Positions 1 through 58,494 of a stretch of DNA of 58,494 nt are shown here, piece by piece. The notes under the pieces were generated by a model that saw only the letters and a program-made list of their open reading frames with translations, was not told the origin of the DNA and did no database searches. Made by a program: the position numbers and the translations under genes. This DNA is from an uncultured Pelagibacteraceae bacterium (GTDB lineage Bacteria > Pseudomonadota > Alphaproteobacteria > Pelagibacterales > Pelagibacteraceae). The DNA is taken from NCBI GenBank assembly GCA_905612415.1, contig CAJQRW010000038.1:1-58494 (forward strand). The letters run 5' to 3'. Numbering within the stretch: position 1 is the first letter of the stretch; every line of letters begins with the position of its first letter.

Positions 1-673
1 TAGTTTCTATGCATTTTTTAGAATCAACTTTAATTGCAACAATTGAATTAAAGTATGTGATAGAATAAATTTTTCTTCTAAAAATATTATTTGTTTTTAT
101 TTTTGTTTCTAAAAATCTAGAATTGATTACATTAATTAAGTACTTTGAGTAATTTATAAAAGAAAGTTTTGAAGGGTTTCCAAATTTTTTAAAATAGCTA
201 GTATGAACATCTTCAGTAACTAACAGGCCTCCATCATTTATATTAAGCAATGATTCTCCAAAAGTTACAATTTGTTGATCATTGGAGTGCCCTCCATCAT
301 CTAAAAGAATATCGATATTTCCCACCTTTTTATAAAAATCTATCCAAAATTGTTTATCTGATTGACTTCCAATAAAAATTTCAAAACCCTCTTTTTTTAA
401 TTCTAACGCTTTAGGGTTTAAATCAATTCCAATAATTCTAGCTTTAGGTCCAAAGTATTCTCTCCACATAAGCAGAGAGCCTCCGTGCAATACACCGATT
501 TCTACAAATGTGATATTTTTATTAGTATAGCTTTCAAAAAGATCTTCATAAGTTTGAAAATAGGTATCGCATTTAAGAGAAACATGTCCAATTTTTTTAA
601 AAATTTGAAATAATCGGAGTTTTGAGTTGAGTTCTATACTTTCATTAGGTAAATTTTTTGGATTAATAGTCAT
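1..673 (-). CDS. class I SAM-dependent methyltransferase (partial, runs off left edge)
   Basis: Manual minus-strand translation from ATG at 673: MTINPKNLPNESIELNSKLRLFQIFKK...TFVEIGVLHGGSLLMWREYFGPKARIIGIDLNPKA...IDILLDDGGHSNDQQ; open to position 1; absent from ORF track because truncated. Confidence 0.8.
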   Translation of the reverse strand, partial: MTINPKNLPNESIELNSKLRLFQIFKKIGHVSLKCDTYFQTYEDLFESYTNKNITFVEIGVLHGGSLLMWREYFGPKARIIGIDLNPKALELKKEGFEIFIGSQSDKQFWIDFYKKVGNIDILLDDGGHSNDQQIVTFGESLLNINDGGLLVTEDVHTSYFKKFGNPSKLSFINYSKYLINVINSRFLETKIKTNNIFRRKIYSITYFNSIVAIKVDSKKCIET

Positions 674-747
674 TTAAATAACACAATTTATTATATAATA
701 TTATTGTGTTCAACAAACTTGTAACAAATTAAAATGAATATATCTTC

Positions 748-1617
748 ATGAATTCCACAAATTATAAAGATAAATTAACTATAATTATAGTTTCTTTCTA
801 CTCAAATCATATTTTAGAAAATTTAATTAAGAAATTAGATAAGAGTATTAAAATTCTTATTATAGAAAACTCATTAAATCGTACGACAAAAATTAATCTT
901 GAAAAAAAATTTAATAATGTAAAAGTAATTATACCAGAAAAAAATTTAGGTAATGGTGGGGGAATAAATTTAGGTTTTAGTTTGGTTAAAACAGAATTTT
1001 CTTTATACCTTGATGTAGATACAGTTCCTGAAAATAATATGATCCAAGTGCTTTTAGAAAATGCGGAGAAAATTAAAAACTATTCTATATTAGCACCCAA
1101 AGTTACAAATTTTGATTACGATGAAAATCTGTACATTCATTATGAAAAAAGTAAAAAAATACACCAAATAAAATTTATTACAGGATGTGTTTTGTTTTTT
1201 AATATGAAAGCTTTATCTAAAACGGGATATTTTGATGAAAATATTTTTCTATATTATGAAGAGCATGATCTATATTTTAGATGTAACAAATTAAATTTAC
1301 CTATTTACTTGATAGATGATGCAAAAGTTTTTCACCAAGGCTCGTCTTCAGTTAATATAGAAAATAATCATGAAATTTCTATTAATAGAAATTGGCATTA
1401 CTGTTGGTCAAAATTTTATTACTTTAAAAAAAATTATGGATATTTATTTGGTATAAAGAAAACAATTCCCAATTTTGTAAGAGCTTTAAAAAAATATTTA
1501 TTTTATTCCATTAAATTGGATAAAAAAAAAGCTTTACTTCACAAGGCAGAAATTCAAGGTTTGCTTTCATCTTATTGCTTGCAAAAATCATTCCGCAGAC
1601 CTGAAGTTAATAATTAG
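748..1617 (+). CDS. glycosyltransferase family 2 (rhamnosyltransferase-like)
   Basis: GT2 N-terminal IIIVSFYSN, NLGNGGGINLG, YLDVDTVPE, YYEEHDLYFRC motifs. Confidence 0.85.
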   Translation: MNSTNYKDKLTIIIVSFYSNHILENLIKKLDKSIKILIIENSLNRTTKINLEKKFNNVKVIIPEKNLGNGGGINLGFSLVKTEFSLYLDVDTVPENNMIQVLLENAEKIKNYSILAPKVTNFDYDENLYIHYEKSKKIHQIKFITGCVLFFNMKALSKTGYFDENIFLYYEEHDLYFRCNKLNLPIYLIDDAKVFHQGSSSVNIENNHEISINRNWHYCWSKFYYFKKNYGYLFGIKKTIPNFVRALKKYLFYSIKLDKKKALLHKAEIQGLLSSYCLQKSFRRPEVNN

Positions 1618-1620
1618 ATT

Positions 1621-2757
1621 TTAAATTGTTTTAAGTACTGTTTTTAAAGTTTTAACCACTTTGTATACTTCAGTCATGGTCAACTCAGGGTACAACGGCA
1701 AAGAAAAAATTCCTTTTCCCATTTTTTCAGTAACTAAAAGCTTAAAATTTTTATTAACTTTAATATTTTTATAGGCTTTCATTTTATGAATTGGAAAGGG
1801 GTAATAAATTTTAATTTCAATATTTTTAGATCTTAATTTTTTAATTATTAATTCTCTTTGAGGATGATAAACAGTAAATAAATGATAAACATGTTGGCAA
1901 TTCATTTTTTGATTTGGAAGCTTTAAGCTGGTACTTTTTAGTTCTTTCAAATAAATATTAGCTATCTTTTTTCTTTTACTTATATAACTATTAATTTTAT
2001 TTAACTTTACATTAAGAATTGACGCGTGCAACTCATCTAACCTAGAATTAATACCGTGCTCATTAGCATAATATTTTTTATTAAATTTATTTTTTTTATC
2101 ATTCTGCTCAATACCATAAAATCTAATTCTTTTAATTTTATTATACATTTTAAGTGAGCTTGTTGTTATGAAACCTCCATCACCATAAGCCCCTAATATT
2201 TTTGTTGGATAGAAAGAGAAACAACCAAAATCACCAAATGTTCCAACTTTTTTATTATTTAAAGTAGCTCCTTGTGATTGGGCACAATCCTCTATAATTT
2301 TTAGATTATTTTTTTTTGCGATTTTGCAAATTTTTTCCATATCACAAGGATGGCCATACAAGTGTACAGGAATTATAGCCTTCGTATTTTTGTTAATAAG
2401 TTTTTGGATGTTATTTATATTTATCAAATAATCATTACCAATATCTGCAAATACCGCTTTTGCTCCAGCAGTTGTTATAGCTGACACAGTAGGTATTGCA
2501 GTATTTGATACAGTTATAACTTCGTCATTATGATTGTTTCCAACACCTAAGGCTTTTAAAGAAATAATTAAAGCATCAGTTCCACTACCGACAGCCAGCC
2601 CATACTTAGTTTTATTATGTTTTAAAAAATTCTTCTCAAATTTATGCAATTGGTTTCCAAAAAATAAATTTCCAGATTTTAGAGTTTTATCAATAGAGTT
2701 AAGTATTTCTTTTCTGCTATTTTGGTATTCTTTAATATAAGACCAAGTTTTTATCAT
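1621..2757 (-). CDS. DegT/DnrJ/EryC1/StrS-type PLP-dependent sugar aminotransferase
   Basis: GSGTDALIISLKALGVG, EDCAQSQGA, FSFYPTKILGAYGDGG (PLP lysine) motifs. Confidence 0.92.
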   Translation of the reverse strand: MIKTWSYIKEYQNSRKEILNSIDKTLKSGNLFFGNQLHKFEKNFLKHNKTKYGLAVGSGTDALIISLKALGVGNNHNDEVITVSNTAIPTVSAITTAGAKAVFADIGNDYLININNIQKLINKNTKAIIPVHLYGHPCDMEKICKIAKKNNLKIIEDCAQSQGATLNNKKVGTFGDFGCFSFYPTKILGAYGDGGFITTSSLKMYNKIKRIRFYGIEQNDKKNKFNKKYYANEHGINSRLDELHASILNVKLNKINSYISKRKKIANIYLKELKSTSLKLPNQKMNCQHVYHLFTVYHPQRELIIKKLRSKNIEIKIYYPFPIHKMKAYKNIKVNKNFKLLVTEKMGKGIFSLPLYPELTMTEVYKVVKTLKTVLKTI

Positions 2758-3491
2758 TTAATAATTTTTTTTAACTTATTTATATTCATAGAAGGGTTTA
2801 AGGGGTATTCCTTACCTAATATTTTTTTAGCTGAAATTTTTTTAATATTTAAATTGTATTTTTTAACAAAATTATAAACGCTTTGAATTTTTCCACCTAC
2901 GTTTATAACGCCATTTTTGTTTATTAGTTTAAATAAAAATTTTGCAATATCTTCGTGAAAAATAAAATTAGTAATAAAATCACTAAAAGCCTTGTTGTGT
3001 ACAAAAGGTTTTTCAGTCATACAAACTCTAAGGATTAAAGAATTTTTATACATATGAACCGCACTTTCACCACCAAGCTTTGACCATGAATAGTTATTTT
3101 TTGGAAGGAGCGTACTTTTTTCATTATAATTTCCTTTGATGCCAGGGTAAACATAACTTGTAGAAAAATAAATTAATTTAATATTAAGGTCAGAACATAC
3201 TTTTGTTATGTTGCAGGTACCTATAATATTTAAATCAATACTTTTTCTTAAAAACTTTTCGTGCAGCTCCATTGGTCGCGATAAACCAGCTAAATGAATT
3301 AGATATTTGGGTTTTTTTAGTTTTAAATATTTAGAAATAGAAATTTCATTCAAAATATTAAGTTCATTTTTATTAGGAAACAAAAGCTTATATTTACTTA
3401 CAGTTTTTTTAAGTTCTGTGCCAAAACGACCAGCTCCACCAGTAATTACAATTCTATTTTTATAATGAAACATGGGAAAACCACTCACCAC
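2754..3491 (-). CDS. NAD(P)-dependent sugar-nucleotide reductase/epimerase (dTDP-4-dehydrorhamnose reductase-like)
   Basis: Extended SDR: ITGGAGRFGTEL, LIHLAGLSRP, STSYVYPG, YSWSKLGGE. Confidence 0.7.
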   Translation of the reverse strand: MVSGFPMFHYKNRIVITGGAGRFGTELKKTVSKYKLLFPNKNELNILNEISISKYLKLKKPKYLIHLAGLSRPMELHEKFLRKSIDLNIIGTCNITKVCSDLNIKLIYFSTSYVYPGIKGNYNEKSTLLPKNNYSWSKLGGESAVHMYKNSLILRVCMTEKPFVHNKAFSDFITNFIFHEDIAKFLFKLINKNGVINVGGKIQSVYNFVKKYNLNIKKISAKKILGKEYPLNPSMNINKLKKIIK

Positions 3492-4659
3492 TTTTATTTA
3501 AAAATTCTTTTTCCTTAGCAAAAATTTCTTCTTTATGATTCCAAGCAAATAGATATGCCACATTTGGTAAATTGTTATGAAAATGAGACACTTCTACAAT
3601 TGGAATATGCATACCAGGAGAAAACTTACCAATTTTATCTGGTGTAGTGTCACAAATAAAATCAATAATATTTTTATCTATATTGCAGTAATTTAATATA
3701 GTCGTACTTTTAGATGTCGCCGCATAACCACAAATCATTTTTCCATCTTCTTTTAACTTGTGTAATGCAGCAGATATATTTTTTTTTGAATCTTCACAAT
3801 CTTTTTTAAATTTTAAACAGGATTCTAAATCATCTAATTTTTTGTTTTTTTCTATATCTAAACCTTCTTGTACTCGACTATTTATTTCATGTTTGCCTTT
3901 GCGTCCAACTACATACCTCATAGACCCACCATGCGTAATTTGAGGAATAGCATCAATTAGATCTAAATCAAATAAATTAAAAACTTTTTTAACGGAAGTA
4001 AGAGAAAACATAAAAATATGTTCATCATATATTTGATCATATGAAACTTTTGAAAACATTGAGCCTAAATAGGGTTCTTCAAAAATAAAAACACCTTTTG
4101 AAGATAACAAGCTATCAATTGAACTAATTAAATTATTTAGATCTGGTACATGGCAAATTACATTAGCAGCACATATAACATCCGTTTTATTCTTAAAGTT
4201 TTTTATATTTTCAATATTTTCTTTATTAAAAAAAATATTTAGTGTTTTTATTCCATTTTTAATAGCTTGTTTTGCTACGCTTTCTGATGGTTCGATTCCA
4301 ATGTAATCAACATTGGTGTTAGAGAAGTTTTTTAGGAAAGTTCCATCGTTTGATCCAATTTCAATTAATTTAGAATTGTTTGATAAAAAGTCTTTTTTTA
4401 GCCATTCAGCGTAATCTTTAAAGTGATTAATCATATATTGTGAGCTTCCAGTATAAAAAGGATATTTTTTATTAAAAATTTTTTTTGGGTTTGGAAAATC
4501 ATTTAGTTGAAATAGAGAAACCTTTTCCGAAAAGCCAACCTCCATTTCATAGAAAAATTCGGAATCAAATTCATTGCTATTTAAGAATCCATTTGCCAAA
4601 GGCATTTTGCCAAATGTCATGAAAGGTTTGATATTTTCGCCTGTAATTTTACACTTCAT
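3460..4659 (-). CDS. class I SAM-dependent (NDP-hexose C-) methyltransferase, copy 1
   Basis: IEIGSNDGTFLKNF SAM motif, three-domain layout (~400 aa) of the sugar C-methyltransferase family; paralog of 6645..7844. Confidence 0.8.
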   Translation of the reverse strand: MKCKITGENIKPFMTFGKMPLANGFLNSNEFDSEFFYEMEVGFSEKVSLFQLNDFPNPKKIFNKKYPFYTGSSQYMINHFKDYAEWLKKDFLSNNSKLIEIGSNDGTFLKNFSNTNVDYIGIEPSESVAKQAIKNGIKTLNIFFNKENIENIKNFKNKTDVICAANVICHVPDLNNLISSIDSLLSSKGVFIFEEPYLGSMFSKVSYDQIYDEHIFMFSLTSVKKVFNLFDLDLIDAIPQITHGGSMRYVVGRKGKHEINSRVQEGLDIEKNKKLDDLESCLKFKKDCEDSKKNISAALHKLKEDGKMICGYAATSKSTTILNYCNIDKNIIDFICDTTPDKIGKFSPGMHIPIVEVSHFHNNLPNVAYLFAWNHKEEIFAKEKEFLNKSGEWFSHVSL

Positions 4660-5581
4660 TACTTAAATTTTTAAATTGGTTAAGTGTTGATTTTATGTCA
4701 GAAGATATCTTGGACTTTAATTTAAAAGCTTCAGATGTAAATTTTTGATTTGATACCATATAAGGGTATTGATTTATTAATTTAGAACTATGATATGCAA
4801 TTTTAACTTTCTTATTATACTTCTTAAAACTTTTTACAATATTCATTAATGTAAGATTTTCTGACAATACATTATAAACATCATTTTTAAAAAAATTATG
4901 GTCTAGTGTAAATTTTATTACATCAAAAGCATCTTTTAAAGAGAGATAAGGTTTAGGTTTATCCATCATTCCTTTCCACAATGGCAATGGTTTTCCTAAA
5001 GCACAATTTAAACAAAATTTATTAATAGCTGTATGAAACCTCATACCTTTCGAAACTCCAGAAATTGTACCAAACCTATAAGAAATATATTTTATCTTTT
5101 TTCCTTCTTTTTTAATTTTCTTTTCTTCTATTAATTTAATTTCGGCATAGGGAGATTTTGGTTTTAAATCTTTACAAGTCTCATCAACCAAACCTTCTTG
5201 CTCTCCGTAAACGCTTGTGCTTGATATATGTATAAGTCTGGATGATTTCTTTTTACAATATTGTAAAATATTATGAAAGATACCTAAATTGACCTTATAA
5301 ATTTTATTTTTAATTTTAAGACTTCCTTCAGCATCAGTAATGGAAGCTAAATTTATAACTGCATCAACTTTAGGAAAATTATTTAATGCATTCTTTAGAG
5401 ATAAGTCTTTTTGTATAAAGATTATTTTTTTATTAGTTTTAGGTAAGTTTAGTAAAGTGCAAAATCTTTGTGTGGACAAATTATCAATAACATAAATTTT
5501 TTTTAATTTGCTTATTTTATTTATATTTTCTAATAAATAAGATCCAATATGACCCAAGCCTCCTGTTATTAATATTTTCAT
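4649..5581 (-). CDS. NAD-dependent epimerase/dehydratase
   Basis: ITGGLGHIGSYL, STSVYGE, SPYAEIKLIEEK. Confidence 0.8.
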   Translation of the reverse strand: MKILITGGLGHIGSYLLENINKISKLKKIYVIDNLSTQRFCTLLNLPKTNKKIIFIQKDLSLKNALNNFPKVDAVINLASITDAEGSLKIKNKIYKVNLGIFHNILQYCKKKSSRLIHISSTSVYGEQEGLVDETCKDLKPKSPYAEIKLIEEKKIKKEGKKIKYISYRFGTISGVSKGMRFHTAINKFCLNCALGKPLPLWKGMMDKPKPYLSLKDAFDVIKFTLDHNFFKNDVYNVLSENLTLMNIVKSFKKYNKKVKIAYHSSKLINQYPYMVSNQKFTSEAFKLKSKISSDIKSTLNQFKNLSNEV

Positions 5582-5982
5582 TTTTTATTTAAGTATTTTT
5601 TATATTCTTTAAAAGTTTCTATATAATCATTGAATTCATATTCTCTATCATTCATGACCATAAGAGTAGAATCTTTTTTCAAAAATTTAATACTACACCA
5701 ATATTTAGGAGGAACTAAAATTGCAAATTTAGAATTAGAATTTATTGAAATTTTTTTGGTTAAAGTGGTTGTTCTTATTTCTAACAACATTTTCCCTGAT
5801 ACTGCCATAAAAAGTTGTGAACATTTTTTATGAGCATGGTCTCCTCTAATTTTATTAATTTTGCCATGTAAAAAAAATATCCTTTTTATTTTAAATGGAA
5901 AATTATTATCAAAAGTTATTGGCACCAACTTTCCACTTGCGCTATGAAATGATTTTAATTTAATTCTTTTAATATTTTTCAT
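5578..5982 (-). CDS. sugar 3,4-ketoisomerase, FdtA/QdtA (WxcM-like cupin)
   Basis: RIFFLHGKINKIRGDHAHKKCSQLFMAVSGKM, PPKYWCSIKFLKKDSTLMVMNDREYEFNDYIETF are characteristic of the FdtA family. Confidence 0.85.
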   Translation of the reverse strand: MKNIKRIKLKSFHSASGKLVPITFDNNFPFKIKRIFFLHGKINKIRGDHAHKKCSQLFMAVSGKMLLEIRTTTLTKKISINSNSKFAILVPPKYWCSIKFLKKDSTLMVMNDREYEFNDYIETFKEYKKYLNKK

Positions 5983-6509
5983 TAAAATATATTTTTAAAC
6001 TCTTTGAAACTAAAATTTTTTTTATCTTTTTTTGAAACAATAGGTTTATTAATTGGCCATTTTATATTTAAGTCTTCATCATTCCAAAGTATACCAACTT
6101 CATGTTTTGCAGATCTATATTTAGTGCAGTGATAATAAACTATATTTTCTTTTTTTAGAGCTAAAAAGCCATGCGCAAAACCAGCCGGTATGTAAAGTGA
6201 TTTAGCATTTTCATCTGATAATATAATTTTAAAATGTTTTCCAAAAGTTTTTGATTTTTTTCTCAAATCAATAACCACATCTAAGATTGATCCTTTTAAA
6301 ACCGATACATATTTTCCTTGTGTAAATCTTGTTTGTAAATGCATTCCTCTTAAAATATTTTTTTTTGAACTAGAGATGCATCTAAAAATAAAGCTTTTAT
6401 CTTTAAAATTTTTTTTTTTATAATCTTCTTTAAAAAAACCTCTATAGTCTTTATGTATCTCAGACTTAATGACTTTGAGATCTGTAAAACTTGTTGATAA
6501 TATTTTCAT
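5982..6509 (-). CDS. rfbC: dTDP-4-dehydrorhamnose 3,5-epimerase family protein, copy 1
   Basis: DYRGFFKEDYKKK, LRGMHLQ, IPAGFAHGFLAL, ILWNDEDLNIKWP. Confidence 0.88.
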   Translation of the reverse strand: MKILSTSFTDLKVIKSEIHKDYRGFFKEDYKKKNFKDKSFIFRCISSSKKNILRGMHLQTRFTQGKYVSVLKGSILDVVIDLRKKSKTFGKHFKIILSDENAKSLYIPAGFAHGFLALKKENIVYYHCTKYRSAKHEVGILWNDEDLNIKWPINKPIVSKKDKKNFSFKEFKNIF

Positions 6510-6547
6510 TAAAATTTATTTTTGAATATAGTTATTTTATATAATCT

Positions 6548-6587
6548 CACTTATATACGCTAAACATAAGGAAACAAAATTAAATAC
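6548..6587 (-). repeat. 40-bp direct repeat/putative promoter upstream of rfbC copy 1
   Basis: cacttatatacgctaaacataaggaaacaaaattaaatac; 38/40 identical to 8414..8453, same orientation relative to rfbC. Confidence 0.85.
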
Positions 6588-6644
6588 TTTTTACATATTT
6601 TGGTTATATTTCCTGCACAAATAATATTTAAATCTATTTTATTT

Positions 6645-7844
6645 TTATAAAGGTACATGCGAAAACCATTTACCACCATTTGAAGTAAATTTTCTTTCCT
6701 TTGAAAAAATTTCTTTTTTGTGATTCCAGGCAAAAAGATAAGCTACATCTGGGTTCATAGAATGAAAATGAGATACTGGCACGATAGGGATATGAGTACC
6801 AGGAGAAAACTTACCAATTTTTTCAGCAGTGGTATCGCAAATAAATTCAATAGTATTTGAATTTAAACCACAGTAATTCAATAAAGTTGTGCTTTTAGCA
6901 GTAGCAGCATAACCACAAATTTTTTTACCATTCTTTTTAAATTTAATGAGTTCGTTTTTAATTCTTGATTTTGAAAGTTCACAATCCTTTTTAAATTTTA
7001 AACACGAATCTATATCATCTAACTTGTTTTCTTGTTCTTGAGCCAAAAGTTCGTTAACTCGTTTATTTATTTTGTGATTATTTTTTCTTCCAATTATATA
7101 TCTCATTGAACCGCCATGTGACGATTGAGGGATTGCATCAATTAAATCAAAATCAAAGAGATTAAAAATTTTTTTTATAGAACTAAGTGAAAATAAAAAA
7201 ATATGTTCATCGTATATTTGATCAAAAGATACTTGCGAAAACATTGATCCTAAATAAGGATCTTCAAAAATAAATACTCCTTTTGAAGACAACAGTTGAT
7301 CTATAGTCATGATCACGTTTTGTAAATCTGGAATATGAGCTATTACGTTGGCAGAACAAATTACATCAGTATTATTTACGAATTTTTTAACATAATTTAT
7401 ATTTTCTTGGTTAAAAAATAAATTTAATGTTTTTACATTATTTTTATTAGCAAGATTTGCAATAGTTTTTGATGGCTCAAAACCAATATAGTCTACATTT
7501 GTATTATTAAAATTGCTCAGTAAAGTCCCATCATTTGAACCAACTTCAATTAATTTTGAATTTGATTTTAAAAATTCTTTTTTCATCCAATTTGAAAATG
7601 TTTTAAAGTGTAATTTCATATTTTCAGAACTGCTAGTATAAAAAGGATATTTTTCGTTATGCACTTTTTTAGGGTTTGAAAATTCATTAAGCTGGAGTAG
7701 CGAAATTTTATTTGAAAAGCCAACTTCCATTTCATAAAAGAACTCTGACTTAAAATCCTTTTTTTCTAGAAAGCCATTTGCTGATGGCATTCTGCCAAAA
7801 GACATAAATGGTTTTAATTCATCATTGGTAATTTTACATTTCAT
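6645..7844 (-). CDS. class I SAM-dependent (NDP-hexose C-) methyltransferase, copy 2
   Basis: Co-linear high similarity over full 399 aa with 3460..4659 (MKCKIT...VGSNDGTLLSNF...WFSHVPL). Confidence 0.8.
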   Translation of the reverse strand: MKCKITNDELKPFMSFGRMPSANGFLEKKDFKSEFFYEMEVGFSNKISLLQLNEFSNPKKVHNEKYPFYTSSSENMKLHFKTFSNWMKKEFLKSNSKLIEVGSNDGTLLSNFNNTNVDYIGFEPSKTIANLANKNNVKTLNLFFNQENINYVKKFVNNTDVICSANVIAHIPDLQNVIMTIDQLLSSKGVFIFEDPYLGSMFSQVSFDQIYDEHIFLFSLSSIKKIFNLFDFDLIDAIPQSSHGGSMRYIIGRKNNHKINKRVNELLAQEQENKLDDIDSCLKFKKDCELSKSRIKNELIKFKKNGKKICGYAATAKSTTLLNYCGLNSNTIEFICDTTAEKIGKFSPGTHIPIVPVSHFHSMNPDVAYLFAWNHKKEIFSKERKFTSNGGKWFSHVPL

Positions 7845-8374
7845 TTGATATATAATTTTTTAAATTCTTTGAATTTAAAGTTTTTTTTATCTTTTTTTGA
7901 AATTATAGGTTTTTTGATTGGCCAATTAATTTTTAAAACTTCGTCATTCCATAAAATACCTACTTCATGTTTTTGTGATCTGTAATTAGTGCATGTGTAA
8001 TATATAATATTTTCTTTTTCTAAACCCATAAAACCGTGTGCAAAACCTTCTGGTATGAATATTGATCTTGCGTTATTAGCAGATAAAATAGTTTTATAGT
8101 GCTTACCAAAAGTTTTTGATTTTTTTCTTAAGTCTAGTGCTACATCAAAAATAGCACCTTTTAAAACAGAGACATATTTTTCTTGTGCAAATTTAGTTTG
8201 CAAATGCATCCCTCTTAAAACATTTTTTTTAGAACTTGAAGTGCAACCAAAAATAAAATTTTTATTTTTAAAAAACTTTTTTTTATAATCTTCCTTAAAA
8301 AAACCTCTATAATCTTTATATATTTCGGACTGTATTATTTTCAATCCTTCAAAACCTGTCGGCAATATTTTCAT
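7841..8374 (-). CDS. rfbC: dTDP-4-dehydrorhamnose 3,5-epimerase family protein, copy 2
   Basis: About 75% identical (manual alignment) to copy 1; start moved from track start 8416 to MKILPTGF at 8374 because that Met aligns with copy 1 and the extension runs into the repeat/promoter. Confidence 0.85.
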   Translation of the reverse strand: MKILPTGFEGLKIIQSEIYKDYRGFFKEDYKKKFFKNKNFIFGCTSSSKKNVLRGMHLQTKFAQEKYVSVLKGAIFDVALDLRKKSKTFGKHYKTILSANNARSIFIPEGFAHGFMGLEKENIIYYTCTNYRSQKHEVGILWNDEVLKINWPIKKPIISKKDKKNFKFKEFKKLYIK

Positions 8375-8413
8375 TTCAATCTGTTTTTTGAATAAATTTT
8401 TTTTTAATAAACA

Positions 8414-8453
8414 CACTTATATACGCTAAACATAAAGAAACAAAACTAAATAC
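8414..8453 (-). repeat. 40-bp direct repeat/putative promoter upstream of rfbC copy 2
   Basis: cacttatatacgctaaacataaagaaacaaaactaaatac; reverse strand has TTGTTT-16nt-TATAAG resembling -35/-10. Confidence 0.8.
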
Positions 8454-8536
8454 TACCTAAAGTTGTGTCGTTATAATTTCTTATTGGTAGTTTTGGTTTA
8501 AATGATAGTCTACAAATAATTTTTATAAGGAAAATT

Positions 8537-9883
8537 ATGAGTTCAGAAGACACATTAAAAATACCAAATTCTTTACAAGAACATTGGATGCCATTCACAT
8601 CTAATAAAGATTTTAAAGCAAACCCAAGATTAATTACAGAAGCAAAAGGTGTTTATTTAAAAACTCACCATGGAAAAACGCAAATTGATGCGAGCTCAGG
8701 TTTATTTTGTAATCCTCTTGGACACGGAAGAAGAGAAATAACTGAAGCTGTTACAAAACAGTTAGAAACGTTAGATTACGCCCAACCATTTCAACAAGGT
8801 TTTGGTGGCTCATTTGAATTAGCTACAAAAATTTCAAAACATACACCAGGTGATTTAAATAAAATGTTTTTTACAATTTGTGGATCTACTGCAGTAGAAA
8901 CTGCAATTAAAATTGCTGTTGCGTATCATAGAGCAAAAGGTCATGCAGAAAGATTTAGATTTGTAGGGCGTGAACGTGGTTATCATGGAATGAATATTGG
9001 TTGTATTTCTGTTGGTGGAATGGTTAATAATATTAAAACATTTGCAAGTGTTTTGATGCCAGGCGTTCAACACATTAGACACACTCATTTACCAGAACAT
9101 AAATTTGTTAGCGGTCAACCAGAAACAGGAGATTATTTAGCAAACGATCTAGAAGATATTTGTGCAAACTTTGGTGGAGAAAATATAGCTGCTTGTATCG
9201 TCGAACCAATAGCAGGATCAACTGGAACATTGGTTCCACCAAAAGGATATTTGCAAAAACTAAGACAAATCTGCGATAAACATGGAATACTTTTAATTTT
9301 TGATGAAGTTATTACGGGTTGGGGTAGAACAGGTTCTAAATTTGGTGCTGATGAATTTGGAGTAACTCCAGACATTATGACAATGGCAAAAGCCACAACA
9401 AATGGAGTTGTCCCTATGGGAGTTGTTGCTTGCAGTGATTATATTTATGATGCAGTAATGGATGCTTCACCAATAGGTGCAGTTGAATTATTTCATGGTT
9501 ATACTTATTCAGGAATTCCAGTAGCTGTTGCTGCAGCATTAGCAGTACAGGATATTTTTGAAAAAGATGACATTTTTAATAGAGCAAAAAATTTAGCTCC
9601 TTATTTCCAAAAAGGATTGTTCTCTTTACAAGATATAGACGTTGTAGAAAATATCAGAGGCTATGGAATGATGGGTGGAATTGATATGAGAATGAATGTT
9701 AAGCCAGGTAAAGCTGGTTTTGCATGTTTTAAAGCTTGTTATGAAGCTGGTGTGAATTTTAAAGCTACAGGCGATTGTTTAATTATAGCTCCACAGTTTA
9801 TTTGTGAAAAAAAACATATAGACGAAATAATAGATAAATTAAGAACTGGAATATTAAATTATTCTAAAAATCTGAAAAATTAA
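8537..9883 (+). CDS. class III aminotransferase, omega-amino acid (beta-alanine/taurine):pyruvate type
   Basis: HWMPFTSNKDFKANPR, GLFCNPLGHGRREITEAV, GRERGYHGMNIG, VEPIAGSTGTLVPPKGYLQKLR, LIFDEVITGWGRTG. Confidence 0.9.
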   Translation: MSSEDTLKIPNSLQEHWMPFTSNKDFKANPRLITEAKGVYLKTHHGKTQIDASSGLFCNPLGHGRREITEAVTKQLETLDYAQPFQQGFGGSFELATKISKHTPGDLNKMFFTICGSTAVETAIKIAVAYHRAKGHAERFRFVGRERGYHGMNIGCISVGGMVNNIKTFASVLMPGVQHIRHTHLPEHKFVSGQPETGDYLANDLEDICANFGGENIAACIVEPIAGSTGTLVPPKGYLQKLRQICDKHGILLIFDEVITGWGRTGSKFGADEFGVTPDIMTMAKATTNGVVPMGVVACSDYIYDAVMDASPIGAVELFHGYTYSGIPVAVAAALAVQDIFEKDDIFNRAKNLAPYFQKGLFSLQDIDVVENIRGYGMMGGIDMRMNVKPGKAGFACFKACYEAGVNFKATGDCLIIAPQFICEKKHIDEIIDKLRTGILNYSKNLKN

Positions 9884-9888
9884 CTTCT

Positions 9889-11007
9889 ATGAAAATAGGC
9901 GTTCCAAAAGAAATAAAACTCCAAGAAAACCGAATAGGTTTAACCCCACATAGTGTAAAAATTCTTACAGCGAATGGACATGAAGTTTTAATTGAAAATA
10001 ATGGTGGCTTTGAAGCTGGATTTGAAAATGATCAATATGTAAAAGCTGGAGCTAAAATTGTAAAAAAAGCTGAAGATATTTTTAATGATGCAGAAATAAT
10101 TGTTAAAGTTAAAGAGCCTTTGAGCAATGAAATTAAAATGATTAAAGAAAATCAAATTGTTTTTACATATCTACATTTAGCTGCAGCAAAGGAATTAACA
10201 GAAGGATTGGTTAAATCTAAATCGGTTTGTATAGCATATGAAACAGTTACAGATAATAATGGGCGCTTACCTTTATTGGCTCCGATGAGTGCAGTAGCAG
10301 GACGTATGTCAATTCAAGCTGGCGCTCACTCGTTAGAAAAAAATCAAAAAGGAAGAGGTTTGCTATTAGGTGGAGCTCCAGGTATTGAGCCAGCAACAGT
10401 AGTTATACTCGGTGGTGGAGTTGTTGGAGAAAATGCAGCGTTAATTGCAACTGGCATGAGGTCTAAAGTCCATATTGTAGATAAATCACAGGAACGTTTA
10501 GATCAATTAAAAAAAATATTTGGAGACACAATCATTCCTGAACTAAGTGACAAAACCGACTTAAAAAAATTGATTTCCAAGTGCGATCTATTGATAGGTG
10601 GAGTTTTAGTACCTGGCGCTGAAGCACCAAAATTAGTTACCAAAGATATGTTAAAATTAATGAAAAGAGGATCTGTTATTGTTGATGTTGCAATTGACCA
10701 AGGGGGTTGTGTTGAAACAAGTAAACCTACTACACACGCCAACCCTACATATATAGTTGATGATGTGGTTCATTATTGTGTGACTAATATGCCAGGAGGA
10801 GTTCCTAGAACATCTACGCTTGCGTTAAATAAAGCAACAATTCCTTTTTTATCTAAACTTGCTGACAAGGGTTATGAAAAAGCCCTTAAAGAAGATAAAA
10901 ATTTTCTTGCAGGATTAAATGTTTTTAAAGGTGAAGTTACCTATAAAGCTGTTGCGGAAACATTTGGACACAAATATACCTCTCCAGCTGATGTAATAGG
11001 AGCATAA
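9889..11007 (+). CDS. ald: alanine dehydrogenase
   Basis: MKIGVPKEIKLQENRIGLTP, TYLHLAAA, PLLAPMSAVAGRMSIQAGAHSLEK, MPGGVPRTSTLALN. Confidence 0.95.
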   Translation: MKIGVPKEIKLQENRIGLTPHSVKILTANGHEVLIENNGGFEAGFENDQYVKAGAKIVKKAEDIFNDAEIIVKVKEPLSNEIKMIKENQIVFTYLHLAAAKELTEGLVKSKSVCIAYETVTDNNGRLPLLAPMSAVAGRMSIQAGAHSLEKNQKGRGLLLGGAPGIEPATVVILGGGVVGENAALIATGMRSKVHIVDKSQERLDQLKKIFGDTIIPELSDKTDLKKLISKCDLLIGGVLVPGAEAPKLVTKDMLKLMKRGSVIVDVAIDQGGCVETSKPTTHANPTYIVDDVVHYCVTNMPGGVPRTSTLALNKATIPFLSKLADKGYEKALKEDKNFLAGLNVFKGEVTYKAVAETFGHKYTSPADVIGA

Positions 11008-11035
11008 AAAGTTTTTTTCTTAGAGGAGAAAGAAA

Positions 11036-11464
11036 ATGTATAGACCACTACCAGAAGGTTTAACGATCAAAAAATCACCTATTGAAGGATTAGGTCTTTA
11101 CGCAACAAAAGATATTAAGAACAATGCGTTTATTGGGTTAACTCATGTCTTGGACGAGAGATTTGAAAATAATTATCTAAGAACACCGCTTGGTGGTTTT
11201 TATAATCACTCCGACAGTCCTAATATCCAAAGAATGGTAACTAATGTTTTACCTAAATTAAAATTTGGAGATCAAGCACCAAGCCCTGATGAACAAAGTG
11301 AAGTTAAAAATATAGAAGCATCTAGAGAACATTTATACCCAAACGTCTATGCAAGATTTATGTATTTGATATCAATTAAAGATATTAAATCAGGGGAAGA
11401 ATTAGCAGCTAATTATAATTTATATACCTATCCAAAAACTGGAGTTGGTTTTCAATCCTTTTGA
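11036..11464 (+). CDS. SET domain-containing protein
   Basis: [17 protein letters not shown] and [26 protein letters not shown]-domain motifs. Confidence 0.8.
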
Positions 11465-11465
11465 A

Positions 11466-13904
11466 ATGGAAATGCTACCAACTAACACTAAAGTAGTTGT
11501 AATTGGTGGAGGGGTAGTAGGATGCTCTGTAGCTTATCACTTAGCAAAATTTGGTTGGAAAGAAACGATACTTCTTGAGAGAGATCAACTTACATCAGGT
11601 ACAACTTGGCATGCAGCGGGTTTAGTTAGTCAACTTGGACCTTCAGCAGCAATAACTAAAATAAGGAAATATAGTTTAGAGCTTTATAAAAAATTAGAAA
11701 TAGAAATTGATTTTTCAAGTGGATTAAAATTAAATGGAGCACTTTCGATAGCAACAACAAAAGGTCGCTGGCAAGAACTTTTAAGACAAGCAACAACAGC
11801 ACAATTATTTGATGTAAACGTTGAGGTTTTAAATGTTGAACAAATTAAAAAAATATATCCCATAATAAGTGAAAAAGATATTTTGGGTGGAATATTTATG
11901 CCAGGTGATGGTCAAGCAGATCCTGTGGGTGTTACAAATTTATTAGCAAAAGCTGCAAGGAAAGAAGGGGTTCAAATATATCAAAATTCTCCTGTCCAAA
12001 AAATACTTGTAAAAAAAGGAAAAGTTAATGGAGTAAAATTAAAAGATCATATAATTGAATGTGAGTACGTAGTCCTAGCCACCGGAATGTGGTCAAGACA
12101 GATTGGGGAAGATATAGGAGTTAGTATTCCATTATACCCTGCAGAACATTTTTATGTAATTACTGAACCAATGAAAGATTTACCAAAAGATATTCCTGTA
12201 TTAAGAGATTTTAATGACAGTTTATATTTAAAAGAAGATGCAGGAAAAATGTTAATTGGGATTTTTGAAGGTAAATCAATTCCAGCATTTAACAAAACTA
12301 ATAGAGTTCCAGAAAATTTTTCTTTTGGTGAGTTCCCTGAAAATTTTGACCACTTTGAGCCTTATTTAGAAGCATCCTTAAAAAGAGTTCCAATATTAAA
12401 AAAAGCTGGAATAAGAAAATTCTTTGTAGGGCCAGAATCTTTTACACCTGATACCAACACTCTCTTAGGTGAAGTTCCAGAGGTAGAAAAATTATTTTCT
12501 TGCTGTGGATTAAATAGTATTGGTATTGGTACCGCCGGAGGTATTGGAAAGGTAACAGCAGAATGGATGATGAAAGGACACACAAATGAAGATTTATTTA
12601 TTTATGATATAAAAAGATTTCAAAAATTCCATTCAAAAATAAGTTTTATTAAAGAAAGAGTAACTGAAACTCTAGGGGATTTGTATGGAATGCATTGGCC
12701 CTACAAACAACACAAAACATCAAGAAACCAAAAAAAACTCCCTTACCATGAAGAATTAAAAACTGCAGGGGCTTGTTTTGGAGTGGTGGCTGGATACGAA
12801 CGCCCTATGTGGTTTTCTCTAAGAGAAAAAATTCCTGAATATGAGTACAGTTACAACTATCAGAATTGGTATCCTTCAGTTGAATATGAAACCAAAAATA
12901 CTAGAGAAAATATTGGATTATTTGATCTTACTCCATTTGCAAAATTTGAATTAAAAGGGGAACAGTCTCATTCAGAACTTCAACGTATTTGCACCGCTAA
13001 CATAAAAAATGAAAAAGGAAGAACTACTTATACTCAAATGTTAAATAAAGATGGTGGTATAGAATCGGACTTAACCGTCGTATGTCTAGATAATAATTAT
13101 TTTAGAATTGTCAGTTCAGCAGCCGTTCGTATTCGAGACAAACATCACATACTTAAACATTTAGACTCTAAAGTAGAATTTAAAGACGTAACAGAAGAGT
13201 ATGCTTGTTTAGGATTATTTGGCCCAAAAAGTAGAGATTTAATCACAGAAATTGCAGGAGACTATTTTAAAACTAAAGATTTCCCTTTCGCCACTGGAAA
13301 AAACATAACTATTGATGGGGTAAAAATTTGGGCTCAAAGATTATCTTATGTTGGGGAGCTAGGTTGGGAATTATATATACCAACAAAAGAATCAAAAAAA
13401 ATCTATAATTTAGTAGTCAAAATTGGTAAAAAATATAAATTATGTCATGCTGGCGTTCATGCAATGGATACCCTTAGAATGGAAAAAGGTTATTTACATT
13501 GGGGGCATGATATTTCCCCAGAAGAAAATCAGTACGAAGCTGGGTTAAATTTTGCAATCAGTTACAAAAAAAATGTAAATTTTATTGGAAAAGATTTCCT
13601 TAAGAGAATAAGAGATAAAAAGGTAAAAAAAAGGTTTGTTATTTTAAGTTTAAAAGAAAACAAACCTGGTTTTCCATTACTATTACATGATGAGCCTATT
13701 TATTGTAATAAAGAAATAATTGGAAGAACAACTTCAGGAAATTATTCATTTAATTTTAAAAAAAATATGGCTTTTGCCTACATCAATACATCTAAAATAT
13801 TAGATGTAAAAAACTTGGAAATTGAGGTTGAAAAGAAAAAATATAAAATAAATATAGAAGATAAGCCTCTTCATGATGCTGACAATAAAATTATAAGGGA
13901 ATAA
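11466..13904 (+). CDS. FAD-dependent oxidoreductase with GcvT domain (dimethylglycine/sarcosine dehydrogenase-like)
   Basis: [22 protein letters not shown] (FAD), [12 protein letters not shown]-terminal GcvT-like [11 protein letters not shown]...[13 protein letters not shown]...[18 protein letters not shown]; start at 11466 preferred to track start 11445 to avoid overlap with the SET ORF. Confidence 0.9.
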
Positions 13905-14493
13905 AGTCTTTTTTGGTGTTAAAATCTAAGGTAATTCCAGTGCTTTTAATCGGAGCGTATAAAATTTTACTTTTATTTTCATCTAAAACTTTTTTAACAT
14001 TAGAATCATCAGCTATGTTAAATATTTTTTCTTTCATAAATTTAGAAAATAAAAGTGGATTACCTTCTTTTTCTTCAACCATAGGTATGATGATTTCTTT
14101 TTTTTTATCAGGAGCAAGTTTTTTATTATAATTATATCTAGTCTTAATTATTTTATTGTAAATATTTTGATTAACATTAGGCATATCACCCAAACAAATA
14201 AAGAATGCTTCAGATTTTTCTGAAATATGATTTAAACCTTTTTTAATAGAAGATGTTATCCCAGTTTTATAATTTTCATTATATACAAATTTAATTTTTT
14301 TATTTTTTTCAATTATATTTTCAATTACTAATTTTTCATGACCAAGAACAATTACTAGTTCGTCAATTGCACTACCTAGTATATTTTTTACAGCATACTT
14401 TATTAATGGTATTCCATTTATTTCTTTAACTAGTTTGTTTTCTCCCTCCATTCTTGAAGATTCTCCCGCTGCTAACAGTATAGATGAAATCAT
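13891..14493 (-). CDS. MobA-like NTP transferase (molybdenum cofactor cytidylyltransferase-like)
   Basis: [29 protein letters not shown]; next to XdhC genes. Confidence 0.85.
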
Positions 14494-15173
14494 TTTTTTT
14501 TATAAACCTCCTCAACCAATTGCGCTATAATTGATAATGCAATTTCTGGAGCTGATTTTCCTCCAAGTTTAATTCCAACAGGTCCAAATATTTTTTTAAT
14601 TTGGCTGTCTCTAAATCCAGATTTTTTAAGTCTAGAACATCTATTTTCATGAGTTTTTTTACTACCAAGAGCCCCAATATAAAAAAATTTATTATTTAAT
14701 GCATACTGCAAAGCGGGATCGTCAATTTTAGGATCGTGAGTTAGTGATATTAAAGCGGTGTTTTCATCTGTTTTTATTTTTTCAAAAGCCTCCGTTGGCC
14801 ATTTATTTATTACGTGGATATTTGGAAACCTTAGTTCAGTAGCAAAATAACTTCTTGGATCGATTATAATAATTTCAAAATTCAAACTTTTCGCAAAATT
14901 GATTAAATATTGGGCAATATGTACAGCGCCAACTATTATTATTGTAATTGGTAGAACATAAGTTTCTATAAAGATATTAGTATCTTTAATAATTCCACTT
15001 TTTTTTTTGATAAATTCTGATTCTATTTTATCTTTATATTTATCAAAATCACTACTTAGTGGTTTATTTTTTTCAAAAATACCTCTTTCACCATTTTTTA
15101 GATCTGTAAGAATAGCAAACTCAATTTTTTCTTCCTTTTTTTTTATAATTTCTTTAAGAAACTGTCTTTTCAT
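14490..15173 (-). CDS. XdhC family protein, Rossmann (C-terminal type) domain
   Basis: IIIVGAVHIAQYL, IIDPRSYFATELRFP, LTHDPKIDDPALQYAL, YIGALGSKKTHENR, GPVGIKLGGKSAPEIALSI. Confidence 0.88.
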   Translation of the reverse strand: MKRQFLKEIIKKKEEKIEFAILTDLKNGERGIFEKNKPLSSDFDKYKDKIESEFIKKKSGIIKDTNIFIETYVLPITIIIVGAVHIAQYLINFAKSLNFEIIIIDPRSYFATELRFPNIHVINKWPTEAFEKIKTDENTALISLTHDPKIDDPALQYALNNKFFYIGALGSKKTHENRCSRLKKSGFRDSQIKKIFGPVGIKLGGKSAPEIALSIIAQLVEEVYKKK

Positions 15174-15174
15174 G

Positions 15175-16407
15175 TTAATTTTTTATTATATTATTAATAT
15201 AATTCATAGCTTCAAATATTCCATATTGATTCCAGTGTGTATCGTCTCTCCAATAAAGATACTTTTCTTTTGATAAATATTTTGAAATTGAATGTTTCAT
15301 TATGTCAGTTAAATCATAAACGGGTATATTTAAATGCGAGTAGTTATTTTTTAAATATTGCAATTTATAATTATTATTATAATTAATAGTATCAATATAA
15401 TCAGAATAAACTCTTAATTTTGTTGGTATAAAGAAAAATCCATCAATTCTTTTTAATATTTTTTTATTTTGAAATATATATGTGCCAAATTCATTTGCAT
15501 CTGAACTGTCAGTATAGAAAAATCCTACTGTTTTATTTTTAATTTTAAAATATTTAATAGATTTTTTATTATAATCAATAATTCTAAAAATTTTTTGATT
15601 TATCAAATGACTTTTTATTCTAATGTTTCTTAAAAAATAGTTTTTTTCCGACAAAACTGTCAAAAGAAAATTATCTTTATTCTTTTCTAATTTTTCATAA
15701 AAAGTTTTAATAAACTCTCCCACACGATAGCTTTTATTTTTATTTTTTTTATTACTTCTTTTTACAAAATCGTTACCTTCAAAATAAAAAACATAAATTT
15801 TGACATCTTTTTTTAATAAATTGATGTATTTATTAATAATGAATTGGTATTCTGCAGGGTTAAGACCACCATATGATAATGAAGCAACCTTTTTTCCAGA
15901 AATTTCACTTAATATATTTGCAGGTATGTATTTTTGAGTAGTTCCATTTGCGGTTATAAACGAGTCCCCAACTAAAATAATTTCAGCGTCTTCAATTTTG
16001 GTTAAATTATTTCTAATACCATAATTGTCAGTTATAAACTTTTGCCTTCTAGGCTCTTTAATTAAATATTTTTTTTTATCAGAACCAACATCAAGGGCAT
16101 AAATATCTCCATAAGGCATAAAAACTGTAGCACTAATGTTTTTTTGATATCTAGCTTTTTTAGTTTTAAATTTTTCATGTGCTCTATAAAAATATCCATG
16201 TTTTTCATTTTTCCCAAAGCTAATATTTATAATGAAAATCATTGAAAAAATTAAAAAATTAAAAATTATAATTGATGGTAAATTTTTTCTGAAAATTACT
16301 AAAATAAAAATAGTGAAAATTAGATCAAATAATATAGGTAAAGCAAGCAAACTTACCGCTACAAATGTAAAAATAAATGTTAATATGTATATAATTATTT
16401 TTTTCAA
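15175..16407 (-). CDS. membrane-anchored SGNH/AlgX-AlgJ-like acyltransferase/hydrolase-type protein
   Basis: N-terminal hydrophobic segments, ILVGDSFITANGT (GDS block) and C-terminal DDTHWNQYGI (DxxH-type block). Confidence 0.65.
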   Translation of the reverse strand: MKKIIIYILTFIFTFVAVSLLALPILFDLIFTIFILVIFRKNLPSIIIFNFLIFSMIFIINISFGKNEKHGYFYRAHEKFKTKKARYQKNISATVFMPYGDIYALDVGSDKKKYLIKEPRRQKFITDNYGIRNNLTKIEDAEIILVGDSFITANGTTQKYIPANILSEISGKKVASLSYGGLNPAEYQFIINKYINLLKKDVKIYVFYFEGNDFVKRSNKKNKNKSYRVGEFIKTFYEKLEKNKDNFLLTVLSEKNYFLRNIRIKSHLINQKIFRIIDYNKKSIKYFKIKNKTVGFFYTDSSDANEFGTYIFQNKKILKRIDGFFFIPTKLRVYSDYIDTINYNNNYKLQYLKNNYSHLNIPVYDLTDIMKHSISKYLSKEKYLYWRDDTHWNQYGIFEAMNYINNIIKN

Positions 16408-16409
16408 GA

Positions 16410-16739
16410 TTAATTAATTGCTTCTAAAAAAATTGCAATTTCTCCACCACAAGATAAACCAATTTCCCACGCACTTTCGTTCGAAACTTTAAATTCTATC
16501 TTTTTAAAGGGTTTATTTTCTTTTAATAATTCTAAGCATTCCTTTATAACTGAACTCTCTATACATCCTCCAGAAACAGAACCAAAAAAGTCACCTTCTT
16601 CATTAACAATCATTTTACTACCAGTCGGTCGCGCTGACGACCCCCACGTTTCTATTACAGTTGCTAAAATTACACTTTTATTTGTGTCTATCCAATTTTT
16701 GGCTTCCTCTAGTATTTTTTCATTAAATGAATTTTTCAT
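16410..16739 (-). CDS. XdhC/CoxI family protein, N-terminal domain only
   Basis: VILATVIETWGSSARPTGSKMIVNEEGDFFGSVSGGCIES, LSCGGEIAIFLE. Confidence 0.9.
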   Translation of the reverse strand: MKNSFNEKILEEAKNWIDTNKSVILATVIETWGSSARPTGSKMIVNEEGDFFGSVSGGCIESSVIKECLELLKENKPFKKIEFKVSNESAWEIGLSCGGEIAIFLEAIN

Positions 16740-16780
16740 TATTAATATTTAGTTTAAAATAGTATATAGTCAATTTTAGA

Positions 16781-17026
16781 ATGAAGGACACTATAATAAA
16801 AGAATTACAATCTGCAGTTTTTGAAAGATTAATAAAACATTTGAGTGAAAGAAAGGATGTCCAGAACATTGATCTTATGAATTTAGCAGGTTTTTGTAGA
16901 AATTGTTTATCTAAATGGTATCGAGAAGAAGCCCAAAAAAAAGGAATTAATGTTTCAGATACAATTGCAAGAGAGCATGTATACGGAATGCCTTATTCTG
17001 AATGGAAAGAAAAATATCAAAAGTAA
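16781..17026 (+). CDS. DUF1244 domain-containing protein
   Basis: VFERLIKHLSERKDVQNIDLMNLAGFCRNCLSKWYREEAQKKG...REHVYGMPYSEWKEKYQ. Confidence 0.9.
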   Translation: MKDTIIKELQSAVFERLIKHLSERKDVQNIDLMNLAGFCRNCLSKWYREEAQKKGINVSDTIAREHVYGMPYSEWKEKYQK

Positions 17027-17051
17027 TTACTAGTTTATTAAATTAGTAATT
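17025..17051. terminator. candidate bidirectional intrinsic terminator hairpin
   Basis: AATTACTA(17025-17032)...TAGTAATT(17044-17051) perfect inverted repeat followed by T-run, at the DUF1244 stop codon. Confidence 0.5.
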
Positions 17052-17190
17052 TTGTATATCTAATTAAATCATTGTTATAATTTTTAGAATTTTTGGTATT
17101 TTTAATTATAGGTAGAAACAAGCCTAAAATGTATAATAAAATTATAACTAGCGATACAATTAACATCGCTCTTACACCATTTATTTTCAT
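17038..17190 (-). CDS. small predicted membrane protein, 50 aa (not in ORF track)
   Basis: Manual translation: MKINGVRAMLIVSLVIILLYILGLFLPIIKNTKNSKNYNNDLIRYTKLLI*; begins 5 nt after the moaB stop, same strand; one clear TM helix. Confidence 0.5.
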   Translation of the reverse strand: MKINGVRAMLIVSLVIILLYILGLFLPIIKNTKNSKNYNNDLIRYTKLLI

Positions 17191-17195
17191 ATAAA

Positions 17196-17696
17196 CTATT
17201 TTTCTTTTAACCTTGGAAACAGTTCAACAAAATTACAAGGTTTATGATTAATATCAAGTTGATATTTCAGTATCCCGTCCCATGCGTCAGTAACGCCCCC
17301 AGAAGACCCAGGTAAAGCAAATATGTATTTCCCATTTGATAATACTGCGCAGGCTCTAGATTGCATAGCGGATGTTCCAATAGTTTTATAACTTAACTCT
17401 CTAAACAGCTCACCAAAACCGGGTATTTCTTTATCAGCAATTTCTTTAATAGCTTCAGGCGTTATATCACGCCCAGTTAATCCCGTCCCTCCTGTCGTAA
17501 TAATTACATCAAGATTATCCTTTTTTATCCATTCTAATAAAATCTTTTTAATTTCATCTTTTTCATCTTTTACAATTTTTCTTTCAATTAAATTATGTTT
17601 TTGCTCTTTAATTTTCTCTACTAAAATTTTACCAGATTTATCATTTTCAAATGTTCTAGTGTCAGTGACAGTTAATAATGCTATATTTACTTGCAT
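17196..17696 (-). CDS. moaB: molybdenum cofactor biosynthesis protein B
   Basis: LLTVTDTRTFENDKSG, TTGGTGLTGRDITPEAI, ALPGSSGGVTDAWDGIL. Confidence 0.92.
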   Translation of the reverse strand: MQVNIALLTVTDTRTFENDKSGKILVEKIKEQKHNLIERKIVKDEKDEIKKILLEWIKKDNLDVIITTGGTGLTGRDITPEAIKEIADKEIPGFGELFRELSYKTIGTSAMQSRACAVLSNGKYIFALPGSSGGVTDAWDGILKYQLDINHKPCNFVELFPRLKEK

Positions 17697-17719
17697 AATA
17701 TATTATAGAATAATTATTT

Positions 17720-18466
17720 ATGTTTTTACTATCAATATTATTTTTAGTCACAGCAGCATTGTACTCAAGTGTGGGTTTTGGTGGAGGGTCCACATATCTC
17801 GCTTTTCTTCTTATTTGGAGCGTACCATATACTATACTACCAATAATCGCTTTATTTTGTAATATTATTGTAGTTTCTGGAAGTTCTTTCAATTACATAA
17901 GAGCAGGAAACTTAAATCTAAAACTATTATTACCATACTTAATGGGATCTGTACCTTTAGCTTATTTAGGAGGATCTTTAGAAATAGGAAAATATTTTTT
18001 TGAAAATTTATTATTTGTGGTTCTTTTAATTTCAGGAATTTTGTTATTATTTAACTTTAGATCTTATGAAAAAAAAGCTCAAACTTATAAAAAGATTCCT
18101 CTGATAATTTCAGTATTAATTGGAGCAGCTCTTGGTTTTGTTTCAGGTGTGGTTGGAATAGGTGGTGGCATATTTCTAAGCCCTATTTTATTTTTGTTAA
18201 GGGTTGATAAACCAAAACATATTGTAACTACTGCTTCGTTATTTATTTTAATTAATTCAATTTTTGGAATTGCTGGTCAGCTTTCAAAAAACTTTGTTTT
18301 TTTAGAAATACAAAATTATTGGCACTTATTACTAGTAGTTTTAATAGGTGGGCAGATAGGCAATTTTTTAAATTTAAAAATTTTTTCAACTCATGTTTTG
18401 GCTTTAGTTACTGCAATTTTGGTACTTTTTGTTGCTGCAAGAATGGGAATTCGTCTTTATTGGTAA
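17720..18466 (+). CDS. sulfite exporter TauE/SafE family protein
   Basis: Polytopic; SSVGFGGGSTYLAFL and GVVGIGGGIFLSPIL duplicated family motifs. Confidence 0.85.
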   Translation: MFLLSILFLVTAALYSSVGFGGGSTYLAFLLIWSVPYTILPIIALFCNIIVVSGSSFNYIRAGNLNLKLLLPYLMGSVPLAYLGGSLEIGKYFFENLLFVVLLISGILLLFNFRSYEKKAQTYKKIPLIISVLIGAALGFVSGVVGIGGGIFLSPILFLLRVDKPKHIVTTASLFILINSIFGIAGQLSKNFVFLEIQNYWHLLLVVLIGGQIGNFLNLKIFSTHVLALVTAILVLFVAARMGIRLYW

Positions 18467-18503
18467 ATAATATATAAGATAATAAATAAATAAAATATTA
18501 AAA

Positions 18504-19412
18504 ATGTCAAATAATTTTTTCCTTAAATTCTGGTATAAACTTTTTAACAAAAACAAATATCAAGAGTTAAAAAATGAAATAAGAACAAAAAATAAATTAA
18601 AATACTATAATTCTAAAATATTTAATCAAATTCTAACAATAGAAAAAAATATTAAACATAAAAAAGAACTTACATTTCTACACTCAGGTCAACTAGGGGA
18701 TTTGGTTTATTCTTTAGCTACTATAAAAGAATTATCTAAAGATCATAAATGTAAACTCTATATTCAAATAAACAAGCCAATGCCTGACGAGTACAATTCT
18801 TTAAAAAAATTTTTCATTAGCAAAAGGTCTGGAGATTTAATATTACCTCTATTAAAAAAACAAAGCTTTCTTGACTCGGTTAATATTTATGATGGAGAAA
18901 AAATTGATATAAATTTAGATTTATTTAGAGAGATACCAATTAATCTTAGTTTTTATTCAACAAGATGGTTCTCCCATCTTGCAGGCATTAACCTTGATGT
19001 TAATGATACTTTTTTATCTACCAAACCCCATAATTCAATAAAAAATAAAATTGTGATACACAGATCTCCGAGATATAGAAACGCTTATATAAATTATGAA
19101 TTTTTAAGAAATAAAGAAAATTTATTATGTATTGGTTTAGAAAAAGAATATCATGAACTAAAAAAAGAAGTAAAAAGCCTAGAATTTCATGATTGTAAAG
19201 ATTTCTTAGAAATGGCTGAGATAATTAAAGCAAGTAAATTTTATATAGGCAATATGTCATTTCAATACATAATAGCTGAAGGGTTAAAAGTTCCAAGACT
19301 TTTAGAAGCTTCTCCTGATTTTCCGATAGTTTTTCCTGTTGGATCTAATGCTTATGATTCTTATCACCAGAATCATTTTGAAAATTTTTTTAATGCTCTT
19401 GAAAAAATTTAG
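18504..19412 (+). CDS. glycosyltransferase family 9-like protein
   Basis: FLHSGQLGDLVYSLATIKEL N-terminal motif; KIVIHRSPRYRN, C-terminal FYIGNMSFQYIIAEGLKVPRL. Confidence 0.5.
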   Translation: MSNNFFLKFWYKLFNKNKYQELKNEIRTKNKLKYYNSKIFNQILTIEKNIKHKKELTFLHSGQLGDLVYSLATIKELSKDHKCKLYIQINKPMPDEYNSLKKFFISKRSGDLILPLLKKQSFLDSVNIYDGEKIDINLDLFREIPINLSFYSTRWFSHLAGINLDVNDTFLSTKPHNSIKNKIVIHRSPRYRNAYINYEFLRNKENLLCIGLEKEYHELKKEVKSLEFHDCKDFLEMAEIIKASKFYIGNMSFQYIIAEGLKVPRLLEASPDFPIVFPVGSNAYDSYHQNHFENFFNALEKI

Positions 19413-19429
19413 CACAGTTTAGAAATATA

Positions 19430-20626
19430 TTATTTTTTAAGTTTCTTAACTATATTTTGTACTGAGATGTAAGGTCTTTTGCTTTTCTTAACAAACTTTT
19501 TTATAAGAAAACTGCTTATATTCCATGGTAAAATAATTAGTGCTTGAAAGTTTTTATACTTTTTTTCATCAACTATTTTGATGGCACTACCAGGTGTATA
19601 CTTGCCAATTTTTAGCTTAGATTTATCTAAAATATAATCAATATGATCAGACGATAAATTGCAAAAATTTAGAAGCGTATTACCCTTCGTGGCCGCTCCT
19701 ATGCCAGCAATTATCTTATTTTCTTTTTTCATTTTATAAATAAATTGGATAATTGTTTTCCTTATGAGGATCATGTTTTTTTCAAATTGATTTACTTTAT
19801 TTAAGCTAATAGTTTTAGTTTTAATTTTTTTAAAGTTATTTTGATTATTTTTGGCGTAAACTCTTAAAGACCCAGACATATAATTAATTTTTTCAATTTT
19901 ATGCACTTCCATTTTATGTTTGTGAAACAATTTTCTTATTGAGTTTTCAGAAAAATAGTTTCTATGTTCGTGATATATAGTATCAAAACCGGCTTTTTTT
20001 ATTAGAGATTCGAGGTCAGGAACCTCTAAAACAATTAATCCATCATATTTTATAACTTCTTTAGCTGCTTTTAAAAAATCAGTTATATTATCTGAGTGAT
20101 TAAAAACATTGGCTCCATAAAAAAGATCTGCTTTAGTAAATTTTTTAACTATTTTTTTTGCTAAGCCTAGACTAAAAAAATCAATAATAGTTGTTACCCC
20201 TTTTTTCTTTGCTAAAATTGAAACATTTTTTGAAGGATCTATTCCAAGAACCTTAGCTTTGGAAAAATTTTTAATCGTATTTAAAAAAGTACCATCATTA
20301 CTCCCAGCCTCTACCACAAAACTATTTTTATTTAATTTTTTTTTAGTGGATAATTTTTTTGCAATTGAATCAAAATGATGTCGCGAAACTGGTGAATTAT
20401 CAGCAGTATATGAATATTTGAATTTTTGATATCTTTCAAAACCTGAAACCTTATTAATTGCAGTAAAATGAAAACAATCACAATAACCAACTTTTAATCT
20501 AAACCTTGGTAGTGCTTTTGCTTCATCTTTTGAATTTAAAAAAGTGTCTGCACAAGGGTGCAACCCAAGATCAATTACTTTTAAAAATTTTTTATGACAA
20601 ATTGCGCAATTATTAATTTTACCCAT
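19430..20626 (-). CDS. class I SAM-dependent methyltransferase (zinc-binding N-terminal, C-methyltransferase type)
   Basis: CAICHKKFLKVIDLGLHPCADTFL...YCDC, VEAGSNDGTFL, AGIGAATKGNTLLNFC. Confidence 0.82.
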   Translation of the reverse strand: MGKINNCAICHKKFLKVIDLGLHPCADTFLNSKDEAKALPRFRLKVGYCDCFHFTAINKVSGFERYQKFKYSYTADNSPVSRHHFDSIAKKLSTKKKLNKNSFVVEAGSNDGTFLNTIKNFSKAKVLGIDPSKNVSILAKKKGVTTIIDFFSLGLAKKIVKKFTKADLFYGANVFNHSDNITDFLKAAKEVIKYDGLIVLEVPDLESLIKKAGFDTIYHEHRNYFSENSIRKLFHKHKMEVHKIEKINYMSGSLRVYAKNNQNNFKKIKTKTISLNKVNQFEKNMILIRKTIIQFIYKMKKENKIIAGIGAATKGNTLLNFCNLSSDHIDYILDKSKLKIGKYTPGSAIKIVDEKKYKNFQALIILPWNISSFLIKKFVKKSKRPYISVQNIVKKLKK

Positions 20627-21464
20627 ACAAATTATTTAATAGATATTTTCTAAGTACGTATAAAGAACTTTGTTTTGAATAAATAGCACTTTTTGAGTTC
20701 TTTTTTATCACATTTATATTTTTTTGCTTAGATTTAAAACTTGGAATAAACACTTTTTTAAATTTAAGTAAAAAGTATTTATTATATAGTTGTATTATTT
20801 TATTTATAGATACTCCATTTGGGTTTCCATAATCTTTAACAAAAGATTTCTTGGTAAAAGCATTTTTTAATAGTATTTTTGAAAATTGATTAATCTCAGA
20901 ATATCCTCTTGTATCTAATTTGCTTCCAAGAAATTCATATTTACTTTTTTTTTCTAAAAACATTATTTTATATAAAAGACAATGAAAATGGTCAGAATAT
21001 GACTTTTGATCCGTATTCACTAAATTATAAGGCCTCCAAATTTGCAGTGTTTCAAATTTTTTTTTATTTTTTAACAAATAGTTTTCAATCTTAATTTTAT
21101 TACCCCCAACATAGTGCTTTTTTAAGTATATAGTCGGTGATGAAATGTAAATTAGTTTTTTAATGTTTATATTTTTGACTACTTTTCGTACCCACAAAAA
21201 TTCTTGATTAAAAATTTTCAAATTCATATTTTTATTTAAATATCGTGGACTTGCTAGAAAAATACAACATTCAATATCTTTATATTTAAATGTTTTAAAA
21301 TTTTTATTTAAATCAAATTTGATCCAGTTATTCTTAAAATAATTTGGTTTGTTCCTCGAAGATAATAAAAATTTTTTATTTTTATAATTCTTAAAAAGAA
21401 CTTGTATGATCGATGACCCTAGTGATCCTGAAGATCCAAATATTATATTAACCATTTTTCGCAA
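20619..21464 (-). CDS. NAD(P)-dependent epimerase/dehydratase-like
   Basis: IIFGSSGSLGSSI nucleotide-binding motif, YISSPTIYLK. Confidence 0.6.
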   Translation of the reverse strand: MRKMVNIIFGSSGSLGSSIIQVLFKNYKNKKFLLSSRNKPNYFKNNWIKFDLNKNFKTFKYKDIECCIFLASPRYLNKNMNLKIFNQEFLWVRKVVKNINIKKLIYISSPTIYLKKHYVGGNKIKIENYLLKNKKKFETLQIWRPYNLVNTDQKSYSDHFHCLLYKIMFLEKKSKYEFLGSKLDTRGYSEINQFSKILLKNAFTKKSFVKDYGNPNGVSINKIIQLYNKYFLLKFKKVFIPSFKSKQKNINVIKKNSKSAIYSKQSSLYVLRKYLLNNLYG

Positions 21465-21601
21465 CTTTATAAATTTTATATTTAATTTGCTAGTGTTTAT
21501 TTAGTTAAAAAATAGTTAACACACAATATTAATTTTACTTAAATCTAAATTAAGTTTGTATTTTACTTCAATAAGAAGTACAAAAACTCAATACAAAATA
21601 T

Positions 21602-22726
21602 ATGATCACATGGTATAGAAGAAAGAGTTTTTTATCTAAACTAAAAGACGCTTATCTTAAAAGCTTTAATTTATCAAAATTTTGGTCTAATTTAAAAATC
21701 AATAAAATTGATAATGAACTTAAAGAAATCGTAGACAAGTATTTAGCTAGTGAAAGTTTGAAATTTTCTTCTAAATATTGGAATAAATTAAGTATCCATG
21801 CTCTTCGTCAGATTAATGATTTGGGAGTTGAAAAATTTCATACTACGATTTCAAGTCACTACTTCGCTTTTAAGACTATTGATGATGCTTTTATTAAAGG
21901 ATTATTTGATTTTTTAAAGGAAAATAAAATTGAAAATCTTAATATTAATGATCTTATTTTTAAACACGAGGGTTTTAATATCACTCAATCTATAAATTAT
22001 AATTTGATTACCTATTTACTTTATCAATATTTAAAAAAGAATAACTATTCAGATGATCTAAAAACTTTAGAGTCAAATAATTTTATGTTCGAAAGTGCAC
22101 CAATTTTAAAAGTTGATAACTTACGTTTAGTTCAAGATAAATTACACTCTCTTATTGAGTGTAATGAAATTAAAAAAATTATTGAAGATCAAAATGTAAA
22201 ATTAAACTATTTAGAAATAGGTGCTGGGAGCGGAAGAACAACCGAAACAATAATAAAATTAGATAACCGTATTAATAAGTATGTAATTGCAGATTTGCCG
22301 CCAGCTCTTTATGTAAATTATATGAGAGTAAAAAGTACTTTTAAAAATCTTAATGTCAAAATCTGCATAAATGCAAATTCAAATGAAAAACTAAGTAAAC
22401 TTATTGATGAAAATGATATTTTGTTTATTTTTCCTCACCAAATAAAATATTTTAATAATAATTTTTTTGATATTACTTTAGCTATTGACTGCCTACATGA
22501 AATGGAAAAAAAGATTATTAAGAGATACATGGATTTATTTAATTTAAAATCAAAATATTTATATTATAAAGTTTGGGATGAAACTTACGTACCTCATTGT
22601 TTTAACAATTATCTTAATGCTAATAGCAGGGAAGATTACTTTATTAGATCTAATTGGAAGCAAATTTTTTGCAAAAGAAGTATTTGCCCAAACAATTATA
22701 TAGAGCAAGCTTATAAAATTAAATAA
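21602..22726 (+). CDS. putative sugar O-methyltransferase
   Basis: YLEIGAGSGRTTETIIKL, IADLPPALYVNYMRVK, ITLAIDCLHEMEKK. Confidence 0.7.
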   Translation: MITWYRRKSFLSKLKDAYLKSFNLSKFWSNLKINKIDNELKEIVDKYLASESLKFSSKYWNKLSIHALRQINDLGVEKFHTTISSHYFAFKTIDDAFIKGLFDFLKENKIENLNINDLIFKHEGFNITQSINYNLITYLLYQYLKKNNYSDDLKTLESNNFMFESAPILKVDNLRLVQDKLHSLIECNEIKKIIEDQNVKLNYLEIGAGSGRTTETIIKLDNRINKYVIADLPPALYVNYMRVKSTFKNLNVKICINANSNEKLSKLIDENDILFIFPHQIKYFNNNFFDITLAIDCLHEMEKKIIKRYMDLFNLKSKYLYYKVWDETYVPHCFNNYLNANSREDYFIRSNWKQIFCKRSICPNNYIEQAYKIK

Positions 22727-22834
22727 TAAAGATTAAAAGTAATTAAATTAACAGTTACTCGCACTAGTGTTGTTAAGTTAAATTATTGATTGCTTCAAAA
22801 ATAAAAAGTATTATGTATAATCTTATTTCCATAT

Positions 22835-22911
22835 GGCGGGGTAGCTCAGTTGGTTAGAGCGCAGGACTCATAAGCCTGAGGTCAGTGGTTCGATTCCACT
22901 TCCCGCTACCA
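22835..22911 (+). tRNA. tRNA-Met (CAT anticodon)
   Basis: ggcggggtagctcagttggttagagcgcaggactCATaagcctgaggtcagtggttcgattccacttcccgctacca: acceptor, D, anticodon and T arms fold; CCA encoded. Confidence 0.93.
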
Positions 22912-22924
22912 TTTTGGTATTATA

Positions 22925-24052
22925 ATGATTAAAAAAAATTTACAAAAAATATTTAAATTTATTTCATATGGTTTATTTTTTAAAATATATGGAAAAATTG
23001 AAAATTCTATAAACCATAATGCTGACAGTCGAATTATAGTTAAACAAATCAATTTTGATAATAGTTTAAGCTATAATGTTTATAGTATTGAAGGAGGTCG
23101 ACTTTATACAGATAGAGTGCATGATACAGCAGTATTAATTGATAATAATATAATTGATAAACCTTCTTTTCAATTCAGATATACAAAAAATTCTGAGATA
23201 TATAATTCTAATGTAAAAAATAATATTGTTTTTAAAAAAGGGACCCCAAGAAAATTAAAAACATTAAATGGTTCTGTTTTATCCCTATTAACCGGAGGTG
23301 GAGGTAATAATAATTATTGGCATTGGCTATTTGATGTTTTGCCAAGATTGTATTTATGTAACCAAATGATTGATTTGAAAGACATTAATTTTTTTCTAAT
23401 TCCTGATGATATAAAAAGGTTTCAAAAAGAGACTTTGGATTGTTTGAGCATTCCTAAGCATAAGAGACTTTCAAGTAGAATTTATAGACATATAAAAGCA
23501 ACAAAATTATTAACAACTGATCACCCGGTTGTTATTAGTGGAAACGCAAGTAAAGATATCATGAGAATGCCAGTTTGGATCTCACAATGGTTAAAGGATC
23601 AATTTATTAAAAAAAAAAATTTCAAGAAAAATAAAAATATGTCTAGGATTTATATTGATAGAAGTCTACAAAACTCAACAGATTCGCCTCAAAGATTAAT
23701 AGAAAATGAAGATGAAGTAAAAAAGTATTTAGTTAGCAAAAATTTTGTATCAGTGAAACTTCATGACTTAGAATTTATGGAACAGGTTAAACTATTTAAT
23801 AATGCTGAATTTATTGTTGGTTTACATGGTGGTGGTTTTGCCAATTTATCATTTTGCAAACCAGGCACTAAAGTTATAGAAATGAAAAGTATTACCTCAG
23901 GTGATCCAATAAAAAATTTATCTCAAATAAATAAACTAATTTATTATTCTATATCAGTTGATTCTAGTGAGATAAAAAAATTTGAATATCCTAACCAGCA
24001 AGGAAGTATTAAAATAGAAATTAACCAACTAGCCAAAATAATAGAAAGTTAA
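22925..24052 (+). CDS. glycosyltransferase family 61-like protein
   Basis: GGGNNNYWHWLFDVLPRLYL and FIVGLHGGGFANLSFCKPGTKVIEM. Confidence 0.8.
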   Translation: MIKKNLQKIFKFISYGLFFKIYGKIENSINHNADSRIIVKQINFDNSLSYNVYSIEGGRLYTDRVHDTAVLIDNNIIDKPSFQFRYTKNSEIYNSNVKNNIVFKKGTPRKLKTLNGSVLSLLTGGGGNNNYWHWLFDVLPRLYLCNQMIDLKDINFFLIPDDIKRFQKETLDCLSIPKHKRLSSRIYRHIKATKLLTTDHPVVISGNASKDIMRMPVWISQWLKDQFIKKKNFKKNKNMSRIYIDRSLQNSTDSPQRLIENEDEVKKYLVSKNFVSVKLHDLEFMEQVKLFNNAEFIVGLHGGGFANLSFCKPGTKVIEMKSITSGDPIKNLSQINKLIYYSISVDSSEIKKFEYPNQQGSIKIEINQLAKIIES

Positions 24053-24053
24053 A

Positions 24054-24881
24054 ATGAAAAATTTAGAAATGTTTTGTATAACACTAGAACCTAATCATTA
24101 TGACTTTATAAAAAGCTTGGGTTATAATCCTGTGGGACTAGGAGAGAAAAATTTTAACCATCATTGGTTTACTGACAAAAATGGTATTAATATTTCAAAA
24201 AAAAATAAAAACTACGGTGAATATACTTTTCATTATTGGTTATGGAAAAATCATTTAGAAAAACTTAATGATGGTTGGATTGGTTTTTGCCAGTATAGAA
24301 AGTTCTGGTCTCTAGACGAAACTAAACAAGAAAAAATAAATTTTAAAACATTAAAAGATAAAGTATTAAAGGAAATACCAAATAGTTTTAATAAATACGA
24401 TTCAATTCTTATAAAACCAATGTATATAAATCAATGGAAACCAATGAAGTTTTTAAAAAAAGGTTTATCTATTGTGTTAAAAAAACCAATAGTACTTTTT
24501 AATAAAGATAAAAGAAATTTAAAATTTCATTTCGACCTGATGCATGGATACAACAATCTTAACAAAGCAATAGATTTTCTTGATGCAAACAATAAAGAAG
24601 ATTTTAGAAAATTTGTTAATAAAAATGTTTCTTTTAATCCACAAAATATGTTTATCTGCAAGTCTAGGTCTGTATTAAAAAATTATTATGAAGATTTATT
24701 TCCTTGGCTTGAAAAGTGTGAAAAATTATTTGGGTTTGAAAATTTAAAAGGATTTGGAAAAATCAGAATATACGGTTTTCTTGCTGAAAGATTCATGTCC
24801 TACTGGTTTCAAAAAAATACAAAATATAAGGAAATTTCCATGATTTTTTACGATGTGCGTAATGATTTAAATAAGTTTTAA
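24054..24881 (+). CDS. DUF4422-like putative glycosyltransferase
   Basis: NYGEYTFHYWLWKNHLEKLNDGWIGFCQYRKFW pattern, RIYGFLAERFMSYWF. Confidence 0.5.
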   Translation: MKNLEMFCITLEPNHYDFIKSLGYNPVGLGEKNFNHHWFTDKNGINISKKNKNYGEYTFHYWLWKNHLEKLNDGWIGFCQYRKFWSLDETKQEKINFKTLKDKVLKEIPNSFNKYDSILIKPMYINQWKPMKFLKKGLSIVLKKPIVLFNKDKRNLKFHFDLMHGYNNLNKAIDFLDANNKEDFRKFVNKNVSFNPQNMFICKSRSVLKNYYEDLFPWLEKCEKLFGFENLKGFGKIRIYGFLAERFMSYWFQKNTKYKEISMIFYDVRNDLNKF

Positions 24882-25759
24882 GAATTATTTTTCTTTATAA
24901 AATTTAATAAGTATCGTGAATAATCACATTTTCCATAAAATTTAACAGCATTCAAAACTTCTTTTTTTTTAATCCATTTATTATTAAATGCTATCTCTTC
25001 TAAGCAAGCAATTTTAAGACCCTGTCTATTTTCTAATGCCGCAACAAAGGCTGAGGTTTCATAGAAATCTTTTATTGACCCAGCATCAAGCCAAGCTCCT
25101 CCACGTCCCAAAAATTTACATGATAGAGATTTATTTCTTTTATAAATATTTAGCAAATCAACAATTTCAAGTTCATTTCTTTTTGAAGGTTTTAATGTTT
25201 CAAAATAATTAACAACTTTATTATCAAAAAAATATAAACCTGTAATAGCAAGATTAGAAATATTTTTTTTAGGTTTTTCAATAATTTTAATTATTTTATT
25301 TTTTTTATTTATGCAAGCTACACCATAAGATGAAGGATTATTTACTGGATGCAATATTACAGTTGCGCCTGATTTAAGTTTAACACATTTCTTTAATTGT
25401 TCAGTTAAACTTTGTCCATAAAAAAAATTATCCCCTAAAATTAAAGCTACGTTATCATTGCCAATAAAACTTTTTCCAATATTAAATGCATCAGGCAAAC
25501 CCTTGGGATAATTTTGTTCAGCAAAAGAAATCTTAATACCTAAGTTATTTCCATTTGGTAAAACTTTTTTAAATTGGTTTAGTTGACCTTTGTTTACTAT
25601 AATTAATATATCTCTTATCCCCGCTAGCATTAAAACAGATAATGGGTAATAAATTAAAGGTTTATCGTAAATCGGCAACAATTGCTTATTTACAGCTTTC
25701 GTAACAGGACTCATCCGTGTTCCTAACCCACCTGCTAAGATAATACCTTTTTTAATCAT
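24878..25759 (-). CDS. rfbA: glucose-1-phosphate thymidylyltransferase
   Basis: KGIILAGGLGTRMSPVTKAVNKQLLPIYDKPLIYYPLSVLMLAGI, GRGGAWLDAGS. Confidence 0.96.
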   Translation of the reverse strand: MIKKGIILAGGLGTRMSPVTKAVNKQLLPIYDKPLIYYPLSVLMLAGIRDILIIVNKGQLNQFKKVLPNGNNLGIKISFAEQNYPKGLPDAFNIGKSFIGNDNVALILGDNFFYGQSLTEQLKKCVKLKSGATVILHPVNNPSSYGVACINKKNKIIKIIEKPKKNISNLAITGLYFFDNKVVNYFETLKPSKRNELEIVDLLNIYKRNKSLSCKFLGRGGAWLDAGSIKDFYETSAFVAALENRQGLKIACLEEIAFNNKWIKKKEVLNAVKFYGKCDYSRYLLNFIKKNNS

Positions 25760-26787
25760 ATTTTTAATCCTAATCTTCCAGTGTAAAGTTTTTTTGAAAC
25801 ACTTTTAAAAAAAACTTTATTTTTAGTATACCAATCAAAAGTTTGTGACAATCCTTCCTCTAAAGATATTCTAGCTTTCCATTTAACAGTTTTTAAAATT
25901 TTACTATTATTGAGTGCGTATCTAAAGTCATGTCCTGGCCTATCTTTTACAAATTTAATTTTTGTATTTTTGCCAATTTTAATAGATTTTTTTTTTGCAA
26001 TAAATAATATTTTTTTTGTAATATTAATATTTGTTAAATTTTGATTTGAACCAACATTATAACTTTCACCTATTTTACCTTTATTAAATAACTTTAATAA
26101 TGCTTCACAATGATCAAACACATGTATCCATTCCCTTGAATTTTTACCTAAACCATATATCGGTAGAGGTTGATTATTTAATATATTGTAAATCAATTTT
26201 GGTATTAATTTTTCAGGAAATTGATTTGGGCCATAATTATTACAGCAGTTAGATATAACTGCAGGTAATTTATAAGTTCTCATATAAGCTCTTACCAAGT
26301 GATCTGCGCTAGCTTTAGAAGCTGAATAGGGAGAGCTAGGAATGTAGGAGGATTCTTCTACCGATCTTGTTCCTTTTTTAATATCACCATAAACTTCATC
26401 AGTAGAAATATGAATTAATTTAATTTTCTTAGAACTTGTTTTAATATATTTTTTTAAAGCTTCAAGAAGATTAAAAACTCCCAAAATATTACTACTAATA
26501 AAATTTTTTGGATTTTCTATAGATCTATCTACATGCGTTTCTGCAGCTAGATTAAAAACTCCATCAGGTTTGTATTTTTTTAATATATGTATTATTTTAT
26601 CTTTATTATTTATGTCACATTTGTAAAACTTATAATTTTTATCTTTAGCTAACTTTTTCAAATTGTATGGATTTGCTGAATAGCTTAATTTGTCTATATT
26701 TATGACAAAGCATTTTTTCTTTAGTAAGTATTTCACTAAGTTGCTTCCTATAAAACCAGATCCACCTGTCACAATAAATTTTTTCAT
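25756..26787 (-). CDS. rfbB: dTDP-glucose 4,6-dehydratase
   Basis: VTGGSGFIGSNLV, NLAAETHVDRSI, HISTDEVYGD, SPYSASKASADHLV, NNYGPNQFPEKLIP. Confidence 0.95.
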   Translation of the reverse strand: MKKFIVTGGSGFIGSNLVKYLLKKKCFVINIDKLSYSANPYNLKKLAKDKNYKFYKCDINNKDKIIHILKKYKPDGVFNLAAETHVDRSIENPKNFISSNILGVFNLLEALKKYIKTSSKKIKLIHISTDEVYGDIKKGTRSVEESSYIPSSPYSASKASADHLVRAYMRTYKLPAVISNCCNNYGPNQFPEKLIPKLIYNILNNQPLPIYGLGKNSREWIHVFDHCEALLKLFNKGKIGESYNVGSNQNLTNINITKKILFIAKKKSIKIGKNTKIKFVKDRPGHDFRYALNNSKILKTVKWKARISLEEGLSQTFDWYTKNKVFFKSVSKKLYTGRLGLKI

Positions 26788-26868
26788 ATTCTAATTTAAA
26801 AAAAAGGTCCTATCTAATAAATTTAAGTGTTAAGATATTAAGATTATAAAATTAATAATGTTTAAATA

Positions 26869-27714
26869 ATGTCAATTAAAGATATAACCATAGTAATAGC
26901 ATCATTTAGAAGCAAAACAAAAATTAAGAAATGCTTAAATTCAATTGACAAAAATTGCCATGTAATTAATGTTGAAAATTCTAATGATCTTGATTTTAAG
27001 AGAGATATTGAGGAAGAATTCCCGAATGTTAAATGCATACTGACAGGAGAAAACCTAGGATATGGAAGAGCTAACAATATTGGAATCAAAGAAATCAAAA
27101 CTAAATATGCTTTAATAATTAATCCTGATACTGAATTATATCCTGAGACTCTTGAAGCTTTTTCACTTTCAGCTCAACAATATCCTGATTTTGCTATTAT
27201 AGGTCCAAATGTTATATACGCAGAAACTAAAACTAAAACTAATTATTCTAAACAACCTAAAATTCATAAAGCAGAAAATGTAAAGGGGTTTGCTATGTTT
27301 TTAAACTTATATGAATTTAAAAACATAGGTTTTTTTGATGAAAAATTTTTCATTTATCTTGAGGAAATCGATTTATGCAAAAGAATAATTAGTAACAATA
27401 AAAAAATTTATTGGGATTCAAATATTCCCATTTTTCATCAAGGAGGTCAATCTCATGATAATTCTATAAATTATGAGATGGAACTTTCAAGAAATTGGCA
27501 TTGGATGTGGTCAACTTTTTATTATAATAAAAAGTATAAAGGTTTTTTGCTTTCTTTTTTAATAATTTTTCCAAAAATGTTGTCAGCCATAACAAAAATT
27601 TTAATTTACTTCTTATTATTGAACAATAATAAAAAAAAAATATATTGCCAAAGGCTTTCTGGCATATTTAATGCAATAATAGGAAAAGATTCTTGGTATC
27701 GTCCAAAAGTTTAA
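26869..27714 (+). CDS. glycosyltransferase family 2 (paralog of 748..1617)
   Basis: VIASFRSK, ENLGYGRANNIGIK, NPDTELYP, FIYLEEIDLCKR; shared RNWHxxWSxFYYxKK C-terminal motif with 748..1617. Confidence 0.85.
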   Translation: MSIKDITIVIASFRSKTKIKKCLNSIDKNCHVINVENSNDLDFKRDIEEEFPNVKCILTGENLGYGRANNIGIKEIKTKYALIINPDTELYPETLEAFSLSAQQYPDFAIIGPNVIYAETKTKTNYSKQPKIHKAENVKGFAMFLNLYEFKNIGFFDEKFFIYLEEIDLCKRIISNNKKIYWDSNIPIFHQGGQSHDNSINYEMELSRNWHWMWSTFYYNKKYKGFLLSFLIIFPKMLSAITKILIYFLLLNNNKKKIYCQRLSGIFNAIIGKDSWYRPKV

Positions 27715-27753
27715 TTATTGATTTATAGCAATTAAAAATATACAAAACTTCAA

Positions 27754-28770
27754 ATGACAAAATCTATTAAAAAAATTTTAGTTACGGGAGTGGCTGGTTT
27801 TTTAGGTTCACATTTAGCTGAAAAATTATCTGAACTAAAATATGAAGTAGTAGGCGTAGATAATATGCTTGGTGGATATAAAGATAATATACCTAAAAAT
27901 ATTGATTTTCATAATTTGGATTGTTGTGATTTAAATAAAATGAATAAAATAATGAAAGATGTTGATGTCGTCTATCATTGCGCTGCTACTGCTCATGAAG
28001 GCTTATCAGTTTTTTCCCCTGTTGAAATTACAAAAAATAATTATATGGCTTCAGTATCTGTTTTTACTTCTGCTGTTGTTAATAAAGTAAAAAGAATAAT
28101 ATTTTGTTCTTCTATGGCGCGATATGGAGATCAACAAACACCATTTACAGAAGACATGATTCCTAAACCGATTGATCCATATGCTATTTCCAAAGTTGCT
28201 GCTGAAAGTGTTTTAATAAATCTTTGTGACTTAAATAATATTGAATGGGTAATAGCTGTTCCACATAATATAATAGGACCTAGACAGAAATATGATGACC
28301 CTTTTAGAAATGTTGTTTCAATAATGCTAAATAGGATGATGCAAAAAAAAGCACCTTTGATTTATGGTGATGGAAACCAAAAGAGATGTTTTTCTTATAT
28401 CGATGATTGTATTAGTTGTTTATTACCAATGCTAGATCAAAAAAATTTACATAAGCAGGTTATAAATATTGGTCCAGATGAAGAATTTGTTACAATTAAT
28501 GAAGTTTCTGAAATATGTTCAAATATTACAGGTAGTAATTTAAAGCCTATACATAAAAAAGATAGACCCAGGGAAGTTAAGCATGCAACATGTTCTGCAG
28601 ATAAGGCAAGAAAATTACTAAACTATAAAACAACAGTAGATTTAAAAAGCGGGATTACAAAAACCTACGAATATATAAAAAAAAGAGGGAGCAAACCTTT
28701 CGAATATTATATAAATATAGAGATTAACAACGAACTTACACCAGAAGTTTGGACTAAAAAGGAACTTTAA
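27754..28770 (+). CDS. NAD-dependent epimerase/dehydratase (UDP-sugar 4-epimerase-like)
   Basis: VTGVAGFLGSHLAEKL, HCAATAHEG, DPYAISKVAAESV, HNIIGPRQKYDDPFRNV. Confidence 0.85.
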   Translation: MTKSIKKILVTGVAGFLGSHLAEKLSELKYEVVGVDNMLGGYKDNIPKNIDFHNLDCCDLNKMNKIMKDVDVVYHCAATAHEGLSVFSPVEITKNNYMASVSVFTSAVVNKVKRIIFCSSMARYGDQQTPFTEDMIPKPIDPYAISKVAAESVLINLCDLNNIEWVIAVPHNIIGPRQKYDDPFRNVVSIMLNRMMQKKAPLIYGDGNQKRCFSYIDDCISCLLPMLDQKNLHKQVINIGPDEEFVTINEVSEICSNITGSNLKPIHKKDRPREVKHATCSADKARKLLNYKTTVDLKSGITKTYEYIKKRGSKPFEYYINIEINNELTPEVWTKKEL

Positions 28771-29294
28771 TGACCAGGAAAATCCATTAAAGAAAAAGTT
28801 TTATACCCTTTTTGTTCAAGTGATTTTTTTCCACCCAAATCAAATAAATTAATAGCGAATACAAAACCCAAAACTTTTCCACCAGATTTTTCAACCAGCT
28901 TAGCTGCCGCTTCTGCTGTTCCACCGGTAGCTATTAAATCATCGACTATAATTACTTTTTCACCAGTTGATATCGAGTCTTTATGAATTTCCAAGGTAGC
29001 TTTTCCATACTCCAGTTCAAAATCTACTGAATATTTTTCAGCAGGCAGCTTGTTTTTTTTTCTCATTAAAATATTTGGTTTTGATAGATTATAAGAAAGA
29101 GGAGAAGAAAATATAAAACCACGAGATTCAATTCCTGCTATTTTATCACAATTTAGCGTATCTACTATTTTAGACATTTGATCTATACATTCTTTAAAAG
29201 CACCTTTATCTTTTATTAATGTGGTTATGTCTCTAAACAGGACCCCTTTTTTAGGGTAATCTTGAATTGAGCGTATGTATTTTTTTAAGTCCAT
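28767..29294 (-). CDS. apt: adenine phosphoribosyltransferase
   Basis: YPKKGVLFRDITTLI, GIESRGFIF, VIIVDDLIATGGTAEAAAKLVEKSGG. Confidence 0.95.
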   Translation of the reverse strand: MDLKKYIRSIQDYPKKGVLFRDITTLIKDKGAFKECIDQMSKIVDTLNCDKIAGIESRGFIFSSPLSYNLSKPNILMRKKNKLPAEKYSVDFELEYGKATLEIHKDSISTGEKVIIVDDLIATGGTAEAAAKLVEKSGGKVLGFVFAINLFDLGGKKSLEQKGYKTFSLMDFPGH

Positions 29295-29343
29295 TTTTTA
29301 GCTTCAAAATTAATAAAAAAGAACATACTAATTATAATAATTT

Positions 29344-30216
29344 ATGACAAAAAACAAACTGGCAATTATAGGAGGGAGCGGCCTTTATGATATAGAAGGA
29401 TCGGAAGAACCAACCTGGAAATCTTTATCAACTCCGTGGGGAAAACCTTCTGATGAAATATTAACTTTTAAATATAAAGAAAATGAAGTTTGCTTTTTAC
29501 CACGTCATGCACGAGGACATAAAATTTCACCTTCTAATATTAATTTCAGAGCTAACATTGATGCTTTAAAGCAACTAGGAGTTACTGATATTGTTTCAGT
29601 ATCTGCTGTAGGATCGCTAAAAGAAGATTTGCCACCAGGAAAATTTGTAATAATTGATCAATTTATAGATAGAACTTTTGATAGAAAAAAAACCTTTTTT
29701 GATGAAGATATTGTTGCTCATGTATCTATGGCCCACCCAACATCAAATGGATTAATGAATGCTTGTGAGGAAGCAATAAAGAAAGAAAAAATAGATTATC
29801 AAAGGGGCGGAACTTACGTAGTTATGGAAGGTCCTCAATTTTCCACATTAGCAGAATCCAATTTGTATAGATCATGGAAAGCAGATGTTATTGGAATGAC
29901 AAATATGCCTGAAGCAAAATTAGCAAGAGAAGCTGAAATTAGATATGCATCTGTCTCTATGGTGACTGATTATGATTGTTGGCACGCAGATCATGAAAAT
30001 GTTGACGTTCAAACTGTTATTAAAGTTTTATTAGGCAATGCCGCTAAAGCTAAAAATATGGTTAAAAATATTATTGAAAATTTTGAAAATCACATAGATC
30101 CTAAAGACCCAACAAATAATTGTTTAGATGTAGCGATAATAACAGCTCCTGAAAAAAGAATTCAAAAAACTAAAGATAAATTAAAAACAATAGCGGGCAG
30201 AATACTCAATAAATGA
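29344..30216 (+). CDS. mtnP: S-methyl-5'-thioadenosine phosphorylase
   Basis: LAIIGGSGLYDIEG, FLPRHARGHKISPSNINFRANI, VVMEGPQFSTLAES, MTNMPEAKLAREAE. Confidence 0.95.
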   Translation: MTKNKLAIIGGSGLYDIEGSEEPTWKSLSTPWGKPSDEILTFKYKENEVCFLPRHARGHKISPSNINFRANIDALKQLGVTDIVSVSAVGSLKEDLPPGKFVIIDQFIDRTFDRKKTFFDEDIVAHVSMAHPTSNGLMNACEEAIKKEKIDYQRGGTYVVMEGPQFSTLAESNLYRSWKADVIGMTNMPEAKLAREAEIRYASVSMVTDYDCWHADHENVDVQTVIKVLLGNAAKAKNMVKNIIENFENHIDPKDPTNNCLDVAIITAPEKRIQKTKDKLKTIAGRILNK

Positions 30217-31289
30217 AAGTAGAAGGAAAAGAATATCGTACAATTTGGTTTGATGAGAAAAGTCAAACAGTTAAAATTATTGACCAAACAAAACTTCCAC
30301 ATCAATTTATAATTAAAGATCTCAAAACAATAAAAGACGCAATTAATGCAATTAAAATTATGGAGGTTAGGGGAGCCCCATTAATAGGTGGGACGGCAGC
30401 CTATGGAATTGTTTTAGCTATTATGGAGAAAAATGATCCTAATTTTATTAAACAAAGCTCACAAGATTTAATTAAATCTAGGCCCACAGCTATTAATTTA
30501 AAATGGGCTGTAGATCGAATGATGAACAAATTATCAGGAGTTAATAATAACGAGTTATTAAAAGTGGCATTAGATGAAGCTAAGGAAATTTGTGATGAAG
30601 ATGTTAAATTTTCTGAAAGCATTGGATTAAATGGATTAAAAATTATAGAAGAAATTTATAATAAAAAGAAAGATACAGTAAACATTTTAACCCATTGCAA
30701 TGCAGGTTGGCTTGCAACAATTAATTGGGGTACAGCAACTTCCCCGATTTATCATGCACATAAAAAAGGAATTCCGGTTCATGTATGGGTTGATGAAACA
30801 AGACCAAGAAACCAAGGTGCAAATTTAACTTCTTACGAATTAAATGAAGAAGAAGTTCCCAATACAATTATTGCAGATAATACAGGAGGAATATTAATGC
30901 AAAGAGGAGAGGTTGATATGTGTATAGTTGGAACTGATAGAACCTTATCGACTGGAGATGTTTGCAATAAAATTGGAACTTACTTAAAAGCTTTAGCTGC
31001 TCATGATAATAATGTTCCTTTTTATGTTGCTTTACCAAGCTCAACAATAGATTGGGATATAAAAGATTTTAAAGATATTCCAATTGAAGAGAGAAATTCA
31101 GAAGAATTAACACATATTGAAGGATTGGATAAAGATAAGAAACTTCAAAAAATATTAATTTATCCACAGAATAGCAAAGCAAAGAATCTAGCTTTTGATG
31201 TAACACCTGCTAAGTATGTAACCGGGCTAATTACTGAAAAAGGTATTTGCGAAGCATCAGAAAAAGGATTGAAAGGATTATTTAAATGA
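30213..31289 (+). CDS. mtnA: S-methyl-5-thioribose-1-phosphate isomerase
   Basis: MEVRGAPLIGGTAAYG, THCNAGWLATINWGTATSPIY, VWVDETRPRNQGANLTSYEL, VGTDRTLSTGDVCNKIGTY. Confidence 0.95.
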   Translation: MKVEGKEYRTIWFDEKSQTVKIIDQTKLPHQFIIKDLKTIKDAINAIKIMEVRGAPLIGGTAAYGIVLAIMEKNDPNFIKQSSQDLIKSRPTAINLKWAVDRMMNKLSGVNNNELLKVALDEAKEICDEDVKFSESIGLNGLKIIEEIYNKKKDTVNILTHCNAGWLATINWGTATSPIYHAHKKGIPVHVWVDETRPRNQGANLTSYELNEEEVPNTIIADNTGGILMQRGEVDMCIVGTDRTLSTGDVCNKIGTYLKALAAHDNNVPFYVALPSSTIDWDIKDFKDIPIEERNSEELTHIEGLDKDKKLQKILIYPQNSKAKNLAFDVTPAKYVTGLITEKGICEASEKGLKGLFK

Positions 31290-32215
31290 AAAAATTATTA
31301 TTAATAATTTTTTTTTTAACAATTACACAAACCTCATATGCAAACTCTATTGAATATAAGGGATTAGAAAAATTATCTAAAAATAATACCTTTATAGATA
31401 ATAAAGGCAAACCTTATTCTGTAGAACAAATTTTAAATAAAAAAAATTCAATTTTAATAATTTATAATCATGGAAGTGGGCAAGATACAAAATTAGATTC
31501 TTGTAAGGCCAAACCTAAATCTGGTTACATATGGGATGGCGCTGTAGTTCCTGCCATTTTAAAATTACATAATGAAAAAATAAAAGGATTAGAAGTTAAA
31601 ATATATCGTCTATGCTCAGGAGTTCGAGGAATGACTGTAGAAAATCAAAAAAAATACCGAAAACAATTTAAATCAAAGGGAAAAATTAAACTAGTAGATG
31701 AGTTTAAAAATTTAAAAAGACAAAATATAATTATAAATGAAGTAGAAAAACTTAAAAAATTAGGTTTTGAAAATATTGTTCTTGCAGGATGGTCTGCTGG
31801 TGGCTGGGCTTCTTTAAACCTTAAATCAAGATTTCCAGATAAAATAAAAGGTGTAATTGCTATAAATCCTGCTTTTGCTGGACCAAAAAAAGAATGGCAA
31901 AAAAAATACCCTGAGTGGGGAGCTTTTAGAAAACTTCAGGTTAATATACTTAATCAATCTAATTCTTTGAATGCTATTCTTTTTGCTCATAATAAAGATG
32001 TGTTTGAAGATCCTGATACGCTATCTTTTTTTAAAAATTTTAAGGATTTACAATTAATTGATTATAGTGAGTTAAAACCCACATCTTGCAATTGGGCTGA
32101 TGTAAATAAAAAAATGGAATCTAATAACGGGCATGATATTCCACAATCATCCTGTTTTACAAAATTTATAGATAAAAAAAATTATTTTATTAATTATTTA
32201 GAAAGTATATTTTGA
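31286..32215 (+). CDS. alpha/beta hydrolase with N-terminal signal peptide
   Basis: Signal peptide MKKLLLIIFFLTITQTSYA; IIYNHGSG; nucleophile elbow LAGWSAGGW; C-terminal NNGHDIP. Confidence 0.75.
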   Translation: MKKLLLIIFFLTITQTSYANSIEYKGLEKLSKNNTFIDNKGKPYSVEQILNKKNSILIIYNHGSGQDTKLDSCKAKPKSGYIWDGAVVPAILKLHNEKIKGLEVKIYRLCSGVRGMTVENQKKYRKQFKSKGKIKLVDEFKNLKRQNIIINEVEKLKKLGFENIVLAGWSAGGWASLNLKSRFPDKIKGVIAINPAFAGPKKEWQKKYPEWGAFRKLQVNILNQSNSLNAILFAHNKDVFEDPDTLSFFKNFKDLQLIDYSELKPTSCNWADVNKKMESNNGHDIPQSSCFTKFIDKKNYFINYLESIF

Positions 32216-32223
32216 AAAATAAT

Positions 32224-34260
32224 TTATCTTAAAGAAGCTGCTATATTACCACCGTCAACTGTAAGAACCGCACCAGTAGTTTTTTTAGAAGTAGCTAAAT
32301 GAAAGAAGGCTTTAGCAACATCTTCTGCCTTCACTTCATCTAACAAAAGGTTTCCACGCATATAATTATCTTCAGAGACAGATCTAGCCTTCGCTCTAGT
32401 CTTAATCATTTTATCTGTCATTAGACCACTTCTAATTCTATCTGCATTAACACCGTTAGATCTAATTCCGTAAGATCCGTAATCAACAGCATATTGTTTA
32501 CATAAACTTAATAAAGCAGACTTAGGTAAACCATAAGGACCAAAGTTTTTCCCAGGATTCACAGCTTGTTTTGAAATATTAAAAAGCAAACAACCATTGA
32601 TATTCTGTTGTTTCATTATTTTAACAGCCTCAGAAGCACAGTTTTGGTGAGAAAAGAAATTAATTTCAAAACTCTTTCTTAAATGTTTATCACTTACTTC
32701 GCCTATCGCACCTCCAGGAGCCGTCCCAGCGTTTGAAATTAAAATATCAATACCACCAAATTTTTCACAGATTTGTTTAAAAGAATTTTTAACACTTTTT
32801 TTATTTGTTACATCACAATGAATACAGAGATCATTAATTTTATTTTTTAAATTATTTAGTCTTTCTAAGTTATTATCTAGCAAAACAACTTCAGCACCAT
32901 AACCTTTAAACATTTTATAAGTCTCAAAACCAATAGTTCCGGTAGCACCCGAAACAACAACAACATTACCCTCCAGGAGTTTTTTTTGTTTATTTATCTT
33001 AGCTTGTTCTAGAGACCAATATTCAACTTCGAAAAGATCTTTTTCTGGTATAAATTTGAACTTAGAAGTTTCTTCTATAGACGAAATAACTTTTGCGTTT
33101 GTTTCGGTCAAATCTCCAGCAATTTTTGCTGCATTCAAATCTTTACCAACAGTAAATACACCTACATTTTGAACTAATACAACTCTAGGAGAAGTATCTA
33201 GCATCACTTTTTTACCTTTAACTTTTTTCTTATTTTTATTGAAATAACTAATATATTTTTTTCTATATTGCGTCATAGCTTTTTGAGCTATATTTTTAAA
33301 ATCATTTAAAGTTGAATTTTTCTTTGGTGTTATTATTAAAGGAAAAGGTTTTACTCTAATTACATGATCTGGTGTCGCGGTACCTTTTGTAGAGTAAGTT
33401 CGTACATTCTTTCCGTTTACAAAATATTTTAAGTGATTGTTTGATTTATAATTAACTATAAATTTTCGCTCTGGATGATTGTCTGATAATAGACCCCTTA
33501 TTATAGGAGCTATTTCATGAGGTTCAAATTTTGTGGAGAATTTCTTTATTTGTTTTATTTTTTTAACTTTTAGTTTTTTAACTGCACGTTCTGCTTGAGA
33601 TACATATTTTATCATCAAACTGTAGGCTTCCTTAGCATCATTCGCAAAAGTAAATATTCCGTGGTTCATTAATATAAGGCAATTTATTTTTGGGTTTTTT
33701 GCATAAATTTCATAAACTTTTTTTGCTAACATAAAACCTGGCATCACATAAGGGACTAAGGCGACTTTATCTCCAAAGATTTTATTGCAAAGTTTAAATC
33801 CTTCTGGTCTGTTAGTAACATTTAGAATTGCATCTGCATGTGTGTGGTCTACAAATTTAAATGGCAAAAAAGCATGTAAAAATGTTTCAACAGATGGGTT
33901 TGGTGATTTAATATTAATAAGATTTCTCTTTTGAAAGCTCACCATATCTTCATCAGATAGATATTTTTTATTTTTAAGGCTTAGTAGTGGATTTAATTTA
34001 ACAGCTGGTAAACCTTCAGGTTCAATTTCACCCATATCCCAACCACTGCCTTTAACACACAACACATCATATCTTTTACCATCAATGTCATTAATAGATG
34101 TTTTTACTGACGTGTTACCACCCCCGTGAAGAACTAACTCGTTATTTCTTCCTAAAAGTCTGGTTGTATAGACTCTCAAAGCTAGATCTTTTGAAATACC
34201 GATATTTTTATACCTGTTGATATATTTTCTTGCAGCAACTGAAGACCAATTATTTTTCAA
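32224..34260 (-). CDS. bifunctional class II aldolase / short-chain dehydrogenase fusion (RhaD-type annotation family)
   Basis: Class II aldolase metal site VDHTHADAIL and MNHGIFTF; SDR VVVSGATGTIGFE, ILISNAGTAPGG, YGLPKSALL. Confidence 0.92.
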   Translation of the reverse strand: MKNNWSSVAARKYINRYKNIGISKDLALRVYTTRLLGRNNELVLHGGGNTSVKTSINDIDGKRYDVLCVKGSGWDMGEIEPEGLPAVKLNPLLSLKNKKYLSDEDMVSFQKRNLINIKSPNPSVETFLHAFLPFKFVDHTHADAILNVTNRPEGFKLCNKIFGDKVALVPYVMPGFMLAKKVYEIYAKNPKINCLILMNHGIFTFANDAKEAYSLMIKYVSQAERAVKKLKVKKIKQIKKFSTKFEPHEIAPIIRGLLSDNHPERKFIVNYKSNNHLKYFVNGKNVRTYSTKGTATPDHVIRVKPFPLIITPKKNSTLNDFKNIAQKAMTQYRKKYISYFNKNKKKVKGKKVMLDTSPRVVLVQNVGVFTVGKDLNAAKIAGDLTETNAKVISSIEETSKFKFIPEKDLFEVEYWSLEQAKINKQKKLLEGNVVVVSGATGTIGFETYKMFKGYGAEVVLLDNNLERLNNLKNKINDLCIHCDVTNKKSVKNSFKQICEKFGGIDILISNAGTAPGGAIGEVSDKHLRKSFEINFFSHQNCASEAVKIMKQQNINGCLLFNISKQAVNPGKNFGPYGLPKSALLSLCKQYAVDYGSYGIRSNGVNADRIRSGLMTDKMIKTRAKARSVSEDNYMRGNLLLDEVKAEDVAKAFFHLATSKKTTGAVLTVDGGNIAASLR

Positions 34261-34345
34261 AATTTAAACTCCTAGCACTTATTAACAGCCTATTTTTTAG
34301 TTGTCATATAAAAAATAACAAGTATAAAAAATATAAGGGTATTAT

Positions 34346-35389
34346 ATGAAAAAAGTTGGTGAACACATAACATTAGATTTTTTAGGAGTTAAGCAAGATT
34401 ATTCACCTAAATTTTATAACAAAATTATTTACAAAATTGCTAAAAAGGCAAAAGTTGAAATTCTCAATGTTTCTGATCATGCATTTAAACCTCAAGGTTT
34501 TACTTTAGTAGCTTTACTAGCTGAGAGTCATATGAGTTTCCATACTTTTCCAGAGAAAGGAATAATAAGTTTTGATTTTTTTACCTGCGCAAAAGTATCT
34601 CCAAAAATTGCATTGGATATTCTTAAAAAAGAAATCAAACATGAAAGAGTTGTGGTTAAGAGTTTTGATAGAAGTACAGTTAGTTTATATGATGATATTT
34701 ATAGTACTCCAGGCCAAAAAAAATATTATGTAGTAAATGATGTTTTAGAAAATTTTGTATCAAAAGTAGGACAACATATTGAAATTTTAAAACTAGAAGA
34801 ATTTGGAAATGCGTTATTTATTGACAGTGAGCTTCAGGTATCTGAAAAAGATGAAAAGAAATATAGTGGACAATTTGTAAGTTCTGCTCTTAACTTAAAT
34901 AGTGCAAATTCTACAGCAGCCATTATCGGGGGTGGAGACGCAGGTGTTGCTAGAGAGTGTATATCAAAAGGATTTAATTTGATTGATTGGTATGAACTAG
35001 ATCCAGAGGTTGTTACAGCTTGTTATAAATATTTGCCAAAAATTTCAAGCAGAGTTAAAGAAAGTAATAGTATTAAATGTTATTGGGGTGATGCTTTTGA
35101 AAGTATAAAATCTGCTGAAGATTCTAAGTATGATAAAATATTCGTAGATTTAAATGATGACCAATATTGTATTGATCTTGCTGCAAAAAACATGAATGGT
35201 TTGAAAAGAATTTTAAAACCCGGTGGAGTTATTACTGCCCAGGTAGGATCAAAAGATAAAAAACCAAAACAAGTAGATAACTGGCTAAAAGTTCTCTCTA
35301 AAAATTTTGGAAATGTCAAATTGGATGAAGTTCACATCCAAAGCTTTGACTGTAGATGGAATTTTGCCTCATCTATGATGAATAATTAA
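34346..35389 (+). CDS. S-adenosylmethionine decarboxylase / spermidine synthase fusion
   Basis: SpeD self-cleavage motif AESHMSFHTFPE and FTCAK; SpeE domain AAIIGGGDAGVARECI, YELDPEVV, WGDAFE. Confidence 0.9.
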   Translation: MKKVGEHITLDFLGVKQDYSPKFYNKIIYKIAKKAKVEILNVSDHAFKPQGFTLVALLAESHMSFHTFPEKGIISFDFFTCAKVSPKIALDILKKEIKHERVVVKSFDRSTVSLYDDIYSTPGQKKYYVVNDVLENFVSKVGQHIEILKLEEFGNALFIDSELQVSEKDEKKYSGQFVSSALNLNSANSTAAIIGGGDAGVARECISKGFNLIDWYELDPEVVTACYKYLPKISSRVKESNSIKCYWGDAFESIKSAEDSKYDKIFVDLNDDQYCIDLAAKNMNGLKRILKPGGVITAQVGSKDKKPKQVDNWLKVLSKNFGNVKLDEVHIQSFDCRWNFASSMMNN

Positions 35390-35474
35390 AATAATTCAAC
35401 TATTTCACGTATTCTTTTTTTCTGGAAAAATCTTTCTTTTGATTCTAGAATTCATTTTTTTAACAGGAGGAAAA

Positions 35475-36296
35475 ATGAAAAATATATTTAAATTATTTCT
35501 ATCTTCTATAGCTGCATTGATGATTATGTTTTCAAACGCTCAGTCAGACAGCATTAGAATAGGAACAGAAGGTGCGTACCCACCATGGAATTCAAAGGAT
35601 GCTTCAGGTAACCTAATTGGATTTGAAGTTGAACTTGCCAAAGAACTTTGTGCAATTATGAAACACGACTGCACTATAGTTGAGCAAGATTGGGATGGAA
35701 TGATACCAGGATTGATCATGAGAAAATTTGATGCAATCATGGCCGGAATGTCTATTACAGATGAAAGATTAAAAACTATTAATTTTTCAAGAGGATACGC
35801 TGATGAAGTGGCTTCTCTAGGTGTAATGAAAGGTTCAAGTCTTGAAGGAATGGATACTCCAGAAAGCATAAATCTTTCAAAAGGAAACAGTAAAGTTTTA
35901 AAAACTTTAACTGCTGCACTTGCTGGAAAAACTGTTGGTGTTCAAACAGCAACAATTCATCAAAACTTTTTAGAGTCTGGTGATGTAGGAAAAATTAATA
36001 TCAGAACATACAAAACACAAGATGAAGTAAATCTAGATTTAGTAGCTGGTAGAATAGATGTAGCTCTTGCAGCTGCAGTTGCTTTTACTGATTATGCAGA
36101 AAAATCTGGTAAACCTGTTGTTCTAGTAGGGCCTACATTTGCTGGTGGAGCTTTTGGTAATGGTGTTGGAGTTGGAATAAGAAAAGATGACACAAAACTT
36201 CTTAAAGACTTTAATAGAGCTATCAAAACAGCGTCTAAAAAGGGAATAATTTCTAAGTTAGCGATTAAACACTTTGGTTTCGACGCTTCTATGTAA
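35475..36296 (+). CDS. amino-acid ABC transporter substrate-binding protein (Lys/Arg/Orn/His type)
   Basis: Signal peptide MKNIFKLFLSSIAALMIMFSNAQS; IRIGTEGAYPPWNSKDASGNLIGFEVELAKELC; AGGGAGG SD aggagg precedes ATG 35475 (track start 35439 is upstream). Confidence 0.92.
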   Translation: MKNIFKLFLSSIAALMIMFSNAQSDSIRIGTEGAYPPWNSKDASGNLIGFEVELAKELCAIMKHDCTIVEQDWDGMIPGLIMRKFDAIMAGMSITDERLKTINFSRGYADEVASLGVMKGSSLEGMDTPESINLSKGNSKVLKTLTAALAGKTVGVQTATIHQNFLESGDVGKINIRTYKTQDEVNLDLVAGRIDVALAAAVAFTDYAEKSGKPVVLVGPTFAGGAFGNGVGVGIRKDDTKLLKDFNRAIKTASKKGIISKLAIKHFGFDASM

Positions 36297-36305
36297 TAAT
36301 TTAAT

Positions 36306-36343
36306 TTTTAAGGCGGTAAATATAAAAATTTGCTGCCTTAAAA
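36306..36343 (+). promoter_or_regulatory. intercistronic hairpin between substrate-binding and permease genes
   Basis: TTTTAAGGC(36306-36314)/GCCTTAAAA(36335-36343) perfect arms, extendable with wobble pairs. Confidence 0.6.
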
Positions 36344-36346
36344 CAT

Positions 36347-37039
36347 ATGGAATTTTTATATTTCGGTAATACAGGTTGGGGTGACGAACTTTTCTTTGCA
36401 ACACTAATGACAATAGCTGTTGCGGTTACAGCAATATTTATAGGATTCTTTCTTGCTGCAATTTTTGCAACATTTAAGTTATCTAAAAGCAAAATATTAA
36501 ACTTTGTAGGAAATTTTTATACAACAGTGTTCAGGGGTGTTCCTGAACTTTTAGTTATCTATCTACTTTTTTTTGGAGGCAGTGGTGCCGTCATGTATGT
36601 AGCAAAAATTTTTGGCTATGATGGGTATATTGAAGTTAACGCTTTTTTAACTGGAGCAATATCTATTGGAATAATTTCAGGAGCTTATTCTACTGAAGTA
36701 TTTAGAGGAGCTATACAATCAATAAGTGAAGGTCAGTTTGAAGCATCTAAAGTTTTAGGTTTAAGAAAAAAAATTTATTATTACAAAATAATAATACCAC
36801 AAATGCTTAGACTAGCTTTGCCTAATATAAGTAATGTTTGGCAAATAACTTTAAAGGATACTTCTCTAATTTCAGTTACAGGACTTGTTGAGATAATGAG
36901 ACAATCATATATTGCTGCTGGATCAACAAGGGATCCTCTATTTTTCTACTCATTTGCTGCAGTTTTATATCTACTCTTAACATTTTTAAGTCTCAAACTA
37001 TTTAATAAATTAGAAAAAAATTACAGCAGGGGGTTTTAA
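36347..37039 (+). CDS. amino-acid ABC transporter permease
   Basis: FRGVPELLVIYLLFF, EVFRGAIQSISEGQFEASKVLGLRK EAA-type loop. Confidence 0.92.
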   Translation: MEFLYFGNTGWGDELFFATLMTIAVAVTAIFIGFFLAAIFATFKLSKSKILNFVGNFYTTVFRGVPELLVIYLLFFGGSGAVMYVAKIFGYDGYIEVNAFLTGAISIGIISGAYSTEVFRGAIQSISEGQFEASKVLGLRKKIYYYKIIIPQMLRLALPNISNVWQITLKDTSLISVTGLVEIMRQSYIAAGSTRDPLFFYSFAAVLYLLLTFLSLKLFNKLEKNYSRGF

Positions 37040-37705
37040 ATGGAATTAATGATAGAAAGCTTTCCAAGATTACTTAATGCCACACTGCTAACAGTTGAAT
37101 TAACATTATTATCTTTATTTTTTGGAATATTTGTCGGGGTATTTTTTGCAATACTTAGAACGAGTAAAAGTAAAATTCTTTACTACCTTTCTTATTATTA
37201 TTCATACGTTTTTAGAGGCACACCCTTATTGGTTCAAATTTTTATAATATACTTTGGTTTAGGACAGGTTGAGTGGATTAGAGAATCTTTTCTTTGGCTT
37301 GTATTAAAAGAACCTTATTCATGTGCTATACTCGCCTTTACATTGAATACTGGAGCTTATTCGTCTGAAATTTTTAGATCAGCTTTTGAAACAATTAATA
37401 AGGGAGTTTTAGAGGCAGCGAAAGGATTAGGTTTAAACAAAATAAATACTTTTTTTAAGATCAAATTACCAATAGCAATCAAACAATCATTGCCAGCTTA
37501 TGGAAACGAAATGGTATTAATGCTTAAAGGAACATCGTTAGCAAGTACAGTTACATTACTTGATCTCACAGGAGTAGCGAAACACATAATTTCAACCACC
37601 TTTAAACCCATAGAAGTATTTATTGTCGCTGGAAGTATTTACTTATTGATGACTTTTATTATTCACAACGTCATCAAAATTTTGGAAAAAAAATATAACT
37701 ATTAA
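37040..37705 (+). CDS. amino-acid ABC transporter permease
   Basis: FRGTPLLVQIFIIYFGLGQ, AYSSEIFRSAFETINKGVLEAAKGLGLNK. Confidence 0.92.
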   Translation: MELMIESFPRLLNATLLTVELTLLSLFFGIFVGVFFAILRTSKSKILYYLSYYYSYVFRGTPLLVQIFIIYFGLGQVEWIRESFLWLVLKEPYSCAILAFTLNTGAYSSEIFRSAFETINKGVLEAAKGLGLNKINTFFKIKLPIAIKQSLPAYGNEMVLMLKGTSLASTVTLLDLTGVAKHIISTTFKPIEVFIVAGSIYLLMTFIIHNVIKILEKKYNY

Positions 37706-37718
37706 TTTAAAAAAATAA

Positions 37719-38126
37719 TTAAATTTTATAATCAACATATTGTTTAATCTCTCTAATATTTGAACCTAAAATCTTATTTATTTCTAATTTTATCTTAGCT
37801 CTTTTATCGTTATTAAAATAAACCCCCCGAGCAAGCTCTATAAATTTTTTATTAAATTTTTTATTTTTTTCATAAATACGAAGTTTATCTTCAATATTCC
37901 ACAATCTAATATTAATTTTTTTAACAGCTAAAAATAGTTTTTTAATTTTAATACTTTTCGGAATAGAGGAATTTTCAATTTGCTTTAATATTTTGTATTC
38001 TTTTTTTACTTGTTTTAAAGAATCCTTATCTTTAATTTTTTTTAGCTTGATTTCAAGAATACTTACCTTATCTAGAAGCTCACCAGCAGATACTTCTGAT
38101 TGTATTTTTTTAAATTTATTTATCAT
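37719..38126 (-). CDS. DUF6165-like hypothetical protein
   Basis: VSAGELLDKVSILEIKLKKIKD...NIRLWNIEDKLR; start at MINKFKK (38126) preferred to track start 38162. Confidence 0.55.
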   Translation of the reverse strand: MINKFKKIQSEVSAGELLDKVSILEIKLKKIKDKDSLKQVKKEYKILKQIENSSIPKSIKIKKLFLAVKKINIRLWNIEDKLRIYEKNKKFNKKFIELARGVYFNNDKRAKIKLEINKILGSNIREIKQYVDYKI

Positions 38127-38162
38127 TTTGCGGTAAATTGATGTACTAAATTTAAATAACAA

Positions 38163-39101
38163 ATGTCAAATATTTTGATTATAAAACATGGGTCATTAGG
38201 CGATATAGCCCAAATTAGTGGAGCCTTGAGAGATATTAGGGAAACTTATGTTGATAAAAAGATCTTTATATTAACTACTAACCCCTACGTAGAGCTACTA
38301 AGTAAATGTAAATATTTAGATGGAGTGCTGATAGATAAAAGACTTCCTAGATGGAATATTTTTTATCTTATTAAACTAAAAAAAATGTTGAGTATGTTTA
38401 AATTTAATTTAGTTATAGATCTACAAAATTCTTCAAGAACTTTGTTTTATAGTAAATATTTATTAAAAAATATAAGATGGTGCAGTAGCAAAAGTGTATT
38501 GCCTAAAAATGAAAAGAAAAGTAATTTTGACAAAGAACCTGTTTTAAAAAGGTTCGAGTTTCAACTAAAAAATTTGGGTATAAACACACAATACACGTTG
38601 AAGCCTGATTTCTCGTGGGCAGCAAGTAATGTAGATAACATAGTTAGTCAGTATTTTGGGAAAAAATTTATTTTATTTTTTCCTTTTTGTTCTCCCGAAC
38701 TGCCCCATAAAAGATGGCCATATTATAATCTTCTAATTAAAATAATTAAATCCAATCACGATAATTTGGAAATAGCAATAGCTCCTGGTCCTGACGAGTT
38801 AGAAGATGCTAAAAAGATAAATTCAACAATAATTACAAATAAAAATAATTCATTAAATATTTTTGAACTTGCTGGTTTAATAAAAAAATCAAGCTATGTT
38901 ATTGCAAACGATACAGGCCCAGCACACATGGCTGCTCATCTTGGAAAAAAGGGAATTGCGTTATTTGGTCACCACACAACAGCCAAAAAAGTTTCAATTG
39001 AAACTGATAAATTTAAAACTATTACTGTAAAAAATTTAAACCTACTTAGCGCAGAAGAAGTTTATTCTGAAATAAAAGAAAAACTAGAATCAATCAATTA
39101 A
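38163..39101 (+). CDS. glycosyltransferase family 9 (heptosyltransferase-like)
   Basis: NILIIKHGSLGDIAQISGALRDIRETY, FPFCSPELPHKRWP, VIANDTGPAHMAAHLGKKGIALFG. Confidence 0.9.
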   Translation: MSNILIIKHGSLGDIAQISGALRDIRETYVDKKIFILTTNPYVELLSKCKYLDGVLIDKRLPRWNIFYLIKLKKMLSMFKFNLVIDLQNSSRTLFYSKYLLKNIRWCSSKSVLPKNEKKSNFDKEPVLKRFEFQLKNLGINTQYTLKPDFSWAASNVDNIVSQYFGKKFILFFPFCSPELPHKRWPYYNLLIKIIKSNHDNLEIAIAPGPDELEDAKKINSTIITNKNNSLNIFELAGLIKKSSYVIANDTGPAHMAAHLGKKGIALFGHHTTAKKVSIETDKFKTITVKNLNLLSAEEVYSEIKEKLESIN

Positions 39102-40187
39102 CTTTAAATAACTTTTAATAACTTTATCCCAATAAAAATTTTCTGAAAATACCTTAGCGTTTTTACCATATTGAATATATTTATTATTTGTAAAAAATTT
39201 AATGACAGAGTCGTATATAGAATTTAAATCACTTCCGTCGCATAATAGTCCAGTCTTTTCATGAGATATAGCATCAGAAGTTCCACCATCTTTTCCTCCA
39301 ATTGAAGCAACCCCATAAGATGCAGCTTCTACAAAAGAAATTCCAAAACCTTCAACTGATTTTCCTTCAATTCTTGAAGGCATTAAATGTAGATTAGATG
39401 AAGAAATCAATGCTATTTTAGAATTATGATCTATATTTTTTAAAAACAAAACATTATTATTTATTTCTAATTCAGAAGCTAATTTTTTTAAATTACTCTC
39501 TTCTTTACCTGACCCTATTGATACATATTTAATTTTTGGATATTTAACTTTAAGGTTTTTTATTAACATTAAAATTTTATCGTGACCTTTTCTTTTTTCT
39601 AGTCTTGAAACTGTGATTATTTTTGGAAAAGAATCTTCAAAAATATTTTCTGCTTTATTTTTATTAATATTGTCTATTTTATCTGGTCTTGGTATTCCAG
39701 GAAAAATTATACTTATCTTAGATGAATTAATTCCTACTTTTATGGCTAAATTTTTTGTGAAATTGGAATTTGCAATAATACAATCTGCATTATTAGTACT
39801 TTTAATTAATCTTTTATTTAATATAGAGCCAACTTCGTGATTGATCTCTTTTGAATGCAGTAAACAGAAAGTTTTTACTTTTTGCAGGTTTTCTTTTTTT
39901 ATTAATTCAAGACTTTTCCAATGGTCAGCAAATAAACCTCTTATGTTGTTATTGGAATTAATAAAATTATTTACTAAATTTGCTTTTCTAAACTTCCTAA
40001 AAAGTTTTATTCCTTTTATCCTCTCTATATTAATAGATGAATTTAAATCATAAGCTTTTGAATACTCATGCTCAAATGCGAAAACTTTAACCGGACCATG
40101 GTTTAATAAGCTTTTGGATAGATTTCCCATCAGCATTTGTATACCACCAACATCTGGGGGAAAATTTCTTGTCACTATTAAAAACAT
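39090..40187 (-). CDS. glycosyltransferase family 4
   Basis: RNFPPDVGGIQMLMGNLS, IITVSRLEKRKGHDKIL, GFGISFVEAASYGVASIGGKDGG. Confidence 0.9.
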   Translation of the reverse strand: MFLIVTRNFPPDVGGIQMLMGNLSKSLLNHGPVKVFAFEHEYSKAYDLNSSINIERIKGIKLFRKFRKANLVNNFINSNNNIRGLFADHWKSLELIKKENLQKVKTFCLLHSKEINHEVGSILNKRLIKSTNNADCIIANSNFTKNLAIKVGINSSKISIIFPGIPRPDKIDNINKNKAENIFEDSFPKIITVSRLEKRKGHDKILMLIKNLKVKYPKIKYVSIGSGKEESNLKKLASELEINNNVLFLKNIDHNSKIALISSSNLHLMPSRIEGKSVEGFGISFVEAASYGVASIGGKDGGTSDAISHEKTGLLCDGSDLNSIYDSVIKFFTNNKYIQYGKNAKVFSENFYWDKVIKSYLKLID

Positions 40188-40741
40188 TATTTAAACCATT
40201 TAATATTACATCCCATACTTGGAATTTGTTGTTTAGGACCTTTTCCTGATTTAGCTATTAGTTTCATAGCTTCTTTTAAATCACTATCACCTTCTATAAT
40301 AGGTTTAAGATTTTTAAGACCTCTAAATCTACCTCTATATTGTAATTTAGATTCATTATTGTATCCAAAAAAATCAGGTGTACAAACAGCACCATAATTT
40401 TTTGCAATTTGTTGAGTTGGATCTATTAGATAGGGAAATGTAAAATTATTTTCTTTAGAAAAAGAAATCATATTATCAAAAGAATCTTCAGGGTAGTTCA
40501 CAACATCATTGGACATTATTCCTACAGATTTAATACCTAAATTTTCTAAATATTTAATATCCACTGCTAAATCTTTAATTATAGCTTTTACATAGGGGCA
40601 ATGGTTACAAATAAACATAACAAGCGTTCCATTTTCCCCAACTATGTCATTCAACGATACCTTTTTATTATTAATAGATAGAAGAAAGAAATCTTTTGCT
40701 TTTTCTCCAAAATTACAAATAGGTGTTTCAGTAAGAGACAT
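40187..40741 (-). CDS. thioredoxin-family/AhpC-TSA-like protein
   Basis: LVMFICNHCPYVKAIIKDL, CTPDFFGY. Confidence 0.85.
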   Translation of the reverse strand: MSLTETPICNFGEKAKDFFLLSINNKKVSLNDIVGENGTLVMFICNHCPYVKAIIKDLAVDIKYLENLGIKSVGIMSNDVVNYPEDSFDNMISFSKENNFTFPYLIDPTQQIAKNYGAVCTPDFFGYNNESKLQYRGRFRGLKNLKPIIEGDSDLKEAMKLIAKSGKGPKQQIPSMGCNIKWFK

Positions 40742-40750
40742 ATTTATCTT

Positions 40751-41365
40751 TTAGGGAATTAACCATTTTTTATCAACATGATTATTTTTTAAAAAAAATT
40801 TTGCTCTCCTATGTCCTTTTGCTGCTAAATATAACCATTCTACAGATAAGATAAAAGCTTCAATTATACAGAAATTTTTATAACCAACTTCGCTCTCTTC
40901 AATTGTATATTTAGAATTATCCACTTCATCAGAGAGGCCAGATGATGGTTTAGAAGAATCTAGGCCAGGAGCTACTTCTCCTAAATAACATTGTCTACTC
41001 ATATGAGAAGTTTTTTTCCAGGATTTTTTTGTTTTATCATTTTGGTAGTGAATTTTAATATTGCATGAAATTCTCAGCTGTACTTTTTCTTCTTTATCGT
41101 AAAATAGAAAAGACCCTTTTGGATTACTTTTTAAAAATTTAATTTTATTTGATCTAATATCACTATGGAAAGATAAAGTTTTATTTTCTTTGTCTAGTCC
41201 TCTTAGAACAATTATCCTTCCTTCAAAATTACTATCATTTCCTGAAATAAATATAGGTATATGAAATGGAGCATCTCTTTTAGCTAAACCAACCTCTAAA
41301 AGATCCCAAATCTTAATATAAGTTTTATCTAAATTATTATAATAATCAGGTTTACTATTTTGCAC
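40751..41365 (-). CDS. pyridoxamine 5'-phosphate oxidase family protein
   Basis: RIIVLRGLDKENKTLSFHSDIRSNKIKFLKSNPKGSFLFYD; C-terminal HRRAKF. Confidence 0.75.
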   Translation of the reverse strand: MQNSKPDYYNNLDKTYIKIWDLLEVGLAKRDAPFHIPIFISGNDSNFEGRIIVLRGLDKENKTLSFHSDIRSNKIKFLKSNPKGSFLFYDKEEKVQLRISCNIKIHYQNDKTKKSWKKTSHMSRQCYLGEVAPGLDSSKPSSGLSDEVDNSKYTIEESEVGYKNFCIIEAFILSVEWLYLAAKGHRRAKFFLKNNHVDKKWLIP

Positions 41366-41371
41366 AAAATA

Positions 41372-42244
41372 CTATTTTTTTCTCAGCCTTCTAATTAAGC
41401 TAGATGTGTCCCATCTACTACCACCCATTTTTTGAACATCTTCATAAAAACCATCTACAATTTTTGTAACTGGTAAAAGAGAGTTATTTTTTTTAGCTTC
41501 GTCTAATGCAATCTTTAGATCCTTTCTCATCCAATCTACAGCAAAACCAAACTCAAATTTATCATCTATCATAGTTTTGTATCTATTTTCCATTTGCCAA
41601 GATTGTGCGGCTCCCTTTGAAATTACGTTGATTACATCTTCCATTTTTAATCCTGCATTAATTCCAAAATTTATTCCTTCAGAAAGTCCTTGCACTAGTC
41701 CCGCTATACAAATTTGATTAACCATCTTTGCTAATTGACCACTGCCTGAAGATCCTAGTAGTTGAACTTTTTTACTATAACAATTAATAATATCTTTTGC
41801 TTTATCAAAGTCCTCTTTATCTCCACCAACCATAACAGTCAAAGCTCCATTTTCTGCTCCGGCTTGCCCACCTGAAACAGGCGCATCTAAAAAACCAAAA
41901 CCTTTTGATTTAGCTTTACCATGCAGTTCTCTTGCTATCGTTGCAGAAGCTGTAGTGTTATCTATATAAATTGATTTTTTTTGTATAGTATTAAAAATTC
42001 CTTTTTCTCCAAGGGTGACTTCTTTTAAGTCATTGTCATTGCCTACGCATGTAAATATAAAATCAGAATCTTTTGCCGCTTCAGCCGGCGTTTCAGCTAT
42101 TGCGCCTTTATATTGTTTTATCCATTTTTCTGCTTTAGTTTTAGTTCTATTATAAACAGTTACTTTATGTCCTGCTTTTGATATATATCCTGCCATGGGA
42201 TACCCCATTACACCAAGACCAATAAAGGAAACTTTGCAAGTCAT
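41372..42244 (-). CDS. NAD(P)-dependent 3-hydroxyisobutyrate/2-hydroxy-3-oxopropionate dehydrogenase family
   Basis: VSFIGLGVMGYPMAGYISKAGH, FLDAPVSGGQAGAENGALTVMVGG, GSGQLAKMVNQ; start MTCKV at 42244 likely. Confidence 0.9.
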   Translation of the reverse strand: MTCKVSFIGLGVMGYPMAGYISKAGHKVTVYNRTKTKAEKWIKQYKGAIAETPAEAAKDSDFIFTCVGNDNDLKEVTLGEKGIFNTIQKKSIYIDNTTASATIARELHGKAKSKGFGFLDAPVSGGQAGAENGALTVMVGGDKEDFDKAKDIINCYSKKVQLLGSSGSGQLAKMVNQICIAGLVQGLSEGINFGINAGLKMEDVINVISKGAAQSWQMENRYKTMIDDKFEFGFAVDWMRKDLKIALDEAKKNNSLLPVTKIVDGFYEDVQKMGGSRWDTSSLIRRLRKK

Positions 42245-42255
42245 ATTATATTCAA

Positions 42256-43467
42256 ATGCCAAATATTAAGTTAAGTTTTAAAATAATTGTTTTCGGATTT
42301 ATATTTACATTTTTTTCCTGTTTTGGACAGAGTTTTTTTATTGGATTATTTAATACAAGCATAAGGTCTGATCTAAATATAAGCCATGGACAATTTGGCT
42401 CAATTTATGCTCTTGCTACTTTATTAAGCAGCTTTACTTTAATTTGGGTAGGAAAGAAAATAGATGATCTAAAATTAATAAATTATTCTTTTTTTGTTAT
42501 TTTTTTGTTATTTTTTTCATCTATTTTTTTCTCTTTCGTAACTAATATCGCATTATTATTAGTTGGTATTTTTCTTTTAAGATTATCTGGTCAAGGATTG
42601 ATGTCACATACTGCCACCACCAGCATTTCAAGATATTTTGATTTAAACAGAGGTAAGGCACTTAGCGTAACATGGTTAGGACTTTCAGCAGCTGAATTTA
42701 TAATGCCTATCACTATTGTTTTCTTTCTTTCCATATACTCCTGGAGAAGTATATGGATATCAATAGGTTTATTGGTTGTTTTGTTTTTACCTATTTTATC
42801 TTTTTTAACAATTAAGAAAATAAATTTATTATCACGAGAGAAAAAAATTACTAAACTAAAAAGAAATCGAATTAAGAGCTGGAAACGACGAGAACTATTA
42901 TTAGATCCTAAATTTTATTTAATTTCATTAGTGATGTTGGCTTTACCAGCAATCAATACAGGTGTTTTTGTTTACCAATCATTTATACTGGAATCAAAAG
43001 ACTGGGGAGAATTTGTGATAGCAAAATCTTTTATGGTGTATGCCATATTATCCGTTGTAACTTTATTTATTTCTGGCCCCATTATAGACAAATATAAGAG
43101 TAGAAAAATTTTACAACTAATGAACATCCCCACACTATTTGCAATGCTGATTTTATTTTATTCTGACTATTACATATCGTCTTATTTTGTGCTTGGGCTT
43201 ATGGGAATTTCCAATGGTTTAGCTAATGTTTTAGGATCGACCACATGGGCAGAAATTTATGGAGTCAAATATATCGGTTCAATTAAGGCATTAACTACAG
43301 CGATGATGGTATTTTCAACTGCTTTTGGAACTGCAGTCTTTGGTTTGATTATTGATTATGGATATTCGATTGAAGTTATAGCAATGATAAGTTCCGCTTA
43401 TATAATTATAGCAAATATTTTAATTATTATTTTTAAAAGACATATAAAACCAGTTTTAATTAAATAA
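42256..43467 (+). CDS. MFS transporter
   Basis: Polytopic, SDLNISHGQFGSIYALATLLSS, GQGLMSHTATTSISRYFDLNRGKALSV. Confidence 0.88.
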   Translation: MPNIKLSFKIIVFGFIFTFFSCFGQSFFIGLFNTSIRSDLNISHGQFGSIYALATLLSSFTLIWVGKKIDDLKLINYSFFVIFLLFFSSIFFSFVTNIALLLVGIFLLRLSGQGLMSHTATTSISRYFDLNRGKALSVTWLGLSAAEFIMPITIVFFLSIYSWRSIWISIGLLVVLFLPILSFLTIKKINLLSREKKITKLKRNRIKSWKRRELLLDPKFYLISLVMLALPAINTGVFVYQSFILESKDWGEFVIAKSFMVYAILSVVTLFISGPIIDKYKSRKILQLMNIPTLFAMLILFYSDYYISSYFVLGLMGISNGLANVLGSTTWAEIYGVKYIGSIKALTTAMMVFSTAFGTAVFGLIIDYGYSIEVIAMISSAYIIIANILIIIFKRHIKPVLIK

Positions 43468-43507
43468 ACCTTGCTTTATATACTTTAATTTTATAAAAGT
43501 CGGTCAC

Positions 43508-44002
43508 ATGGCAAGAATTACAGTAGAAGATTGTTTAAAAAAAATTGATAGTCAATATGACTTGGTTTTACTAGCTAAGGAAAGAACAGCGCAGTTAAAT
43601 GCAGGTGATAAGTCACTAGTACCTGAAGATAATGATAAAAATACTGTAATAGCCTTAAGAGAGATAGGTGAGGGTAAAATATCAATTAAAAATGTAGAAG
43701 ATTCTGCTATTAATAAAATGAGAAAAACACGAAATGAACCAAAAGAATTAGAAGACCTTGAAGTAGATTCGGATGATGAATTTGATAAAATCTATAAAGG
43801 GGAAATTTCAAAAAGTGGTGCTGCAATTTTACCTTCCAAAAGAGTGAGAAGACTTCCAGAAAAAATTTTTTCAGACAAAGAAGAAGAAAAAGAAGAGATA
43901 CAGGAATCTAAACAAGTGACACAGGAATCTAAGGAAGAGATTCGTGAAGATGAAGAACAAGAATTATCAAAACCCGAAAAAGTTGATAAAACAGCAGAAT
44001 AA
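43508..44002 (+). CDS. rpoZ: DNA-directed RNA polymerase subunit omega
   Basis: MARITVEDCLKKIDSQYDLVLLAKERTAQL; KNTVIALREIGEGKIS. Confidence 0.9.
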   Translation: MARITVEDCLKKIDSQYDLVLLAKERTAQLNAGDKSLVPEDNDKNTVIALREIGEGKISIKNVEDSAINKMRKTRNEPKELEDLEVDSDDEFDKIYKGEISKSGAAILPSKRVRRLPEKIFSDKEEEKEEIQESKQVTQESKEEIREDEEQELSKPEKVDKTAE

Positions 44003-44030
44003 TAAGATAATTCATTTTAAATAAAATAAG

Positions 44031-45023
44031 TTGTTTATGAAAAGGACAATCTCTGTAGCGCCTATGATGGATTGCACAGATAGACATGATCGTTATTTTC
44101 TTAGATTAATAAGCAAAAATGTAATGTTGTACTCTGAAATGGTAGCAACAAAATCTGCAATACATGGTGATAGAAAAAAAATTCTTTCATTTAGCCCAGA
44201 AGAAAAACCTTTAGCTTTACAAGTTGGAGGGTCTAACAAAAAAGAACTTTCAGAAGTTGCAAAAATAGCTGAAGATATGGGGTATGATGAAATTAATATT
44301 AATTTAGGGTGCCCAAGTAAAAAAGTACAAAAAAATAAATTTGGTGCCTGCTTAATGAAAGAACCTAATCTCGTTGCTGAATGTGTTAATGAGATGGTTA
44401 ATGTTTGTAAAATACCAGTTACCGCGAAAACAAGAATCGGCTTTGATGATGTTGAGAATTTTGATTACTTAAATAATTTTATACTTAAGATAAAAAATGC
44501 TGGGTGCAAAATTTTTATAATACATGCGCGAAAAGCTATGCTTTCTGGTTTATCTCCGAAAGAAAATCTGAATATTCCAAAATTAAATTATGAAATGGTT
44601 TATAAAATTAAGAGAGAAAATCCAGACTTAGAGATTATTATAAATGGTGGAATTTCTAAAATTGAAGAAATAAAAAAACATTTAAAATTGTGTAATGGTG
44701 TAATGATCGGTAGAGCTGTATACCAAAATCCATACTTCTTAGTTGATATAGAAAGAGAAATATTTAAAGTAAAAAACTCTCCATCTAGAGAAGAAATAGC
44801 AGAAAAATTATTAATATATTTAGAAAAGGAAGTTAATCTTGGCACCAAAGTAAATCATATTATGCGACATACAGTTGGTTTGTATCATGGGCAAATAGGT
44901 TCTAGAAATTGGAAAAGATATTTAAGTGATAATATGATGGCAAGAGATTCTGATTTTCAAAAAGCAAAGCACATAATGACAATTGTACAAAATAATGAAA
45001 AGGCAAATCAAACAAACCAATGA
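44031..45023 (+). CDS. dusA: tRNA-dihydrouridine synthase
   Basis: SVAPMMDCTDRHDRYFLRLISKNVMLYSEMV, ALQVGG, INLGCPSKKVQKNKFGACLM, HARKAMLSGLSPKEN. Confidence 0.95.
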   Translation: MFMKRTISVAPMMDCTDRHDRYFLRLISKNVMLYSEMVATKSAIHGDRKKILSFSPEEKPLALQVGGSNKKELSEVAKIAEDMGYDEININLGCPSKKVQKNKFGACLMKEPNLVAECVNEMVNVCKIPVTAKTRIGFDDVENFDYLNNFILKIKNAGCKIFIIHARKAMLSGLSPKENLNIPKLNYEMVYKIKRENPDLEIIINGGISKIEEIKKHLKLCNGVMIGRAVYQNPYFLVDIEREIFKVKNSPSREEIAEKLLIYLEKEVNLGTKVNHIMRHTVGLYHGQIGSRNWKRYLSDNMMARDSDFQKAKHIMTIVQNNEKANQTNQ

Positions 45024-45853
45024 TTAATTTTATTATATATAATGAATATTCTTACTTTATTTTATTAATGATTTTAACTGCTGTGCCAGTAGGTTTTTTT
45101 GCTGGTTTATTTGGAATAGGAGGCGGCCTTATTACTGTACCGTTTTTATTTTTTATTTTTGAAACTTTAGATATAAACGCATTATATATTATGCATTTAG
45201 CTGTAGGTACTTCTTTTTCAATAATTATACCAACTTCATTTGTGTCAGTATTAACTCATAATAAGCATAAAGCAGTAGATTTAAATATAATAAAAACTTA
45301 TGGAATTTTTGTAATTATAGGAGTTATATCTGGAACTATATTGGCAGCAACACTTGAAACAAAATCTTTAGTATTATTTTTTTCAATTATTGTATATTTT
45401 CTTGGTACTTATTTACTTTTCCTTAAGGAAAAGTCTGAAGAAATTAAAACTAATTTTACTTTATTACCAAGAATAATATTTGGGTTTATATCAGGTTTTA
45501 TTTCAGCGCCTATGGGTATAGGTGGGGCCGTTATGAATGTCCCTATTTTAAAATACTTTGGCTACTCAATAAATCGAGCAATAGGTAGCGCAGCAGCTAT
45601 TGGTTTTATTATAGCATTATTTGGAGCTATGGGTTTTTTAATATCAGGCTCTTTTTTAAATGCAGGCCTACCATTAAGTGTCGGATTTATTAATATTCCT
45701 GCTTTTTTAATATTTATACCAATAACAACAATTATGGCAAGAATAGGAGCTAACACTGTACACAAAATTAATAAAAATAAAGTAACAAAACTATTTGGAG
45801 TATTTTTATTTATTATTGGTACTGTTTTTTTATATAGATATTTTTTAATTTAA
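45020..45853 (+). CDS. sulfite exporter TauE/SafE family protein
   Basis: FFAGLFGIGGGLITVPFL, SAPMGIGGAVMNVPIL. Confidence 0.87.
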   Translation: MINFIIYNEYSYFILLMILTAVPVGFFAGLFGIGGGLITVPFLFFIFETLDINALYIMHLAVGTSFSIIIPTSFVSVLTHNKHKAVDLNIIKTYGIFVIIGVISGTILAATLETKSLVLFFSIIVYFLGTYLLFLKEKSEEIKTNFTLLPRIIFGFISGFISAPMGIGGAVMNVPILKYFGYSINRAIGSAAAIGFIIALFGAMGFLISGSFLNAGLPLSVGFINIPAFLIFIPITTIMARIGANTVHKINKNKVTKLFGVFLFIIGTVFLYRYFLI

Positions 45854-47310
45854 ATTTTTTGGTCATATTTCCCAATCTTTCCAGTATTTTGAAGTAAACC
45901 ATCAATGAAATCAAATATCTTTTTCTTTCTACTGTTTGAAGTGGGACTTTCTGTAACTACTACTAATGAAGGTTTATTAGATGATGCTCTAATTAAACCC
46001 CACGAACCATCTGCAAACGAAAATCTAATTCCATTAACAGTAAGCACTTCTGTAATTATTTGATTATCAATTTTAGTTTTATTATTTTTAATATCCTTAA
46101 CTTGTTTAACTAAATTATCTACCACTTCATATTTTTCTTCATCTTTACAAAATGGTGCCATGGTTGGGGTTTGGTAAGTATTTGGTAGTTCATTCATTAT
46201 TTCATTCATTTTTTTATTTTTATTATTTAATAAATGACATACATGAATTGCTGAATTTATTCCATCGTCATAACCATATCCTAATGGCTCGTTAAAAAAG
46301 AAATGACCACTTTTTTCAAAGCCAGCTAAAGCTTTTTCAGTATTAACTTTTCTTTTAATATGTGAGTGACCAGTTTTCCAATAAATAGTTTTACAATTAT
46401 TTTCTAAAAGTATTTTATCCTTTGCATATAAACCGGTGGATTTTACATCTACTACAAATTTTGATCCATTGTGCTTAGTGGATAAGTCTCGTGCAATTAA
46501 TAAACCTATTTTATCTGAAAATATTTCATTACCTTTATTATCAATCACTCCCACACGATCTCCATCACCATCAAAACCAAAACCAATATCTGCTTTATTT
46601 TTTTTAACAGCTATACTAATTGCATCTAACATTTCAAGATCTTCAGGATTTGGATTATATTTAGGGAAAGTCCAATCTAATTTACAATCAAGTTCTATTA
46701 CCTCACAACCAATACCTTTTAAAATATCTGGAGCAAATACTCCCGCTGTCCCATTGCCACAAGCTACAACTGCTTTAATCTTTTTATTAATTTTATTTTT
46801 ATTTATTAAATCTTCTTTATAAATTTTTTGAAAATTGTTTATTTTTTTTTCATTCCCGTTACCTTTGGTAAATTTTTTATTCAAAGTAATTTCTTTTAAT
46901 TCTTTCATTTCATTTGGTGTGTGAGTTAAACCTTTTTGAATTCCCATTTTGACACCAGTCCAACCATTTTCATTGTGACTAGCAGTAACCATTGCCACTG
47001 CATCTGCGTTTAAATTGAATTGTGCAAAATAAACTGTTGGTGACAATGCTAACCCAACATCCTCTATATAGCATCCTGTAGAAATTAATCCTTTTTTTAA
47101 ATATGATTTTATTTTTTCACTATAAGACCTATAGTCATGTCCAACTATTACTCTTGGATTTTTTTTTTTTGTATGTATTATAATTTGAGTACCTAAACCT
47201 TTACCTAAATTCTCTATTCCCAGTTCGTTAATATCTTTTTTGTATAACCATCGAGCGTCATACTCTCTGAACCCCAATGGATTTATATGTGTTTCTTCAA
47301 TTTTTGACAT
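45850..47310 (-). CDS. phosphomannomutase/phosphoglucomutase
   Basis: VGHDYRSYS, VTASHNENGWTGVKMG, GFDGDGDRVGVID, FEKSGHFFF. Confidence 0.93.
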   Translation of the reverse strand: MSKIEETHINPLGFREYDARWLYKKDINELGIENLGKGLGTQIIIHTKKKNPRVIVGHDYRSYSEKIKSYLKKGLISTGCYIEDVGLALSPTVYFAQFNLNADAVAMVTASHNENGWTGVKMGIQKGLTHTPNEMKELKEITLNKKFTKGNGNEKKINNFQKIYKEDLINKNKINKKIKAVVACGNGTAGVFAPDILKGIGCEVIELDCKLDWTFPKYNPNPEDLEMLDAISIAVKKNKADIGFGFDGDGDRVGVIDNKGNEIFSDKIGLLIARDLSTKHNGSKFVVDVKSTGLYAKDKILLENNCKTIYWKTGHSHIKRKVNTEKALAGFEKSGHFFFNEPLGYGYDDGINSAIHVCHLLNNKNKKMNEIMNELPNTYQTPTMAPFCKDEEKYEVVDNLVKQVKDIKNNKTKIDNQIITEVLTVNGIRFSFADGSWGLIRASSNKPSLVVVTESPTSNSRKKKIFDFIDGLLQNTGKIGKYDQKI

Positions 47311-47433
47311 TTCTCTTTATCTAATATTTAGTGATTTTTATCAGTATTTAATTTTATCCTTGCTATTATATATATGTTCTTATAATGTTCTATTGATTTG
47401 TTTAAACATCTAGTATAGCTAGGTGAAGTGTAC

Positions 47434-47448
47434 ACAACATGTAGTTGT
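47434..47448. promoter_or_regulatory. palindromic element upstream of nrdA (candidate NrdR-type operator)
   Basis: ACAAC-ATGTA-GTTGT within 50 bp of nrdA start; loosely resembles an NrdR box. Confidence 0.3.
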
Positions 47449-47481
47449 TTTTATACAAAAACTTAATAAAACATATAATAT

Positions 47482-49413
47482 ATGAATAAAAATCTATCTT
47501 TTGCCATTGAAAAAGCTGTCGAAAATTTAAACACTAATGACAGTTTATCATTTAATCAAAACAAGGCTGAAAAAAAACCAGATTTATTTTCGTTAACATC
47601 TCATACAGAGCTTTTTCAAAATGAGAAAGGTATAACAATTAAAATTGACAGATCAAAAGATTCCAAATTAACTGATTTTGGCAAAGCTACTTTAAGTGAC
47701 AGATATTTAGGACAAAATGAATCTTATCAGGATTTATTTGCTCGTGTAGCAAGTATATATTCAGATAATAACTTACATGCACAACGAATTTATAATTATA
47801 TAAGTAATTTATGGTTCATGCCAGCAACACCAATTTTATCTAACGGTGGCACTGAGAGAGGGTTGCCAATATCTTGCTTTTTGAATGAAGCTGGAGATAG
47901 TTTAAGTGGAATTTTAGATTTATGGAGTGAGAATGTATGGTTAGCTGCAAAAGGTGGGGGTATAGGAAGTTATTGGGGTAACCTTAGATCAATAGGAGAA
48001 AAAATCGGTAGAGTTGGAAAGACTTCTGGAATTATTCCTTTTATAAAAGTAATGGATTCATTAACTATGGCAATCAGTCAAGGTTCCTTAAGAAGAGGAT
48101 CGGCTGCATGTTATCTTCCAATAGATCATCCTGAAATTGAAGAGTTTATTGAAATGAGAAGGCCAACGGGTGGAGATCCCAATAGAAAAGCATTAAATCT
48201 ACATCATGGAGTTTTAGTAAGTGATTCTTTTATGAGAGCAGTAGAAACAAATTCACAATGGGCTTTAAAAAGTCCAAAAGATGGAATTGTGCAATCAACT
48301 GTTTCAGCAAGAAACCTTTGGATAAGATTATTAACTGCAAGAGTAGAGACTGGAGAGCCGTATATTATTTTTATAGATACTGTAAATAGACTTATACCTC
48401 AACATCATAAATTAGCGGGATTAAATGTAAAAACATCAAATCTTTGTAGTGAAATTACTTTACCAACAGGTATAGATAAAGAAGGCAAAGAACGTACTGC
48501 TGTATGCTGTTTGTCATCTTTAAATCTGGAAACATACGATGAATGGAAAGATGATCCAAATTTTATTGAAGATATTATGAGATTTTTGGATAACGTTTTA
48601 ACTGATTTTATTAATAGAGCACCAGATTCTTTCAGTCACGCAAAGTATGCGGCCATGAGAGAAAGAAGTGTTGGGCTTGGCGTGATGGGCTTCCATTCTT
48701 TTTTACAAAAAAACTCAATACCTCTAGAATCGGTTATGAGTAAGTCATGGAATAATAAAATTTTTAAATATATTCAAAAAGAAGTCGACGAAGCTTCCAA
48801 AAAACTATCTGAAGAAAGAGGAGCATGCCCAGATGCAAAAGAATATGGTTTTAAAGAAAGATTTTCAAACAAAACTGCTATAGCACCAACAGCTTCCATT
48901 TCAATAATTTGTGGTGGAGCATCACCTGGCGTCGAACCAGTTGCAGCTAATAGCTACACACACAAAACACTATCAGGATCATATAATGTTAGGAATAGAT
49001 ATTTAAAAAAAGTATTAGAAAAATATGGAAAAAATAATGATGAAGTTTGGTCAACAATTACCACAAACCAAGGTTCAGTTGAACATTTAAATTATTTAAC
49101 GCAAAATGAAAAAGATGTTTTTAAAACAGCTTTTGAATTAGATCAAAGATGGATTATTGAACTTGGTGCAGATAGAACACCTTATATATCTCAAGCACAA
49201 TCAATTAATATCTTTTTACCAGCAGACGTTCATAAAAAAGATTTACACCAAATTCATTTTCAAGCATGGAAAAAAGGCTTGAAAAGCTTGTATTATTGTA
49301 GATCTAAATCAATTCAAAGAGCGGAAAACATCAATAACAACTTCTCAACAACCGCGACAAAAAATGAATCGAATGAAAGTAAAGATTATGAAGAATGCCT
49401 ATCATGCCAGTAA
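47482..49413 (+). CDS. nrdA: ribonucleoside-diphosphate reductase, alpha subunit
   Basis: FMPATPILSNGG, SNLCSEITLPT, AVCCLSSLNLETYDEW, APTASISIICGGASPGVEP, C-terminal CLSCQ. Confidence 0.95.
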   Translation: MNKNLSFAIEKAVENLNTNDSLSFNQNKAEKKPDLFSLTSHTELFQNEKGITIKIDRSKDSKLTDFGKATLSDRYLGQNESYQDLFARVASIYSDNNLHAQRIYNYISNLWFMPATPILSNGGTERGLPISCFLNEAGDSLSGILDLWSENVWLAAKGGGIGSYWGNLRSIGEKIGRVGKTSGIIPFIKVMDSLTMAISQGSLRRGSAACYLPIDHPEIEEFIEMRRPTGGDPNRKALNLHHGVLVSDSFMRAVETNSQWALKSPKDGIVQSTVSARNLWIRLLTARVETGEPYIIFIDTVNRLIPQHHKLAGLNVKTSNLCSEITLPTGIDKEGKERTAVCCLSSLNLETYDEWKDDPNFIEDIMRFLDNVLTDFINRAPDSFSHAKYAAMRERSVGLGVMGFHSFLQKNSIPLESVMSKSWNNKIFKYIQKEVDEASKKLSEERGACPDAKEYGFKERFSNKTAIAPTASISIICGGASPGVEPVAANSYTHKTLSGSYNVRNRYLKKVLEKYGKNNDEVWSTITTNQGSVEHLNYLTQNEKDVFKTAFELDQRWIIELGADRTPYISQAQSINIFLPADVHKKDLHQIHFQAWKKGLKSLYYCRSKSIQRAENINNNFSTTATKNESNESKDYEECLSCQ

Positions 49414-50408
49414 CAAAAATTATTAAAAACCTAAGTGATGAAAAAAAATCAGGATTATTAATAGGCAATCCAGTTTATAAACCTTTTAGATATCCGTGGT
49501 GTTACGATGCGTGGCTTACACAACAAAGAATACATTGGCTTCCAGAAGAAGTTCCTTTAGGTGATGATGTTAGAGACTGGCAAAAAAATCTAAGTCCTGC
49601 TGAAAAAAATCTATTAACTCAAATATTTAGATTTTTCACACAAGCGGATGTTGAAGTGAGTAATTGCTATATAAGACACTATATGAATGTTTTTAAACCA
49701 ACAGAAACACTAATGATGATGTCAGCGTTTGCTTCTATGGAAACTGTTCATATTGCAGCTTATTCACATTTATTAGACACTATTGGAATGCCAGAGTCAG
49801 AATATTCAGCTTTTTTAAAATATAAAGAAATGAAAGATAAATATGATTATATGCAAGGCTTTGATGTTAAATCAAATCATGACATAGCAAAAACAATTGC
49901 TGTTTTTAGCGCTTTTACAGAAGGCTTACAACTGTTTGCTAGTTTTGCAATTTTATTAAATTTTCCTCGACACAACAGAATGAAAGGCATGGGTCAAATA
50001 GTAACTTGGTCTGTTAGAGATGAAACTTTGCACTGCAATTCTATGATTAAATTATTTAAAACTTTTATAGAAGAAAATCCAAAAATTTGGACACTTCAAC
50101 TTAAAAAAGAAATATATGAAGCCTGTAGAACAATAATATCCCATGAAGATGCTTTTATTAATCTTGCTTTTGAAATGGGTCCTATACAAGGATTAACACC
50201 AGATGAAGTTAAGCAATATATTAGGTGGATAGCAAATAGAAGACTAAGTCAACTAGGTCTTGAACCTATTTATAAAATTGATAAAAACCCTTTAACTTGG
50301 TTAGACACAATGTTGAATGCCGTTGAACACATGAACTTTTTTGAAGGTAGAGCAACTGAGTATTCAAAAGCTTCTACAAAAGGGAATTGGTCCGAAGCAT
50401 TCAGTTGA
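49395..50408 (+). CDS. nrdB: ribonucleoside-diphosphate reductase, beta subunit
   Basis: TQADVEV, METVHIAAYSH (E-x2-H-x3-Y), FTEGLQLFASF, VRDETLHCNSM ligand motifs. Confidence 0.95.
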   Translation: MPIMPVTKIIKNLSDEKKSGLLIGNPVYKPFRYPWCYDAWLTQQRIHWLPEEVPLGDDVRDWQKNLSPAEKNLLTQIFRFFTQADVEVSNCYIRHYMNVFKPTETLMMMSAFASMETVHIAAYSHLLDTIGMPESEYSAFLKYKEMKDKYDYMQGFDVKSNHDIAKTIAVFSAFTEGLQLFASFAILLNFPRHNRMKGMGQIVTWSVRDETLHCNSMIKLFKTFIEENPKIWTLQLKKEIYEACRTIISHEDAFINLAFEMGPIQGLTPDEVKQYIRWIANRRLSQLGLEPIYKIDKNPLTWLDTMLNAVEHMNFFEGRATEYSKASTKGNWSEAFS

Positions 50409-51052
50409 TCAGAAATATCAAATATAAAAAATACTGGAGAAAAACAAGCTTAAAGCAAAAAGGAGTAGGTGATTTTTTTTTAAATCTAATAAAAGAAAAA
50501 AAACCAAAAAACTTTCTCGAAGTAGGAATTTTTCATGGAGTAACAGCAAGGAATGTATGTGAGTTATTAAATGCTATTCATGGTGATAATTTTAAATTTA
50601 CAGGTATCGATTTATTTATGACCGAATATGAAATATTAAAAGACGAATTTGCACCAAATACTAAATTTTCTAATCCACTGAAAAACATTTATTATAAATA
50701 TATACAAAGAATAAATCCATACAGTTATGAAGCTGTAAAAAATTTGTTAAAAAAGTATAAAAATAATATAGAGATTATAAAAGGAAATTCTAACAAAGTT
50801 CTTCAAACAATTGAGACGCATTATTTTGATTATGTTTTTTTAGATGGTGGACATAAATATGAAACTGTGCTTTTCGACCTAAAATGTTTAACCAAAGTAA
50901 TAGAAAATAATGGCATTATTCTTTGTGATGATTACGATCTTACTTATGCACCAGGTGTTAAAAAAGCTATAGATGAATATGTTCTGCTTAATAATTTTAA
51001 TTTAAAAATATTAAACTCTAGATTTGCTGAAATAACTAAAAATTTAAACTAA
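50387..51052 (+). CDS. class I SAM-dependent methyltransferase
   Basis: FLEVGIFHGVTARNVCEL, YVFLDGGHKYETVLFDL, LCDDYDL; possible alternative TTG start at 50405 overlapping nrdB stop. Confidence 0.8.
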   Translation: MVRSIQLIRNIKYKKYWRKTSLKQKGVGDFFLNLIKEKKPKNFLEVGIFHGVTARNVCELLNAIHGDNFKFTGIDLFMTEYEILKDEFAPNTKFSNPLKNIYYKYIQRINPYSYEAVKNLLKKYKNNIEIIKGNSNKVLQTIETHYFDYVFLDGGHKYETVLFDLKCLTKVIENNGIILCDDYDLTYAPGVKKAIDEYVLLNNFNLKILNSRFAEITKNLN

Positions 51053-51102
51053 ATTTGATTTAATTCAATATTCCTAAACATAAAATTAATAGGAAAATAA
51101 TC

Positions 51103-52227
51103 TTATCTTTGGTTGAGTAGCATGACTTTACGATGCTTCTTACCACTATATTTAGAAAGCGGTCTAATTAATTTATTCGCAGTGTGTTGTTCCATTATAT
51201 GTGCAGACCACCCTGTAATTCTTGAAAGCACAAATATTGGAGTAAAAAAATCAGTATCAAATCCCATTAAATGGTAAGTTGGTCCTGTGGGATAATCAAC
51301 GTTTGGATGAATATTTTTTCTTTTAATCATAACATTTTTAATTGTATCGTAAATTTTATGAAGTTTATTATCTTTCTTTATTTCAGAAACCTTTTTGAAA
51401 TATTTTTCCATTATTGGTACTCTCGAATCTCCTTTTTTATAAACCCTGTGTCCAAAACCCATTACTACACCTTTGTTATCAAGCGCGCCATTAATCCATT
51501 TTAAAGCATCTTCAGGTTTTTTAATTTTTTTCATCATATGCATTACTTCTTCATTTGCTCCTCCATGCAAAGGTCCTTTCAAACTACCAACGGCACCAGT
51601 AATTGCGCTATGAATATCTGACAAGCTGCTAGTGATCGTTCTTGCTGTGAAAGTAGAAACATTAAAGCTGTGTTCTGCATATAAAATTAAGGATACATCA
51701 AAAGCTTTTATAATTTCTATGCTAGGTATTTTTCCAAAACACATATAAAAAAAGTTTTCAGAAAAACTCAACCTTTTTTTTGGTCGCAAAACTTTTTTAT
51801 TTTTTCTAACTCTAAAGAACGCAGCTAAAGCGGTAGGTGTTTTGGAAAATATTCTTATAGCTTTTCGCATGTTTGACTCAGGAGAGTTATTGTTAGTTTC
51901 TTTATCTTCTAGTCCCATCACACTGACAACAGTTCTTGCTACATCCATTGGATGAGCTTTTTTAGGCATATGCTTTATAATTTCTCTTAAGTTGGTTGAA
52001 ATACCTCTATTATCTTCTAATTCTTTTTTAAACTTTTTCAGTTGCAGTTTATTTGGTAACTCTTTCTTTAAAATCAAATAAGCGACTTCTTCAAAGTCAC
52101 ATTTTTGACAAAGGTCTTGAACAGCATAACCTCTATAAGTTAATGAATTTATATCAGGCATTACTTGTGAAATTGCTGTTTCGTCAACAACAATTCCTAG
52201 TAATCCTTTTTTAATATCTGTACTCAT
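51103..52227 (-). CDS. prpC: 2-methylcitrate synthase/citrate synthase II
   Basis: GLLGIVVDETAIS, LTYRGYAVQDL, LYAEHSFNVSTFTARTI, GSLKGPLHGGANE, GFGHRVYKKGDSR. Confidence 0.92.
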   Translation of the reverse strand: MSTDIKKGLLGIVVDETAISQVMPDINSLTYRGYAVQDLCQKCDFEEVAYLILKKELPNKLQLKKFKKELEDNRGISTNLREIIKHMPKKAHPMDVARTVVSVMGLEDKETNNNSPESNMRKAIRIFSKTPTALAAFFRVRKNKKVLRPKKRLSFSENFFYMCFGKIPSIEIIKAFDVSLILYAEHSFNVSTFTARTITSSLSDIHSAITGAVGSLKGPLHGGANEEVMHMMKKIKKPEDALKWINGALDNKGVVMGFGHRVYKKGDSRVPIMEKYFKKVSEIKKDNKLHKIYDTIKNVMIKRKNIHPNVDYPTGPTYHLMGFDTDFFTPIFVLSRITGWSAHIMEQHTANKLIRPLSKYSGKKHRKVMLLNQR

Positions 52228-52230
52228 AGC

Positions 52231-53127
52231 TTATTCGTGTCCACCAGTTTTAAAATCAGTAATTTTTTTATTTTTTGTGTTGTATTTTTCATACTCAACC
52301 AATTCATATAATCTTTTGCGAGTTTGCATTTTATCTATAATATTATTTTGGTGTCCATCCCTCATAATAGCACGCAATCCATCTTCAACATTTTTCATCG
52401 CTAATCTTTGTGTAGTTACTGGGTATATTACTATTTGATAGCCAAGGTTTTCTAGTTCATCAGCCGTTAGGATTTTTGACTTTCCAAATTCTGTCATATT
52501 TGCAAGTAAGCTTATTTGGGTATTTTTTCTAATCATTTCAAACTCTTTTTCATCTTTCATTGCTTCAGGAAAAATTACATCGGCACCAGCATCTTCATAA
52601 GCTTTAACACGATCTATAGTTTTTTTAATTCCCTCAACTGTATTTGAATCCGTTCTAGCAATAACTAGAAAATTTTTATCTTTTTTAGATTTTACTGATA
52701 TATTTATTTTTTTAACCATATCTTTTAAAGGAATAATTTCTTTATTATCTAAATGACCACATCTTTTTTGTTCTATTTGATCTTCTATGTGACATCCTGA
52801 TAAACCAGCATCTTCAAAAACAGAAATTGTCTTTGCACAATCATTAAAGCCTGTATCTGCATCTACTATTGATGGTAAATCACTAACTCTTGCAATTTGC
52901 TTTGCTCGGTAACTTACTTCCTTAAGAGTTGTTAAACCTATATCAGGAATACCTAAATCATTGGCTATAACTGCCCCAGAAATATAAATTCCATCAAAAT
53001 TTATTTCTGCAATAAGTTTTGCTGTTAGAGGATTATATGCTCCTGGAAATTTTAATATTTTTTTATTTTTAATATTATTTATTAAAGATAATCTTTTTTG
53101 GGTTGGATTTTTTTTTGTAAAGTGCAT
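52231..53127 (-). CDS. prpB: methylisocitrate lyase
   Basis: GAYNPLTAKLIAEINFDGIYISGA, VDADTGFND, GCHIEDQIEQKRCGHLDNKEI. Confidence 0.93.
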   Translation of the reverse strand: MHFTKKNPTQKRLSLINNIKNKKILKFPGAYNPLTAKLIAEINFDGIYISGAVIANDLGIPDIGLTTLKEVSYRAKQIARVSDLPSIVDADTGFNDCAKTISVFEDAGLSGCHIEDQIEQKRCGHLDNKEIIPLKDMVKKINISVKSKKDKNFLVIARTDSNTVEGIKKTIDRVKAYEDAGADVIFPEAMKDEKEFEMIRKNTQISLLANMTEFGKSKILTADELENLGYQIVIYPVTTQRLAMKNVEDGLRAIMRDGHQNNIIDKMQTRKRLYELVEYEKYNTKNKKITDFKTGGHE

Positions 53128-53136
53128 AGTGTCATT

Positions 53137-53736
53137 TTAATTTATCACTATTATAACAGCAGTAGCCATCAACAATATAGCTAATAAATATTCAACAATT
53201 TTTTTAATCTTAGTATTTTTTATTATAGATCTGATTGATGTTCCAAATAATGCCCACAAACATATTGAAGGAAAGCATACAAATGGGGCAGTAATTGCAA
53301 CAAACGCAGTTGCTTTTAAAAAGTTTTCCTCATTTGGAAAAAATCCCGTGGCGGCAGTTAAAGCAACAACCCACGCTTTAGGATTTATAAATTGAAATAA
53401 TGCTGCTTCATACAGTTTAAGAGGTCTACCGCTTTCCTTTTCACTTTCAGAGAATGATCCTATTATCTTCCATCCTAAATAGAGCAAGTAAAAAAAACAA
53501 GCCCATTTCATATATAGCTGCACTACTGGATATTTTAAAAACAAACTACCTAAACCAAAACACACTAATGTTATTTGGATTGTATGACCAAACGGTATTC
53601 CAATTAAATGAGGAAGTGTTCTTTTAAATCCAAACTTAATTCCAGAAGCTGTAAGCATTGCATTGTTAGGACCTGGGGTAGCAAACATAATAAAATAATA
53701 ACTAATAAGTGCAAAAAAAAGTTTAAATTCTATCAT
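53137..53736 (-). CDS. LysE family translocator
   Basis: FATPGPNNAMLTASGIKFGFKRTLPHLIGIPFGH, FINPKAWVVALTA. Confidence 0.9.
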   Translation of the reverse strand: MIEFKLFFALISYYFIMFATPGPNNAMLTASGIKFGFKRTLPHLIGIPFGHTIQITLVCFGLGSLFLKYPVVQLYMKWACFFYLLYLGWKIIGSFSESEKESGRPLKLYEAALFQFINPKAWVVALTAATGFFPNEENFLKATAFVAITAPFVCFPSICLWALFGTSIRSIIKNTKIKKIVEYLLAILLMATAVIIVIN

Positions 53737-54419
53737 AGATATTTTTTAATAATTTTTTCAATCCCAACATAATTTTTAATCAAATGGTCGTATTTTATTT
53801 GGTTAACCTTTTTGTCTGTATAACCATCCTCTAATAAAACAAAGGGTACAGAGGCATTTTGTGCAGACAACGCATCAACTTCACTATCACCAATCATGAT
53901 TGTTTTTTTTATATCACCACCCATTATTTCTATTACTTTTGTTAAATGTCTTGCATCAGGTTTACAATAATCAAAAGTATTACTTCCAGCCACATAATCA
54001 AAGAAATTATTAATTCCAATTTTTTTTAATAGATCAACAGCAAGGTGTTCTTGCTTATTAGTACATACGCCCATTGCTATATTGTTATTTTTACACCAAA
54101 TTAAAAAATCATTCACTCCATTCAACAATTTGCTTTCAACAAGTATATTTCTTCCATAATAATCAACAAACTCTTTAACCATTTTATCTTTAATTGTTTT
54201 TTCTTTAATTTTTTTTAAATCTATTTTTGCTGCATTCCATAGCGATCTGCTAATCATTGTATTGGCACCTTTTCCAATTAAAGATTTAACTTCATGATCT
54301 GACTTTGATGCTTCATAACCAAATTTCTTCATAACATGATTGTGCGCATTTATTAGATCTGGCGCTGTATCCACTAAAGTTCCATCTAAATCAAATAAAA
54401 TTGTTAATTTTTGAGTCAT
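53733..54419 (-). CDS. gph: HAD hydrolase, phosphoglycolate phosphatase-like
   Basis: ILFDLDGTLVDTAPDLINAHN, VCTNKQEHLA, KPDARHL, MIGDSEVDALSAQNA. Confidence 0.9.
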   Translation of the reverse strand: MTQKLTILFDLDGTLVDTAPDLINAHNHVMKKFGYEASKSDHEVKSLIGKGANTMISRSLWNAAKIDLKKIKEKTIKDKMVKEFVDYYGRNILVESKLLNGVNDFLIWCKNNNIAMGVCTNKQEHLAVDLLKKIGINNFFDYVAGSNTFDYCKPDARHLTKVIEIMGGDIKKTIMIGDSEVDALSAQNASVPFVLLEDGYTDKKVNQIKYDHLIKNYVGIEKIIKKYL

Positions 54420-54488
54420 GATAAAGTATTATTAAGAAATATTTTGTGAGTTATTACAAACTTCATTATAATGTAAAGAGAAATCTTC

Positions 54489-55127
54489 ATGATTATAAAT
54501 AAAAAAAAAAATATAGCTTTACGAGAAAAGCAAAACCAAGAAAAACTCCGAAATAAAGCGATGAATATGGGAGTGACATTAAAGGCTCCAGAGACGATTT
54601 TTTTATCAAATGATACAAAATTTGGAAAAAAAGTAATTATCAACCAATATGTTGTGATTGGAAAAAAAACAACAATAGGAAATAATGTGGAGATTCAACC
54701 TTTTACTCATATTGAAAATGCAAAAATCGAAGCCAATGTCAGCATTGGACCTTTTGCAAGAATAAGACCTGGCTCTTATTTATCAAGCGGTTCAAGTATA
54801 GGAAACTTTGTAGAAATTAAAAAAAGCAAAGTAGGAAAAAAATCTAAAATTAATCATTTGTCATATATTGGTGACGCATCCATCGGAGATAATGTTAATA
54901 TTGGAGCTGGAACTATTACTTGTAATTACGATGGAAAAAGGAAAAATAAAACAAAAATTTTAGATGGTGCCTTTATTGGTTCAAACACTTCTTTAATAGC
55001 GCCAGTAAAAATTGGAAAAAAATCTGTAATAGGCGCTGGTTCTACTATTACTAAAAATGTTACAAATAAATCATTAGCTCTCACAAGAGCTAATCAAAAA
55101 GAAGTTATAAATTATAAAAAAAAATAA
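54489..55127 (+). CDS. glmU: GlmU C-terminal (left-handed beta-helix acetyltransferase) domain only
   Basis: [87 protein letters not shown]. Confidence 0.88.
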
Positions 55128-56944
55128 TGTGTGGAATTATTGGAATAGCAAGCACTAAATCAGTTAGTTCAAATATTGTAGAATCTCTTAAAAAATTAGA
55201 ATATCGTGGTTATGATTCCTCTGGAATAGCTACGATTGATGATAATGGCATTAATGAAAAAAAATGCACAGGAAGGGTAGAAAATCTTGAAAAAATTTTA
55301 TTCAAAACACCTTCAAACGGTAAAGTAGGAGTTGGTCATGTCAGATGGGCAACTCACGGCGCGCCAAGTAAAGTAAATGCACACCCACATTCATCAGAGC
55401 AAGTTTCTGTTGTTCATAATGGAATTATTGAAAACTCTTCATTACTAAAAGAAGATTTAGAAAAAAAGGGTTATAAGTTCAAGTCCCAAACTGATACGGA
55501 AGTAATAACCTTTTTGATCACAGAATTTCTTAAAGATTTTGATTTAGTAAAAGCTATTAACAAAACTCTATCAAAATTAAAAGGAAGTTTTGCTTTAGGT
55601 ATTATATTTAAAAAATATGCTGACACAGTAATTGGAGCCAGAAAAGGTAGTCCGCTAGCCGTTGGTTATGGCCATGGTGAAAATTATTTAGGTTCAGATT
55701 CGTACGCTCTTAAATCAATGACAAATAAAATCACTTATTTAGATGATGGAGATATATGTTTATTAAATAATAATAAAGTTGAATTTTATAATTCAAATAA
55801 TAAAAAGATAAATAAAGAGGTATTAACACTTTCTAATGATGAAAATACTGAAGACAAAGGTGACTATAAAGATTTCATGTCTAAAGAAATTAATGAACAA
55901 AGTATTACAGTTAAGACCTGCATAAAAGAATATATCGATGAGACAAGAAAAGATATTAATCTTTATAACTTTCCTATAAAGCCAAACGAAATTAAAAAAA
56001 TAGTTTTAGTTGGTTGTGGTACAGCATACCATTCATGTATTGCAGCAAAATATTGGTTTGAAGAATTAACAACTATACCTATAGAAACGGATGTTGCTTC
56101 AGAATTTAGATATAGAACAATACAGTTTGATAAAAAGAATCTTTATGTTTTTGTTTCACAATCTGGAGAAACGGCTGATACATTTGCAGCTTTAGATTTA
56201 TGTAAAAAAAATAATGTAAAAACTTGCTCGGTTATAAATGTAGTTGAAAGTTCAATAGCAAGACTAACAGATTTTGTTTTACCAATACATGCCGGACCAG
56301 AGATAGGGGTAGCTTCCACTAAAGCTTTTATAGGACAAATGCTTGTTCTTTATATTCTTGCAATAAAAATATCTGACAGCAGAAGTGAAATCTCTAAATC
56401 TGATTACACAAAAAAAATTATTGAATTAAAAAAGCTTCCAGATTTAATATCGAAAACCTTGAAATGTGAGGATAAGATTCAAGTTATAGCTAAAGATTTT
56501 GTTAATTCAAAAGGAGTTATATTTTTAGGAAGAGGATCTTCATTCCCAATAGCTTTAGAAGGAGCTTTAAAACTTAAAGAACTATCGTATGTGCACGCAG
56601 AAGGTTACCCAGCGGGAGAAATGAAACATGGCCCACTAGCTTTAATAGAAGAAGGTCTTCCTGTTATAGTTTTAGCTCCAAGTGATAGATATTTTGTGAA
56701 AACAATTTCAAATATGCAAGAAGTAATAGCACGAGGTGCCAAAGTATTATTAGTAACAAATACTAACAACGATGTTAATAGCGAGAATATAAGATTTATA
56801 TTAACAGTTCCAAAATCTGATCCATTTTTTTCCCCCTTTCTTCTAACTATACCTCTTCAACTATTAGCTTATCATGTAGCTAAACTAAAAGGTTGCGATA
56901 TCGATAAACCAAGAAACCTTGCAAAATCAGTTACTGTAGAATAA
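55127..56944 (+). CDS. glmS: glutamine--fructose-6-phosphate aminotransferase (isomerizing)
   Basis: [65 protein letters not shown]-type C-terminus (KPRNLAKSVTVE). Confidence 0.97.
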   Translation: MCGIIGIASTKSVSSNIVESLKKLEYRGYDSSGIATIDDNGINEKKCTGRVENLEKILFKTPSNGKVGVGHVRWATHGAPSKVNAHPHSSEQVSVVHNGIIENSSLLKEDLEKKGYKFKSQTDTEVITFLITEFLKDFDLVKAINKTLSKLKGSFALGIIFKKYADTVIGARKGSPLAVGYGHGENYLGSDSYALKSMTNKITYLDDGDICLLNNNKVEFYNSNNKKINKEVLTLSNDENTEDKGDYKDFMSKEINEQSITVKTCIKEYIDETRKDINLYNFPIKPNEIKKIVLVGCGTAYHSCIAAKYWFEELTTIPIETDVASEFRYRTIQFDKKNLYVFVSQSGETADTFAALDLCKKNNVKTCSVINVVESSIARLTDFVLPIHAGPEIGVASTKAFIGQMLVLYILAIKISDSRSEISKSDYTKKIIELKKLPDLISKTLKCEDKIQVIAKDFVNSKGVIFLGRGSSFPIALEGALKLKELSYVHAEGYPAGEMKHGPLALIEEGLPVIVLAPSDRYFVKTISNMQEVIARGAKVLLVTNTNNDVNSENIRFILTVPKSDPFFSPFLLTIPLQLLAYHVAKLKGCDIDKPRNLAKSVTVE

Positions 56945-57613
56945 AAAATTATTTCTTTTTCTTAAGTATGAAGCAGGATATTTAAATTGTTTGTCTAAAA
57001 GTATTTTTTTAACTATCAAAGATTTTTTTTTACCTGGTGCCCATAAAAAAATTGAATTACATTGATTAATACATTTAATAGTTAATGTAATTCTAGAGAA
57101 ATTTTTTTTTCTCACAAAATCTACGTATTTTTTATTATTTTTGTTAATATTTTTTTTAAATAATGAGGCTATATGACCATCTTCTCCAATTCCTAACAAT
57201 ATGAGGTCAAAAGATTTTTTTTTATTAAAAAGATATTTTTTTATTATTTTTTCATAATTTTCTGTATCTTTTTTTATAGAGCCACTATTAGTTGGGATAT
57301 TAAATATCTGTTTTTTAGAAATATTTATCTTATTTAAAAAATATTTTTTGCATAAATTTATGTTTGAACTTTTAGATCTTTCATTAACATACCTTTCGTC
57401 TCCAATAAAAAAGTCAATATTCTCCCAATTAATTTTTTTAATTTTTGCTAGATTTTTATAAAGTTTTATTGGACTGAGTCCACCAGTTAGAACGAAACTA
57501 AACCTTTTAGAGTATTTAAGTTTTTTATTAATTTTGTCCTTAAATTTTTCTATAAATTTATCTATTAAAAGGTTTTCGTTATCTTTTCTAATTATTTTTG
57601 AAAATTTGGCCAT
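56927..57613 (-). CDS. pgl: 6-phosphogluconolactonase
   Basis: FVLTGGLSPIKLYKNL, FIGDERYVNERSKSSN, LILLGIGEDGHIASLF. Confidence 0.88.
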   Translation of the reverse strand: MAKFSKIIRKDNENLLIDKFIEKFKDKINKKLKYSKRFSFVLTGGLSPIKLYKNLAKIKKINWENIDFFIGDERYVNERSKSSNINLCKKYFLNKINISKKQIFNIPTNSGSIKKDTENYEKIIKKYLFNKKKSFDLILLGIGEDGHIASLFKKNINKNNKKYVDFVRKKNFSRITLTIKCINQCNSIFLWAPGKKKSLIVKKILLDKQFKYPASYLRKRNNFLFYSN

Positions 57614-57683
57614 ATTTGACTCTTACAATACATTCAAACTTGGTTTTTTGGTCTGTATATATTATATATACCTTAGGTTGAAT

Positions 57684-58494
57684 ATGAAAAAATGGAATTT
57701 AAATAGTTGGAGAAATTATCCAGTTAAACATATCCCGGAATACCCGGATAAGAAAGAATTAGATATGGTTCTTGGAAAAATAAAAAAATTTCCTCCGTTA
57801 GTTTTTGCTGGTGAAACAAGACATTTGAAACAGCAGTTAGCAGATGTAGTCGATGGTAAAGCATTTTTGCTTCAGGGTGGAGATTGCGCAGAAAGTTTTG
57901 CTGAATTCCATCCTGACAATATAAGAGATACATTTAAATTAATGTTACAGATGTCATTAGTTCTTACTTATTCTGCTTCATTACCAGTTGTTAAGCTTGG
58001 AAGAATTGCTGGCCAATTTTCTAAACCCAGAAGCTCATCTACAGAAAAAAAGGATGGAATAGAATTACCTAGTTACTTAGGTGATAATATTAATGGTATT
58101 GATTTTAATGAAAAATCTAGAACACCTGATCCTAAAAGATTATTTAAAGCTTATTCTCAATCAGCATCTACGCTTAATCTCATAAGGGCATTTTCACATG
58201 GTGGTTTTGCAGATTTAAAAATGGTTCATACATGGAACTTAGGATTTATAAAAAAAAGCCAACAAGATAAAAAATTTAAAGAACTTGAAGATAAAATTGC
58301 TGACGCTCTTGCTTTTATGGATGCGTGTGGAATTAATTCAGATTTTAATAGAAGATTAAAAACAGTTAATTTCTGGACCTCCCACGAAGCACTTTTACTA
58401 CCTTTCGAAGAGTCTATGACAAGAATAGATTCTACTACAGGTGAACATCATGATACGTCAGCTCATTTTGTCTGGATTGGAGACAGAACCAGAC
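57684..58494 (+). CDS. class II 3-deoxy-7-phosphoheptulonate (DAHP) synthase, partial (runs off right edge)
   Basis: Manual translation MKKWNLNSWRNYPVKHIPEYPDK...PPLVFAGETRHLKQQLADV...FLLQGGDCAESFAEF...KLGRIAGQFSKPRSS. Confidence 0.92.
   Translation, partial: MKKWNLNSWRNYPVKHIPEYPDKKELDMVLGKIKKFPPLVFAGETRHLKQQLADVVDGKAFLLQGGDCAESFAEFHPDNIRDTFKLMLQMSLVLTYSASLPVVKLGRIAGQFSKPRSSSTEKKDGIELPSYLGDNINGIDFNEKSRTPDPKRLFKAYSQSASTLNLIRAFSHGGFADLKMVHTWNLGFIKKSQQDKKFKELEDKIADALAFMDACGINSDFNRRLKTVNFWTSHEALLLPFEESMTRIDSTTGEHHDTSAHFVWIGDRTR

Follow-up and report, generated by a model that had tools for sequence, protein, structure and literature searches.

Why should a 40-base stretch of DNA be more alike in its two copies than the genes that it precedes? 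The window, by which we mean the whole stretch of DNA analysed (58,494 nucleotides from an uncultured Pelagibacteraceae bacterium), raises this question with an element that occurs twice on the minus strand: copy a at 8414-8453, which looks like a promoter of rmlC2 and lies in the gap between rmlC2 and the divergent gene tpa, and copy b at 6548-6587, a promoter-like site of rmlC1. The original prediction placed the two copies, identical at 38 of 40 bases, upstream of both rmlC (rfbC) genes, whose proteins were put at ~75% identity. Our analysis bore this out: there were 0 matches in 100 dinucleotide shuffles, and rmlC1 and rmlC2 are 75% identical in protein, 79% in DNA and 62% at third positions. 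The element has the consensus CACTTATATACGCTAAACATAARGAAACAAAAYTAAATAC (the motif first printed was one A short) and reads GTATTTARTTTTGTTTCYTTATGTTTAGCGTATATAAGTG on the minus strand. It ends 38-39 nt before the rmlC start codon in both copies (ATG 8374 and ATG 6509); a GTG at 8416 was rejected as the rmlC2 start, the ATG at 8374 being likely from comparison with homologues. The abrupt bounds that had been claimed were also found. On the distal side the match breaks off after 41 bases, on the proximal side the stretch between element and ATG is much less similar between the copies, and the longest exact match is 22 bases. Allowing as many as 3 mismatches, we found no third copy in the genome (0.78 Mb; an assembly 62% complete, in 72 contigs) or in 22 further members of the genus.

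The two copies stand before two gene cassettes that lie in tandem on the minus strand. The outer one begins with rmlC2 (7841-8374), a dTDP-4-dehydrorhamnose 3,5-epimerase gene above the TIGR01221 cut-off, and continues with the sugar C-methyltransferase gene MT2 (6645-7844; assigned by PF08484, PF13489, PF08421 and a tree) and the remnant of an SDR gene. The inner one comprises rmlC1 (5982-6509; likewise above the TIGR01221 cut-off), an FdtA/WxcM-like sugar ketoisomerase (5578-5982; PF05523), an NAD-dependent epimerase/dehydratase (4649-5581; PF01370), the sugar C-methyltransferase MT1 (3460-4659), the RmlD-like SDR1 (2754-3491; PF04321) and a DegT-family sugar aminotransferase (1621-2757; PF01041), and is syntenic gene for gene with a cassette of the relative G002 at 65-80% protein identity. 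A family 2 glycosyltransferase gene (748-1617, plus strand; PF00535), also syntenic with G002, lies on the far side of the island, and the conserved flank on the other side is tpa, a class-III omega-aminotransferase gene (8537-9883, plus strand; PF00202, and above the NF052567 cut-off), with an alanine dehydrogenase gene next after it. The identified products of the island are sugar-nucleotide enzymes and one glycosyltransferase only. Together, the RmlC, FdtA-like ketoisomerase, C-methyltransferase, RmlD-like reductase and DegT families suggest that the cassette product is a C-methylated amino-deoxysugar. Elsewhere in the window, ~16 kb from the island, rmlA- and rmlB-like genes of dTDP-sugar synthesis (24878-26787) may feed the rmlC cassettes, and a third sugar C-methyltransferase paralogue (19430-20626), ~30% identical to MT1 and MT2, lies near a group of glycan genes (21602-28770).

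Comparison with relatives revealed that the island occupies a fixed site. In at least 13 other members of the genus there is no island, and a binding-protein gene, in our reading tauA, stands immediately beside the aminotransferase gene in divergent orientation; it is because of this neighbor that we read 8537-9883 as a putative taurine:pyruvate aminotransferase gene, tpa, and both names carry that qualification. In ten genomes of two genera rmlC replaces tauA beside tpa, each time with a homologous element: the window's own genome (G000), G002, G011 and G019, and, in the second genus, G144, G200, G302, G398, G414 and G392. In the relatives checked, tauA stands at the far end of the sugar genes, so that the cassette lies between tpa and tauA. 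In the window's genome the tpa side of the island is present and tauA is on a different contig, 140 bases short of its end, which fits the same layout but does not prove it. The genes between these fixed flanks vary while remaining similar in function, as in a replacement island: G200 has rmlC-SDR, G011 and G019 have rmlC-SDR with one gene more, G302 and its kin have rmlC-MT-SDR, and G002 has rmlC-fdtA-epimerase-MT-SDR-DegT with a glycosyltransferase gene and others besides. Every other genome examined has a single cassette; none of them showed the tandem arrangement of the window.

What, then, is the element? The original prediction saw in it a leader that spans a -35/-10-like pair, and half of that pair stood. 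A -10-like box, GCGTATATA (TATATA/TATAAG), with GCG directly before it, is conserved with some changes in all ten genomes at an aligned position, and as a sequence near TATAAT at a fixed position it has what is expected of a sigma-70 -10 element. The proposed -35 sequence, TTGTTT, matches TTGACA, expected at a spacing of 16-18 nt, at 3 of 6 positions only; it is T-rich and unconserved, and a consensus promoter scan did not call the pair. The downstream half of the element, with GCGTATATA, is confined to rmlC-type gaps. In an alignment with tauA-type gaps the upstream half (GTAGTATTT.ATTTTGTTTy) proved to be old control DNA of tauA/tpa that is conserved throughout the genus, island-free relatives included. 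The stretch from box to ATG varies from ~9 to ~45 nt across genomes and its sequence is not conserved, so the element looks like a promoter and the term leader does not hold. A structured RNA leader or riboswitch was ruled out by this lack of conservation and by the lack of any Rfam match at E values up to 1 in 6400-8700; a JUMPstart/ops element was ruled out by the absence of the ops core GGCGGTAG from the window. We thus consider the element to be, most likely, the core promoter of an rmlC-first deoxysugar cassette, from which transcription would start and which would let the cassette be expressed as an operon. It is not a new regulatory class, having a weak and unconserved -35, no wider glycan regulon, no RNA family and no JUMPstart/ops.

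The idea of a shared site for surface-glycan genes in general did not survive comparison with 397 genomes of the family. Such a site, bound by a regulator of several operons, would explain why both copies precede sugar-nucleotide operons. However, the assembled genome, 62% complete as it is, holds only the two copies, and exact matches to a 17-base core of the element are confined, across the 397 genomes, to tpa-linked rmlC genes and copy b. The proposed search of relatives thus did recover the motif, before tpa-linked rmlC but not before a wider set of glycan operons. Matches with one mismatch were about as frequent in these genomes as those to a reversed control pattern, and none of them preceded rmlC, making a general glycan regulator very improbable. 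Scans of wider collections with the same core gave scattered matches in unrelated bacteria and phage contigs, apparently by chance.

The element evolves more slowly than synonymous sites. Between orthologues in the second genus it is 97-100% identical, against 32-88% at four-fold sites (97% against 51% for the pair G302-G414), and between orthologues in the window's own genus it is 62-88% identical, against 28-47% (88% against 47% for G002-G011), with 28-51 four-fold sites per pair. Since the element changes more slowly than these sites, the comparison supports purifying selection on it, one of the two forces originally invoked, and the outcome that had been named as contrary (no other occurrences, and synonymous sites equally conserved) is the reverse of what the orthologues display. 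Could selection alone, with promoters as old as the genes and a sequence that a regulator or sigma factor needs, account for the likeness of copies a and b? The element stands far above four-fold conservation in every orthologous comparison, as this explanation would have it, yet within the genus the identity between orthologous elements in this role is only 62-88%, and copies a and b have an indel and bases in common that are absent from G002 and G011. Selection therefore does not appear to keep the sequence at 95% identity over that span of time, and we regard it as quite improbable that selection acted by itself.

The sharp distal boundary of copy b is explained by its neighbor. Between the stop of MT2 (6645) and copy b lies a broken SDR gene, SDR2 (6560-6679, minus strand), which retains an SDR N-terminus and the stretch IDLNIICAGNITKIC, carries an internal deletion of ~60 residues, and is joined to the element at the distal edge, 6588. 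Read from 6679, the frame gives MVVNGFRMYLYKNKIDLNIICAGNITKICKKYLILFPYV. Its beginning resembles SDR1, the intact counterpart, and overlaps the end of MT2 as SDR1 overlaps that of MT1; after the ~60-residue jump the frame matches IDLNIIGTANITKIC and then enters copy b, ending within it at TAG 6562-6560. The protein scored above all 300 shuffles against each of 6 SDRs, and the DNA above all 500 shuffles against each of 4. Since the remnant is fused to copy b, and the match between the copies breaks off at this joint, the abrupt distal boundary is the fusion joint itself. The outer cassette therefore used to consist of rmlC-MT-SDR, as the cassette of G302 does.

The genes behind the two promoters appear to have histories of their own. 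In the methyltransferase tree MT1 groups with its G002 orthologue (support 100/98), and a clade of MT1 with MT2 was rejected (p-AU 0.0036), although the G002 branch is long and may bias the tree. On this tree the split between MT1 and MT2 predates that between this species and G002. The rmlC trees group rmlC1 and rmlC2 weakly (68/86 for DNA, 90/90 for protein) and do not reject a grouping of rmlC1 with the G002 gene (p-AU 0.104). By contrast, several bases and an indel unite elements a and b and set them apart from G002 and G011, a pattern discordant with the methyltransferase tree. Promoters and genes thus seem to differ in history, probably through recombination between strains. The two elements are 95% identical, against 62-88% for any orthologous pair in the genus, yet the rmlC genes behind them are as diverged as orthologues, which points to a younger common origin for the promoters than for the genes. 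An identity of 39/41 has a binomial probability of ~0.01 against an expectation of 81%, and of ~0.12 against the best pair in the genus (88%); over only 41 bases, this is suggestive of a younger origin but not conclusive. The likeness of the copies thus points to both selection and common origin.

Gene conversion, the other force in the original prediction, could also have given the promoters a younger origin, and it is the main rival: rmlC-MT-SDR would have been duplicated in tandem long ago, and conversion would later have touched the 41-base promoter only. MT2 falls outside the group of MT1 and G002, as an old duplicate should, and the contrast of 95% identity between the elements with 79% between the rmlC genes is as expected of it. 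However, conversion tracts of no more than 41 bases with sharp ends would be unusual, the joining event alone explains why the tract would end exactly at the SDR fusion, and the other genomes examined carry a single cassette. We therefore consider this history unlikely. We see only a slim chance that the tandem is an artifact, two strain variants of the locus joined in a chimeric assembly. The assembly is incomplete and in 72 contigs, and tandem cassettes are absent from the other genomes examined, as such an artifact would predict, but the joint lies within an internally deleted SDR remnant and involves no long exact repeat, the copies sharing at most the 22 bases noted above without a mismatch.

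We favor, at a probability of roughly 0.7, a history in which the element is the promoter of a cassette lying between tpa and tauA, and in which an rmlC-MT-SDR cassette was joined before a resident one, both promoters deriving from one tpa-linked site. The upstream half of this promoter would be inherited tauA/tpa control DNA, and the -10-like box downstream would start rmlC transcription. DNA of a close strain, arranged tpa-P-rmlC2-MT2-SDR2, would have recombined through the conserved tpa/promoter flank on the homologous side; on the other side an illegitimate joint before the resident promoter would have left a broken SDR gene fused there. The outer rmlC-MT-SDR would thereby have been stacked on the resident rmlC-fdtA-epimerase-MT-SDR-DegT; a circular intermediate that integrates through the promoter would give the same product. 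Both promoters would go back to one tpa-linked site carried by closely related strains, and purifying selection would have kept them alike, while the genes behind them would belong to older, separate lineages. The direction and route of recombination we infer from the product, and we found no donor that carries exactly the outer cassette.

The control DNA at this site may carry more than a core promoter. Upstream of tauA there is a box, TACAACYTnnAGTA, which in G002, G011 and G019 recurs before rmlC on the opposite side of the island (contig C9 1950/9804, C1 86763/89213 and C11 31781/34026, respectively). The window's genome has the box at tauA (contig C25) and a variant at copy a, which alignments place at 8454-8470 directly adjoining the element (ACAACTTTAGGTAGT on the minus strand); copy b lacks it because the SDR remnant occupies that place. 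The box matches 25 times in the genus against 16 times for the reversed control, little above chance, so that its position is its sole support. Its presence on both sides looks as if tauA/tpa control DNA had been duplicated when the island arrived. Among the rmlC-type genomes of the genus, the tpa-side gap at 8454-8536 (TTTGTAGACTATCATTT, AAAACTACCAATAA, ACAACYT..GTAGTA) shows 84-92% identity; within it is an inverted pair, ACTACC...GGTAGT, a possible regulator site. A working box would leave the outer cassette under taurine-linked control and the inner one without it, which is a lead only. A broader idea, tentative and in our judgment rather unlikely, is that the tpa/tauA control region serves sugar cassettes as a docking site, at which arriving ones adopt a copy of taurine control DNA as their promoter, surface-sugar genes thereby acquiring taurine-linked control and the copies in turn enabling stacking. 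Were it true, variable cell-surface genes in streamlined genomes would gain ready-made regulation. The locus also offers a testable case of sugar genes that have adopted control DNA belonging to a taurine operon.

How does this locus compare with known systems? Its element resembles a sigma-70 promoter with a dominant -10, having in ten genomes a TATATA/TATAAG-like box shortly before the start codon, and differs from a typical one in its T-rich, unconserved -35 and in the GCG before the box. JUMPstart/ops, an element of RfaH-controlled glycan operons, is likewise conserved DNA upstream of sugar operons of the surface-glycan type, but here GGCGGTAG is absent from the window and conservation lies at the promoter rather than in a transcribed leader. 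Homology-facilitated illegitimate recombination is well established (PMC3240628), and its combination of a homologous side with an illegitimate joint would yield just such a truncated SDR gene at a resident promoter; in our case it is deduced from the product alone, with no donor, recipient or DNA uptake observed. Known glycan variation in SAR11 centers on the O-chain cluster in the rRNA region (PMC4033161, PMC2217521, PMC11898729, PMC7318151), where this cluster, HVR2, lies between the 23S and 5S rRNA genes (PMC4033161, PMC2217521, PMC11898729), and HVR1, HVR3 and HVR4 of HTCC1062 have been described with other contents (PMC2217521). We found no published description of a cassette site at tpa/tauA in the open-licence literature. 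The present island, in a bacterium that small AT-rich genomes and gene content mark as apparently SAR11-type, lies outside the well-studied O-chain cluster, is much smaller than the O-chain/HVR2 islands and differs from them in its tpa-tauA site and in its two stacked cassettes, each with a promoter copy. It shares with the replacement flexible genomic islands of SAR11 its exchangeable sugar genes, fixed site and conserved flanks, and may likewise be renewed by recombination. The repeat thus looks like a conserved cassette promoter that was copied along with a stacked cassette, within the known class of flexible sugar islands, and leaves a readable scar of that stacking, a record of island growth rather than a new type of switch.
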